A DNA stretch of 64,000 nucleotides from Bolinopsis microptera. Its lineage: Eukaryota; Ctenophora; Tentaculata; Lobata; Bolinopsidae. The DNA lies in assembly GCF_026151205.1 (NCBI RefSeq), contig NC_087083.1, positions 3,629,460 through 3,693,459 on the forward strand. The letters are read 5' to 3'. Under the pieces are notes generated by a model, which was not told the DNA's origin, made no database searches, and saw only the letters and a program-made list of their open reading frames with translations. The position numbers and the translations under genes were made by a program. Shown one piece after another: positions 1 to 64,000 of the stretch (position 1 is its first letter; each line of letters opens with the position of its first letter).

Positions 1-2
1 AG

Positions 3-2042
3 CTTTATAATTCGCTGAGAAGGAAGAAGTCACGACTTAAAACCCGTCTCTCTGCTGCAAAGTGTGCCAATGACCTAGCTCGAATCAAGAAAATTGAAGA
101 CGAAATTGGATTAATTTGCTATGAGATCAAGGAAGCTATAGTCCACCATCTTGATAAAGGTGAAAAGAGAGCAGTGGATAAAATTAAAGTCAATCCTAAA
201 TACTTTTACTCATACGCTAAATCTTTTTCTAAAGTTAAGCACAATATTTCAACTCTTCTAAACCGTGATAAGAAACTGGTAACTGAACGGAAAGAGTTAG
301 CTAATATACTGCAGCAACAGTTCTGTTCTGTCTTTAGTGACCCCAACTGCCCTGATAAGTCACTACCTACATTTACAGTACCACCTCTCACTAGTAGGGA
401 TACAGAACTGGTACTCACACCTAACCACATCGTGGAAGCTATATCTGAGATTAAGCTGGACTCTGCACCCGGACCCGATGGTATTCCTGCTATTCTCCTC
501 AAAAGATGTGCTTCAAGCTTGAGTGTTCCGATCCATCTCCTCTGGTCTGAGTCCATGTATACAGGCATAGTCCCAACTTTCTACAAGACTGGATATGTCA
601 CACCGCTTTTCAAGAAAGGTAGCAGGTGTGATGCTGCTAACTACAGACCGGTTACTCTGACCTCACATGTAGTCAAAGTCTATGAAAGAGTGGTTAGGAA
701 ACACATGGTTCAGCATCTCGAAACCAACAATTTGTTATCTGACAAACAACATGGTTTCAGATCGAACAGAAGCTGCTTGACCCAAATGCTCGATCACTTT
801 GATGACATCTTTGAAGGGTTTACTCAGGGGAAAGACACAGACTCCATATACCTCGACTTCGCCAAGGCGTTTGACAAAGTTGACTTGGACCTTCTCTTGT
901 TAAAGTTAAAGAGATACGGATTTCACGGCAAACTTCTAAGCTGGATCCAGTCATTTCTCTCTGACCGTGAACAGGTTGTAGTCCTAAACGGTGTTCATTC
1001 GGACAGTGCCAGGGTTCTAAGTGGTGTCCCTCAGGGAAGTGTGTTAGGACCACTATTGTTCATTTTGTTTATTAACGATCTAGAGCTAGCTGTTACCTCT
1101 TCTAAGGTAAGCTTCTTTGCTGACGATACTAGGGTCTCCAAACGTATCGATTGCTTTGAGGACTGTCTGCTGCTTCAGGCTGATCTGTACGGTATTCTCG
1201 ACTGGTCACGCTGCAACAACATGAAGCTCCACGAACAGAAGTTTGAGCTCCTGAATCATCTCCACAATAGAAAAAGTACCTTTTCTGAACTTCCTTTTTA
1301 CGTGGGAACTCTACTTTACAAGGTCTCCAGCGAGGAAATACTACATCCCGTTGAGAACGTTAGAGACCTCGGAGTTATGGTATCAAGCGATCTGAACTGG
1401 TCCAAACAGATCGGTAATATGGTCAAGAAAGCTAGAAGCACACTGTCATGGGTGTTTAGTGTCTTCAAAACTCGTGATAGGACCGTAATGACTACCCTAT
1501 ATAAGTCTTTGGTCAGAAGCCTACTAGAGTACTGTTGTCCGCTGTGGGACCCTGTTAAGGTGACTGAGATCCAGCTTTTGGAGGGGGTCCAGCGAACATT
1601 CACCGATCGTATATGCGGTCTGGAAAATATGAACTACTGGGAGAGGCTTTCACATCTAAAGCTAATGTCACTGCAGCGCAGAAGGGAACGGTACACTATT
1701 CTGATGATGTGGAAGATCCTTCACAATGTTGTCCCCAATTGCAGCAATATAAGGTTCACAAAAACATCCAGACATGGTACCCGAGCAATCATCCCTTCCC
1801 TGTCTAGGTTGAGTTCCTCGAGCAACCAGACACTCTATGACAGCTCATTTGCTGTAAGAGGACCAAAACTGTGGAACAAAGTGCCTGATAATATTAAAGC
1901 TGAAGCTACGTTTGAGTCGTTTAAAGTTAGTTTGTCCAAGTTTATTGCTTTGATACCGGACAACCCTCCGACTTCCGGTTATAGCTGCAGCTGGTCTAAT
2001 TCCCTGGTAGACTACTCGCCAACGAGGTGGTCAGAAATCTGA
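3..2042 (+). CDS. LINE ORF2 (3' part), reverse transcriptase, jockey/CR1/L2-like
   Basis: The frame is open from the first bases of the window; the endonuclease part lies off the left edge. The protein has the LINE reverse transcriptase blocks in order: the GPDGIP block (about 470-490), YRPVTLTS (about 640), KQHGFRSNRSC (745-780), YLDFAKAFDKVD (845-885), SGVPQGSVLGPLLF (1020-1060) and the catalytic FADDT box at 1116-1130. The C-terminal tail ends with the WNKVPDNIK block common in LINE ORF2. Stop at 2040-2042. Uninterrupted over 680 codons, so a young insertion. The clade is inferred from general RT resemblance (non-LTR, APE type); a tree would be needed to separate CR1, L2 and jockey. A minisatellite begins about 40 bp past the stop, so the true 3' end is unclear. 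It may sit in an intron of the minus-strand golgin-like gene. Confidence 0.9.
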   Translation, partial: LYNSLRRKKSRLKTRLSAAKCANDLARIKKIEDEIGLICYEIKEAIVHHLDKGEKRAVDKIKVNPKYFYSYAKSFSKVKHNISTLLNRDKKLVTERKELANILQQQFCSVFSDPNCPDKSLPTFTVPPLTSRDTELVLTPNHIVEAISEIKLDSAPGPDGIPAILLKRCASSLSVPIHLLWSESMYTGIVPTFYKTGYVTPLFKKGSRCDAANYRPVTLTSHVVKVYERVVRKHMVQHLETNNLLSDKQHGFRSNRSCLTQMLDHFDDIFEGFTQGKDTDSIYLDFAKAFDKVDLDLLLLKLKRYGFHGKLLSWIQSFLSDREQVVVLNGVHSDSARVLSGVPQGSVLGPLLFILFINDLELAVTSSKVSFFADDTRVSKRIDCFEDCLLLQADLYGILDWSRCNNMKLHEQKFELLNHLHNRKSTFSELPFYVGTLLYKVSSEEILHPVENVRDLGVMVSSDLNWSKQIGNMVKKARSTLSWVFSVFKTRDRTVMTTLYKSLVRSLLEYCCPLWDPVKVTEIQLLEGVQRTFTDRICGLENMNYWERLSHLKLMSLQRRRERYTILMMWKILHNVVPNCSNIRFTKTSRHGTRAIIPSLSRLSSSSNQTLYDSSFAVRGPKLWNKVPDNIKAEATFESFKVSLSKFIALIPDNPPTSGYSCSWSNSLVDYSPTRWSEI

Positions 2043-2084
2043 TGACCCTTCCTGCTACGAGGATAAACACAACCAAAGTAACCA

Positions 2085-2336
2085 AAGTAAGTAACTAGGT
2101 GGTAACTAGGTGGTAACTAGGTGGAAACTAGGTGGCAACTAGGTGGCAACTAGGTGGTAACTAGGTGGTAACTAGTTGGTAAATAGTTGGTAACTAGTTG
2201 GTAACTAGTGGTAACTAGTGGTAACTAGTGGTAACTAGGTGGTAAATAGGTGGTAACTAGGTGGTAACTAGTTGGTAAATAGTTGGTAACTAGTTGGTAA
2301 CTAGTGGTAACTAGTGGTAACTAGGTGGTAACTATT
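2085..2336. repeat. 11-bp minisatellite, GGTAACTAGGT type
   Basis: About 23 imperfect copies of a short unit built on GGTAACTAGT/GGTAACTAGGT. It follows directly after the LINE ORF. The same unit reappears at 2545-2575, inside the duplicated exon-2 donor region of the golgin-like gene. Confidence 0.9.
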
Positions 2337-2488
2337 TGGATTGATGGATTGAAAGCACCCATCTCTGGGGAGGAATGAGACTGGAATACTATTAGTTAAA
2401 TTAATTAATTAGATTAAGTGTATGTTAGCTGATTAGATAAACAGAATATATATAATTAGATGTTAAACTAGGAAATAATAAAACATTA

Positions 2489-2633
2489 TTTAAAGTATAA
2501 AGTTAAACCAGTGAGGAAGATGTTTTGTTCTCCAGGCAGAAGAACTAGGTGGTAACTAGTGGTAACTAGGTGGTAATTATTTAAAGTATAAAGTACTACC
2601 AGTGAGGAAGATGTTTTGTTCTCCAGGCAGAAG
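2489..2633 (-). repeat. Tandem duplication carrying an exon end and splice donor
   Basis: A segment of about 53 bp at 2581-2633 (3' end of golgin-like exon 2 with its donor) recurs at 2489-2542. Both copies hold the GAAGATGTTTTGTTCTCC stretch (coding on minus) and a following GT. The copies are separated by the GGTAACTAGGT minisatellite. Confidence 0.8.
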
Positions 2634-2916
2634 AGAGTTGTTCAGACTTGAGAACACATTCTTATCTTCCTCTTCTGAAATATTTATCACTTTAAAGGAA
2701 ACTAAATTAAATGCTCAATAAACACACTTGTTTAACTTGTTAGTACAGTAAAACCCCGCGGTAAAGTGGGCTGTAGTACAGTGTACTAGTATAGTTACCA
2801 TGGTAACTAGGTGAATCTTCCTCTTGAAGAGATTCAGCAGTTTTTTTGTCCACCTGATCCAAAAAAGCTTCTGCTTGATTAGCGAGATCAGTCAACGACA
2901 ATGTCCATGCTGACAT
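2600..2916 (-). CDS. Golgin-84 (GOLGA5)-like, first two coding exons
   Basis: Exon 1 is 2799-2916 (39 codons plus 1 nt) and exon 2 is 2600-2674 (2 nt, 24 codons, 1 nt), joined in phase across a CATG|GTAACT donor and a TTTCAG acceptor. Exon 1 starts MSAWTLSLTDLANQAEAFLD; the DLA..AE..L..VD...A..L pattern matches the N-terminus of golgin-84 (MSWFxDLAGKAEDLLNxVD). Exon 2 carries an acidic EEDKNVFSSLNNS patch, similar to the DDE..F.FLNSS patch of that family. Golgin-84 is a Golgi coiled-coil tether anchored by a C-terminal membrane segment; the coiled coil would lie left of the window. A CAG acceptor sits 8 nt before the ATG. Assignment rests on a short N-terminal match only. Confidence 0.5.
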
Positions 2917-3490
2917 TCCCTATACTGAATTACTTTGTTAAAATATAATATGTTATGTACTAAGATATTAAGATATTTAATAATATAACTTCTTGACAGT
3001 AATTTTGAACATATTATAAAAATGTTTTGAAATAAAAACCTATATCTAGTGGTAACTGAAAACTGTTGTTGAGGATGGCGTGGTTGATAGTATTAGTGTT
3101 GGGTATGTATCTAAAATATACATTTGGTCAAAAGATACTTAAATCATGAGATGATTAGCCTTAGAGCTGAGAATTATTGATTATTACGAGAATTGTCCCT
3201 AATTAGCCTGATTGTAGTTACTTGAGAAGAAACTTTCCTTTAGGTTGGCTAATATTATAATTCCACAGCAGCTAATTAATAATTAAGCTGTGAGCTCAGT
3301 ACAGAGTTGAGGGGGAGACCATGTTGTGTGGGCGATATTTCCCCCAACAAACTTTGTGAGCTCATTACTTCACTGCAAACAAACCCCCTCACTATTTACA
3401 CACCTGCACTTCTGTTCCCTATTATTGTAAACATATTGATCCTGTGTAATCCTGTGTAATCCTCTGTAATCCTGTATATTGTGAGTCATC
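2917..3490. other. Intergenic region between divergent genes
   Basis: AT-rich spacer between the golgin-like ATG (minus) and the P450 ATG (plus), so any promoter elements for both would lie here. An ATG at 3075 followed by about 8 hydrophobic codons and a GTATGT donor could be an upstream exon, but no matching in-phase acceptor was found. Short GTAATCCT repeats lie at 3445-3475. Confidence 0.5.
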
Positions 3491-5357
3491 ATGTTTCTTA
3501 TCGTGTGCCTCATCACAACCTACCTTATCTGGAAAACGTATCTTATAATCAATACGATGTTAAATAGAAAGAGTTTAAGTGCAATCCCACAACCGCCCAT
3601 TGATAACTTCTACTTTGGACACGAGCCGTCCATTACCAAGGCCAAAGAAGAGAATAGATTCCTAGACCTGTTTGTTGAATGGGTCAACACATACGGGACA
3701 ACAGTGCTGTTCTGGATCGGAGCCCGACCCTTTGTCTTTACAGCAGACCCTGAAATGCTGAAACAGTGCGCCACTGATCTCAAGTCTTTCTCAAAAGTCA
3801 ACAATCTCCCCAACAGACATTTGTTCGGACAGAAGATAATAGGGACAGACAGTATTCTCAGTGGAGGGGGGCTCAAGTGGGCGGTGAAGAGAAAAGTAAT
3901 GTCGCGTTTCTTTGCAAAGACAAATATGAAGGAGATGTTTGAAGCAGCAAAGCCCCACATGGAGGGACCAGAGTTGGGGAGATGGAGGGAGCAAGTGGGA
4001 AGAGGAGAAGTACTGGACCTGCATGAAGAGCTATCCATCACTTTCTCTTCTTATCTCCAGGTCCTAGGACTATCAGACTTCCTCCCGGCTAAAACCATTG
4101 CTAGAAACGTGTTCCTTCTTCTAGAGGCTATCCCCAAACAGCTCTTCCAGAGATGGTCCTATTTATTATCCTCTGACAAGACTAAAATGTTTGCTCTGAT
4201 CAAGAAGATGAGAAGTGACACAAAACAGAGTGTAGTGGAGAGAATAGAGGAGATGAAGAACAACCCTGACGACACAATCCCCTCTCTAGACATGTTAGGT
4301 CACCTGATAGAGGCTAACCAGAGTAACGATGGTCAGACTTCTAACTCCGAGGCAAAGGTAGTTGAGGGAGTGGTGGACGATGTGATGACCGTGTGTCTTG
4401 TTCTGGATAACATGGTTAAGCAGATATGTGCCCTTTTCATGTTCTTAGAAAATGAGCAGGAGGTACAAGGGAAAATGATGGAGGAGCTCCGCAACACTGA
4501 TATAGAGGATTTCAATGACCTGAACAATTTGAAATACACAGAGAAGTGCATTCTAGAGTCTCTCAGGATGGGGCCGGCACTGTTGAGGGGCACCAGAACT
4601 TACAAGTTAGTGAAATATTTAGTTTTACAAATCTAATTAGTAAATAGCGAGTCACTTGTTACAGAATTTAATTTTTGTTCCAGTCTAACCTATACTTGGT
4701 GTGGTTGAATTATGTGGAATTTATACTTTCTGCAACCAATTTTTCTCAATATATATTATAAAATGATCACTCTTCACTGCAATTGCAATAAAATGCTATA
4801 ACAGAGGCTGGCAACCTTACTTCATAAACTTGATTATCTGTAATATGGTGAGACAAAATCAACTGTTCCATGAAAAATGAAAAATATCAACAAAAAAATG
4901 TCCATATTAAGAGGGAATCAATTGAGTGTTACATAAAATAACTAAATATTTTGCGTGCTTAGCAGACCTATCTAATGTTTTCAGGACCGCCACAAACAAG
5001 AGGTTCGGACCATACGTAGTGAACACAAGAAATGTTAGAGTTCACTTCTCGGAGTACGTAATGCAGATGAACCCGGATTATTGGCCAGAACCTAAAAAGT
5101 TTAACCCAGAAAGATGGCAGCCAGGATTCAACCCAGAGCCCTTCTCCTACATGCCATTCTTCGTAGGAAGTAGAGGCTGTCTGGGTAAACATATGGCTAT
5201 GATGATGATGAAGTTAACGCTTTCTGTGCTGGCTAAAAACTTTGAGTTGCAGCAGAGTTTTAACAAGAAGGAACCGCCCACTATAAATCAGAACATGGCT
5301 GTGATGCGCATTATCAACAGAGTAGATTGTTTGATAACACCCTTAGCAGTAAGTTGA
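3491..5357 (+). CDS. Cytochrome P450 (two exons), atypical I-helix
   Basis: Exon 1 3491-4605 and exon 2 4985-5357 join in phase (AA|G, GT-AG intron of 379 bp) to give 495 aa, the usual microsomal P450 length. The order is an N-terminal membrane anchor (residues about 2-24), a proline-rich hinge (AIPQPP), the K-helix ESLR motif just before the intron, the NPERW block in exon 2, and the heme loop FFVGSRGCLG with the Cys thiolate codon at 5178-5180. It should be an ER-bound heme monooxygenase; the family within clan CYP4/CYP46 is not certain and the substrate is unknown. Odd: the I-helix oxygen-activation motif, normally (A/G)Gx(D/E)T(T/S), reads LVLDNMVKQI, so the conserved Thr is Asn, as in CYP176A (P450cin), and the Ala-Gly pair is lost. 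Start chosen as the first ATG that gives the anchor. Confidence 0.9.
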
Positions 5358-5712
5358 GTAGTTGGACAATTTCTATTGAAATTTTCATGTTTTTAAAGTT
5401 TCTATAACTGATCATTGGTAAAGAATATTTTATGGCCTTAAAAAAAGAACAATGAGCGTGATGATTATGATATGTGATAATACACAGTATTATATGCATA
5501 GAATTTCACTGGACAGAAATTAAGCGCCTAACAGGTTTTTAGATTAACGAACAGAAACAGAACACTAACTTCTAACATGATTGTTATGTTGAAGAAGCAA
5601 TATATTATGTACCTCTCTGTTAATACACCAAACTCTTATGAAATGTTATGACTATACTGATCTACTGATATTTGTATGCCAGCTTTGCTGTCTTATTATG
5701 TTGAGGTTTAAC
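5358..5712. other. Intergenic, no feature seen
   Basis: AT-rich sequence downstream of the P450 stop. I see no ORF, repeat or RNA gene in it. Confidence 0.5.
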
Positions 5713-5978
5713 CAGTGGCCTAACGTTGCCTGTTGCCCCCCCCCCCCCCCCCCCCCTCCCTAAAATTGAACAAATTAGGTGATTATTTGTAGGTTTACAA
5801 CCTACCAGGACGCGCGCCGAGTTGGACTCAGATATTTTACGAGTATCACCCGTTAAGTGATTATAGGGGATATGCCGGTAAAATCTCTAATAAACTGTGT
5901 TTCTAGAGCAAAACGCACAGTTTTGCTAGTACTTAAGTTAAGTTTTTCAAAATTGTCCCACATTCAAAGACGATTATA
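5713..5978. mobile_element. hAT-type MITE (CAGTGGCGTAACG family), right end missing
   Basis: Begins CAGTGGCCTAACGTTGCCTG and follows the intact copies at 17648-17952 and 26162-26454 through the GTCCCACATTCAAA block, where homology stops, so the right end is lost. A C-run of about 20 sits at 5737. A second MITE is inserted at 5787-5856. Confidence 0.75.
5787..5856 (+). mobile_element. 70-bp MITE (TTGTAGG...CCGTTAA family) nested in the hAT MITE
   Basis: Interrupts the host MITE and is flanked on both sides by the 8-bp duplication GTGATTAT (5779-5786 and 5857-5864). Comparison with the uninterrupted copies at 17.8 and 26.25 kb shows a clean insertion. The 8-bp TSD suggests hAT-type mobilisation. 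Confidence 0.8.
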
Positions 5979-6349
5979 TTTTTGTCTGCTTTAATTGATA
6001 CTAAATAAAATTGTTGTTTTCTTGAAATTGTTGACTTTCTTTGACTTTTAGTAATTGAGAACAGTACAAATTAAAAAACAAATATTTACTCTTGAACACA
6101 TTATTGTGAATCTTCGGCCGTAAAGTAAAGGTAAACTTTTTTGTTTCATTTTGTAACAGACTGAAGAAATATATCGAAAATTCATATGATTTTGTGATCC
6201 TATAAAAAAAATTGTAAAGCAATTCTGCCAGACTCATATCACTCAAACATCGCTTCCATTATAAACCACTTGTCCAAATTTTAAAAATCTTGTGGATTAT
6301 GAAAGTAAACGTGTCATTTGATGTATTGTAGACACTAGTTCTGAATAAT

Positions 6350-6447
6350 TTAACGGGTGATACTCGTAAAATATCTGTTCCATATATTGGACCGTCGACG
6401 AGTCCAACTCGGCGCGCGTCCTGGCCTGGTAGGTTGTAAACCTACAA
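6350..6447 (-). mobile_element. MITE copy, TTAACGGGTGATACTCG...CCTACAA
   Basis: Inverted copy of the family nested at 5787, slightly longer, with the internal GTCGACGAGTCCAACTCGG block. No perfect TSD was found. Confidence 0.65.
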
Positions 6448-6830
6448 ATACATTCCAAATTATGCCCATTTGTAAATATGAAAATTTCTGAAGAGTAATT
6501 TGCCAGATTTGATGAGCTTTTTGCCCAATTACAATGACCAATTAGTCAGTTAACTGAAAATGGTATTATTGAGTCATTCATTATTATTTATAGGAAGTCA
6601 AAAAAAATGAAAGAAATCATATATTTCCATTTTCGAAATTGACGATGTCAAACTTTCAAAATCTTTCCCTTGCGAAGCAAAACAACTCATAACGTCATTG
6701 GTCATGTGAACAATAATGATAGTTTGCGCGGCGCCTTTTTTTCTTAGCTAGCTTTTATAATTATGTGACGCGAATTTATGCCTCATGTTTGATGTTGTGG
6801 GCTTAACGGATGTTACTAGTCTAAATTTTT

Positions 6831-7050
6831 TTGTAGGTTTACAACGGTACAACTTACCAGGACGCGGACGCGCGCCGAGTTGGACTCGTCGACGGTCCAA
6901 TATATGGAACAAATATTCTATTGTATCACGTAGTGACCCCCACGGTCGCTTCACTGTAGCGTCTTCGACGCTACAGGGGGAGCCGCGCACTTCGTGCGCG
7001 GCGGGTCATACAACGTATGAGAAATATTTTACGAGTACATCACCCGTTAA
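6831..7050 (+). mobile_element. MITE copy interrupted by another MITE
   Basis: Starts TTGTAGGTTTACAAC and ends CACCCGTTAA, flanked by near-identical AAATTTTT and AAATTTCT (7 of 8). A 103-bp MITE of a different family lies inside at 6921-7023. Confidence 0.7.
6921..7023 (+). mobile_element. 103-bp MITE (TTGTATCACGT... family), copy A
   Basis: Begins TTGTATCACG and ends near GTATGAGAA, with imperfect inverted ends and a central CGCGCACTTCGTGCGCG hairpin. Flanks are ATATTCTA and ATATTTTA (7 of 8 identical). The same family is at 7177-7282 and 32445-32547. Confidence 0.7.
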
Positions 7051-7140
7051 AAATTTCTTCGGAGTAGCGCGCGCCGTTCTCGAAATGCCCGCGATGGCAC
7101 GTGCTACGAAGTAGCGCGCGCCTGGCTAGATCATTAACAA
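7051..7140 (+). repeat. GAAGTAGCGCGCGCC repeat family
   Basis: Two direct GGAGTAGCGCGCGCC / GAAGTAGCGCGCGCC blocks about 60 bp apart. Related segments occur at 7405-7515, 8345-8460 (inverted) and 32130-32240 (inverted). Probably a further small non-autonomous transposon; ends not resolved. Confidence 0.55.
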
Positions 7141-7176
7141 TGGTCAAGTTGTGGGCTTGCCTTACCTGGGTATCCC

Positions 7177-7282
7177 TTGTATCACGTGGTGAACCCCACG
7201 GTCGCTTCACTATAGTGTAGAGTTTCGACGATACAGGGGGAGCCGCGCACTCGTGCGCGGCGGGTCATACAACGTATGACAA
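7177..7282 (+). mobile_element. 106-bp MITE (TTGTATCACGT... family), copy B
   Basis: Flanked by a perfect 8-bp target duplication GGTATCCC (7169-7176 and 7283-7290). The inverted ends TTGTATCACGTGGTGA and TTGTCATACGTTGTATGA are imperfect. A GC-rich hairpin (CGCGCACTCGTGCGCG) sits inside. Confidence 0.85.
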
Positions 7283-7551
7283 GGTATCCCAGGCTATAAT
7301 GTTGATCATAAAAATAAAAATAATGCTGTTCGTTAATGGGCGAGATGCACCACTGGGATCGCCGAGGCGAGCGAGCGGCAAAGAATTTATAACCGATGTT
7401 ACTCGTCTAAATTTTTTCGAAGTAGCGTGCGCCGCTTAGTCTTACTTCTCGAAATTTTAATCTTATTAGCACGATGCAAGTGCTACAAATTAGTAGCGTG
7501 CGCCGGGCTAGTCCGTTAAAAATGGACAAAATTTACATTTTCAATTAAGGT

Positions 7552-8259
7552 TGAATATTGGGGGGGGGGCAACCATATTAAAGTATATTAAAATGTAGGA
7601 TTTTTCCCGATTTTGACCCGGGGATATACTTTAATATACTTTAATATACTTTAATATATCCCTATCTCCTTGGAGGCCTACATCAAAAATTGTTGCCCAA
7701 AATAAGCTTGAAATGCAATTCTTAATCGATTCCAAAAAGTTCTTGAAAAAATATTGAAAACTGATGGAGTTATTTCAATTTTAATGAAGTCATTTTGGCT
7801 AGTATTCCGAACCGAGATATTATGTGCAATTTTCCCAATTTTGTTCATGGAGGTCTTTTTACTTAGTATCCACTATATTCAACAAACACTCATGAGTTAT
7901 ATCTTTCACATAGAGCTACGTAGTCTTATTAAAAAATATTGAAATTTTATCGAATTTGGGCAAAAGCGAATTTGGGCAAAAGCGTATGCCCAAATATGGG
8001 CATATTTTTTTAAGCTCATAGCTCACCCAATTTTTGACCAATCTGGATGGAAATTCGTGTACTAGTCCTAAAACAGGCTTATCTTGCGAATCTGAGTGAA
8101 AAATATAGTTCATCATGTAAATCTTAACGAAGAATATAAATCTTCTAATTGTAGGTATATTAAAGTATATTAAAATGTAGGATTTTTTCCGATTTTGACC
8201 CGGGGATATACTTTAATATACTTTAATATGGTTGGCCCCCCCCCCCCCCCCAATATTCA
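7552..8259. mobile_element. About 0.7-kb element with inverted ends containing G/C runs
   Basis: Left end reads TGAATATTGGGG then CAACCATATTAAAGTAT; the right end is its reverse complement (ATATGGTTGGCCCC then CAATATTCA). An internal block with GATTTTTCCCGATTTTGACC occurs near both ends in direct orientation (7590 and 8180). No transposase-like ORF. Confidence 0.65.
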
Positions 8260-8470
8260 TTTAATTTTAGCACGCTCGTATAGCCGTTGTGTGGAAATGA
8301 AAATAGCATTGAACCGTGTACGGTTAAAAACACCCCTTCCACATATTCCAACTTGACCCGGCGCGTGCTACTTTGAAGCACTTTACCTCGGGTCATAATA
8401 TTTCGCGAGAAGAAAGCGGCGTGCGCTACTTCGAAGAAATATAGACGAGTATCATCCATCAAATCCCAAT

Positions 8471-9257
8471 TTTATTTATCTATTTGTGTTGGGACAAGAT
8501 AAATGCATTTAGTTCAAAACTTCACAAATTATTTATATTAAATACCAACCGTATCGTATCGAAAATTGAAATTAACTTACAATTTAGCAAATTCAAATCA
8601 ATTTTATTTAATTGTGGAAGAAATTTTCAATTGTGGAACATTTCATTCTAAGAACACCATATTTTATTTGCTGCATGCTGCACTCAAGATAAAACCTCAA
8701 CCTTGTAATATGTTGACGGACACTTAACACACATAAAAAGAACTTTAACATTTAAACCTATCATAGGAATATGGTAAATTGTAGATTGTAGATACCGGGG
8801 CAGGAAGTGCACACCCTAGTACTGATATCACGGTGTTATGTCACAGAAGGATGCTAGGACCTAATTAAAATTGAAACAGACAAGCTATTAAACCTGTTAT
8901 TCGGAATGAATGTTAAATCCTACAAATCAACAGGGTGTTTCAAGGCTCGTGTCCAAAATGTAAATCGTACCAATCTAGATAACCGCCAGCTAATTTTATT
9001 CACTTCTGTTGTGGGAACAGAATGTTAAGTTTCTCCACTGAACAAAGCGCTTATTTAACACAGAACCAACTTTATCGAGTTAAACTGTAACAGTGCCGCA
9101 GTAACACACTGTTACACATTGTAACACCTTTCTTCAAATGAAACCTCAATCAACCAGGACAGTCTATACCATTAATCTAACAACTCTTTGAAACATGATT
9201 TCAAGTTAGAGCAATCTGAAGAATATTAACGAGGAATTTAAAAAACACAACTGATTT
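8471..9257. other. AT-rich spacer downstream of the RING gene
   Basis: Lies 3' of the minus-strand RING gene stop and probably holds its 3' UTR. I see no ORF or repeat. Confidence 0.4.
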
Positions 9258-10385
9258 TCAGGTGAGAGCCTCCTGAATGTCAGTTCTGCAAAACGGGCAC
9301 TTTCTGGAACAGGTGGTGAGCCAGCGATCTATACAGTACTCATGAAACTCATGTTCACAGGGCAGCACACGTAGTGTCTCTCCTATACTGTAGTGACCTG
9401 TAATATGGGAACATGTTACAAAACACAATGTAACTATGGCAACTTGTTACAAAACACAATGTAACCATGGTAACTTGTTACAAAACACAATGTAACTATG
9501 GCAACTTGTTACAAAACCCAATGTAACCATGGTAACTTGTTACAAAACACAATGTAACTATGGCAACTTGTTACAAAACCCAATGTAACCATGGTAACTT
9601 GTTACAAAACACAATGTAACTATGGCAACTTGTTACAAAACCCAATGTAACCATGGTAACTTGTTACAAAACACAATGTAACTATGGTAACTTGTTACAA
9701 AACACAATGTAACCATGGTAACTTGTTACAAAACACAATGTAACTATGGCAACTTGTTACAAAACGCAATTTAACTATGGCAACTTGTTACAAAACACAA
9801 TGTAACCATGGTAACTTCTTACAAAACACAATGTAACTATGGCAACTTGTTACAAAACGCAATTTAACTATGGCAACTTGTTACTAAACGCAATGTTAGC
9901 AGGGTGATTTGTTACAATACACAATGTAACTATGGTAACTGGTTACAAAACACAATGTAACCATGGTAACTTGTTACAAAACACAATGTAATCATGGTAA
10001 CTTGTTACAAAACACAATGTAACCATGGTAACTTGTTACAGAACACAATGTAACCATGGTAACTTGTTACAAAACGCTATGTAACTATAGTAACTTGTTA
10101 CAAACCACAATGTAACCAAAACACAATGTAACTATGGTAACTTGTTATAAAACACAATGTAACCATGGTAACTTGTTACAAAACACATTGTAACCATGGT
10201 AATTAGATGATACAATGTTGGAATGTTAACAATGTAAGAATGTTCTTTTTCTACTAACCAAGACAAATGGAGCATTTCTTTTCCCGGCTCATATCTGCTT
10301 CACTAGCAACTTTAGTAGGAGCGCGGTCTAACACGTTCTTATCCACCAGAGGCGGGTTAGGAGTGGGTGCTATTCTGTGTAATAA
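9258..10385 (-). CDS. RING-H2 exons of the SIM-rich E3 ligase
   Basis: Exon 10259-10385 ends in CSICL plus one base; exon 9258-9397 continues G-HYSIGETLRVLPCEHEFHEY, then CIDRW and KCPFCRTD, and stops at 9258-9260. Together they give the full C3H2C3 ligand set CxxC, CxHxxH, C and CPxC, so the zinc finger is split by an intron right after the first Cys pair. That intron (9398-10258) is almost entirely a 30-bp minisatellite. Confidence 0.85.
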
Positions 10386-13300
10386 CTGAAATAGTTTTAT
10401 ATTTCACTTTATAAATGTAGTGTATTGAAGAGACGGGGGGACGGGAGATGATACTAATAATAGTCTATTAGTTGTAATAGTCTATTAGTTGTAATAGTCT
10501 ATTAGTTGTAATAGTCTATTAGTTGTAATAGTCTATTAGTTGTAATAGTCTATTAGTTGTAATAGTCTATTAGTTGTAATAGTCTATTAGTTGTAATAGT
10601 CTATTAGTTGTAATAGTCTATTAGTTGTAATAGTCTATTAGTTGTAATAGTCTATTAGTTGTAATAGTCTATTAGTTGTAATAGTCTATTAGTTGTAATA
10701 GTCTATTAGTTGTAATAGTCTATTAGTTGTAATAGTCTATTAGTTGTAATAGTCTATTAGTTGTAATAGTCTATTAGTTGTAATAGTCTATTAGTTGTAA
10801 TAGTCTATTAGTTGTAATAGTCTATTAGTTGTAATAGTCTATTAGTTGTAATAGTCTATTAGTTTTAATAGTCTATTAGTTTTAATAGTCTATTAGTTGT
10901 AATAGTCTATTAGTTTTAATAGTCTATTAGTTGTAATAGTCTATTAGTTGTAATAGTCTATTAGTTGTAATAGTCTATTAGTTGTAATAGGGGGGGGGGG
11001 GGCCAATGACTACCAATGGAGACTTTTGGGGACTAATGGGGACTAAAAATCATGGGGACTGGAGGTCAACTCGTTGACGTAATTCACCATTTGTCCCCAT
11101 AAGTCCCCAGAATTTTTGACAGTTATTTATGGTTTCCAAGTTAGTTTAATAACGATACGATCGAGATGTTTTGTCCAAGATAAGAGTAGGATAAACCTGA
11201 CTTAAAAGTAAAATGATAAGCCCGGTTGTAATGTGTTCTACCACTGTACAAGTCAGTTCAGATTGAGGTAAATTGAAGTTTAGCTCTCGTGAAGGTAGAA
11301 GTAGCCGACTCGCTGAACTATCTGAATCTTATAATCGAATGAAAAATCATGAATTAACCCTTCGACTTACCCTCCTAATAATGTTAGATGATGGGTGAAT
11401 GAGTATTTATAACAGCCGTTCTGTGAACAGACTTGGTGATCTTTATTTTAAGGGGGGGGGGGGGACATTTGGGACATTGGAGACAAAGCTTTTGGAGACA
11501 TTGGAGACATTGGAGACACTGGAGACGTAGATGTATGATTGGAGAAAGAGGAGGATCTAGGAGGAGGATGACCCAGGAGAAGGACTCAGGAGGAGAAGGA
11601 GGAGGATGATGACTCAGGAAGAGGACTCAGGAGGACTGAGAAGGAGGAGGACTGAGGATGGTTGTGGAGGATGGCTGAGGAGGATGGCTGAGAAGGATGA
11701 CTGAGGAGGAGGATCTAGGAGGATAAGGACCCAGGAGGAGGAGGACCCAGGAGGAGGAGGAGGAGGACTCAGGAGGAGGACTCAGGAAGAGGACTGAGGA
11801 GAACAGAGAAGGAGGAGGACTGAGGAGTACTGAGGAGGATGGCTGAGGAGGATGACTGAGGAGGATGACTGAGAGGGAGGAGGAGGAGAAGAAGGACTGA
11901 GGAGAAGGAGAAGGAGGAGGACCTAGGAGGATGAGGACCCAGGAGGAGGACTCAGGAGGAAGAGGAAGAGGACTCAGGAGGACTGAAAAGGAAGAGGACT
12001 GAGGAGAACTGAGGTGGAGGAGGACTGAATAGGAGGAAGAGGGGGACTGGGGGAGGACTGAGGATGAAGAAGACTGACGAGAAGGATGAGGAGGAGGACT
12101 GAGGACTGAGGAGGATGAAGAGGAGGAAGACCCAGGAGGAGGAGGGATGAGGACTGAGGAGGATGGCTGAGGAGGATGGCTGAGGAGGATGACTGAGGAG
12201 GATGACTGAGAGGGAGGAGGAGGAAGAGGACTGAGGAGGAGTAGGACTGAGGAGGAGAAAGAGGAGGACCTAGGAGGAGGTGGACCCAGAAGGAGGACTC
12301 AGGAGGAGGAGGAGGAGATCTCAGGAAGAGGACTGAGGAGGACTGAGAAGGACTGAGGAGGAGAAGGAGAAGGTGGAGGAACTAAGAGGAGGATGAACCA
12401 GGAGGAGGACTCTGGACTCAGGAGGAGGACTTAGGAGGAATGAGAAGGAGGAGGACTCAGGAGAACTGATGAGGAGGAGGAGGAGGACTGAATAGGAGGA
12501 GGAGGGGGACTGGGGAGGACTGAGGAGGAGGAGGACTGACGAGAAGGATGAGGAGGAGGACTGAGGACTGAGGAGGATGAAGAGGAGGAAGACCCAGGAG
12601 GAGGAGGGATGAGGACTGAGGAGGACTGAGGAGGATGGCTGAGGAGGATGGCTGAGGAAGATGACTGAGATGGAGGAGGAGGAAGAGGACTGAGGAGGAG
12701 GAGTGGGACTGAGGAGGAGAAAGAGGAGGACCTAGGAGAAGGAGGACCCAGAAGGAGGACTCAGGAGGAGGAGGAGATCTCAGGAAGAGGACTGAGGAGG
12801 ACTGAGAGGGAGGAGGACTCAGGAGTGCTGAAGAGGATGACTGAGGAGGAGGAGGAGAAGGAGAAAGACTGAGGAGGAGAAGGAGAAGGTGGAGGAACTA
12901 AGAGGAGGATGAACCAGGAGGAGGACTCAGGAGGAAGAGGAGGAGGACTCAGGAGGAGGACTTAGGAGGAATGAGAAGGAGGAGGACTGAGGAGAACTGA
13001 GGAGGAGGAGGAGGAGGACTGAATAGGAGGAGGAGGAGGGGGACTGGGGAGGACTGAGGAAGAGGAGGAGGATGAAGAGGACCCAGGAGGAGGAGGACTG
13101 AAGAGGAGGATGAGGATGAGGACTGAGGAGGAGGAGGAGGACTGAGGAGGATGGCTGAGGAGGATGACTGAGAGGGAGGAGGAGGACTGAGGAGGAGGAG
13201 GAGAAGGACTGAGGAGGAGAAGGAGGAGGACCTAGGAGGAGGAGTACTGATGAGGAGGACTGATGAGGATGGCTGAGGAGGATGGCTGAGGAGGATGGCT

Positions 13301-13969
13301 GAGGAGGATGGCTGAGGAGCACGGCTGAGGAGGATGGCTGAGGAGGATGACTGAGGAGGATGACTGAGAGGGAGGAGGAGGAGGAGGAGGAGAAGGACTG
13401 AGGAGGAGGAGGAGAAGGAGGAGGACCTAGGAGGAGGAGGACTCAGGAAGAGGAGGAGGACTCAGGAGGAGGACTTACAAGGAGGAGGACTGAGGAGAAC
13501 TGAGGAGGAGGAGGATGAGGACTGAATAGGAGGAGGATGGGGACTGGGGGAGGATGTGGACTGGGGGAGGACTGAGGAGGAGGGGGACTTGGGGAGGACT
13601 GATGAGGAGGAGGAAGACTGACGAGAAGGATGAGGAGGAGGACTGAGGAGGAGGACTGATGATTGAGGAGGAAGAGGAGGATGATGAAGAGGAGTAGGAG
13701 GACCCAGGAGGAGGAGGACCCAGGAGGTCCGGAGGAGGACCCAGGAGGTCCGGAGGAGGAACCAGGAGGAGGACCAAGGTCCCAGGAGGAAGACTCAGGA
13801 GGAGGAGAACGACTGAGGAGGACTGAGTGGGAGGAGGAGGAGGAGGAGGAGTCTCCAAAAGCTGTGTCTCCAATGTCTCCAATGTCTCCAATTAAGCTGT
13901 GTCTCCAATGTTTCCAATGTCTTTGTCTTTTTCAAAAAGATAAGGTGCGGGAGACATTGGAGACATGTC

Positions 13970-14001
<32 letters not shown>

Positions 14002-17000
14002 TTTAAGGCAAGCACTCTTTTGTGAATATTTCCATAAATGATCGTCAAAAACAAAAGAAACCAACGCCAATTTCAAATTACTGAGCATATCATTTCAGAC
14101 AAATAAATACAAAAGTAATAAGAAAAATTTATAATGCGTTTATTTTCCTTGCGCTACAACTCGTGTTACTAGATCAATCTGATAAAATAAGCGTATATAG
14201 ATGCAATATGTCTCCTTAATGTTGTCATTGGTAGTCGCCCCCGCCCCCTCCCTTAATTTACCTGAGGTACTCTAACAGCCCTCAAGTAGCTCCCAAGAAG
14301 TCAGGAATGTCCAGTGACCATTTATAAATATTCTAGACTTCAGTCTTGAGAAGTTTACGATCTGGTCTGGAGAAGCCAGATTTTTTGAAATCTAAATGGG
14401 GACTAATGGAGACTTTTGGGGACTAATGGGGACTAAAAATCATGGGGACTCGGGGTAAAATCGTTGACGTAATTCCCCAAGTCCCCAAAAGTAGTCATTG
14501 GCCCCCCCCCCCCTGTAATAGTCTATTAGTTGTAATAGTCTATTAGTTGTAATAGTCTATTAGTTGTAATAGTCTATTAGTTTTAATAGTCTATTAGTTG
14601 TAATAGTCTATTAGTTGTAATAGTCTATTAGTTGTAATAGTCTATTAGTTGTAATAGTCTATTAGTTGTAATAGTCTATTAGTTGTAATAGTCTATTAGT
14701 TGTAATAGTCTATTAGTTGTAATAGTCTATTAGTTGTAATAGTCTATTAGTTGTAATAGTCTATTAGTTGTAATAGTCTATTAGTTGTAATAGTCTATTA
14801 GTTTTAATAGTCTATTAGTTGTAATAGTCTATTAGTTGTAATAGTCTATTAGTTGTAATAGTCTATTAGTTGTAATAGTCTATTAGTTGTAATAGTCTAT
14901 TAGTTGTAATAGTCTATTAGTTGTAATAGTCTATTAGTTGTAATAGTCTATTAGTTGTAATAGTCTATTAGTTGTAATAGTCTATTAGTTGTAATAGTCT
15001 ATTAGTTGTAATAGTCTATTAGTTGTAATAGTCTATTAGTTGTAATAGTCTATTAGTTGTAATAGTCAATTAGTTGTAATAGTCTATTAGTTGTAATAGT
15101 CTATTAGTTGTAATAGTCTATTAGTTGTAATAGTCTATTAGTTGTAATAGTCTATTAGTTGTAATAGTCTATTAGTTGTAATAGTCTATTAGTTGTAATA
15201 GTCTATTAGTTGTAATAGTCTATTAGTTGTAATAGTCTATTAGTTGTAATAGTCTATTAGTTGTAATAGTCTATTAGTTGTAATAGTCTATTAGTTGTAA
15301 TAGTCTATTAGTTGTAATAGTCTATTAGTTGTAATAGTCTATTAGTTGTAATAGTCTATTAGTTGTAATAGTCTATTAGTTGTAATAGTCTATTAGTTGT
15401 AATAGTCTATTAGTTGTAATAGTCTATTAGTTGTAATAGTCTATTAGTTGTAATAGTCTATTAGTTGTAATAGTCTATTAGTTGTAATAGTCTATTAGTT
15501 GTAATAGTCTATTAGTTGTAATAGTCTATTAGTTGTAATAGTCTATTAGTTGTAATAGTCTATTAGTTGTAATAGTCTATTAGTTGTAATAGTCTATTAG
15601 TTGTAATAGTCTATTAGTTGTAATAGTCTATTAGTTGTAATAGTCTATTAGTTGTAATAGTCTATTAGTTGTAATAGTCTATTAGTTGTAATAGTCTATT
15701 TCAAGGTGGAGTTTTCTGGAAGACTACTCCACATATTGGGACTGTACCATGATAACACACTTGTAAATACTGATTATAAACCTCAAAAGAGTCCGTGAGA
15801 AGTCCGTTTAAGTTTTGGAGATCTCGTCGGAGCGTTGTTATCCGGTCCCGTAAACTAGTCATGTGCAGTAACTCCTCGTGGGCAACAACCCCCCGTCTCT
15901 ACCCAAATAATATGGTGAGTGCTGCGTGAGATAATGCCTGAACGCGTTCGTGCAAACTAACACTACTTTAACTGTGTGTTCGTGCAAACTAACACTACTA
16001 GAACTGTGTGTTCGTGCAAACTAACACTACTAGAACTGTGTGTTCGTGCAAACTAACACTACTAGAACTGTGTGTTCGTGCAAACTAACACTACTAGAAC
16101 TGTGTGTTCGTGCAAACTAACACAACTTTAACTGTGTGTTCGTGCATACTAACACTACTAGAACTGTGTGTTCGTGCAAACTAACATTACTACAACTGTG
16201 TGTTCGTGCAAACTAACACTACTTTAACTGTGTGTTCGTGCAAACTAACACTACTTTAACTGTGTGTTCGTGCAAACTAACACTACTTTAACTGTGTGTT
16301 CGTGCAAACTAACACTACTAGAACTGTGTGTTCGTGCAAACTAACACTACTGTGTGTGTTCGTGCAAACTAACACTACTATGTGTGTTCGTGCAAACTAA
16401 CACTACTTTAACTGTGTGTTCGTGCAAACTAACACTACTAGAACTGTATTTACTTACAGTCGGTATGTTGATAGGAGGAGCACCAATAGAGTCGCCCGCA
16501 CTTGAAATGTTCCTGCGAATAAAATTAATGAATAATATAATAAGCTTAAAGTTATTAAAGATTTGCTACTTATATTACGGATGACAGAATATAATATTTA
16601 GTTTATCTGCACTACATACACACTATGTCTGTACCTTGCGTTGATTGGATCTTGAGAAGCTTGAAAAGTAACATCCTGAAAAATAATAATTTAACTCATG
16701 TATTTCCAACATGAACATTGATCATCTCTTTAAAAAATGTTGAGGCAGTGCTACTGAAACCCAAATTGGGTCACTGCTATTAATTGTGCACCGATTTGAC
16801 TTTTAAAATGATGTTATCAGTTTGGTTTTGCTCAATAGAAATATCTCCCCTCCTTACCAAATGTCGACTGTATGATCGCAGGCGCCTGGGGTTCGAATGG
16901 TTTGTGACTCTGGTCAGGGGGCTAACAATAACTCCTTCACTGGTCAGGTCGCGCATTACATTCTGAAACAATATTGTCAAAATTTGATTTAACTATGTTA

Positions 17001-18325
17001 CTCATCTGATTGTGAGAGCTAACATTTTAACCCCCCCCCCCCCCCTCTCTGTAAGCCATTTTACACATAACTGTGGTGTAGCAATTACCAAAATTTACTT
17101 AACTCTTCTCAACAAATGCACAGATCTTGTGTATTCTTATTAAAGAGGAAGACTACTAGTCGGGATAATGTTCCAGTTTCACAGATCAGCTCACTGTACT
17201 GATCTGACCGTACTTCAATATTTGGCTCAAGTGTCAGTCGGTGTTTTAACGGCTAGTAAGCTGTCCCTCATTGGTTGTGCGACATGTAAAAGTGTACACA
17301 TGTGTACACAAAATGCGCTAATTCGATGACGATTGTCACACTCTCTTTGAAGTTTCGAGCGCGCGTCGCTAAAATTGTGTGCGCGCGGCTTAGTCCAGAC
17401 TTTATACGATTGGCGAACGCGCGTTCCATCAAAAAGCCATAAGAGACCGAATTACAGGGGGACATTCTATGCCATTGTACAATAATTCATTGCCAATGTT
17501 CAGAGTTACATTTTCCTTTTGGGGCTGATGCAGGTAAGATAATTACTTATCTACAATTAATCAATTCGATCATTTCTTCATTTTTAAAAATCGTATCACA
17601 AAGAGAAGTTTCCCTCGTTTAAAAAAAGATTTCAATGTACAAGTACTCAGTGGCGTAATGAAGGGCCCCGCTGACCCCGCTGTGCAGGGGGGCGCCGTCT
17701 TAGGGGGCGCCAAATCGTCGTTTGAATGTGGGACAATTTCGAAAACTTAACTAAAGTACTAGCAAAACTGCGCGTTTTGCTCTAGATACACACTTTTTTA
17801 GAGATTTTACCGGCGTATCCTCTAAAATCACCTAATTTGTTCAAATTTAGGGAGGGGCACCAAAAGGGGAGGGGGCGCCAACAGGGGGGCGCCTTTTCGG
17901 CGGGGGGGGGGGGGGGGGGGGGGGGGCGCCAACAGGCAACGTTACGCCACTGCAAGTACTTCTCAGAATTCAGACGTAATTGTTCGCCGGACCAACTCAA
18001 GGTTGTTAACAGGTCAATTGTAAATAATCAACTGTGTTGTGCAATGTTTTTGCAAAAAAGACGCTGTCATGGAGAACATATTACAAACAAAGAAGAATAT
18101 TATATTATATAAGTGAACTGTACCATGAATTGCCCATACTGTCTGGAGCGTATAGGGCGGCGCGCAGTGGGTCTGCGAGCTCTATACCGCGACACTGAGT
18201 GTGCATTCCGTCTCACTCCAACTCCTTCAGTGGGACTCGAGCGCTGCACAAACTGCCTTAAAAAACGGGAAATCAGACTTGGTATCATTCTGTGAGGGTC
18301 CAGGGTTAGAAAACAGGTTATCACA

Positions 18326-18381
<56 letters not shown>

Positions 18382-21300
18382 CAAATTGCAAGACACACAG
18401 ACACACAATTATATATTTTGATATTTTATTATTTTCAATATCTCAGGCTCTAAATTGATTCTAGATAAGCTAAATGGAAATAGAAATTTGGAAAATTTCC
18501 TTAACGAGGGGGCAGTAAGGAACAGTCACCCCACTACATGTAATATAATAATACTGTAATATAATAATACTGTAATATCTATGGCCGCAAAAATTAAGGC
18601 CAACAAAATGGAAAGCCAACATAACAATGGAACGATTACTACCATTGTCTGGCATTGCACCAGCGCATTAATCGCACTGTTAACTAATTCAGAGCAGTTA
18701 CAGGGTGATGTGAACTAAACTCTGTGAAAATTACAGCTTTGGTAAAACTATCATTAATAATCACTCATTATGTCTCAACCACTAATTTAAATAGCTTCTC
18801 AGATTATTGAAAACCATTTAAAATACTCACAACACGCAAACAAATACAGATAATATTATGTAATAACTGTATTACACTATACTAGTAGTGTGAGTAGTTT
18901 CCTGGTGGAGACTAAAAACAAGAAACCATAAACACAGACACACAGACAGACAGACATACAGACAGACACAGACAGTCACACAGACAGACACACAGACAAA
19001 CACACATACAGACACACAGACACACACACAGACACACAGACAGAAAAACTACTAGTAGTACTCACCAGGTCACTGACTGTCCTCTGTCTTCTCTGTCCTG
19101 TAAATAATATTCACTACATTATATACATTATGTATAATATGTATATGTTCATATATAACGTACCATTATACACTATATAATGAACATTATCTTTATGATC
19201 ATTATCTTTATTGTGTAAATTTACGTAGATAAAAGTTACTGTGAACAGCACTAAGGCTCGTGTGTTTCCAGTTTGTCAGATGGAGATGGTGGAAGGCTTT
19301 ACTGTACTTACAATAACGTTAGTAATAATCGGTTCATCATCATCAGGGACAGGTATGGGGTTTGTTGGACGCGTTACCATGACAACGTTATCAACTCTGT
19401 AAAGAGTACAGAAAGTTGTGTTATATAATAGTAAATGATGTTACTACTGTCTTTCATATTTTAGTATGCTAGATTTGTTATCTCACTTCGCCAAAATTCG
19501 TATTTACCCTTAAGTTAATCTACCCCTGCCCCTGCCCCTGCCCCTGCCCCTGCCCCTGCCCCTGCCCCTGCCCCTGCCCCTGCCCCTGCCCCTGCCCCTG
19601 CCCCTGCCCCTGCCCCTGCCCCTGCCCCTGCCCCTGCCCCTGCCCCTGCCCCTGCCCCTGCCCCTGCCCCTGCCCCTGCCCCCATTGTATCTGACCTGTT
19701 ACTAGGACCGGGTTGATCCTCGTCGGTTACCATGACAACGTTATCTTCTCTTATCATGACAACGCCCTCCGATCTCCTAGCTCGTTTTGAAGTTTGATAT
19801 CGAGCTGAAATAATAATTTTCACTTGATTATCCATATTATCTAATTGAGAATTGAGGTACGGTTGAAAGTTGAAACTATGGAAATTTAATGAAAGTCCGT
19901 TAGTCGGAGAGAAATTTAGATACAATGGTTTCTGTATATATCTATGTTGATAGAAATTGCAGGTATTTCTTTAAACATTAAGAGTTTCTGCAACTTAATC
20001 TCTGTTATGCATTTCATAAACATTACACAGTGATCCGGCTAATGTGATAACGTTATCAATATATTGATTATTGGTTAAAGTTAATTGTCTTATCTATATG
20101 TATATTTACCATCATGTTTACCTGAAATTAGTATATTTAGTATAATTACCTGAAATTAGTTGAAGTGTTTCTGTCATGATGTACCCAAGCGTGAGAAACA
20201 TAACCTTCGAAATTACGGACTGCATAGTGTTACCATGCCTACAGTGTTACCGTGTTTAGTGTTACCATGACTACAGTGCAGTGTTACCATGACTACCATG
20301 TTACCATGACTACAGTGTTACCATGACTACAGTGTTACCATGACTACCATGTTACCATGACTACCATGTTACCATGACTACAGTGTTACCATGACTATAG
20401 TGTTACCATGACTACAGTGTTACCATGACTACAGTGTTACCATGACTACAGTGTTACCGTGTTTAGTGTTACCATGACTACAGTGTTACCGTGTTTAGTG
20501 TTACCATGACTACAGTGTTACCATGACTACAGTGTTACCATGACTACAGTGTTACCGTGTTTAGTGTTACCATGACTACATTGTTAACATGACTACATTG
20601 TTAACATGACTAGAGTGTTACCGTGTTTAGTGTTAACATGACTACATTGTTAAGATGACTACAGTGTTACCGTGTTTAGTGTTACCATGACTGCTTAAAG
20701 TGCGGATAATTTGGCGAATAGTACGGCGAGTCTGGGCAGCAAATTTGTTTCACCTCTTTTGGTTAATCAGGAGGGGGAGGCGGAAAATTCGGCTGAATTC
20801 GGTTCCGGCTTTATTATCCGGTTACGGTCCGGTTTAAAAGCTGCTTAGCCGGGAAACGGCAAATAGTGTGATTATCCGCACCTGCCGCACTTATGCGTTG
20901 CCTGTGACTAGTGACTACTACTACTAAAACGGCTCTTTCAAGTTTATCTAACAAACAAAAGTAAGCTTTTAAAGTGGACTAAAAAATACAGTCCTAGTGT
21001 TACCATGACAACTTGACAATCTACCAATGATTCGGAACAACTGCAAACACCGAACACATAGTTACACAGTGCAACAACTAAACTAGCTATTTTTAGTAAT
21101 ACACAGTGCTAATATATACAGATATAACACACTAATATATAGACACATGTTGATAATACAGTACCTAGTCACGGGATAACATGTGTCATGGTGTATTTTG
21201 GGCTTGCTTTTAACGGAAACATATTGACCAAATTAGTGCAAACATTATATCTTGTAATTTGCATTATTTTACATTTGCTTTACCTTTTACATACTTGCTC

Positions 21301-21988
21301 TTCCTAATTCAATATCATGATTAGGTTAAATAATCAATAAAGCTAGTTTGATTATTGCAATTATTTATTGTCCTACTACAAGGCAGTGATATTATTGTAT
21401 ATTACTAGTGTAACCCAAGATAACTCTGATTCTTAAACAGCTGCAATTTTTAAATATTTGAAACTTTACTACTACTACTATTTACCTGTACTTTCTGTTT
21501 CAGTGGCTTCTCCATCATCGTCGGAGATTACAACACATTCCCTCTCAGTGACCATGACGACACTGTCTTGTTGTGTCTCAGTAACTGTGTCAGTAAATCC
21601 CTCATCTACTGCATCTACATCATCTACTACAGCAGAGTCTTGTTCTACAGGTGTGTTAGAAGTACTGCTCTCTGGACCTTCACTCTCCTGAAACAGTGCT
21701 TAATAATAAATAGTAATAAATAATACTAAATAGAACTAAACAACATGTCATCTCTTGTGGTAAAATGCTCCCAAATCTTATAATGATATTAATAACTGAA
21801 AATATTCAGGCCTAGTTGAGATATTGAGATAGTTCTAATGAAAATATGATTATGGACTTGTGTTCATATCAAAAGAAAATTAAAATTACGAATATGCAAA
21901 AAATAAAATAATGTAAATTATAAATCTTACCATTATAGCTTCTCAATGTTTTTAATCTACTGGGCATCAATCCATCATTCGCTACAAT
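9258..21988 (-). CDS. SIM-rich RING-H2 E3 ubiquitin ligase, multi-exon (candidate STUbL)
   Basis: Minus-strand exons that join in phase with GT-AG borders: 21486-21687, 19696-19804, 19312-19396, 19066-19092 (27-nt micro-exon; acceptor slightly ambiguous), 16858-16962, 16635-16675, 16458-16512, 15782-15898, 10259-10385, 9258-9397. A likely first exon is 21931-21988 with ATG at 21965-21967; it needs an acceptor about 10 nt inside the next exon to keep frame, so the 5' end is tentative. The protein is about 345 aa: acidic Ser/Thr-rich N-terminus with hydrophobic-acidic SIM-like motifs (VVMVTE, CVVISDDD, VVMVTDED, VVMVTRP), a coiled-coil segment (LHMTSLRDRITTLRRDL), and a C-terminal RING-H2. Such ligases (RNF4 and Arkadia are the known models) bind SUMO chains and ubiquitinate the carrier. 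Orthology is not clear; the RING resembles RLIM/RNF38 types too. Introns carry large minisatellites. Confidence 0.75.
9405..10205. repeat. 30-bp minisatellite of X-box-like palindromes
   Basis: About 26 copies of a unit with GTTACAAAACACAATGTAAC followed by CATGGTAACTT. Many units hold the palindromic core GTAACCATGGTAAC, which fits the RFX X-box consensus GTNRCC-N2-RGYAAC; others have GTAACTATGGCAAC. It fills the intron that splits the RING finger. Confidence 0.85.
10462..10990. repeat. 17-bp minisatellite TAGTCTATTAGTTGTAA (left part)
   Basis: About 31 nearly identical 17-bp units. The array resumes at 14514 after a 3.5-kb insertion. High homogeneity suggests recent expansion. Confidence 0.95.
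10991..14513. mobile_element. 3.5-kb non-autonomous transposon inserted in the 17-bp satellite
   Basis: Ends are inverted: a G-run plus CCAATGACTAC on the left and GTAGTCATTGG plus a C-run on the right. The flanks are TGTAATAG on both sides (10983-10990 and 14514-14521), an 8-bp TSD, though the repeat-array target makes this less decisive. Subterminal direct repeats of about 90 bp contain GGGGACTAAAAATCATGGGG (near 11040 and 14430). There is no transposase ORF. A GGA-rich block bounded by G and C runs (11451-14001) fills the middle. Confidence 0.75.
11451..14001. repeat. Polypurine GGA-rich block bounded by G- and C-runs
   Basis: From about 11540 to 13850 the plus strand is nearly all purine, made of degenerate GAGGAGGACTGAGGAGGA and GAGGATGGCTGAGGA units in higher-order duplications. 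It starts after a G-run at 11451 and ends with a C-run at 13971-14001; TTTAA flanks both sides, so it may be a separate nested insertion. Serine/proline-rich minus-strand ORFs here are only a product of the repeat. Confidence 0.8.
14514..15701. repeat. 17-bp minisatellite TAGTCTATTAGTTGTAA (right part)
   Basis: About 70 copies of the same unit as at 10462-10990. It ends about 80 bp before the donor side of the RING-gene coiled-coil exon. Confidence 0.95.
15938..16447. repeat. 32-bp minisatellite with TGTGTTCGTGCAAACTAACA
   Basis: About 16 units with variants CTACTAGAA and CTACTTTAA at the end. It stops 11 bp before the splice donor of RING-gene exon 16458-16512. Confidence 0.9.
16963..17647. 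other. Intron sequence of the RING gene
   Basis: No exon seen. Contains a C-run at 17031-17045 and a GCGC-rich patch at 17350-17430. Confidence 0.4.
17648..17952. mobile_element. Complete hAT-type MITE (CAGTGGCGTAA...TTACGCCACTG)
   Basis: 305 bp with terminal inverted repeats CAGTGGCGTAA and TTACGCCACTG and a perfect 8-bp duplication CAAGTACT (17640-17647 and 17953-17960), diagnostic of hAT elements. The inner part has GGGGGCGCC blocks around long G-runs and a conserved GTGGGACAATTTCGAAAAC core. No ORF. Confidence 0.92.
18326..18381. repeat. (ACGC)n microsatellite
   Basis: About 13 perfect GCAC/ACGC units in a RING-gene intron. Confidence 0.95.
18930..19045. repeat. (CAGACA/CACACA)n microsatellite
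   Basis: Mixed CAGACACACAGACAGACA units ending about 20 bp before the micro-exon of the RING gene. Confidence 0.85.
19312..21687 (-). CDS. SIM-coding exons of the RING ligase gene
   Basis: Three exons (21486-21687, 19696-19804, 19312-19396) join in phase. Each carries at least one Val-rich core next to acidic or Ser/Thr residues: SVVMVTERE and CVVISDDDGE, then NVVMVTDEDQ, then NVVMVTRP followed by PDDDEP. Four such motifs within about 130 residues are typical of polySUMO-binding ligases. The VVMVT motifs are encoded by near-identical DNA (GTTGTCATGGTAAC and a variant). Confidence 0.7.
19517..19683. repeat. (CCCCTG)n hexamer array
   Basis: About 28 perfect hexamers starting 13 bp after the donor of exon 19696-19804 on the minus strand, where the RNA reads (GGGGCA)n, a possible G-quadruplex former. 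The Gly-Ala ORF across it is a repeat product. Confidence 0.95.
20226..20690. repeat. About 18-bp minisatellite AGTGTTACCATGACTAC
   Basis: About 25 units with variants ending GTGTTTAGTGTTACC. Intronic in the RING gene. Confidence 0.85.
20691..21485. other. Intron sequence of the RING gene
   Basis: AT-rich; no exon or repeat recognised. Confidence 0.4.
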
Positions 21989-22477
21989 CTGTAATATATC
22001 TATATAGCATAATATATCAGCTATGATAATATCAGTAGAAAGTTAAACACAAAACAGCTTACTTTTACAAAATAAAATGACTGGTTAAAAATGATATTGT
22101 AGTTAGAACTACAACTATTACTACATTATTACTAATATTCACTAATTGGTATAATTTTCCCAACAGTTTCGATTTTACGTAAGTAAGTAATTTCTAATTT
22201 GATACCTTTCCTTAAAACACTAATAAACAGTCTAAATGATAAGTAAATTAGTTAATTATATTTGTTGTAGACATATAACTAGTATAACAGGACATTAAAA
22301 TATACCGTGAATAAATTAAAATTTTGAAACTTCCAGATATCGTCGAAATTCCCGTCGTTAAAAAAGAACAATGCACTGTTCGTTAACATTAAAAGAACTA
22401 GTGTGATCGAAATACCGTCAACAGAAAGAAAACTGTGAAAATGATATCGTGTCCCATTGTTGCTATTGTCACTAAAC

Positions 22478-23188
22478 CTATTCGGTTATTTTAAAAGCTC
22501 GGCTATCCAAAGCTGAATATACTGGTAAAGCAACTGAACTCTCAGTCTTCAAATAAACTGCTTTCACATTCTTCCACCCTGGACGTACATTTGCACACAA
22601 CTCGTTAAGAGCAGAGTGGAGGTTTTCTGAAAGGAGCTCATTGTCGAAAGACACTCGACCACAAGGAATACTGAGGTTATTTCCTTTTCCAAGATTCGCC
22701 ACCATGTACGATCTGGTACAGGATTCCACCTCTTGTTTTAAGTTTTTCTTCTTGAGGTTGACTTTTACTGGAGCCTTGCCCTTGCGGTAGAAATAACTAC
22801 CAAACCACCGCGGGATAATAGGTAACACTCTGTCGTCTACCAGAAAAACATCATGACTGTCGCACAGTATTCGCTTTGCTTCCAACTCCTTGTACTTCTT
22901 CTTCAGCTTACCGACTCCTATAACCTTTGCAACACTAATATTATTAGTCTTCATAAGATCCTTATAATACCTCTGTGGGTCCTTAGTAATCAAACAAACT
23001 GACGCTTCTTTGTTGTAGATAGAGTTCTTCAGGGTTAGTTTGACGGGGTGTTTCGTCTTGTTTGGTACTCGTTTGAAGACAACTTGGACATACACGTGGG
23101 CATCTGTTTCTGTTAAAGATGAAGACTCTTTAGCACGGCAGTGCTTCATCAGTGATTCCACGGCTTTTTCAACTTGTGTAGGATCCAT
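22478..23188 (-). CDS. Ribosomal L1 domain-containing protein (RSL1D1/UTP30-like)
   Basis: Intronless, 236 aa. It has the L1-fold layout of the RSL1D1/Cic1/Utp30 family: an N-terminal segment with HVYVQVVFKRVP, the middle part VFLVDDRVLPIIPRWFGSYF, and the C-terminal strand block SIPCGRVSF and NVKAVYLKTESSVALPVY. Family members bind pre-rRNA in the nucleolus and act in ribosome assembly. The length is close to yeast Utp30 (about 270 aa) and lacks the long basic tail of human RSL1D1. A strong acceptor CTAATTCAG ends one base before the ATG, so the mRNA 5' end is probably spliced. It is followed by the RING gene 0.5 kb downstream on the same strand. Confidence 0.85.
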   Translation of the reverse strand: MDPTQVEKAVESLMKHCRAKESSSLTETDAHVYVQVVFKRVPNKTKHPVKLTLKNSIYNKEASVCLITKDPQRYYKDLMKTNNISVAKVIGVGKLKKKYKELEAKRILCDSHDVFLVDDRVLPIIPRWFGSYFYRKGKAPVKVNLKKKNLKQEVESCTRSYMVANLGKGNNLSIPCGRVSFDNELLSENLHSALNELCANVRPGWKNVKAVYLKTESSVALPVYSALDSRAFKITE

Positions 23189-23765
23189 CCTGAATTAGTT
23201 TAATTATTATTTGTCACAAATAAAACATATTTGAATGATCACTGTTTTTTCGTTTTAACTTTTAATGCTAGATACCTAAGCTAGAGGTCACAATTTTCCG
23301 AAAAGAAATGGTCGAAGAGAACGAAGAAACTTAAAGAATACTGAATTTGAGGAAGAAATTATCATTCAGTCGTAGTTAACGAGGTAGCAAGTGAAACTGA
23401 CAGCAGTTTCCAACTTTCATGATAAGTTACCATGGTTACCATAAGTAACTGGTAAGTGCAATTCATGCGGGACTGACACCAACAATGAGCAGACAGAATG
23501 TTTGAAAACATGCTCTAAATATTATTATACAAAATATATTGAAAATATAACGATGAAATTAATAGAAGATTCAATAAAAATTTAACTAAAGAATGATTTT
23601 AATAAATGTAACTTAAACCTATACCTCCTTATCTCTCTAGTATATCTTTATTGTGAAATTGGTCGTATAATTACAGAAAAACTCCCTTTAAAACCATGCA
23701 ATAGTGTACCCACGTTAAAAACGTGACAATCAATACCACGACAAACTCTTCAAATTGTATCAAAA
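23189..23765. other. Intergenic spacer
   Basis: 577 bp between the TXNDC12-like stop and the RSL1D1-like ATG on the same strand. Contains GTTACCATGGTTACC (23430) and no ORF. Confidence 0.4.
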
Positions 23766-24230
23766 CTATAGTTCCTGTTTGACCTCCAAACCTGCAAGCA
23801 CATTATCCATTGTAATTAGAATTTCATCTGATGAGGGATAAAAATACTGATACTTTTCACCTCGTCTCTTGTTAGAAAACTCAGGTCGAATAGTCCCACT
23901 AGTGTCGAGGAATATGATGCGAGGAATGTAGCCACCATCGATATTAAAACTAGGATCATCCCCTGGTGCTTCATCATCCTCAGCATTAACCATAACAAAC
24001 TTATCACTCAGCTCCAACATGGCTTTACTACCAGCAACCAAAGGTTTCAACCTTTTGCAGGCTCCACACCAGGTTTTGTGTAGTATCACCATGACAGGTT
24101 TGTTTTGTTGGCTTGCAAGGGTTCTAGCTTCACTCCAACTAACCCACGCGTACTGATTACCAAAACCTCCTCCTGATAAGTTAGCTCCTACACTTAAAAG
24201 AGTCAGACTGAGTAGCACCAGTCTGTCCAT
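23766..24230 (-). CDS. Thioredoxin-domain ER protein, TXNDC12/ERp18-like
   Basis: Intronless, 154 aa. Residues 1-17 form a signal peptide. The thioredoxin fold carries the active site WCGACK (same CGAC as ERp18) after VMVILHKT, then FVMVNAEDDEAP and GGYIPRIIFLD, which match TXNDC12 closely. It ends in KQEL, a KDEL-like ER retrieval signal where the vertebrate protein has EDEL. Expected role: thiol-disulfide oxidoreductase in the ER lumen. A polypyrimidine tract with TTTCATAG ends 11 nt before the ATG. It lies between the RPC7-like and RSL1D1-like genes on the same strand. Confidence 0.92.
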   Translation of the reverse strand: MDRLVLLSLTLLSVGANLSGGGFGNQYAWVSWSEARTLASQQNKPVMVILHKTWCGACKRLKPLVAGSKAMLELSDKFVMVNAEDDEAPGDDPSFNIDGGYIPRIIFLDTSGTIRPEFSNKRRGEKYQYFYPSSDEILITMDNVLAGLEVKQEL

Positions 24231-24870
24231 TTTTAGTATACCTATGAAAGAAGGATAATATAGATTAGTTTTAAAGTTATTACTATGTATTATAAGTTAG
24301 TATTTTGATAAATCTCAATGATAGTAAATCCAAAATATTATAATTAAAGAATTTGAATTTTAAATCCAAAAATTTCATAATTTCGACCCTACATTATCAC
24401 ATTATTGTTGTTTGCACTTAAAAGATATTCTGATAAAGCTTGATTAAGAACAATTTTTTGTTAATGGTAATAAAAAGTAGGTTTTGAATTATTGATTAAA
24501 ACGTTTTAGAATGTATTTATACAGTGTATTTAAAGCCACTGTAACATTGAAAATGATAGGAAAGGAAAATATCGGTATCTAATGCGGTTTTGTAGTCAAT
24601 AGGGCCCCTATTATAAGGGTAACAGATAGGGGTAACTAGGGGTAACAGATAGGGGTAACTAGGGGTAACAGATAGGGGTAACAAAACTACACTTCCCATG
24701 TGAAGCATTATTCACATATTAAGCAATAATAAATAATAAAGACACAATTTGTCGGATTTTGTAACAGAACTTGAAAAAACATAATTCAAATTCACCTGAT
24801 TCGACTGCTGGGGATAATGCAGTGAACAAATTTTTAAACAAAACAGAAATTCTGATGGACATAGAAGTAT
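24231..24870. other. Intergenic spacer with short GGGGTAAC repeats
   Basis: 640 bp between the RPC7-like stop and the TXNDC12-like ATG. A short array of AGGGGTAACAGAT/AGGGGTAACT units lies at 24610-24680. No ORF of note. Confidence 0.5.
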
Positions 24871-25497
24871 TCACATAGTAGGACCCTCATCAGCATCATC
24901 ATCAAATGCATTGTAATCGTCATCATAATAATTCTGAACATAATCGAGGTCTTCTTCGACATCATCATCTTCTTCTAATGCAAATTCATCATCACTTTCG
25001 CCGTCATCTTCAATATTTAAATTTTCTGATTTCTGAAGTTTGTCTAAACGCTTTAACAATGTTGCATCAGAATGATCTTGCCGATGACCGATCATCCTTG
25101 GTTTGATGTCAGGCTTATTAGCTAACTTTGATGTTCTCATCCTAAGTTCTACTGGAAACATATTCCAGTTCGGGACCCATTCCAGTTCTTTATGTGTATT
25201 GTACTGTTTAAATCTATCAGAATAACGCTCAATTTTGGAACGTTCTGTTTCAGGCTGGATATGATAAGGAGAATCTCTCATATAGTTTCTGAACTCTTGC
25301 TTTAAAGCAATAAGATAATTGTGCTGAGTGGACTCTCGCAGTGGTTGAGGTTTTCTGAGAAGAGGTGGGAAAGTTTCTTGGGGCTGAATTTGTGCAGTCA
25401 AACTGACTATGTCCCCTCGTCCTATTCCAAGATTTTCACTTATCACATTAATACTTGACTTTGACCTAGCTTTGCCTCTACCTCGTCCAATCGACAT
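24871..25497 (-). CDS. RNA polymerase III subunit RPC7 (POLR3G/POLR3GL)-like
   Basis: Intronless, 208 aa from the ATG at 25495-25497 (a GTG three codons upstream is ignored). Features of the RPC7 family in order: Gly/Arg-rich N-terminus (SIGRGRGKAR), FPPLLRKPQPL, the ALKQEFRNYMRDSPYHI block, ERYSDRFKQ, the WVPNWNMFPVELR block, then a long Asp/Glu tail ending DYVQNYYDDDYN (compare DYxxSYFDxGxDF in vertebrates). RPC7 is part of the RPC3-RPC6-RPC7 subcomplex used in initiation. A TTTGTGCAG acceptor ends 3 nt before the ATG. First gene of the minus-strand run. Confidence 0.9.
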   Translation of the reverse strand: MSIGRGRGKARSKSSINVISENLGIGRGDIVSLTAQIQPQETFPPLLRKPQPLRESTQHNYLIALKQEFRNYMRDSPYHIQPETERSKIERYSDRFKQYNTHKELEWVPNWNMFPVELRMRTSKLANKPDIKPRMIGHRQDHSDATLLKRLDKLQKSENLNIEDDGESDDEFALEEDDDVEEDLDYVQNYYDDDYNAFDDDADEGPTM

Positions 25498-25602
25498 TAG
25501 CTGCACAAAGTTTTGAAATTAACAATATGTAAAAATGTAAAACTAATTTCAATTCAACATTTCTACATTATGGAATAGACTGAAATATAATCTATAGACA
25601 AA

Positions 25603-26161
25603 AAAAAAGAAAAACCCGTGTAGCTGAGACACCTCACAGCAAGTAGACCAAAGTGGCTCTTGCTTGTGAAGGGTGTATCAACTACCCGCCGAGGCGGTGG
25701 GTTGGGAGTCCCCCCTGGGATCATTTCGTCCATAAAATTTTACACAATATAAAAGCTACAATAAATTATCTATAAAATTTACATTAACAAACTTAAGAGA
25801 CCTCAAAGCTCGTCTTCTGAGGAATGAGATTGAAGGATACGTCATCCAGTCCAAGGTGCTGGGCTTTTTGTCTTCCTCTGATTCCCCTGACTGCTATGAG
25901 TGTGCTTCGTAGCGGATCAAACCTGAATCGTGTTCTGATGTGATTTTTGACCTGGCTCTTAGCTTCTTTATTGTGGTCAGCTATCCTTTCAGAAATACGA
26001 TCTACAAACACAGTGCAGTCTACTCTATAGACACAAATTTGTGCGCTTTGTATATTGCAAAGTGCTGAACTAATGTTAATTAGGAACAAGTATTTAGTAT
26101 TATGTATGTCATTGTTAATTTCATGCATTCATTATATGTCCCTGAGGATTGCTTCAGTTGG
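25603..26161 (-). mobile_element. 3' fragment of a non-LTR retrotransposon
   Basis: A minus-strand frame (25793 to about 26080) carries a C-terminal block with NHIRTRFRFDPLRSTLIAVR, which parallels RKRLRFEILRTTVISLRG in the fragment at 28058-28384. This tail is familiar from invertebrate retroelement polymerases. The likely 3' UTR runs down to about 25603. It is interrupted upstream by the hAT MITE at 26162. Confidence 0.55.
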
Positions 26162-26454
26162 CAGTGGCGTAACGTTGCCTGTTGGCGCCCCGCTAAAAAA
26201 GCGCCCCTCTGTTGGGGCCCCTCCCTAAAATTGAACAAATTAGGTGATTTTAGAGGATACGCCGGTAAAATCCTTAAAAAAGTGTGTATCTAGAGCAAAA
26301 CGCAAAGTTTTGCTAGTACTTTAGTTAAGTTTTCGAAATTGTCCCACATTCAAACGACAATTTGGCGCCCCCCTAAGATGGCGCCCACCCCCCCCCCCCC
26401 CCCCCCCCCCCCCTCCGCACTGCGGGGTCAGCGGGGCCCTTCGTTACGCCACTG
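26162..26454. mobile_element. Complete hAT-type MITE, second full copy
   Basis: Ends CAGTGGCGTAACGTTGCCTG and TTCGTTACGCCACTG with a perfect 8-bp TSD TCAGTTGG (26154-26161 and 26455-26462). It is inverted relative to the 17648 copy and has a C-run of about 25 near the right end. Confidence 0.92.
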
Positions 26455-27994
26455 TCAGTTGGGCAATACATTTTTTTTTTTTTATTTATATAAATTATTC
26501 AAACAATATACACATAATATAGCAATGACCCTATATAAAATCTGTTATTAAGGCTAAATAGGGAGAATTGTTACCGATAATACTAAGTCAAACTCTTGGG
26601 ATAAAGGTGTTAAAAAGATTATATTTATAACAAGGTTAGATAACTCTCTAGTTATAACTCTCAGATGTTCTTGGTTGATCAGTGATATGAGTGTGTATGA
26701 TTATCACGCTGTGTGATCTGTGTTCAAACTTCAATATCCAAATCACTTCAATAAATATTATCTACTAATAATTTAACTTGTGATGTTGGGAAAGTTCCTT
26801 GATCCACTCTTTACTACTAATAGCTCTCTCAGCTATACCGTCCCTCTTGATCTTACTTGTGGTGTGCTGGTGACTGCTCTCTCAGAGCTTACTCAGGTCC
26901 ACTCAGGTTGCTACACTTGTCTGCTCTCTCAGAGCTGTTCCCTCTAGAACTATATCTAACTTCACTGGACTGCTACTCTAGCATCCACACAAAACAACCT
27001 GGGATAATAAGGCACTTAAAACACTGTAAGTAACATCCTCTCAGGAAGTATACACAATCAAGATCTAGTAAAGTAAAACAGATCACAATGTAATACGGGA
27101 AAGACAACAACTAACATACAAACACTTACCGGCTTCAAGTTGGACACTCTCGTAGTTGTTGTAGGTCCTAGCCGGTTGTTGTTGTCTTCTTCTTCTTATT
27201 CACATTTGTATTTACATGCTTATAAAAGAATGGTTAATAATCGACATTCCACCCTTTTTCTTTTCTTTTCTTTTCTTTCCCAACACTCCGTCACGTCTTT
27301 AAAATGCCCGCAAAATCCAAAATACACGTTAAAATTAACATTCTTAAATCCATGCGCGGCTCAGCGCAAACGCTCGTGCCCCAAAAAATTCTACTTTCTT
27401 TAACTTTAAACCCAGATATTCTGGCGCAAGAAAATTTTATCTCTAATAACCCTGTTAGAAAATACGGTTACTAGTTATTCCATAAAAGGAGTTAGCACGT
27501 GACACATTTGCATTATATCTCTTGTTTTACACGTAAAAAGAGCGGTAAAACTCGCTGCAGTGTAAAATGACTGCCTGTTTTAAGAGATATCTTGCTGTGT
27601 ATTACAGCTTTATAGAATATTCCGAAAAGAGTACACGTGTTAAAATTAACTTCCCGTCCCATACCGGTGATAAAAGATCTCTAGTATCACTAAGATACAC
27701 AAATTCATGTCGAGTTCTACGTTAAGAAACTGTATTTAAACTTATCGGAAAGAAATTCTAAGTTAAGCTAGGTCTAAAAAATCATCTTTCTCATTAAAAT
27801 ATTCAAACCTGTCGTGTCAAATCTTCTCTTCTCACTCTCTTTTCAACATTTGTTAACATACACATGTTCACATGGGGGTCAGCGGGGGCCTTCGTTACGC
27901 CACTGTCAGTTGGGCAATACATTTTTTTATTTTTTATTTATATAAATTATTCAAACAATATACACATAATATAGCAATGACCCTATATAAAATC
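26424..27994. repeat. 119-bp direct repeats flanking a 1.33-kb insert
   Basis: 26424-26542 (MITE right end, TSD, LINE poly-A side) recurs almost exactly at 27875-27994. Between them 26543-27874 is unrelated sequence without ORFs, with CTCTCTCAGAGCT twice and a TTTTC run. The second copy continues into the rest of the LINE tail; the first does not, so the insert splits that tail. Confidence 0.8.
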
Positions 27995-28370
27995 AACCCT
28001 TTAAGAATTCAAAAAATTCCCTTAACAATCAAAAATTTTTTACCCTTGGCCTTGTGGCTACAAGTTAAGATCTAGACTGTTTATATCAACAATGTTTTTT
28101 CTCGCACCTCTGTCTCCACGGAGAGAAATCACTGTTGTTCTGAGGATTTCAAAGCGAAGGCGCTTTCTTATGTATCCTACAGCGTCTGAGTACCTCTGGC
28201 CAGTGTGGTACTCCATCTTACTGGCCAGCTTCTTGACCAGTCTCTCAGCTTCACCACCCATTCCACCAGAAGTCGAGAACACTAAAGGTGTGAAGCTTCC
28301 TTTCTCCACTTCAAGAACCCTTGCATTGTAACATCGCTTTTTCTCATTTTCATGGGACAGGTACAATACA
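27923..28370 (-). mobile_element. 5'-truncated non-LTR retrotransposon with target duplication
   Basis: The minus-strand frame 28058-28370 encodes the polymerase tail with RVLEVEKGSFTPLVFSTSGG and IRKRLRFEILRTTVISLRG. The 3' end is A-rich and sits next to TTGGGCAATACATTT (27908-27922), which recurs right after the 5' end at about 28369-28383, a 13-15 bp TSD. Confidence 0.7.
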
Positions 28371-28619
28371 TTTGGGCAATACATTTAGTTTAATTTGTTA
28401 AAACAAAGAATAGAGTAGAATTACATTTTACACGGCCAAACACAATTGATTCACATAAATAACTGATAGATATGTCTGTATAGAAATGAACATATTAGTT
28501 TACACAATTACCCCATATGAACGGTACGGAATTTTATTTGTTGTACAGGAAAAATAAAAATAACAAAAACAACATGGTGAACCTAGCAAGATAGGAACGA
28601 AGGGTCAATCTTTTTTCTT

Positions 28620-28690
28620 TTTAACGGGTGATACTCGTAAAATATCTGTTCCAACTCGGCGCGCGTCCTGGTAGGTTGTAAACATACAAT
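28620..28690 (-). mobile_element. MITE copy, TTAACGGGTGATACTCG...CATACAA
   Basis: Short copy of the family at 5787, flanked by TTTCTTT on both sides. Confidence 0.7.
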
Positions 28691-30600
28691 TTCTTTTGAG
28701 GTACATCCACAGTCAATTTGAATTGAAGTAAGCATGACAATGAACGCGATCGCCGAATGATAAAACAATATGGGAACGCGCACAGCATTGCGCGCTGATA
28801 CTCTAAATACTGTGCGCGTTTCGTCCGGAACCTGGGGGAGTTCCCGCTCTAATATTTCTGACGACAGTGATCACTCATTATGAGAACTAATCCCGACCAC
28901 TTTCCCGGTCGAACCGTACCCAAATCAAACTAATTTATGAACCATGTGTATAGCCAACGTCCTTGCGGTGCCGAGCCGATGTAAAACTCTTCTGTCTCTT
29001 GTTAATATTTTAGTTGTACTGTGCATAAAAGTGTGTAGTGACAAGTGTGTAGTGGTAATGTATATTATTTATTATGACGACGCGATATTTATAATGCAGA
29101 ATTAAAAGCTGCTTTCGATATGACTGGTGGTGGGCTCTCTCCGGCAGGACATAGATCTATATAGGGGGTACCCGGGGTACGAGTTAACGAACAGTGTTCG
29201 TGTCCTTCCACAACCCCCTGTTACCTGTGTTTCTGTCGGGGGAGCCTAATTCATCCGTTAGAATCGCAGAGTTAGCGGAGCTCATGATATCTCGTGACAT
29301 ATGCTGCATGAACGGTGCAAGACTTGCGCCGTTTGTTTCAGCATCCAGTTGCGAGTGCTTGCCCATCGAAAACATGATTAGTGATTGTGGATTTTATTGA
29401 TATTACTGATTATCCATCATATTCAGTATTAATGTTATCCATTATTTATTTATTGACATCCTTCAGTCTCCAAAACGAGGTGTGAAGGTAAATTAACTTT
29501 GAGCCTTGTTTTGGCGACTGCTTAATCGATGGGCAAGTAGGTATTTGTTTTTTAGCAGTGTTGAACATTGAAACAATTATAAAATGTTTATTTTTATCTT
29601 ATATAACGTACAATATGAATGACATATGCTATATGCTATAGTGACGTAACATATATAGTGCAAAGAATTAGTAACTTGCTAGATGTGATTTAGTGATAAT
29701 CGACGTTAACATTTTGCAGTTTACAGTTGCACAATGTTGACGTCGATTGTTACTAACATTTATCTGAATTTAATACAAGTACATGTCACATATAAATTGG
29801 GTAGCTGAATGAAACTCGTGCCTCAGAATTTTCCGTTATTAGCATTGCAGTGTCCACGCCCTGTACTGCGTTAACGACCGAAATTTTCCCAATATGCAAT
29901 TATTATTTTGCTTCTAAAATTCTCTGATAATTAATAATATATCGTGACATGTAATTGTAAGATAACAAACCTCGCGCGCGCGGCGCTTACATCTGCACCT
30001 GAGAATCTCTCAGCAATGTGTGGCTGTCTGCGCGGCGGGCTGTGTATTGTGTATATAGCTGAATTTAAATTTAGATTTATTTGTAAATGTATAATAATAT
30101 TAAATATGTATTGATTGTTTTGTGGTAAATAAAAATTTTGTTTTACTAAAAATTTTGTTTTGCTAATGCGCGCGGCGCTCAAAGCATGACAATGCGCGCA
30201 GCACTCAAAGCGACAACATCATTAGACTTTATTTTGTCTATTGACGCATATTATATTTTTGCCGAAAACACACTTCCCGAATTGCACGCATTCATGCATT
30301 TCCAATTGCAGCGACTCTTTTCAAACTTCATTGTTAAATATCAATCAATTCCTCATATTTAATTTGGTCGACGCACGCTAACATAATATAACTCAGTGCA
30401 ACATTAAGCAAATTACAAATATTTTATATTATCAAATTTTATGTGTTTTCAGTGGAAATGTAACGGGCGCCTTTTATTTTAATTTTTAATGTTTATAATG
30501 TTTGTGATCAGTGATGTATTATTAAATTTTCAATAGCTTTCAATTTCATAGTTAGTAGTTGATCGAACGTAATTACATTAATATTATTTATCAATTAAAC
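28691..30600. other. Intergenic, no confident gene
   Basis: A minus-strand frame at 29184-29375 starts MFSMGKHSQLDAETNGASL and meets an ACACAG|GTAACA donor, so it could be a small N-terminal exon, but I do not recognise it. GCGCGCGGCGC patches lie at 29970 and 30170. Confidence 0.3.
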
Positions 30601-30930
30601 AAACAGTAGAGCTGCAAAAATAGTGTAGCGCGATGCGTTTTAAAATGATAAGTGGTTTGGCCAATTACGGAGCTGGTTTGTTCAGTATGAGCAGATCTGG
30701 TCTTAATTTGGTATCAAACAGTAGATGCAGTAAAAGTAGCAGTAAAATGAAGAAAGTCCACAGTTCTTTTCTTCCGGAGAGGGTGAGACCATATTGGAAC
30801 AAACTCCCCTCGGATGTCAAGAATTGTGGGACTGTGTTAAGTTTTAAAATAAGATTAGAAGCTTTCAAAAAAGAGACTATTTTAAACGGATCCGTAAATG
30901 ATATTCATTTTTGGTATGTTTCGGACTAAT
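30601..30930 (+). pseudogene. LINE ORF2 C-terminal remnant
   Basis: The plus frame 30633-30929 contains RVRPYWNKLPSDVKN and FKIRLEAFKKE, the WN-LP block that ends many jockey/CR1 ORF2 proteins. No RT core upstream, so a strongly 5'-truncated copy. Confidence 0.6.
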
Positions 30931-31221
30931 AAAGAGAAGCACAATGAATATCTTGTGTGTCATCCTCATGTTGCTAAGAAACGCTTTATTAACTTATATA
31001 GTAGTGGAAAGTATGTAAATTAGATTCATTTTCCCAGAAACCCTTACTGGTAGGGGCCTAACTTCGAAAATAAAAAAGATAGAAACGTCTGGTTTTCAAC
31101 AAAATGTTCGCCTTGTAAAAATAACGTTTCCCCCCCAGGGGGAAAATTCAAAACAATGTAGATTTTGAATTATCGCGAAAATTCTTATTTTGGGCCTTAT
31201 AAAAGTACACAGCTTTAACTT

Positions 31222-31755
31222 TGCGGATTCCTGTACTCTGATTGGCTGAATTGTGTCACGTGCTAGCTGTTTGAACAGTGGAATGCGCCACGCGTGCAAA
31301 TCATGCTTGATGTCGCGCGCGAGGTCGAGCCGTCTGTTTAAATTAAACCAACTCTAGTACCACCATAGTACCACTCTAGTACCACCAACTCTAGTACCAC
31401 CAGCCAGTAACTTTTCCTGGGAAGTGAGACCGTTAGCACCACTTTTTGTCAAATTGGCTTTTGGATAACGGCCCAATCATGAATTAAAACAGTACAAGTT
31501 GTGTTTTAACGGCAAAATACAGCTAATTCTAGCCCTTGAAAGTTGTAGGTTTGGAAGATCAATACGGCTGCTTTAATTCTTAAAAGTCTTGAGTTAGAAC
31601 AGCCAAAACACCCTATTATGTACTCTGATTGGCTGAATTGTGTCACGTGCTAGCTGTTTGAATAGTGGAATGCGCCACGCGTGCAAATCATGCTTGATGT
31701 CGCGCGCGAGGTCGAGCCGTCTGTTTAAATTAAACCAACTCTAGTACCACCACCA
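31222..31755. repeat. Duplicated CCAAT/E-box segment
   Basis: 31222-31380 recurs at 31619-31750 with few changes. Each copy has TCTGATTGGCTGAA (CCAAT box, inverted), GTCACGTGCTAGC (E-box), CCACGCGTGCAAATCATG and GTCGCGCGCGAGG. Could be duplicated promoter DNA or ends of an unknown element. Confidence 0.7.
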
Positions 31756-32099
31756 GCCAGTAACTTTTCTTGGGTTATCTTGGTTGTTTAGGCCAATAGA
31801 TTTAAGATATTTTTAAAACTTTAGTAGATATATTTTTGATGATGTGTGATGATGTTTGTGTCATTATATTTTGATTTGATTTGATTTGATTTGATTTGTT
31901 ACTGTGCCGCGCCGCGCACTCAATGAGGCTTCTCGCAGATCGGCGAGATGCGCTATTGTGCCGCGCCAAGCTGCGATTAATTGACATCGTCAATTAACAA
32001 AAAATAATGACTCTAAAATCAAATTGCTCGCTACTTGTTATATGTGGAATCGCAATGCACTACCGGGCCGTGCCGCGCATCTTCTCGCAAGGATTGACA

Positions 32100-32240
32100 T
32101 AGTGAATCAACTTGACCATTGTTAATGGTCTGGCCCGGCGCGCGCTAATTCGTAGCACGTGCCATTGGGCCACATTTTGAGAAGAAAGCGGCGCGCGCTA
32201 CTTCGAAGAAATTTAGATGAGTAACAACCGTCAAAAATCA
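32100..32240 (-). repeat. GAAGTAGCGCGCGCC family, inverted copy
   Basis: Matches 7040-7140 in reverse: GGCGCGCGCTAATTCGTAGC then GGCGCGCGCTACTTCGAAG, ending in AAATTTAGATGAGTAAC. Confidence 0.6.
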
Positions 32241-32444
32241 ATTTGTTATAATACTGCAAATAAGCCTTATTATTTTAATAATTAGTTCTTGTGTACTCAC
32301 ATCACACATATTATTGTAATATACTAAAAAATCTAAACTTCAGAATTAATGCAAATTATATTTTTAATCGCTACACTGTACACGTTGCCCGCAAATAAAA
32401 AAGCAATTTTTGTCAAACTTTCAACAATCGAATCATGTTTATAT

Positions 32445-32547
32445 TTGTCATACGTTGTATGACCCGCCTGTATCGTCGAAACTCTATATATAATAGTGAA
32501 GCTATATATAATAGTGAAGCGACCGTGGGGGTCACCACGTGATACAA
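32445..32547 (-). mobile_element. 103-bp MITE (TTGTATCACGT... family), copy C
   Basis: Inverted copy with a perfect 8-bp TSD GTTTATAT (32437-32444 and 32548-32555). An internal TATATATAATAGTGAAGC is duplicated. Confidence 0.85.
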
Positions 32548-33433
32548 GTTTATATGCTAACATATGCATATTTAAATTATTTCTTCATATTATTATTATT
32601 TAAATTATTCATACTTACTAAAGTGTCATTATAAGTTCTTTAGCATTGTCAGTTGTTGCATCACGTTTATTTATCCATTTAACTGTATCTAAAGTTGTTT
32701 AAATTTCCACCTAAAGTGAATGTGATAGAAAGAACTTTGTGAATATAGATAGTCCAGATTTGAACTTGGACCCCCAAGGGCCAAGGCCAAGGGTGATTTT
32801 CAATTCATATTGATGTGATTATCTTTTGCATTATTTCATATTGGGTCATTGTGAAATTATGTATATATTGTATGAATACTTTTTATATTTGAATGTTGCA
32901 ATTGTGTCGATCTGACAAAGTTTGCTTTTGTCTGCACGTAAAACAAAATCCTACATTATTACCGCCGAGTCTGCTTACATTTGCCTACCTTATCCAGCTT
33001 GAGCACTTTTTCAGCCTAAATTTGTTTCTCTAAAATTCTTATTCGCTAATTGTATTGACAATTCCTTGTTGTATGATTGTGCATTCATATAAGCGACAAG
33101 AGAAAGGCCATTGTTGGACGTGAGGCGGGTGAGGATTCCTCTTACTTCATTAAATTAATTCCTTCTTTTACGTCCTAAAAAAATGTTATAGGTTTGTAGT
33201 GTTGTAATTAGTTTCAAAATAAAAGTTTCTAATTAATCACCTGTATCCTTATATTCTTGTACCCAACCTTTTATAGTTGATAGTACTATGTTTACAGTAT
33301 GCACTGAAGGGATATCATAGAAAAATTTTTGAACTTTCGTCAGGTACCCTCATTTAACCCTCAATTAAGTTTCCTATCATTCGGATGAGTCGATCGAGGA
33401 GATGGCATAGATCTAATGGATCCTTAGCTACTC

Positions 33434-33507
33434 CCTAGACTAGGTGATACTGGGATTCGAACCCTAAACCTTCTGCGCTGAAGGCGGATGCTTTAACCAT
33501 TAGGCTA
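33434..33507 (-). repeat. tRNA-like sequence (SINE head or tRNA pseudogene)
   Basis: On minus, TAGCCTAATGGTTAAAGCA resembles a D-arm/A-box and GGGTTCGAATCCC a T-arm/B-box, with an anticodon-stem-like TCCGC..GCAGA. The two acceptor strands do not pair, so it is not a functional tRNA. Confidence 0.55.
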
Positions 33508-33942
33508 ATTGTTGTACTAAATTCTTTGTTATACTAAATTGTAATTTCATTTAATTACTGTGAATTATTTAAGGATAACAACCACAAATGAATTCTATAT
33601 AAGATATTATCATGTTTGTATCCTTGTATCCTTGACTGCATTACCTTCTTTGTTATCTCCTGCTTGGTTGCATCCTCAACATTGGTGTTATTGGTTTAAA
33701 GACAAGGACCATCATTTAATTTTTCTCTCAATCGTTTTTCTGTCTGCATTGTGAAAAGATTAGTGTTTAGTGTTTACTTCTTAGGAAGTTCAACAATGTC
33801 TCAGTCTCAACACCCGCAGTAACTTTAGTTGTTCGCGCTAGTCAAATAGGTTAATAATGAATGAAAATAATTGATTATTATTTCAGATAGAATGATAGTA
33901 TTCACAGTGTGTTTAAAGATGTAAAAGCCCACTACCCTTAAG

Positions 33943-34851
33943 ATGAAGAAAGCTCTTCTTAGGTCTCTTGCAATACTGGTACCTTCAGCGTACCTCATAT
34001 CCAACAAAACTGTTTTGACTCTGCACAATTTTAGATTCCCCAGTATTTTCCTGTCCTGGCAACTGTCAATTGCTCTCCTTGTTATAATTGTGTTGTACAG
34101 GCACCATGTCATGACCTTGACACTATCCGATCTGCAGACTTGTCTGATGAGCTCTTTACTTCTAACAGTCTCTATGTATTTTGGGTCTAGAGCACTTGGC
34201 GTTCTACCGATTCCAGTCTTTATTTCAGGACAGATTCTAGGTACTCACATCGTGGAAAGTATTGTTCGTCTTAGAACTGCAAAATCTCTGTTTACTGTGG
34301 TTGCGCAGACAGTTAACTCTGTGTTCATGTCGATTCCATTGTTTGTACTGCTGCTCAGTACAGTTGATATTTACATTCTCATGTGCTTCTTGTGTCACAT
34401 TATGAGCACTTCTGCAATGATAAGCTTGAGCAACACACCCTCTGACTTTGAATCTACTATCAAACAAGCTGTTGTTAAAATTTCTGTAGCAATATCTGCC
34501 CTGCTTCTATACGGAACACTTACAGGTGAGGTAGTTCAAGCAGGAAAGTATGATTTTTCAAAGACACACTTCAAAATTTATCTAATGTGCAGTGGTGTAT
34601 TGAGTGCAGCAACGTTTGTTGTCCGTGGTTGGAGCTATCGTAGTGGCAAGTTACAGTACAGGTTGGTGCTGCAATACATTGCCGTCTTAGTGTTTGGGTA
34701 TTGGTATGACTACAATGGTGACGTCACTCATGATCGGGATCTGCTCATAACCTGTTACTTTGTATTTCTTCTTCTGTTAGACACTTATTTTGCAAAAAAC
34801 TCAAATATACAGTCAGCAATTACAGTCACTGCAGAAAAAGATGAGGTTTGA
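33943..34851 (+). CDS. Multi-pass membrane protein, TMEM241/nucleotide-sugar-transporter-like
   Basis: Intronless, 302 aa with about nine hydrophobic segments spread over the whole length. The start YLISNKTVLTLHNFRFPSI followed by WQ and later FGSRALGVLPIPVF matches the TMEM241/VRG4 type of the drug/metabolite transporter superfamily (human TMEM241 has YLTNKYVLSVL.F.YP..FQGWQ and AGSRALSRLAIPVF). Such proteins carry nucleotide sugars into the Golgi; the substrate cannot be read here. CCACTACCCTTAAG ends directly at the ATG, and a further TTATTTCAG lies 59 nt upstream. Ends in a short polar tail. The orthology is a pattern match, not proven. Confidence 0.6.
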   Translation: MKKALLRSLAILVPSAYLISNKTVLTLHNFRFPSIFLSWQLSIALLVIIVLYRHHVMTLTLSDLQTCLMSSLLLTVSMYFGSRALGVLPIPVFISGQILGTHIVESIVRLRTAKSLFTVVAQTVNSVFMSIPLFVLLLSTVDIYILMCFLCHIMSTSAMISLSNTPSDFESTIKQAVVKISVAISALLLYGTLTGEVVQAGKYDFSKTHFKIYLMCSGVLSAATFVVRGWSYRSGKLQYRLVLQYIAVLVFGYWYDYNGDVTHDRDLLITCYFVFLLLLDTYFAKNSNIQSAITVTAEKDEV

Positions 34852-35773
34852 TTAATCTGATTTGCCTCGCATAAAGATTACGATTCCTTAATTAGATGTA
34901 AAATCATACGTACTACAAAGCTACAAGGTTTAATCATTATTTCTTTTCTTTTTTCGAGTTGGCAATTTGGATGAAATAGTGCATGGATATACTTTGGGCA
35001 ACATTTTGGCAGTGTCTCTACTGGGGATCCCTAATGTTGGGTACTTTTACTGCAAACTCTTTAATGTTTATTGTACTGTTTATGACTAATAAGCTGTTCG
35101 TTCAAACCAGTTGGATTTTAGATTTTTAAAGATATAACTTTTGCTTTAATTTTGATAGTTAATTTTTTTTGTCTTTTTATATTATTTTTTATACAGGGTC
35201 AGCCAATCAATTAAGGTTGTTATATTAATTAATTGATTTGTGAATTTTATCAACTAATACTTTTGGTATTAGTAATCAGATTTCGAAAATAAAGTTGATA
35301 TTATAATGTTATCAAACATTATGCTATTAGTCATTACTCCTAGAACTATTTAAGATCATCAGTTCGGAGAATATTTCATTCTGTATGAATGGAAATTGGT
35401 AATTATATCATTTATGCACAACCCGTGCCAATATTAAAGTTGATAGTTGGATAATATCCGGTTGGAAGAGACATGGACGAATGAAACAGGAAGTTGTTTC
35501 AGTATTTCAATCACGAGACTAATAAACAGCAAACTACTCCATCATTTAATATTAAAGTTGTAACAACTAACACCCAGTACCAATGATATTATATTATATA
35601 GCAGTGCAATGTTGTGCTAAAGAATGAACTTCGCGGTGTGAATACAAACCCTGTCCCTGGCTGGTCGCTCCAGCCCGCAATTCAGACTGTACTTTATCTA
35701 TCCGACTACTCCGCAAGCAATCCACACCTAATCTTGGTATATGTTGGTCGGGTGGCTGCTAGCTAGTTAATAT
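34852..35773. other. Intergenic between TMEM241-like and ARID4
   Basis: AT-rich, no ORF. Probably holds the 3' UTR of the former and the promoter of ARID4. Confidence 0.4.
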
Positions 35774-38700
35774 ATGTCGGTGAGTCTACTTATAAATCTA
35801 CTTAGCAATTTCATATCTTGAACTTAATTGCTATCTTACTATATATAAAGCGAGACGATATATATATATATATATATATATCTGTGCCATTTTACTGACA
35901 CCACGGCATCAACTTTAACGCGACTTTCCGCATAAACCGTAAAAGATATACAACTGGAACTTTTTTGGCTGGGTCAAATGCTTTAATGGCCTTCAGATCA
36001 GCATGAAAAAATAAAAAATTGGCCAAGGAATAATGATTTTAGAGCCGAAAATTTGGACCCCCAAGTGGTGTCAAAAACGCCAATTAAATAGGTAATAATT
36101 ATTTTAGTATTTTGAGTCTTGACACCGTTTAGGGTTATATTATACGGGTTCCTGCTAGTGTTATATAACTTATATACCCCTTATTTATTGTATAACATCG
36201 AATCCTTCTCCAGATATTTGCGTTTGAAATAAATAACACCACATATTTATTAACACCTTTACTATGGTTACTATACACCTATTTGCTATGTTACTATGGT
36301 TACTATACACATATTTGCTATGTTACTATAGTTACTATACACATATTTGCTATGTTACTATAGTTACTATACACATATTTGCTATGTTACTATGGTTACT
36401 ATACACATATTTGCTATGTTACTATGGTTACTATACACGTATTTGCAGGATGTGTTAGAAGTTGGGACGGAAGTCAGTGCTAAATACCGTGGGGCTTTCT
36501 GCGAGGCCACAATTAAACATGTCAAAAAACTTATCAAAATACGGGTAAATAGTTTTATTTTATTTCTAACTAATCAACTTTTCTTTTTTTTCTTGTCTCA
36601 TACTTAAATTGAGGAGAGAGATATTCCAAGAAGTGGGAAATAGTGATGACTAGGCTATCCACTCCGATAATTGATAGCCTAGTGACGACCTGATGTTATG
36701 TGTCATGTGACCTGCTGTTATTGCTATTATGTTATTAGCATGAGCAGATAGTGAGCTGTATAACATACATGATACGTATCTGATATGTAAAATATGTAAA
36801 ATGTTACTTTCCAGATTTCATGGAACAAGCCGTTAACGGGGTCAGCAACCGTAACTCAAGACAACATTAGAGGTGTAGTCAAGGTAAGGGATACACGTGT
36901 TATCTATAACAATACGTTACAATTCTTACATGTGTTATCTATAACAATACGTTACAATTCTTACAAGTTTTGCTCATGTAATATGTACATGTTCCAAAAA
37001 TATCAAAATACCGATAAGAAACGTGACATTCACAACATTTGGGGGATTTGTTTTAATAGCTAATGATGTGTGTCAGATGCAAAGCACAGTGGAAGCGAAG
37101 AAAGATAATGTGTGGTCTCCAGCAACAGTTCTCAAGATTACTGATGCAAGCACTTATACTGTCGGTAAGTCACTAGTTTACTTAGTGTAAATACAAGTAA
37201 ACACACAGTCAACACTACTAGTTCAAAGTAACGATATAATAATTACATTTATTAATTATAGTGTTAATTATAGTAACACACGATGTTTACTTTATTATTC
37301 AAAGTTGCTTTGAAATAATAACGTTTATCATGTAAAGTAACATTACTTATTATCATAATTAAGTTTATTATTTTAAGTAACATGAAAATAATAACGTTAA
37401 TTATTTAAAGTGACACTTACATTACAATTATTCGTTGCAATAATGACGTGTTTGTTTGTGCTGTGTGTATTCTTAGAACCGGATATACTTTAATAGCACG
37501 GCAGTACAGTGTACAATGCAATGTATAGTATACATTGTGTGCATCTTGCACTATAATCAATACCGACTAGAAAACGCTTATAACAGTTCACCAACAAATC
37601 ATGTAGCTCACTGAATCATGTCAGTAAGCTACATGTCAGTAAGGTAGTACGTTTCGTGAAAAGTCAAGGTGAGATGTGCTGAGAGTGGGAATTGAACCCA
37701 CTATCTCCCGATCATCATTTAGGTGCTATACCATTAAGGTGCTGTACTATTTAGGTGTTATACCATTTAGGTGCTATACCATTTATCTATCTCCCGATCA
37801 TTTAGGTGCTATAGCCTATACGGTATAGGCTATTATTTGCGTGTGAACGACCAATTATTGGTCGTATGGTACTAATAAAAACAAAAGTTTGATACATCAA
37901 ACTGGGCAATCTTGTGTGATTGGTCGGCTTGGAGATGGCTAGATATTTAAGGATCTTGACCTGGGCCTATACCATATAGGTGCTATACCATTTAGGTGCT
38001 ATACCATTTAGGTGCTATACCATTTAGGTGCTATACCATTTAGGTGCTATACCATTTAGGTGCTATACCATTTAGGTGCTATACCATTTATGTGCTACAC
38101 CATTTAGGTGCTACACCATTTAGGTGCTACACCATTTAGGTGCTATACCATTTAGGTGCTATACCATTTAGATGCTATACCATTTAGGTGCTATACCATT
38201 TATGTGCTATACCATTTAGGTGCTATACCATTTAGGTGCTATACCATTTAGGTGCTATACCATTTATGTGCTATACCATTTAGGTGCTATACCATTTAGG
38301 TGCTATACCATTTAGGTGCTATACCATTTAGGTGCTATACCATTTAGGTGCTATAATACCCTTTAGGTGCTATACCCTTTAGGTGCTATACCATTTAGGT
38401 GCTACACCATTTAGGTGCTAAACCATTTAGGTGCTATACCATTTAGGTGCTACACCATTTAGGTGCTACACCATTTAGGTGCTACACCATTTAGGCGCTA
38501 CACCATTTAGGTGCTACACCATTTAGGTGCTACACCATTTAGGTGCTACACCATTTAGGGGACGTCATTAATTGAGAAATTGTGCCGACCTGTACCTGTT
38601 TAATTAGGGGACGTCATTAATTGAGAAATTTTGCCGACCTGTTTAATAAGGACCAATATATGATATCACTTACAAGAATGTTGAAACTTATCCAAGAAAT

Positions 38701-41700
38701 GTTAGACTTAAGTGCACATTTTTAAGTTGTGTATAATAATACGCATTTAAGCTATAAACTAACTTGCCATAATCTTTACTTAATTACATTTTTCATGAAA
38801 TTTCACAAAACTTCTAGTTTATCTGTGTCGTTAACGTTATCGAAACGTTATCGAAACGTTATCGAAAGAAAAATTGAGAATACCGTTTTAGAAATGTTAA
38901 ATTAAAGTTTATTTATCTATTATTTATTTTGTGATAACTGTGGTATTGCGGGTACGATTGTTGGGGATATAAATTATCTGTACTATCCATAGTTCCGTTC
39001 AATCAATGTAATTGGTTTGTCCTTCTTCGAGAATGGCCTTTTGTAGTTTTCTACGAAGGACTTTTCTCCCATCTTCAGATATAATAGGCTTGCTTGTAAA
39101 TTATTTTAGTTTATTATTTTAGATTTCCGCTGTGTATGCCAGGAGCCTATCATGTAGGGATTCTAGAAATTTCTGTTTTCCTAATTTTGACAGACCCCAG
39201 TCCCACCAGAAAGGTGTTTTCATTTGATGATTTTGCTGCAGCTGAAGCCTTTTTTGCTATGTTAGTAAACTATTTCAATAATTGTGCTATGTTAGTAAAC
39301 TATTTAAATAGTTGTGCTTATTATCAAACATGTCAATCTTACAAATGTCAACAATCCTAAAATAATTTAGAACCGAAATGTGATCCTTTGTAAGATTATA
39401 TGTCCCAAAAGTCAAATTGACTTGTACTCAAGTATAAAGTCGAACAATTTACTCCAATAACCACGGTCACTAGCAAGTTCTCTCAAATGAAGAATATCAT
39501 CATACGACTTAAGCAAGATGAAACGCTTCCAGAGGTCAACCTTCAGGTGGTGTAGGAGGTTACGTCTGTGAGCCCCGAGTCTACCAGCTTCACTGCACAT
39601 CTCGACAGTAAAACACAGCGCAGCTTGAGCTGGTGATCTTTCATCGCTCCTCAGTATGTGTCCTAGCATCTTCCACCTAGATAACTCAGCACGCTCAGAC
39701 ATAAGTAGAGTTACTCTGTTTGTAGAGGGTATCTTTGGACATCATACTGCGTGGCCAGCTGACATTCATGATCTTTCTGAGGTGGTTACGGTGACATGCA
39801 TCTAGTTTGTCCCAGTACGATTTAGGCATTCCCCAGCAACTAGAGTTATACATGAGGATAGATACTACTTGGGCCTCATAGACCTTCAGCTTCTTCTGTA
39901 GGGGGATCTTACTCTGGCACCAGACCTTCTTGAAGTTCTGGAATGCTACATTGGCTAACATGATTCTTCTGGTGACATCTTTCCTACTTTCTAGCAGAGA
40001 ACCCAATAACTTGCTACCGCACCATTCTTCATTCATTCTAAGGGGTTTACCATCATCCATGACCTCATCTTTCCCAGCTATGTAGACGTGTACAAACTCT
40101 GTCTTTGATTCATTAATATTCAGATTCCACTCTTTGAACACCTTAGTAGCGATAGGGAGGAGGGCTTCTAGAGCATCTTTGTCTTCACCAAGATAGTCGA
40201 TGTCATCAGAGTAGGCATCTTCTTCAGGCATGCCACTAGGGCTTATAGGAGGGGTTGGGCGCAGCGTCACGGCACGCAGGTGGTAGCAGGCACCAGCTAG
40301 AGTGATTGTGAAACAGAGGCCTGAAACACTATCACCTTGGGGTCCTCCATTGGTGCTGATGAATTCAAGGGAGGTAGCGTTGTTGACTCGCACCTTGATC
40401 TTGGTGTTGCTCAGGAGGAATCTCACTAGTCTGATCTCATCTCTTGTGCACCCTGCGTCCTCTAGGAGGTTGAGCACAGTCTGCCTACTGATCGTATCGA
40501 AGGCACTGGACATGTCTAGGCCCATCTTATGGAAAGACCACTCTCTTTCTTTTACGATGCTGATCAACATACGGTGACACCATACCAGGTCTCCACAGCT
40601 TCTCTTCTGCTTGTAGGCAGCTTGCCATGGACCTGTGTAAGCGTCTACCTTTGCTTCAATTCTCCTGGGTGTAATGAGGGATAGCAGCTTACGAGCACAG
40701 TTACATAATGTCAAGGGTCTGAGGCTTTTCAGTTCACCAGGAGTCTTGCCAGGCTTTTGAAGAGGGGTGATGAAACATTCTCCGACAGCGTCAAGGAACA
40801 GGTTCTCTTTAAAGCAGGTGTTAATGATTTTGGCGTAATGGACACATAGCGCTCTCCCACCATACTTGAGGAGCTCATTGGGGGTATTGTCAGGTCCGTT
40901 GGCTTTGCCGTTCTTGAGGCGTTTAGCAGCGGTTTTTACCTCATATTCTGTGATAGGGCAGTCGAGGGGAGAACGGATCGAGGGCAGGTTCATCTCCAGT
41001 CAGCTGTTCTTCGTACCAATCACGGAGTACTTCAGCTTTAGCAAGGTCTGTACCAATAGGGTACCCATCCTTATTGTGGACAACTATAAGCTTTGTCTCT
41101 TTGGTCTTAGCTAAGGATCTCACAGCTTCGAACATTTGATGCGTGTCGTCAGTTGATGAAATTTCTTCAGCTAACTGGTCAGCCTTAGCACACTCTAGCT
41201 CCTTCAGTCTCTTTTTGATGTCTTTACCGAGCTTATTTCTCCGTCCTCGCAGTACAGAGCTATCACAGGGCTTGTTGGTGCTTGCCAGGGCAAGGCGTAT
41301 ATTGTGTCGTTCTGCGACTAGGGCAACAACAGTAGGGTCATTAGAGAAGAAGCACTTATTATTAGCCTTCCTGTAACCTAGGGTCTCAGCAGCTGACTTA
41401 TGAACTTCACCCAGTACTACTGCAAAGTCCTTGTTGGGATCACCTGAGGGTTCAGTAATAGCACATTCACATTTGCTGCTGATTTGTTGCTCTCTTATCG
41501 CAAGGCTTATCACGACACCGCTCAGCCTGTCGCTCGTCTTGTATTGTGTAACTTTAACTGTAATCATGGAAAAGATGGACTTGGAAAGTATTAACTACAG
41601 GTGGGATGAGATTTATTCTTGGAGCAAAGAGCAGTTGCGGAACTTTGGCAAACCGTACGGAAAGATGACGGACATAGCAGATCCGAAGTTTGCGAAATCA

Positions 41701-44700
41701 GTGAATAAGCCAGAACTTGTTGGCATTTGTAGTCGGTCTTATGAGTACATTGGCTATTTAATGGATACTGTGGAGTCGTACCGAAATTGCTGCACAACTC
41801 TTCAGGCAAAGTTGATTCAGAACCAGGAAACTCTCATCAGCGTTCAGCAGGAGCTCTCTCAGTGTCAGTCCGAGAAACTGGAATCTATGAAGAAAATCGT
41901 GGAAACCTCAGTCGCTGATTCAGTTAAAGAGGAGATTAAGACTTACAGCGCAATTGTCAGCAATTCACAGACGGTAACTGCCCCAGTTATCTGCCCAGAA
42001 GCCCTAAAAAATGTTGTGAAGACCGTAGTCGCAGAAGAGGACCGTAGTCGAAATCTTCTTGTTTTCGGTTTGCCGGAGGAGGAGCAGGAAGAGTTAGAGG
42101 TAAGAATCGGCGAGGTTTTAGAGGAAATAGGGCAGAAACCGAAGGTGGAAGTAGTGCGACTCGGCAAGAAGAAAACTTCTACCTGTACTCGCCCAGTGAA
42201 AGTCTGCCTGACCAGCTCCTTGATCGTACATCAAATCTTAGCAAACGCTCGGAAATTGCGACAATCAGCCAAGTTTAAGACTGTGTTTTTGAGCCCTGAC
42301 AGATCACTGGAGCAGCGGGAAGCCCGAAAGGAGCTGATTGCCAGCATGAGAGCTAAAGCTTTAGCGGAGCCGGACAAAAAGTTTTACATTAAGGAGGGAC
42401 AGATATTCAGCTGTAGTCGCAATTGAGTGTATTTATCAGTACATGTGTGATAATGCTTGTTTTTCAGTGTGAGTGAAGTTTTAGTTAGTGCTAAGCGGGT
42501 GCCTACTAGGCTTTTAACTTTCTATACAGGACTGGATAGTCTTCAGACTGTTTTAAAGCTTATTTTTAGTGCAAGAGTTGGTTGCTAGGCATTGCATTTA
42601 TCTAAGCAGCGCTTGTATTCAATAATTAATGAAATCTTATTAGCGGATTTAGGTATATAATTATTGTATATATTATTGTATGTATAAATTCTTGCGTAAA
42701 CATTAACCAGTAAACAAAGCTGGTTCCCAATCAGGGTATTACAGTAGAAAGTCTACTAGCAATGTCATGTTCATACGCTCGTTTACAATCGGGGTCTGAT
42801 GTGAGCCTGCGAGTGTCAAACATTTTAGGACGTTTAGGAGCTTTAGCGTAGAACAAGGGGCGTTTAGACAATTCAATCTTACATATTACAAGCCTATGGT
42901 CAGAAATAAACACCATACCGTTGTGCGACCTAGCATCTCTGAGCAGACATTTACTTCTTCTTTTACAAAGAATATAATCTATCTGAGTAAACACTTTACG
43001 CTTTTTACCAGACTGATCTTTGACATTAACCAAACCCTCGTAAGTGGTCCGATGACTCGCACGGTGAAGGAAGGCAGTATTAGCAGCAAACAAGTCGTTT
43101 CTACACATGAAGTTGAGAAGGTAGTGACCGTTATGGTTCCTTTTACCCATACCGTGCCTGCCGACATAATCTGACACACCATTTACATAATCTGAGTCAT
43201 CAAGCTTACCCAGCCTACCGTTGAAATCTCCCATCACAAACAACTCGTATCTTGAAGGAATGACAATAGCTGAACTGACTTGCTTGTACACTTTCCTGAC
43301 AATTTCTGGTCTGAGTTCTGATTTGGTGTTAGTGGGGCAGTACACATTGACGGCTCTAAACATGACGGGTTCACCGTGCTTTACAGGCAATCTGAAATCT
43401 ATCCACGCAACACGGTCACTGACACGATGATATTGAACAATGTACGGTACTAGCCGCTTTGATACCACAAACCCCAGACCTGCATAACAGGCATCCTTTT
43501 GTTCAATGATAATCAACTTATTGCCACAGGGTAACATTGCTTCAAATGGCTGAGTGATCTTAGTTTCTTGAAGGGCTATAACGTCTAATTTATATTGAGT
43601 ACAGTCACGTCCTAATATATGTTGGTCTACTTCTTTACTCAGCCCACGAACATTGAATGTTGCAAGGGCTAGAATGAGTGAGAGAGGGAGCAACTTAGGG
43701 ACGATGAGTAGAGGGTTAGAAGCTGCAGCAGGAGTAAACTGTGTCTCCCTGCTTCTGCCGATGTGCTTGACGTCATCACTGGTCATCCCACCTATGTTAG
43801 TAAACTATTTCAATAGTTGTGCTATGTTAGTAAACTATTTAAATAGTTGTGCTATGTTAGTAAAATATTTAAATAGTTGTGCTATGTTAGTAAACTATTT
43901 AAATAGTTGTGCTATGTAGTAAACTATTTAAATAGTTGTGCTATGTTAGTAAACTATTTCAATAGTTGTGCTATGTTAGTAAACTATTTAAATAGTTGTG
44001 CTATGTTAGTAAACTATTTAAATAGTTGTGCTATGTAGTAAACTATTTAAATAGTTGTGCTATGTTAGTAAACTATTTCAATAGTTGTGGGGTCAGGGTA
44101 ATTGTGTTATCATGGATGACATCTAGGGCTGTGGTGGTGGGTGAATCATGATCATGAGTGAGACCATTACTGGTGAGTGAAGTGACACTACTAATAGCTT
44201 GTCCTGAAATATTTCCAGTATTGAAACCCACTTTTAATACTTTTAAATTTATAAATCAAAAACACTGTGAATGAACGTCAAATAACCTTCAAGAAGAGGA
44301 TCGAGGGGAGCAGTGGGTGAGTCTGTGACCTCTACTGTGAGTGAATGGCTGGTGGAAGCTGTGCTCTCTACCTCTGTCTCTGAAAATCAGGTTTTAGTTC
44401 ACTACATGTGATAAAATCAGACAGAACAAACTGAAACAGGAAAAGTGTGAAGAAACAAATTTTAAGATGTTGTGACAGTGAAATAATTGCGATAATCAAC
44501 TTCCTACTTTTACCTTCATGTTGAAGCTGGTTTGCTGACACAGGGTGAAGCATCGTAGGAAGATCAGTGTCGCTAGAGCTCAGCTGCATGTCCCCATCAT
44601 AGTTGTACTCCTCCTCGGACTCCTCATCTGACTCCTCATCGGACTCCTCAACTACAGCCTCTACATCAACATCACAAACAGTAACAGGGTCGGGAAATGC

Positions 44701-46582
44701 TGTGTAATAGTCAGCAAGAGTAGCTGCACCTGTGCATGAACCTCTGTCCACATGCCGTTTAAGAGAGTGCTTATTGGCAAACATCGCTGTACAAGTTACA
44801 GCTGGGCACATCACCTTTACAAGAGGCTCTTTGGAGTGTTTGGCAGCCATGTGCCTTGTTAGATTGCCAGGCCTGGAAGTGTGGTAATGGCAGATGCTGC
44901 AGTACAAAAAGCCAGGCTTTTTCTTTCCAAGTCTACTCTTCTTCAAGACTTTGTGCCTCTTGTTGTGCTTTCTTAGCAGATCTTTTCTCGTTGTGCTGTA
45001 CGAACATGTTTCACACGTGTGATTCTTTTCTAAGCCATGAGTCAAGAGGTGTCGGTCTAGGCTCTTCTTAAGTGAAAAGGTCTTGCTAGGACAAAGGTTG
45101 CACTTGAAGGACTTGTGAGGATTGGGATTGTTAGGATCAGCAGCTTCCATGCTAATTGAGTGAGGGTGTGAGATGAAATGAATTTGTGAAATTACGTAAT
45201 ACGGAATCTACAATGAAACATATGCTCTAATCAAACTTCAGAATTCAGCAATTTCCACGTACTTAAATACTGCTACAAAATAAAACATTGTGTTTTACAA
45301 ATATCATTTCCTAACTTCAATTTTAGCTCGCTGCTGAGCATATTCTGAGGTCTAAACAATACCAGTAGAAACATATATGAAACTTAGTGGTCTTAGACCA
45401 CTAAGTTTCATATATGTTTCTAATAATTTCACGTAAAATAGGCGAGTCTCCACCTATGTTGAGTGTACTTATCAGCAAGGATGCCTTGTAATATGAGTTG
45501 GTAGATGATTTAGAATCATTGGTATTGCAAATGGAATGCCACAGGGCACAGTCACTCAACAGCTCCTAAACTACAGAATAACAGATTTTGAACTGCATGT
45601 TATGCTGTCTCCACCTCGGTTGAGCCGATTCTGAGGATCCTATTCTATGAAATATGATTGGTATAACCCATAATATTAAATATTAGGACTTTGGAGCAAT
45701 TAAAAAGCATGAGAGGGTTAGTTCTAGTCACTAAACTACAGAATAACAGATTTTGAACTGCATGTTATGCTGTCTCCACCTCGGTTGAGTCGATTCTGAG
45801 GATCCTATTCTATGAAATATGATTGGTATAACCCATAATATTAAATATTAGGACTTTGGAGCAATTAAAAAGCACGAGAGGGTTAGTTCTAGTCACTTAT
45901 ATTAGCTCATGTAGTCAGTGAGCTGCACCACCTGTGTTGAGCAGACAAACCTGCTCAACCGGCACTTTTTGAGTACCCACCTGTCTTACGTAACTTTAAA
46001 TTGTCAGAGGAACTATAATTAATTTTACCGTTTATGGCAGTGAAATGAGTGTAATTAGTGACTGATTTTATGTACAGGTTGTCTCCGAACTTGACCTGGC
46101 ACTATGTAATTAAACTATTTCAATAGTTGTGCTATGTAAGTAAACTATTAAAATGTTTAAACTATTCTTTCGGAGAATACAGTAGTTTTTGAGCGTGAAC
46201 ATATTCGCCAATTCTGGTTTCATCATCAAAACTGCCCCTATTCGAGTCTATGACAAAATCTTCCATGTCTTTTACATTAATGGGAAAGAGCATAAGCTAC
46301 GGAAAGAATTTCCGCGACAGATTCTGGTAACCATAGAAATAGTTCATTACCAGCCCAATTAGACACTACCAGTTCCTGTCTTTTCCTTAATTGAGGAAGA
46401 AATATCAGTGTTGCATATACAAATTCACAAAGATATCTAGCTTCTAGTTATCCACGAAACTTCAAACTTATCACCGTTCAACAAATAAAGAAGGCAAGGG
46501 AAACATTTTACAATCTTCTCTTTAAACCAAACAGCAATCTTGTTCCTCGGTTACAACACCTATAGTGGGGGGGGGGGGGGGG

Positions 46583-46617
<35 letters not shown>

Positions 46618-49600
46618 ATGTCAATATTTTATCTTACACTTCACATTCCATCCATTCTTGTTTATAATTGTATATCGTCAGAGTTTTGAGACATACCTGT
46701 ATATTACCTGTATCAATGTAAACTGTACAGAGGTTGTCATTAAGAAGTTAGCTTGTGCTACTGCCCGTTACCATTCAACCGATATGATACTTCCTCAGCT
46801 ACCACAACTCGTTTGAGATATAACTAATCCAACATTAGGATCCACTGATATACCTTGTAGTATTCTTCAAACACCGTTAGAGTCCCGTTAACGGGAAAAC
46901 TTTTTCGAATAAAAACTTCCTTGTAAAACTTCAATACAAATCAATATACTTCTGCGATGTGTTTGGAGAGACTTAATCTATTTATATTCATGTCCAACCC
47001 TTCAGTTGGCTGAGGGTACCTTTGTAGACCTTTTAGGAAGCTGCAGATACAATAGATTTATTCCCACCAAATTTTATAAATTACTCTATGATCCAAAATA
47101 GACCAAAATGCTAACAAAACGTACTCTCAATTTTGGCTAATTTAGTATCCAAGAAAGCAATGTTAGCATTAAGCGCAGTAGGCTGCGCGCACAATTGCGC
47201 GCTTCTCTGACTCGAAATAGGTCACATGTGACAACAAATAATTCGATTATAGACAGCAGTACAGTATCCGGCAAAGATGCGACTTTGTTATTCCCTTTAT
47301 CGTTTAATATAGCTAATGAGGAGTCTTATTTATCTTTAACTTCAATCTTCTTTTAGGATATAGTGCCCACTGTTTCCGGTCCTTCAAGAGATAACATTAG
47401 GTTATCATACGTTTCAATGTCCTTTAAACGCTAAACGCAAATCTACCAATATATCTGGGACGTACATTTTTTTTTATTGAAATCTTTCAAATCGATCAAT
47501 TACATACAAATTTACACAATGAATGAACAACATTAAATTTTCTCAAAAGTATAAGACTCCGATAAAATCAGATTTTCTAGGACAAAATGTATGTAATCAA
47601 AGGACCTGAGGGTCACCAAAACACAGATGTTGAGAGCAAAATGCACCTCCTGCACAAGTATGGGCCCACGAAAATCTTAAATTTTAAATAGAATTTCAAA
47701 TAGAAACACACAAAAATATCAAAAGCAATCAAATCATATAATAAAGTGAAATACATGATGTGATGACATGCACTAAAATGAGAAATGAGAAATACAGACA
47801 ACAGGGATTTAAGCTCCTTATGAACATATTGTTAGCTTTAGGTAAACTGCTTCACATCTCTGTCTCGAGGGAAAAATCTAGATCATAATCAAAGTCCTCC
47901 GGCATAATTTTATCCCACATGTAGGAGGTCAATTTGCTTTTGAACTCAGAAATAGTCTCTATCTCACGTATATCTAGAGGAATATGATTCCATTTGGAAT
48001 GGGTCCTAAAGTAAAAGTTCTTAGCAAAAGCGTTAGAGCTTGCTCGTGGTAAGATCGAGCTTACAAAACATAAGGGGTCCATGTGGCTATTTCTTAACCT
48101 TGAGTGGCCTTGATATGGTTGCAAATATGAGGGTAAAGTGACAGGAATATGTTGCTTCACAATTTTAAAGAAGAAAATAAGGTCAAGAAAGTCGAAGCGG
48201 TCTTCTATGGGCATAATCTTAAGCTGTCTGCATTTCTGAATGTATGTGGATGGTGGATAACTCATATACTCCTCGCGAAGAATCCACTTAATAGCACGCT
48301 TTTGGAGGCCCTCCAGCTTGCTTATCTGGGATTTTGTGACCGGTCTCCATATAACTGAGCAATGCTCAAATTGACTTCTCATTAAAGTGAGATACAGTAC
48401 TCTACGACGATTTACATCTTGAACAAAATAGCAATTTCTCCTTGCCATGCCTAATTTTTGGTTGGCCTTTGAGAGGACTTTAGAGCACTGGTCTTGCCAG
48501 TCGAGATTCTTGGTCACAAAAACACCCAAATCCTTTTCATGATCGACATAGTCAAGTGCGATTCTTCCCATGGAGTATACAAAGTTAAAGAGTGGTAGGA
48601 CACTAAGGAGGGAAACTGTTTCGGATATCCTTCCTGCGACGGTGAGGACCTTACATTTGTCGGGATGAAATCTCATTTTATTAGAAAGTGACCAGTCATG
48701 GAGATAATCAATGTCCTTCTGCAGTCGCAGGATATCAGACTCCGAAACAATCTCACGCCAAATTTTAGTATCATCGGCATACAGTGACAGTTGTGTGCCA
48801 GGTGAAATCCCCACTGATATATCATCAATGAACATAATGAACAACAAAGGTCCCAAAATTGACCCTTGTGGTACACCAGATTGGGCGTTTCTCATGGAAG
48901 AAAACTTACCACTTATCAAGACCTGTTGTTGCCTGTCTCTTAGATAATCAGTGATGAATTTCAGTAGCCTCCCATCAATACCAAATTTGCTCTTTAGCTT
49001 AAATAATATAAGATCATGGTTAACTGAGTCGAAAGCTTTGGCAAAATCAAAGTAGACTACATCTGTTCTCATATTTTCATTCAGTGAGAGAGCTAGGCTG
49101 TCACATAGACCTACAAGATTAGTTGCACATGATCTTTCAGCTCGAAAACCGTGTTGTTTATCGTTGATCATGCCGTTAGTAAGTGCAAGTAACTCATCTT
49201 TAATTATGCGTTCAAGAACTTTGGTTATTAAGCATGTAAGGGATATTGGCCTATAATTTGAAACCTCGTGTTTATCACCTTTTTTATATATGGGTACAAC
49301 GTGTCCCAGTTTCCACTCCCTAGGTAATGTCCCAATGTTGTAACATGAATGAAATAATAGTGATAATGGGTATGCAAGCCCAACAGCACAGTTTTTCAAA
49401 AGTTTCCCATGAATACCGTCAGGCCCATAAGCTTTGTTAGGGTTAATATTGGAAAGGATTTTTCGAACCCTTTGGTGGTCAAATGCAATATCAAAGCGCC
49501 AATCGTTTGAATAATCAATATCTATGTCGTATAATGATGCTTCAGAGAACTGCTCAAAGAAAAAGCCATTAAATAAGTTGGCCTGGTCCTCTGGGCAGTT

Positions 49601-52600
49601 GCGGACAATGCCTTTGTAGCTTACAAACTCAGGAATTCTTTGACTAGCTGTTTTTGATTTTACATATGACCAGAATTTTTTTGTTACAAGAGCGCTATCA
49701 TCTGATTCATTTAATGTTTCTCGCATTTTTTGAGCAACCACATTTTTGAAGTTTTTCCTGGCAAGGGAGAATGCTATTTGGGCTCTATCGCTTTTATGTC
49801 TATCTTTATGCAGTCTTATTTTCTTGCGCCATGCATCATAGCACTCTGAGTCAAACCATGGATCTTGTCCATCTGTCTTAACTGAGCATTTCTTGATGAA
49901 TTTGTCAGTGATATTAAAAAGTTTTTCTTTAAATTTTTTCCACCCAATTTCAGGTTCTGTGCCATTAAGCAATACATTCCAGTCTGTGTGCCGGAGTTCA
50001 TGGTTTAGCCTCTCCCAGTTCACGTTTTTATAGTTATAGCACATACGCTTAACCGGCTTCTTCCTATTTACCTTAATGTTGATCTTAAAGTTGATTGGAA
50101 AATGATCAGACTTACAGACGCTATCTCGCTCACCTACCATTAGGTCACTGATATTAGACTCAGAGTTTGTGAGCAAAAGGTCCAGTATTTTGCCTTTGCA
50201 ATGTGTGGGTGTAAGTACACATTGCCGAAGGCCAAGGTCTACAAAAGATTCAACAAAAATCTGCTCAATAGGACAGGAGCCGGCCAAGGTAGACCAGGAG
50301 ACTCCAGTCAGGTTGAAATCTCCCAGGATAAATACTTTGCTTAGCCCTCTTCTCCGAAGAAGAGTTTTCAGAGATCCAAGAATTTTTTCATGATTTGCAA
50401 AGCCCAGTGTACCAACACGATAACATGTACAGATAACAAATTTAATGCCCGTTGATGTTGTAAACTCCACAGCAAGAATCTCTGCCCCCTCTTTAAGTCG
50501 GATTTCTTTCGAAGATAATTGAAGGTCTGCTCTCACAGCAATCATGACCCCGCCACCATTTCTCCTAAACCTGGTCGGATTAGAGGGATCAGGTGGATGA
50601 GTTTTCTTAGATCTGTCAGAGCGAAATATCTTATATTTATCAGGGTGCAGGAATTCGCTATCAGCTATGGAGTTTTTAAACCAAGTTTCGTTAAGTATTG
50701 CAATATCTATATTTGCCTCATTAAAATAAGTTGAAAGCTCAAGACATTTGGTGTTATCAAGCATTGGGTGGGCATTATTAAGCTCACCGAAGGGAATAAG
50801 GCCTTGAACATTCTGAAAGTAAACATTCAATACCTTACTATTCCCCAACCTAATATCTATAGGAGGGGGACCTGGGTTTACGATTCCAGGGTTTACAAAA
50901 ACTATCAAAATACCATTCAACAAGAACAACCAAATTATGCATCCAGTTAGTGCAATGCCAGCTCTACCAGTAGATAAAAAGTTTAAATTCCTATAAATTG
51001 TAACATGGCAGAAATTGTAAAGGCCATCGAAACTATAATCATTCCGGAAATAATACATATTTGCTAAGTGTAGAAGGAAATATACAGTAAAATATCGGCA
51101 CAGGTTAGGCACTGGATATGTTGGTACAAAGGCTCGGCAATCATATGTGACTCTAGAAAAAGCCAACCCACTAACCCCCGCACTAGTGATGATGATGAGT
51201 GAGAAATGGCATATGAATAAAACATAGAATATATATAAAAAGAAGCTAGGATCAATGCAGCTGTCTAAAATGTCAAAGATACTACCTGTACCACGTCTAC
51301 GGTTCTGATGTTTAATGGCTCTTGCGAAAGAATTTCCACTAAACACTCCAACTCTAAATCTATATGTTACTAAATCGATCATGGTAATTTACAGGTAAGT
51401 ATACTTGCCAGACTACATCTGCATATAACTAGCTATACAAGGTCCATAATACAGCTCAGGTTAAACTATTGATATACAAAGGGATTAAAATATCTACTGT
51501 GTATGGCACGAATATAAGACCTAGCCAACACCCCCATTCCTTTCTGAGGATTGGGGTGAATACCATTGCTCTCAAATAACGGGTCAAATCTCCTAACGGG
51601 TTCCTTATAAGTTCTCTTGAATTTAGTGAAGGGATAAAAGACATCCATAAAGAAGAACCTCCTGAATACACATTCATTATATAAAATCCTATTAAAGTCT
51701 ATTATCCTCTTGTTAGTTAATCTATCATCATCAGACGTTAAGGGTAATGGCAATAAAGATTGAACATAAACCTTGCAATTAGGAAATAATTGGCATATCT
51801 TACTAAAGAGTTGCTTCAGAGGCCCTCTAACTATGCCTACATCCTCTACCCGTCTAATATCGTTCGTACCAACACTAATTAAAAGTTTATCAACCTGAAC
51901 ATCAGGATGTGCAGCAGAATAGTCCTCAAGCTGCTTCTGGACCTTGTCCATCTTTGCTCCACCTTGTGCAACATTCTCGACTTTGACTTTCCCTTTTCCC
52001 AGCTTGTCCGAGTCCAATCTCTGAGCAAAAGAGTCTCCAGCAACCAACGTGACTTTCTGCACAGGTTCTTTGACTTTAATGCCACAAGCAGGTGTACTAG
52101 TCTCACTGGCACTGTTGGTTTCAGAGCTGGCCTGGCTACCAGTTTTCACGATTGCGCGAAAAGACAGGGAGTATCGCACTTGGTCTTGACCATCCCCCTC
52201 CGTACCAGTAGCCAGCTCTGCACGCACCTGATGCTTCAGATTCTGCTGTGTCCCAGGCCTCATTACGACAAGGCTGTTGTTCTTCATCCTTATTGCTTTG
52301 GCACATTTAGGATTCTTCTTTGTACCCTCGTAAAACTCAAGTGTCCGTTCACACCCCAGGGAGAAAGAGCATATCGATTTCTCCTGATCGATGAGTGTCT
52401 CGTCGTCACGGTGTAACGAGGTGCTGGCCTGGTTGTTATTATACTTAATCACCAGACAGGAGTCCAAAGGTCCAGTTATCTCTGTGCTTGAGTTAACGAG
52501 ACTCAGCAGCCTTTTGATGTTAGGGAAACTACTGATATCCTGTGGTGAGTGTACTGGGTTTGTGTCCGGGTACGTATAAGCCTGATCCTGCGAGCATAAC

Positions 52601-55600
52601 CAAGCGGTTTGAGCCTTGTTTCTCCCCCCAGGGTTCATCTTCAAGGACCCACACTCCACCCATACTGCATCAAGGAGGACATCATCACCACAGAAGTCCT
52701 CTAGGTGCAAAACAAAGTTGTCCACCTTTCCCTCACGCTTAGGGAGCTCGTTCTGGACACAGTTGAGGATATTTTGCAGATCCTCAATTGAAGCAGCTTT
52801 AACATAGTCGAAAATCTCTTCAAGGTTTATCATTATTATCAGAGATTGTCGAGTCTGGCAGCAAAGTTTGCCGGGGAACCATCCATAACACCCCAGAGTA
52901 GGCAACCACACACAACACTGAACACTACCTGAAGGAGAAAGGGCAAGAGAAAATGGGTAATGGTACAAGTGGTTCTAGGTAAATTTTGCCAAGCGTAAGT
53001 AAATTTTGCCAGTGAAACTTTAGCTAGAATAATGATAAGAGGGGCAATATCAGAGTTGTAAATGTGTGACTAACATCAAATGTTATCATTGAAAGCAAAA
53101 TTATGGGTAAAATCAAAGTAGAAGATCAACTTACAGCGTGTTTGAGGGTGTTGCTGCCCAGTGCAAGCACTGGGCGAGAGGAGCCTAACTCAAGGGTGAA
53201 CTTCAGGAACCCCAGCGTACCCGCATACCAGGAGATCGGCTGTACTTCCTAGCCCGTCATGCCATCGTACATGCCTAAATTATTTGTTATATAGTAGTGT
53301 TGAAAGTATTAAAACAAAAATAAACAATGTACTTGTATATAAAAATAAACAATGTACTTGTATATAAATATACAACACACACTAATCTAATCTTTCTATT
53401 AACTTTCAAACCAGTCAAATAAGCTGTAACCAGGATAGATTTGGTATCAGATGATAAATTTAAGACAATCCAATCACTAATGTTGCGTGAATTGTGGCGG
53501 TTAAAAAAAAGATGGTCGTGGCAATTTTCAGTGACATTGCCTAATCATGATTCTTCATCGTAGAACCTTACTTAGAATAGCTAGGCAGCAAGGTTTGTGG
53601 CAGCAAGGTTTGTGGCCTCTGAAGCAATGGGGCCAACATGGGAAACCATGATACATCAGAAGAGATAACCAGAGTTTGATTGAGTCCTAACTTGACATGT
53701 GATTGTATTTCAGTGTTTGATGATGGGGACGAGCGGACACTAGGCAGGAACTGTGTGTGCCCACAAGGTGCCAAACACTTCAACGAGGAATGGGTTAGTA
53801 GTATTCTAAGTTACTTTCACTTCACTTACAGTATACTTACAGTACACAATGCGGGTCCGGGACTGTACGGTGTAAGACTCTAACCCTAACCCGCCCAAGA
53901 GTCTTACACCGTAGAGTCTCACGCCCTAGAGTCTTACACCGTAGAGTCTTACACCGTAGAGTCTTACACCGTAGAGTCTTACGCCGTAGAGTCTTACGTC
54001 GTAGAGTCCGGACCCCCACAATGCACATACAGTTAGTGCAAACTAACGGTCTACAATAATACAGGTTTATTGTTTAGCTCGGTGCTTTACTGCACTGTGA
54101 TAAGTAAATAATTTATAAACTATTATTTTTTCAGACGTTGGATCACTTACCACTTACGAACCCTGAAAACTTTGGGACTCCCGTTATTTTGGAGAGTAAA
54201 AAGCAGAGAAAAAGAAGAAAGGTCGATGGTCCGGACAGGTAAAACATTGATATTTACCAGTCACGTCTAACCTATCTTAGCTAGTAGTTAAGTAGATTCT
54301 GTATGATCAGTTAAACTTATTATTATACATGTTAGTGGGATACACCTGTTAATAACCGCCTTCTGATTGAGCGACATCTGTCCGATAGCGACATCGCTGT
54401 CGGACAGGAGTCATTTTTGGCGACATCTGTCCAACTTTTATCATATCGATCTTATAGAACACTTGTTAACTCGCAGTGGACGAAGTGCTCACTACAGCGA
54501 AGAGGATGTAGGTAAAGTTGCGTTCTACGATACCCGCTCAAAGAAGCAGACTCTGGTACCGGTACTGATTACCTCTCACAGCCAGTGTGACGAGTTCGTA
54601 GCTACTAATCCTGGCGAGGTTATCGTTAGGAGCTTCAAATCCGGCAAATTGTGAGTAGAAACAAACTTTAGCTCACCTGCACTCTGCACTCTGCTTTAAA
54701 TCCGGCAAATTGTGAGTAGAAACAAACTTAAGCTCACGTGCACTCTGCTAAAAAGACTGGTAGCATCATCTGTACGTTAGAGTAAGTAAGAGAAGTAAAA
54801 TGTTTTAAGTGTTATAATGTTTCAGCATGTCGATACCGAAGGAGGATATGTTACGATTTGACAGAGAGACAGAACCTCTGCAATCAATCCTGACAAGTTC
54901 TTCTCATATTATTGTCCTGAAACCAGCTCTAGGTAAGATATATAACAGTGTTACATCCTGTCTCCTTACTCCTTACTCCTTACTACTGACTCCTTACTCT
55001 TCACTCTTTTCTCCTTACTCTTCACTCCTTACTCTTTACTCTTCACTCTTCACTCCTTACTCCTTACTCCTTACTCCTTACTCCTTACTACTGACTCCTT
55101 ACTCTTTACTCTTCACTCCTTACTCCTGTCTCCTTACTCCTTACTCCTTACTCCTTGCTCCTTACTCCTTACTCCTTACTCCTTACTCTTCACTCCTTGC
55201 CCATAGTGGGGCAGCTACTCCCCTTTTAGTTAATATACTTATCATATTGTTATATTGTTAGACTTACTTACTTACTTGTAATTGAAAAGGTCTCCTCCTA
55301 GTCGTTGGAGTGGCCTGCACCACATAGTAACTCCTTTCTCCGGTGTATTAGACCTCTCCAGTGAACCCTGTCTGTAGTTTGTTGTTCTGCATCTTCTATC
55401 GTGATGTTATCGACACCTGTGAAGATTGCTGCATCCTCCCGGACACATGACAACCAGTTTTTCCGAGGTCTACCTCTTGACCTTTTACCATGCTTTGGGA
55501 TCCAGTGCAGAAGATAGTTGGGTATTCTTTCTTCTGGCATCCTCACCACATGGCTAAACCATCGGAGTCTAGCTGCTCGTACGAAAGTATCAACAGGGGC

Positions 55601-58600
55601 GATGTTAGCCCGCTTAAGTACATCAGCATTAGATACATAATAAAACCATTTGATTTTTAGGATTCTCCTCAGACATCTATGATGGAACACCTCAAATCTT
55701 TTCATCTGCGTCTGTGTGGTATTCCATACCTCACTTCCATAAAGCAGTATAGTGAGCACAGCCGCTTTGTAAATCCTGATTTTAGTTGGAGTCTTAATGC
55801 TGCGACTGTACCATATACTGCTAAGCTGATAGAATGCCCCAGAGGCCTTTTGAATTCGAGCTGATAGTTCTTTGTCAATTGTTCCATTCGCACTGATGAT
55901 TGCACCCAAGTAAGTGAAATTGCTGACCTGCTGTATTGGGAGACCTTCCACATTGATGTCCAATGGACAATTGTCCATAGTGTCGTCTTTAGAATACGGC
56001 CTCTGCGATGCACTTTTGCTGACAACCATGCTCTGTGTTTTGCCAGCATTAATCTTCAGACCCGCATAGGCACTGTATTTGCAGAGAAGGTCAGTGGTTT
56101 CCTGCAGCCCCTCTTTTGAGTTATCTAACATGGCCATGACATGTCATCAGCGTAATCAGTGTCCAAGAGATGTTTCTCTTCTACCCCGGGGGCTGGCAGC
56201 TGTAATAAAGCCCCCTTGCTAATGACTTTGTTTAGTTCCATAAGGTATGCCGAAAAATTCAAACAAAAGACTGGTGGTCCCTGTATATCACCTTGCCCAG
56301 TTCCCGAGTTGACATCAAACCAACCTGTAACCTCTCCATTGACCCTAACATATTGTTATAATAGACAGTTTTTGGGTTTTCCAAATAGTTTCTGATTATT
56401 CTGATTTGCGACAAATGATATTGCACTGTTAGGATAAACGACGTTTCAAAGTAACAACTTCTTATTCATGCTGACAAAATTGGTAAATATGTGAGAAAAC
56501 TGTCTCATAAAATTTATTAATCAAAAAATGGCTAAACGACAACAAATTGTTCAAATACTCGACTAAAATTAGAATCAAAATCTATATTATATATACACCA
56601 CTAATCGATCTGCTATTCAATAAACTTAAAACATCCACTAAACAGCAAGTACGTGATTGTGATCGTGTGATGGAATGACATGTACAGTGATAACAGATGA
56701 TAAGATGTAAGTGATAACATATGATGAGGTAAATATATATATATTTATTATATATATTTATAATATTGTTATAAGGTGCATTAATTTAAAATCTTTAATT
56801 TTCAGAGAAAGCGCTAGCGTTCTACGACACCGGAGTATTGCCGATATCCTGGGAAACTGACACCGATTCTACTGTTCGCCTAACCGAGCCGGAAAACTTG
56901 AACAACGCTAAATTAAAGAAACAATTCAACAGTGGTCTGTATGAGTACTGGGAGAAGAAAGGTAATATCCTAGATAAAAAGTTATTATATTAGAAACAAT
57001 GTTCCGTGCTCTTACTATGAAATTAGAGAAGAGGCAAGTATCTTCTCAGAAGAGACATACAGTCATATTGCTGGCCTTAACTCCAAAGAACTGAAAATGA
57101 CAGCTATTAAGGCCCCCCAGAAGTTGCCGATATCTCATCTCCCTTTACCACGACATGTTATATCCCTTTACCACGACATGTCATCTCCCTTTATCACGAC
57201 ATGTTATATCCCTCTACCACGACATGTCATCTCCCTTTACCACGACATGTCATCTCCCTTTATCACGACATGTTATCTCCCTTTACCACGACATGTTATA
57301 TCCCTTTACCACGACATGTCATCTCCCTTTACCACGACATGTTATATCCCTTTACCACGACATGTTATATCCCTTTACCACGACATGTTATATCCCTTTA
57401 CCACGACATGTCATCTCCCTTTACCACATGTTATATCCCTTTACCACGACATGTCATCTCCCTTTATCACGACATGTTATCTCCCTTTACCACGACATGT
57501 TATCTCCCTTTACCACGACATGTTATCTCCCTTTACCACGACATGTTATATCCCTTTACCACGACATGTTATCTCGGGCCCTATCTCCCTTTACCACGAC
57601 ATGTCATCTCCCTTTACCACACCATGTCATCTCCCTTTACCACGACATGTTATCTCCCTTTACCACGACATGTTATATCCCTTTACCACGACATGTTATC
57701 TCCCTTTACCACGACATGTTATCTCCCTTTACCACGACATGTTATCTCCCTTTACCACGACATGTTATATCCCTTTACCACGACATGTTATATCCCTTTA
57801 CCACGACATGTTATCTCCCTTTACCACGACATGCTATCTCCCTTAACCACGACATGCTATCTCCCTTTACCACGACATGTTATCTCCCTTTACCACGACA
57901 TGTTATATCCCTTTACCACGACATGTTATCTCCCTTTACCACGACATGTTATCTCCCTTTACCACGACATGTTATCTCCCTTTACCACGACATGTTATAT
58001 CCATTTACCACGACATGTCATCTCCCTTTACCACGACATGTCATCTCCCTTTACCACGACATGTTATATCCCTTTACCACGACATGTCATCTCCCTTTAC
58101 CACGACATGTTTTCCCCCTTTTACCACGACATGTCATCTCCCTTTACCACGACATGTTATCTCCCTTTACCACGACATGTTATCTCCCTTTACCACGACA
58201 TGTCATCTCCCTTTACCACGACATGTTATATCCCTTTACCACGACATGTCATCTCCCTTTACCACGACATGTTATCTCCCTTTACCACGACATGTTATAT
58301 CCCTTTACCACGACATGTTATATCCCTTTACCACGACATGTTATCTCCCTTTACCACGACATGTTTTCCCCCTTTTACCACGACATGTCATCTCCCTTTA
58401 CCACGACATGTTATCTCCCTTTACCACGACATGTTATCTCCCTTTACCACGACATGTTATCTCCCTTTACCACGACATGTTATCTCCCTTTACCACGACA
58501 TGTTATCTCCCTTTACCACGACATGTTATCTCCCTTTACCACGACATGTTATATCCCTTTACCACGATACTATTTGCCAGGAAGTCCCATAACACGGAGA

Positions 58601-61600
58601 CCTAGTGTTGGTTACCACGATCTAGACCTGTTTGAGCTGCATTGCTTTGTAGCAGAGTGTGGGGGCCCGGACACTGTCACACAGAATATGAAGTGGAGGT
58701 CTATATGTGCTCAGGTTTGTCGAGATAGTAGTGTAACTATGGTTACTAGTAGTGTAATTATGGTAACTAGTAGTGTAACTATGGTTACTAGTAATGTAAC
58801 TATAGTTACTAGAAGTGTAACTATAGAATATGAATGGAGATATCTTCTTGAATATCACTGTGTTTGTCGCTTGTTTTGACTCAATACCTAAAGATTCTCC
58901 TTTCTGAGGAGTTAATCCCTAACTAATATATATACAAAATAATATAAGCTCTACTTTAAATTAATATTATTGATTATTTCCTAGATCTTGTAGCTCTAGT
59001 TTAATAGAAGTTCTCCCACCAGATGAACATATTAAACATCCCTCCAAGTGGCTCTCACACAGTGAAGAATGCTTACTGTAGATACGTACTACCCTTCTTG
59101 GAGCAGTGGGACGGCAAATCCAAAAGGAGGTCCTCTATTTGCGAGGTAACTTGTTAATTAGCTCTATTTGCGAGGTAACTTAACCTGTTAATTACTAATT
59201 AGCTCTATTTGCGAGGAAACTTGTTAATTAGCTCTATTTGCGAGGTAACTTGTTAATTAGCTCTATTTGCGAGGTAACTTAACCTGTTAATTACTAATTA
59301 GCTCTATTTGCGAGGTAACTTGTTAATTAGCTCTCCAGAAATACCCACTTACATGTTTCATATTATATCAATTATTTTTCATATTTCGGGCAAATTGTAC
59401 TGTGGGCTACGGTATTTTATTTTATCTAGACTCAACAAAAATGTGGAGAATGTAGATGTGTGACATATATTCTATGTAGAGTACAGAGGAAGGTGGAAAG
59501 AAGAGAGGTAGGGTCAGTACGCCGCTATCCAAGGAACGAGGCACCCCTACAACGCCTCTCTCACAGGGCACCCCTTCTACGCCTCTCTCACAGGGCACTC
59601 CGTGCAGTAAAGGAAGAAGGAACAGTGTAAAGGATCAGGATGGAGAGAGTGCTGCTAGCAGTGATTATACCGGTCAGTATAAAAACAACTTGCAGTATTT
59701 CCTCTGATAAGTTAACTGTATTATGGTATAGTTTTAATACTTTCAACACTTATCAAATAATTTGAGGCTCTTAATATGTAGTTTATTTACGAAGGATTCA
59801 AGCCTAACATTGTGTGTTTCCCTTAGTGTCCAAATGAAATATAGTCTAAACATTAGTTATATAAACAAGTTAACCTCTTCTCAGATTATGAACAAATGAA
59901 ATATAGTCTATACATAAGTTATAAACAAGTCCTCTCAGATTATGAACAAATGAAATATAGTCTAAACATAAGTTATAAACAAGTTAACCTCTTCTCAGAT
60001 TATGAACAAATGCCACACATACACAAGTACTCTCTCGGTCAGAGAGTGAAGGTGTTGTACGGGGCCCCTAAAGCGTGTGGGAGCTACGAGGCAAAGATAA
60101 ACGACAAAAATGTGGACAGTCGCACAGACCTGCCAATATACCACATACACTATACAGGCTGGAATACCAGGTTAGACTAGCTGCCAATATACCACATACA
60201 CTATACAGGCTGGAATACCAGGTTAGACTAGGAATAGATATAGAATATATAATATACTGGTGTTTATTATAAAGTTAATGGTGTAGTGCGGGGGGGGGGG
60301 GGGTTCTCTACAAAAGTATAGTGACCCCCTCCGCCCCCCCCCCCCCCCCCCCCCCCCCCCCGGCCCCCCGCCCCTGTGTAGTACAAGGTATTGAAATGAT
60401 GAATAGATATTGTCTATTCATACCTGCTGCTTTATTAAACTCTAACTTAGTGTTTGCCACATTTACACATGTAGTAGTATAGTGAACCCCCCTATACTTT
60501 GCCACATTTACACATGTAGTAATATAGTGAACCCCCCTATACTTTGCCACATTTACACGTCTCATAGCTCTCTGTTTTCAGATACGACGAGTGGATCACT
60601 GAGGACAGTATCGCTTCATTAGTGACCAGGTCTAACAAGAAGAAGGGAACCTTATTGGATCCTGCTAAAGATGTCAAAGTAATTTCCGAAATATTATTTT
60701 ATATTTTACAACCGTGCACTAGAGCCCCAGTAAAGTTAGGGCTGTGGTTAGGAGAAGAGTCCTTGGTTCGTGCCCAGTGCCCACGACCATCGACCATCCT
60801 CAGCACAGAAATTAACTGAGGGTCTGCCCACACTACGCCTCTATTCCCCGAATGTCTGTCCACACTACGCCATGTGGTGACGGGCCACATGGCGTGGGTC
60901 AAAAAAACCGGATTCACACAACGAGGCACGTAGTGTGGGCAGAGCTCCCGCCAGTTGGCGTGGAAACTCTCGGGGAATTCTGGCACGGATTTTTACCCTA
61001 ACTTTCCACAAATGAAACTCTGACTCACTGTATAGCAGACCCCCGGCCCCCCCTCGGTACCCCCGACCCCCCCCCCCCCCCCCCCCCCCCTTGGAACCCC
61101 TCGGCCCCCCCTCGGAACCCCCCCCTCGGAACCCACCGAGCTCTACTCTTAAATGAAAACTCCCTCAGAACGTGCCTAATCGTCGGAAGATAGTTCCCAA
61201 GTACAAGAAGTATAAGAAACAGCAGTCTGCCAGCGAGACAAGTTCAGACGACAAGAATAGTCTGCCGGCTAGCGAGTGTAGTGAGCCGGAACTAGACAAA
61301 CAGGTACAGTCCTAGTAACCATAGTAACGCTACTAGTAACCATAGTAACGCTACTAGTAACCATAGTTACACTACTAGTAACCATAGTTACACTACTAAT
61401 AACCATAGTAACACTACTAGTAACCATAGTAACGCTACTAGTAACCATAGTTACGCTACTAGTAACCGTAGTTACGCTACTAGTAACCATAGTTACACTA
61501 CTAGTAACCATAGTTACGCTACTAGTAACCATAGTTACGCTACTAGTAACCTGGTAACCATAGTTACACTACTAGTAACCATAGTAACGCTACTAGTAAC

Positions 61601-63922
61601 CATAGTTACGCTACTAGTAACCTGGTAACCATAGTTACGCTACTAGTAACCATAGTTATGCTACTAGTAATCATAGTTAAACGCTAATAAAACAAGAATG
61701 AGATAAGATGGATCAGCCTACAAATAAGCTTGAAATAATGTTCAGGAAGATCTGCCTGAAATCAAACAAGAGCCAATGGAAGAAGAGGAAGAAGAGGAGG
61801 AAGAAGAAGAGGAGGAGAAAGAGGAGAGGGCAGCCTCCCCGCTCTACCAGCCAACTGTTAAGGTCGAGAGCTCTGTTGTCACTGGAGATGTGACTTCTTC
61901 TCAGGTTTTTACAAATCCGGCGGTTTTTCTGACCCCGAATTGTTACCCCGGTGTACAAACATAGTTACTGAATACTGAATACTGAATACTGAATACTGAA
62001 TACTGAAAAATACTGAATACTGAATACTAAATACTAAATACTGAATACTGAAAAATACTGAATACTGAAAAATACTGAATACTGAATACTGAAAAATACT
62101 GAATACTGAATACTGAATACTGAATACTGAATACTGAATACTGAATACTGAATACTGAATACTGAATACTAAAAAATACTGAATACTGAATACTGAAAAA
62201 TACTGAATAATGAATACTGAAAAATACTGAATACTGAATACTGAAAAATACTGAATACTGAATACTGAAAACTGAAAAATACTGAATACTGAAAAATACT
62301 GAATACTGAATACTGAAAAATACTGAATACTGAATACTGAAAAATACTGAATACTGATATCTTCAGCCGTCTGACGAGAAGTTGTTGTGTGAGGAGACCT
62401 TTGAAGACGTGATAGACACAGCAGTAACATCAACTCAACAACCTGACCTCTCTCGTCAACCGGTGAGCTTTGCCTCCCCTCGCTGCCCATTCCTCGCTCC
62501 CTCCTCTCTCTTTCTCTCCCCCTCCCTGTCCTTCCTTTCCTCGCTCCCTCCTCTTTCTTTCTCTCCCCCTGCCTTTCCTTTCCTCCCTTCCTCCTCTCTC
62601 TTTCTCTCCCCCTCCCTGCCTTTCCTTTCCTCCATCCCTCCTCTCTCTTTCTCTCCCCTCCTTGCCCTTCCTTTCCTCCCTCCATCCTCTCTCTTTCTCT
62701 CCCCCCTCCCTGTGCTGTTTCACGTCGAATCATCTCCCTCCCTACCCACTTTAACGTCGTATCCTAGGTGAGCGGTACATCACGTCCGCAAGAATGGTGT
62801 GGCCCTGTGAGCGGTACATCACGTCCGCAAGAATGGTGTGGCCCTGTGAGCGGTACATCACGTCCGCAAGAATGGTGCGGCCCAGCTACATCACGTCCGC
62901 AAGAATGGTGCGGCCCTGTGAGCGGTACATCACGTCCGCAAGAATGGTGCGGCCCAGTAAGCGGTTCATCACGTCCGCAAGAATGGTGTGGCCCAGTGGA
63001 AGAGGACAAGGCTAAAGAAGAAGCAGCTGCAATCCTAATGACTTTTCCTAGTAAGCCGTCCTTTCAGTAAAATAGAAACAGCATCTGCTTGGATTTTTAA
63101 CGAATGCTGGGTGTGAATTGTAGTGACATTTTGAATATTGATGCTCTTGCGCACACAAGTATTGAGAATGTTGATAAGAGATAACACTTCAGGTACGTTT
63201 GCGATGAAGCCCGGTCCAATGACAGGACCTTGTGTAACCCCCGGACACATCCTCCCGCCTCATCTTCAGCTCACTTACCAGTTCCCCACAGTCAGTACAG
63301 CTTTTATTTTAGCTTTTATTGGACTTTAATTTTCTGAATATTTGCTAAAAATTATTAGCAAAAAATTAGAAATAACTGATATCGTAAAATTAGGAAAATT
63401 AAAATAATAAATAATTATATATAATGTGTTAAAATAATAACGTATTGTATATACTGTGTTAAAATAATAACTAATTATATAATGTGTTAAAATAATAACT
63501 AATTATTAAATGTGTTAAAATAATAACTAATTATATATAATGTGTTAAAATAATAACTAATTATTAAATGTGTTAAAATAATAACTAATTGTATATAATG
63601 TGTTAAAATAATAACTAATTGTGTTTAAATGTGTTAAAATAATAACTAATTATATAATGTTTTAAAATAATAACTAATTATATAATGTTTTAAAATAATA
63701 ACTAATTATATAATGTTTTAAAATAATAACTAATTATATAATGTGTTAAAATAATAGCTAATTGTATTTAAATGTGTTAAAATAATAGCTAATTATATAA
63801 TGTGTTCCAGCTGCAGGGAGTGTCCCCTACCAAAGAACAGGTGCTGATAACGAGCAGTACGGGAGTTCCCACCCAATACCTGGCCACCACCACCACCCGT
63901 ACTACCACACTACCTGCTGCAG
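35774..63922 (+). CDS. ARID4: ARID4 (RBBP1) homologue, 20 coding exons, continues past window
   Basis: Exons, all phase-consistent with GT-AG borders: 35774-35779 (ATG TCG, tentative), 36449-36544, 36815-36883, 37077-37164, 53714-53793, 54135-54238, 54477-54650, 54826-54932, 56806-56961, 58581-58714, 59023-59145, 59480-59672, 59999-60170, 60582-60678, 61169-61303, 61746-61904, 62367-62462, 62768-63050, 63193-63290, 63811-63922. Order of domains is that of ARID4A/B: N-terminal Tudor region ([16 protein letters not shown], then [14 protein letters not shown]), RBB1NT-like part, ARID, chromobarrel (YGWN.RYDEWI type). ARID4 proteins bind methylated histone tails and the retinoblastoma/SIN3-HDAC complex in the nucleus. 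The gene spans at least 28 kb, mostly because intron 4 is 16.5 kb. The last exon ends with a donor, so more coding sequence follows. Confidence 0.9.
35860..35881. repeat. (AT)n microsatellite
   Basis: About 11 TA units in the first ARID4 intron. Confidence 0.9.
36262..36447. repeat. 32-bp minisatellite abutting an ARID4 acceptor
   Basis: Six units with TGGTTACTATACACATATTTGC; the last unit's ATTTGC is the start of the ATTTGCAG acceptor of exon 2. Confidence 0.9.
36449..37164 (+). CDS. ARID4: ARID4 exons 2-4: N-terminal Tudor region
   Basis: Exon 2 encodes [20 protein letters not shown] and a basic end, nearly identical to the start of vertebrate ARID4A ([19 protein letters not shown]). Exon 3 gives the linker with [11 protein letters not shown], exon 4 the [19 protein letters not shown] strand ending TYTV, which continues in exon 5 as [12 protein letters not shown]. 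Introns are 270 and 193 bp. Confidence 0.92.
37683..37755 (-). repeat. tRNA-like SINE head
   Basis: On minus, CCTTAATGGTATAGCACC (A-box-like) and a perfect T-arm GTGGGTTCAATTCCCAC. No pairing acceptor stem. Sits at the edge of a 16-bp satellite that repeats its D-arm. Confidence 0.6.
37735..38562. repeat. 16-bp satellite ACCATTTAGGTGCTAT
   Basis: About 40 units, with a unique interruption at 37820-37970. The reverse complement of the unit (CCTAAATGGTATAGCA) equals the D-arm/A-box of the adjacent tRNA-like sequence, so the array appears to have grown from it. Confidence 0.85.
38555..38650. repeat. Two-copy 45-bp direct repeat
   Basis: GGGGACGTCATTAATTGAG followed by GCCGACCTGTTTAAT occurs twice (38558 and 38607). 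Confidence 0.8.
39254..39320. repeat. 30-bp minisatellite, left remnant
   Basis: Two units with GCTATGTTAGTAAACTATTT, the same as the array at 43795-44095. The LINE at 39.4-43.8 kb lies between the two parts. Confidence 0.85.
39412..41540 (-). CDS. LINE reverse transcriptase, frameshifted
   Basis: Minus-strand frames 41567-40941, 40993-39695 and 39702-39412 together cover one non-LTR RT with two frame changes at the overlaps. Blocks seen: [35 protein letters not shown], the [13 protein letters not shown] block, [10 protein letters not shown], and catalytic YSDDID at about 40199-40216; the C-terminal part has [13 protein letters not shown]. It belongs with the endonuclease ORF at 42731-43786, from which it is separated by a plus-strand insert. 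Clade not assigned. Confidence 0.85.
41566..42426 (+). CDS. LINE ORF1-like protein (coiled coil plus RRM-like block)
   Basis: 286 aa from the ATG at 41566. The middle is a coiled-coil stretch ([28 protein letters not shown]), followed by [19 protein letters not shown] and VVRLGKKK, the pattern of ORF1 proteins of many CR1/L2-like LINEs, then [17 protein letters not shown]. No zinc knuckle. It is intact and lies on the opposite strand between the endonuclease and RT parts of another LINE, so it came in as a separate insertion or by rearrangement. A domesticated host gene is the less likely reading. Confidence 0.65.
   Translation: MEKMDLESINYRWDEIYSWSKEQLRNFGKPYGKMTDIADPKFAKSVNKPELVGICSRSYEYIGYLMDTVESYRNCCTTLQAKLIQNQETLISVQQELSQCQSEKLESMKKIVETSVADSVKEEIKTYSAIVSNSQTVTAPVICPEALKNVVKTVVAEEDRSRNLLVFGLPEEEQEELEVRIGEVLEEIGQKPKVEVVRLGKKKTSTCTRPVKVCLTSSLIVHQILANARKLRQSAKFKTVFLSPDRSLEQREARKELIASMRAKALAEPDKKFYIKEGQIFSCSRN
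42731..43786 (-). CDS. LINE apurinic-like endonuclease (5' part of split ORF2)
   Basis: 351 aa with endonuclease/exonuclease/phosphatase motifs in order: [21 protein letters not shown] (catalytic Glu), [20 protein letters not shown], the QIDYILC block and ISDHRLVI. The frame stops at 42731 where the plus-strand ORF1-like insert begins; the RT follows at 41.54 kb and below. Confidence 0.85.
   Translation of the reverse strand: MTSDDVKHIGRSRETQFTPAAASNPLLIVPKLLPLSLILALATFNVRGLSKEVDQHILGRDCTQYKLDVIALQETKITQPFEAMLPCGNKLIIIEQKDACYAGLGFVVSKRLVPYIVQYHRVSDRVAWIDFRLPVKHGEPVMFRAVNVYCPTNTKSELRPEIVRKVYKQVSSAIVIPSRYELFVMGDFNGRLGKLDDSDYVNGVSDYVGRHGMGKRNHNGHYLLNFMCRNDLFAANTAFLHRASHRTTYEGLVNVKDQSGKKRKVFTQIDYILCKRRSKCLLRDARSHNGMVFISDHRLVICKIELSKRPLFYAKAPKRPKMFDTRRLTSDPDCKRAYEHDIASRLSTVIP
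43795..44095. repeat. 30-bp minisatellite CTATGTTAGTAAACTATTT...
   Basis: About ten 30-bp units. The edge of the array supplies the stop codon of the zinc-finger gene (44073-44075). Related single units at 46110-46155. Confidence 0.92.
44073..45150 (-). CDS. C2H2 zinc-finger protein, three exons, antisense in ARID4 intron 4
   Basis: Exons 44514-45150, 44287-44379 and 44073-44203 join in phase (GT-AG) to give 286 aa. Exon 1 holds four fingers: [12 protein letters not shown]...[16 protein letters not shown]...[16 protein letters not shown]...HMAAKH and a degenerate VMCPAVTC...HVDRGSC, followed by an acidic run ([14 protein letters not shown]). Exons 2-3 are Ser/Thr-rich without a known domain. 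The TAG stop comes from the first unit of the 30-bp minisatellite. Probably a nuclear DNA-binding protein; no orthologue recognised. CTCACTCAATTAG ends one base before the ATG. Exons 2 and 3 are predicted by phase and splice sites only. Confidence 0.75.
45367..45421. repeat. Perfect 55-bp palindrome
   Basis: Arms of 27 bp (start AGAAACATATATGAAAC, end TTTCATATATGTTTCT) around a single T. No flanking duplication seen. Confidence 0.95.
45565..45897. repeat. Two-copy tandem duplication, about 164 bp
   Basis: AACTACAGAATAACAGATT to AGTTCTAGTCACT occurs twice head to tail with only two or three differences. Its CTCCACCTCGGTTGAG motif also has relatives at 45450 and 45930. Confidence 0.9.
46565..46618. 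repeat. Very long G-run (about 50 bp)
   Basis: Two G homopolymers broken only by TT. Length is likely inexact in the assembly. Confidence 0.9.
46619..47460. other. Intron 4 sequence, no gene seen
   Basis: AT-rich, no repeat or ORF of note apart from GCGCGCACAATTGCGCGC near 47190. Confidence 0.4.
47852..51382 (-). CDS. LINE ORF2: endonuclease and reverse transcriptase, intact
   Basis: 1176 aa. Residues 1-170 include hydrophobic stretches (about 47-70, 97-110, 142-163) ending in [10 protein letters not shown], which recalls the 2A-like NPGP ends found at CR1/L2 ORF2 N-termini, but the upstream DxE is missing. The APE endonuclease follows: VYFQNVQGL (about 188), ILNETW with catalytic Glu 232, [10 protein letters not shown], and SDHFPI near 50098-50111. 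The RT has [64 protein letters not shown] and YADDT at about 48766-48783. Starts 83 bp after the ORF1 stop. Confidence 0.93.
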   Translation of the reverse strand: MIDLVTYRFRVGVFSGNSFARAIKHQNRRRGTGSIFDILDSCIDPSFFLYIFYVLFICHFSLIIITSAGVSGLAFSRVTYDCRAFVPTYPVPNLCRYFTVYFLLHLANMYYFRNDYSFDGLYNFCHVTIYRNLNFLSTGRAGIALTGCIIWLFLLNGILIVFVNPGIVNPGPPPIDIRLGNSKVLNVYFQNVQGLIPFGELNNAHPMLDNTKCLELSTYFNEANIDIAILNETWFKNSIADSEFLHPDKYKIFRSDRSKKTHPPDPSNPTRFRRNGGGVMIAVRADLQLSSKEIRLKEGAEILAVEFTTSTGIKFVICTCYRVGTLGFANHEKILGSLKTLLRRRGLSKVFILGDFNLTGVSWSTLAGSCPIEQIFVESFVDLGLRQCVLTPTHCKGKILDLLLTNSESNISDLMVGERDSVCKSDHFPINFKINIKVNRKKPVKRMCYNYKNVNWERLNHELRHTDWNVLLNGTEPEIGWKKFKEKLFNITDKFIKKCSVKTDGQDPWFDSECYDAWRKKIRLHKDRHKSDRAQIAFSLARKNFKNVVAQKMRETLNESDDSALVTKKFWSYVKSKTASQRIPEFVSYKGIVRNCPEDQANLFNGFFFEQFSEASLYDIDIDYSNDWRFDIAFDHQRVRKILSNINPNKAYGPDGIHGKLLKNCAVGLAYPLSLLFHSCYNIGTLPREWKLGHVVPIYKKGDKHEVSNYRPISLTCLITKVLERIIKDELLALTNGMINDKQHGFRAERSCATNLVGLCDSLALSLNENMRTDVVYFDFAKAFDSVNHDLILFKLKSKFGIDGRLLKFITDYLRDRQQQVLISGKFSSMRNAQSGVPQGSILGPLLFIMFIDDISVGISPGTQLSLYADDTKIWREIVSESDILRLQKDIDYLHDWSLSNKMRFHPDKCKVLTVAGRISETVSLLSVLPLFNFVYSMGRIALDYVDHEKDLGVFVTKNLDWQDQCSKVLSKANQKLGMARRNCYFVQDVNRRRVLYLTLMRSQFEHCSVIWRPVTKSQISKLEGLQKRAIKWILREEYMSYPPSTYIQKCRQLKIMPIEDRFDFLDLIFFFKIVKQHIPVTLPSYLQPYQGHSRLRNSHMDPLCFVSSILPRASSNAFAKNFYFRTHSKWNHIPLDIREIETISEFKSKLTSYMWDKIMPEDFDYDLDFSLETEM
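51466..52968 (-). CDS. LINE ORF1: AlkB-like dioxygenase fused to SGNH hydrolase
   Basis: Open for 500 codons; the likely start is Met46 (ATG at 52831-52833). Residues about 80-272 match the AlkB family: [19 protein letters not shown] with the HxD iron ligands H186 and D188, [31 protein letters not shown] with third ligand H246, and RYSLSFRAI with R265 (2-oxoglutarate) and R271. Residues 305-490 are an SGNH hydrolase: LVAGDSF (Ser313), the ENVAQGG Gly block, SVGTND (Asn369) and NGIHPN (His471); the usual Asp three residues before His is Asn. Esterase ORF1 is known in CR1; the dioxygenase half would be expected to demethylate nucleic acid, perhaps the element's RNA. All metal and cofactor residues are present. 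Confidence 0.88.
   Translation of the reverse strand: MYHYPFSLALSPSGSVQCCVWLPTLGCYGWFPGKLCCQTRQSLIIMINLEEIFDYVKAASIEDLQNILNCVQNELPKREGKVDNFVLHLEDFCGDDVLLDAVWVECGSLKMNPGGRNKAQTAWLCSQDQAYTYPDTNPVHSPQDISSFPNIKRLLSLVNSSTEITGPLDSCLVIKYNNNQASTSLHRDDETLIDQEKSICSFSLGCERTLEFYEGTKKNPKCAKAIRMKNNSLVVMRPGTQQNLKHQVRAELATGTEGDGQDQVRYSLSFRAIVKTGSQASSETNSASETSTPACGIKVKEPVQKVTLVAGDSFAQRLDSDKLGKGKVKVENVAQGGAKMDKVQKQLEDYSAAHPDVQVDKLLISVGTNDIRRVEDVGIVRGPLKQLFSKICQLFPNCKVYVQSLLPLPLTSDDDRLTNKRIIDFNRILYNECVFRRFFFMDVFYPFTKFKRTYKEPVRRFDPLFESNGIHPNPQKGMGVLARSYIRAIHSRYFNPFVYQ
53273..53713. other. End of ARID4 intron 4
   Basis: Contains a duplicated AACAATGTACTTGTATATA and a short GCAGCAAGGTTTGTG repeat. No gene. Confidence 0.5.
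53714..54932 (+). CDS. ARID4: ARID4 exons 5-8: end of Tudor region and RBB1NT-like part
   Basis: Exon 5 (53714-53793) gives [12 protein letters not shown] and the AKHFNEEW end; exon 6 (54135-54238) gives [17 protein letters not shown], closely matching vertebrate LDQLPLTNPEHFGTPVI, and a basic KKQRKRRKV stretch. Exon 7 (54477-54650) has [17 protein letters not shown] and [10 protein letters not shown]; exon 8 (54826-54932) continues [13 protein letters not shown], the equivalent of the KFYSIARKDIKEVD segment. The exon 7 donor with its flank is duplicated 60 bp downstream. Confidence 0.9.
53868..54008. repeat. 15-bp minisatellite AGAGTCTTACACCGT
   Basis: About nine units in ARID4 intron 5. 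Confidence 0.9.
54953..55193. repeat. CTCCTTACT/CTCTTCACT array
   Basis: About 9-bp units, starting 20 bp after the exon 8 donor. Confidence 0.9.
55265..56355 (-). mobile_element. 5'-truncated LINE (RT C-terminal half) in ARID4 intron 8
   Basis: The minus frame 56137-55298 encodes the tail of a non-LTR RT ([65 protein letters not shown]). In another frame just upstream (56138-56340) lie [13 protein letters not shown] and DYADDMS, so there is one frameshift next to the catalytic box. The 3' end has ACTTACTTACTTAC units, as seen in RTE-like elements. Confidence 0.85.
56806..59145 (+). CDS. ARID4: ARID4 exons 9-11: ARID DNA-binding domain
   Basis: Exon 9 (56806-56961) ends [17 protein letters not shown], exon 10 (58581-58714) continues [20 protein letters not shown] and [20 protein letters not shown], exon 11 (59023-59145) gives [20 protein letters not shown] and LPFLEQW. 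This is the helix order of an ARID (GTPI.K.PVLGYKDLNLFKL, GG-D, W..I, S....K..Y..YL in ARID4A). The domain is split by introns of 1619 and 308 bp. Confidence 0.92.
57134..58570. repeat. 22-bp minisatellite TTACCACGACATGTTATCTCCC
   Basis: About 65 units (first part of unit TTACCACGACATG, then TTATCTCCC, TCATCTCCC or TTATATCCC) filling ARID4 intron 9 up to 10 bp before the exon 10 acceptor. Because 22 is not a multiple of three, all three plus frames stay open with the same peptide, so no protein is inferred. Confidence 0.95.
58727..58835. repeat. 21-bp minisatellite GTAACTATGGTTACTAGTAGT (ARID4 intron 10)
   Basis: About five units starting 12 bp after the exon 10 donor. Reverse complement of the array in intron 15. 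Confidence 0.9.
59131..59335. repeat. Array copying an exon end and its donor
   Basis: CTCTATTTGCGAG|GTAACTT (end of exon 11 plus donor) recurs six times within 200 bp with AACCTGTTAATTACTAATTAG spacers. Confidence 0.92.
59480..60678 (+). CDS. ARID4: ARID4 exons 12-14: linker and chromobarrel domain
   Basis: Exon 12 (59480-59672) is a Ser/Thr/Pro linker with the internal repeat TPLSQGTP. Exon 13 (59999-60170) begins [20 protein letters not shown] and ends [12 protein letters not shown]; exon 14 (60582-60678) continues [13 protein letters not shown]. Together they match the ARID4 chromobarrel (GTKVKVKYGRGK..., YLVHYYGWNVRYDEWV), including the aromatic residues that read methyl-lysine. Confidence 0.92.
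59826..60000. repeat. Three-copy repeat of an acceptor plus exon start
   Basis: CTCAGATTATGAACAAATG occurs at about 59882, 59935 and 59994. The reading frame is open through all copies, so any of the three acceptors gives an in-frame exon 13. Confidence 0.9.
60132..60225. repeat. Duplicated exon 13 end and donor
   Basis: CTGCCAATATACCACATAC to CCAGGTTAGACTAG occurs twice (first copy coding). Use of the second donor would add an in-frame stop. Confidence 0.9.
60288..60565. repeat. G/C-runs and 45-bp repeat in ARID4 intron 13
   Basis: G-run at 60290, C-run at 60330-60360, then TTTGCCACATTTACACATG/ATAGTGAACCCCCCTATAC units. Confidence 0.85.
61020..61135. repeat. C-run with CCCCTCGGAACCC units
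   Basis: C-rich, low complexity, intron 14, just upstream of exon 15. Confidence 0.85.
61169..63922 (+). CDS. ARID4: ARID4 exons 15-20: charged region, SUMO-site-like motifs and repeat exon
   Basis: Exon 15 (61169-61303) is basic ([13 protein letters not shown]) then acidic/Ser-rich. Exon 16 (61746-61904) has EIKQEP and TVKVES, both psi-K-x-E SUMO acceptor types, around a run of about 17 Glu. Exon 17 (62367-62462) is acidic. Exon 18 (62768-63050) holds six copies of [13 protein letters not shown] (one shortened by two residues). Exons 19-20 (63193-63290, 63811-63922) are Pro/Thr-rich with no domain seen. All joins keep phase. Exon 19 uses a weak-looking GTCAGT donor, the same as exon 12. Confidence 0.8.
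61309..61680. repeat. 21-bp minisatellite TAGTAACCATAGTTACGCTAC (ARID4 intron 15)
   Basis: About 17 units beginning 5 bp after the exon 15 donor. Inverted relative to the intron 10 array. Units with GTAACCATAGTAAC fit the RFX X-box consensus. Confidence 0.92.
61964..62358. repeat. (TGAATAC)n heptamer array (ARID4 intron 16)
   Basis: About 50 units with TGAAAAATAC variants, ending 8 bp before the exon 17 acceptor. Confidence 0.95.
62475..62712. repeat. Polypyrimidine array (ARID4 intron 17)
   Basis: Six units of about 40 bp with CTCTCTCTTTCTCTCCCC and CCTTTCCTCCCT. Confidence 0.9.
62768..62999 (+). repeat. 39-bp coding repeat in ARID4 exon 18
   Basis: Six in-frame units starting GTGAGCGGTACATCACGTCC. 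Each unit start looks like a splice donor (CCT|GTGAGC) and equals the exon 17 donor. Confidence 0.9.
63365..63802. repeat. 27-bp minisatellite TGTGTTAAAATAATAACTAA (ARID4 intron 19)
   Basis: About 16 units with TTATATAA/TTGTATATAA variants; the last TAATGTGTT runs into the TTCCAG acceptor. Confidence 0.92.
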
Positions 63923-64000
63923 GTTTACTCACTTTTACATTTTACATTTCACACTACCTGCTGCAGGTTTACTCACTTTTACATTTCACACTACCTGCTG
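63908..64000. repeat. Duplicated exon 20 end and donor at window edge
   Basis: CACTACCTGCTGCAGGTTTA, the exon end plus donor, recurs at 63952, and a third copy begins at 63989. Confidence 0.85.

What the first reader, a model, noticed from the sequence alone, without database searches (positions are those of the whole stretch)
51466..52968. LINE ORF1 that fuses an AlkB-like dioxygenase to an SGNH hydrolase
ORF1 of an intact, TSD-flanked CR1-like LINE has a complete AlkB signature (H186xD188, H246, R265, R271 in the expected blocks) followed by an SGNH hydrolase (GDS, Gly block, GTND, His471). Esterase ORF1s are known in CR1 elements, and AlkB domains are known in plant flexiviruses where they act on methylated RNA. 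I do not know of this fusion in a LINE. It would suggest a retrotransposon that carries its own nucleic-acid demethylase, perhaps to protect its RNA from alkylation or host m6A/m1A marking.
Basis: partly seen in the sequence, partly recalled or inferred. Interest (0 to 1): 0.93.

Follow-up and report, generated by a model that had tools for sequence, protein, structure and literature searches.

The report
Jumping gene with AlkB-like enzyme
A family of self-copying DNA elements in this (probably comb-jelly) genome encodes, in the protein expected to coat its own RNA, an enzyme domain of the AlkB type that elsewhere strips methyl groups from DNA and RNA, and AlkB domains also turn up in several other mobile elements of the same genome, including one of a quite different class.

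Summary
Confirmed, and broader than the finding. ORF1 of a full-length LINE (minus strand, about 47467-53315; ORF1 51466-52833, 455 aa from ATG; ORF2 47852-51382) fuses an AlkB-family 2OG-Fe(II) dioxygenase (Pfam 5e-17; predicted fold closest to ALKBH2/ALKBH3) to an SGNH hydrolase (3e-13). All five AlkB residues are present in 158 of 165 scorable rows. The own genome holds five ORF1 copies at 97-100% identity (window included) and a family at 80%; between these families dN/dS is 0.15 (AlkB) and 0.10 (SGNH). ORF2 follows ORF1 in 30 of 30 loci. Of 17 other AlkB places read in this genome, 12 are in further LINE-type ORFs and 2 in a Helitron-type DNA transposon; SGNH there is below Pfam's cut-off but recognisable. 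Corrections: target-site duplication not confirmed; true start 45 codons downstream; the SGNH domain lacks the usual catalytic Asp. Best mechanism (inferred): the element ties an alkyl/methyl eraser to its own single-stranded intermediate, clearing polymerase-blocking m1A/m3C-type marks. Nearest precedent found: an ALKBH5-like ORF in orchid Gypsy elements. Ten searches of an open-access library showed no AlkB-SGNH ORF1 in their listings.

The parts
47467..53315 (-). Full-length LINE copy; 5' end near 53313-53320, 3' A-tail at 47467-47475
   Evidence: Boundaries from comparison with four other genomic copies; the 5' end is uncertain by a few bases
52834..53315 (-). 5' UTR, about 485 bp, shared by five copies
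   Evidence: blastn between the upstream regions of five copies, 93-99% identity
51466..52833 (-). ORF1, 455 aa, AlkB-SGNH fusion protein
   Evidence: frame; ATG start supported by relatives and by the other four copies
52144..52728 (-). AlkB-type 2OG-Fe(II) dioxygenase domain (structural extent; Pfam core 52156-52614)
51493..52062 (-). SGNH hydrolase domain (structural extent; Pfam core 51544-52023)
47852..51382 (-). ORF2, 1176 aa, endonuclease plus reverse transcriptase
   Evidence: PF14529 3.1e-10 and PF00078 1.4e-29; R2 and L1 RTs are the best PDB sequence matches
47476..47851 (-). 3' UTR ending in ...GATTTCAAT before the A-run
   Evidence: same end in three other copies and in the fourth (C6)

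Best explanation
Shown: the window holds an intact, recently multiplied LINE whose ORF1 protein is an AlkB-family dioxygenase joined to an SGNH hydrolase, with both domains under purifying selection; AlkB domains, with recognisable SGNH domains in most cases, also sit in ORF1-like frames of other LINE lineages and in a Helitron-type element of the same genome. Inferred: the AlkB domain is an active Fe(II)/2-oxoglutarate demethylase, probably of ALKBH2/ALKBH3 type, physically tied to the element's own single-stranded intermediate (RNA bound by ORF1p in the LINE, single-stranded DNA handled by the Rep protein in the Helitron). It removes alkyl marks such as N1-methyladenine and N3-methylcytosine, which block reverse transcriptase and DNA polymerase, so that the intermediate can be copied in full. 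The SGNH part probably serves membrane or lipid association or particle assembly, as proposed for other LINE esterases, perhaps with altered catalysis.
Confidence: 0.43

Rival explanations
1. The AlkB domain is an m6A RNA eraser that lets the element's RNA escape m6A-based host control, as proposed for orchid Gypsy elements.
Against: The sequence profile finds ALKBH3, ALKBH2 and AlkB but no FTO or ALKBH5 chain at E <= 0.1. In mammals METTL3 facilitates L1 and ALKBH5 suppresses it (PMC7873242, abstract start in listing). A Helitron has no RNA transposition intermediate (general knowledge), though its mRNA could be a target.
Confidence: 0.22
2. The enzyme acts on element DNA: it removes a host DNA mark or repairs N3-methylcytosine left by host DNA methyltransferases, and so counters silencing or damage of the inserted copies.
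For: AlkB occurs in a Helitron-type DNA transposon too. ALKBH2 bound to double-stranded DNA is the top fold match. Fungal DNA transposons carry TET/JBP dioxygenases with a proposed role of this kind (PMC12730594, passages). CpG observed/expected is 0.51 in the element and 0.62 in the window, compatible with CpG methylation.
Against: 12 of the 17 other AlkB places read are in LINE-type ORFs, those with enough sequence lying upstream of endonuclease/RT, i.e. in the place of ORF1; the fungal study found no TET/JBP gene in retrotransposons. DNA methylation of this genome was not measured.
Confidence: 0.22
3. The AlkB fold is kept mainly as a nucleic-acid-binding module in an ORF1 type that otherwise lacks one, with catalysis secondary.
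For: [quoted passage not shown] the AlkB domain could fill that place.
Against: Iron and 2-oxoglutarate ligands are complete in 158 of 165 rows, which binding alone would not demand; the domain is acidic.
Confidence: 0.08
4. Artefact: a host AlkB gene, a pseudogene, or a chance join next to a LINE.
For: The genome also has AlkB frames that look cellular (L001, L002).
Against: ORF1 and ORF2 lie together in 30 of 30 loci; near-identical copies on five contigs; two Mnemiopsis gene models join AlkB to endonuclease or endonuclease/RT sequence.
Confidence: 0.01

Closest known systems
Type IV (esterase) ORF1 of LINEs, e.g. zebrafish ZfL2-1 (PDB 4c1b)
   Same: ORF1 of an endonuclease-type LINE with an SGNH hydrolase; profile match to 4c1b 2.1e-6
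   Different: AlkB domain where the others are reported to have coiled coil and often an arginine-rich motif; triad Asp and the transposon-specific His are missing; bacterial esterases match better than 4c1b
AlkBH5-like ORF of Phalaenopsis Ty3/Gypsy elements (PMC9289625)
   Same: retrotransposon that encodes an AlkB-family dioxygenase
   Different: LTR element in plants, separate ORF, ALKBH5 type; no SGNH domain is mentioned in the passages seen
ALKBH2 / ALKBH3
   Different: cellular repair genes; 16-23% identity in the structural alignments; no SGNH fusion
AlkB domains of plant RNA viruses
   Same: a selfish genome encodes an AlkB domain inside a replication protein (PMC544882, abstract passages)
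   Different: RNA viruses, replicase polyprotein, no reverse transcription
TET/JBP dioxygenases of fungal DNA transposons (PMC12730594)
   Same: 2OG-Fe(II) dioxygenase spread among several mobile element lineages
   Different: different dioxygenase family; reported in DNA transposons and not in retrotransposons

Membership tests
AlkB family (PF13532) | HxD...H iron ligands and two Arg for 2-oxoglutarate | tested here: met
   all present in the window ORF; complete in 158 of 165 scorable rows
AlkB family (PF13532) | AlkB-type fold | tested here: met
AlkB family (PF13532) | oxidative demethylation of nucleic acid | not testable with these tools
   needs biochemistry
ALKBH2/ALKBH3 subtype | closer to ALKBH2/3 than to other AlkB subtypes | tested here: inconclusive
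   profile and best chains say yes, but DNA-free ALKBH3 ties with FTO and no tree with all subtypes was made
SGNH hydrolases / esterase-type LINE ORF1 | Ser, Gly, Asn, His of the four blocks | tested here: met
   complete in 152 of 156 scorable rows
SGNH hydrolases / esterase-type LINE ORF1 | catalytic Asp three residues before His (D279/H282 in ZfL2-1) | tested here: not met
   among 152 rows with the His, Asp at -3 in 3, at -2 in 67, none within four residues in 79 including the window
SGNH hydrolases / esterase-type LINE ORF1 | transposon-specific His four residues before Asn (H191/N195 in ZfL2-1) | tested here: not met
   Ser in 154 of 168 rows, His in none (S, C, R only); placed by motif register, without a structural alignment
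APE-type LINE (CR1/L2/Jockey superfamily) | ORF2 with APE-like endonuclease and RT | tested here: met
APE-type LINE (CR1/L2/Jockey superfamily) | target-site duplication | tested here: inconclusive
   none convincing in five copies
CR1 clade proper | RT phylogeny inside CR1 | not tested
   no named reference RTs at hand
Orchid Gypsy AlkB elements | LTR retrotransposon with separate ALKBH5-like ORF | tested here: not met
   endonuclease/RT ORF2, A-tail, AlkB fused inside ORF1
Helitron (L044, L005) | Helitron_like_N domain in the same frame as AlkB | tested here: met
   PF14214 2.8e-22 in L044, which starts inside the AlkB match at C10:16875843-16876241 and in its frame

The most novel reading that the evidence does not exclude
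AlkB plus SGNH is a mobile enzyme cassette that has spread through several LINE lineages and into a Helitron of one animal genome, tying a nucleic-acid demethylase to the single-stranded intermediate of both retrotransposons and DNA transposons: a general counter-measure of mobile elements against alkylation damage or methyl marking.
Probability: 0.45. Interest if true: 0.93.

Novelty: new variant of a known kind. Interest (0 to 1): 0.86.

Why it matters
ORF1 proteins are the least understood part of LINEs. A conserved, selected demethylase-type domain in ORF1, with AlkB repeated in several LINE lineages and a Helitron of one genome, suggests that methyl or alkyl marks on element nucleic acids are a real barrier to transposition in this animal. 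It makes that idea directly testable with purified domains and catalytic-dead mutants.

Tried and rejected
Host gene or pseudogene: rejected. 2A peptide at the NPGP of the ORF2 N-terminus: NPGP is in the first 400 residues of 104 of 120 ORF2 relatives, but none of 105 sites has D-x-E-x before it, so no claim. TSD: looked for, none convincing. Related loci in IMG/VR and in GTDB contigs: 63 and 65 pattern matches, none confirmed. Placement of the RT in a named clade: not possible with the sequences at hand. In one search ALKBH5 and the ZfL2-1 esterase are not among the 50 rows shown; that is no test. Rows dropped: P0080 (a gene model that splices ORF1 to ORF2) left out; 17 of 169 rows with many gaps left out; P0120 left out because its second Arg is Cys. 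In some searches the AlkB frame L001 was cut with wrong end coordinates (63 residues off, stops shown as X); its AlkB core was in frame; trees of the AlkB half and the SGNH half share 81 of 149 splits (0 or 1 in 20 label shuffles), distance correlation 0.86, but 4 pairs of well-supported splits conflict, so some exchange between copies is not excluded. The tree holds only three possibly cellular AlkB domains and does not show a single origin. Literature one search used a term the search tool reshaped and found nothing; some searches listed only part of their hits (15 of 19, 15 of 502, 12 of 66, 12 of 249).
Full report
What is there. On the minus strand of the window lies a full-length LINE, about 47467-53315. 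ORF2 (47852-51382, 1176 aa) has an endonuclease domain (PF14529, 3.1e-10) and a reverse transcriptase (PF00078, 1.4e-29). ORF1 carries an AlkB-type 2OG-Fe(II) dioxygenase (PF13532, 5.4e-17) followed by an SGNH hydrolase (PF13472, 2.9e-13).

Not chance. In a database of about 5.8 billion proteins, 126 relatives had E <= 0.001 and the 120 best are listed; a second search from 15 distant members returned 54, of which 49 had new ids. After leaving out one chimeric gene model, 169 rows (168 proteins and the window) were aligned. H186 is His in 164 of 165 rows with a letter there, D188 Asp in 164 of 165, E190 Glu in 165 of 165, H246 His in 169 of 169, R265 Arg in 166 of 169, R271 Arg in 165 of 169; S313 Ser 169 of 169, G337 Gly 167 of 168, N369 Asn 166 of 166, H471 His 152 of 157. 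All five AlkB residues are present in 158 of 165 rows, all nine in 145 of 152. The two halves have mostly evolved together: identity distances correlate at 0.86 and 81 of 149 tree splits are shared, against 0 or 1 with shuffled names, although 4 pairs of well-supported splits conflict.

Copies in the genome. The window's assembly (264.65 Mb, 232 contigs) holds five full-length ORF1 copies at 97-100% identity, the window included; a second family at about 80% with ten full-length copies without stops and others broken; and more distant families at 32-44% (96 matches, 93 of 735 candidates scored). The four other copies share the window's A-tail, and its 5' end about 485 bp upstream of the ATG, copy C1 with a different first stretch. 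ORF2 sequence follows ORF1 in all 30 loci L009-L038, of which L010 is the window and L029 and L036 are pieces of one element. Against five members of the 80% family dN/dS (Nei-Gojobori) is 0.15 for AlkB, 0.09-0.10 for SGNH, 0.13 for the N-terminal 36 codons and 0.50 for the linker, at dS about 0.9 in the two domains. Among the near-identical copies there are few differences; three have more silent than replacement changes, while L013 has 11 silent and 14 replacement changes, 5 and 9 of them in AlkB. So both domains have been kept by selection between families, and the family has moved recently.

Host. Two of the relatives are gene models of the ctenophore Mnemiopsis leidyi that join AlkB sequence to endonuclease or endonuclease/RT sequence; ORF2 is 88% identical over 692 residues to one of them. 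The window also carries ordinary eukaryote genes (ribosomal protein L1, RNA polymerase III subunit Rpc31, cytochrome P450). The host is therefore probably a ctenophore; its name was not given and this is inference.

More carriers in the same genome. A PF13532 search of the genome returned 151 matches, 150 of 587 candidates having been scored; humans have nine AlkB-family genes (recalled). I read 17 of these places, at least in part. L001 and L002 look like cellular ALKBH genes (L001 was read but not scanned alone with Pfam). L003 is an AlkB frame with a weak SGNH-like frame about 700 bp further on and is unresolved. L006, L007 and L008 are copies of one 606-646-aa frame, and L004 a broken copy, with AlkB (5.7e-23 in L007) and an SGNH hit below the cut-off (8.3e-6); downstream of L007 lies a reverse transcriptase frame (L043, 2.7e-39). 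L046-L053 all have AlkB above the cut-off. Downstream in the same orientation there is an RT hit in L046, L049, L050 and L053, and only an endonuclease hit in L047, L048, L051 and L052, where the stretch ends or the element is broken (in L052 the endonuclease frame may belong to another element). SGNH is seen at E <= 0.01 in L046, L047, L050, L051, L052 and L053, always below Pfam's cut-off, and not in L048 and L049; L048 is 79% identical to L047 over 787 residues and L049 aligns with L052 over 576 residues, which supports SGNH there too. PHD-finger hits below the cut-off precede AlkB in L046, L049 and L052. The HxDxE...RxxxxxR pattern is present in each of the LINE-type ORFs tested (L007, L046-L053) and in L005. 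L005 and L044 belong to a third type: L005 has SGNH (4.2e-7, just under the cut-off) and then AlkB (2.1e-22) in a 2459-aa frame; L044 starts inside the AlkB match of a 3388-aa frame and has Helitron_like_N (2.8e-22) downstream in that frame. Six frames of 2225 aa or more are in the list; I read these two in part. In a tree of 23 AlkB domains L001-L003 and L047/L048 form a group (ultrafast bootstrap 95) apart from the window type, the Helitron and the other LINE lineages, whose order is weakly supported.

How it most likely works. ALKBH2/3-type enzymes reverse m1A and m3C, which block polymerases (general knowledge; for ALKBH3 on mRNA see the title and abstract start of PMC8254245, search listing). 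In the LINE the domain is part of ORF1p, the protein expected to package element RNA; in the Helitron it is part of the protein that handles single-stranded DNA. The common denominator is the single-stranded transposition intermediate, so I favour clearance of blocking alkyl marks from it (0.43). m6A erasure (0.22) and action on element DNA (0.22) remain open. The SGNH domain keeps Ser, Gly, Asn and His but has Asp at the usual place in only 3 of 152 rows, so its catalysis may be altered; the ZfL2-1 esterase binds liposomes even when its active site is mutated (PMC3905857, passages).

Known or new. Esterase ORF1s are known (PMC3905857: abstract, sections 12-13 and passages; PMC4120745: abstract and passages; there the esterase type was found only in vertebrate groups, 'dioxygenase' does not occur in the main text, and 'AlkB' has no occurrence). 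An AlkB ORF is known in orchid Gypsy elements (PMC9289625, abstract and passages). Ten searches of the open-access library showed no report of an AlkB-SGNH ORF1 in what they listed; some lists were partial, searches did not ask for AlkB by that name, and subscription journals, Repbase reports and supplements were not searched. I therefore call it a new variant of a known kind.

Noticed in passing
L005 (G000:C12:2468080-2471481) and L044 (G000:C10:16876200-16882200): Helitron-type element with AlkB (and, in L005, a just sub-threshold SGNH domain) N-terminal to the Rep domain; a second class of mobile element with the same enzyme type.
   Followed up: partly
L046, L049, L052: LINE-type ORFs with a PHD-finger-like region (below cut-off) before the AlkB domain.
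   Followed up: partly
window 50867-50935 (ORF2 N-terminal region, minus): A hydrophobic stretch followed by NPGP, found in 104 of 120 ORF2 relatives, without the D-x-E of 2A peptides; role unknown.
   Followed up: partly
window 52930-53134, minus strand: The 5' UTR contains an intron-like stretch (GTAAG ... CTCCTTCAG), seen in all five copies printed, so it is not removed on transposition.
   Followed up: no
window 39695-43804, minus: Another LINE with RT and endonuclease in separate frames; no AlkB hit in the three frames scanned.
   Followed up: partly
window 33-1946, plus: Part of another LINE ORF2, 29% identical to the window ORF2 over 663 residues.
   Followed up: no
window 57137-58567: Tandem array of a 23/46-bp unit that is open in three frames and makes long spurious ORFs.
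   Followed up: no
L003 (G000:C5:22265392-22268829): AlkB frame grouping with the ALKBH3-like gene L002, with a weak SGNH-like frame about 700 bp downstream; host gene or element not settled.
   Followed up: partly
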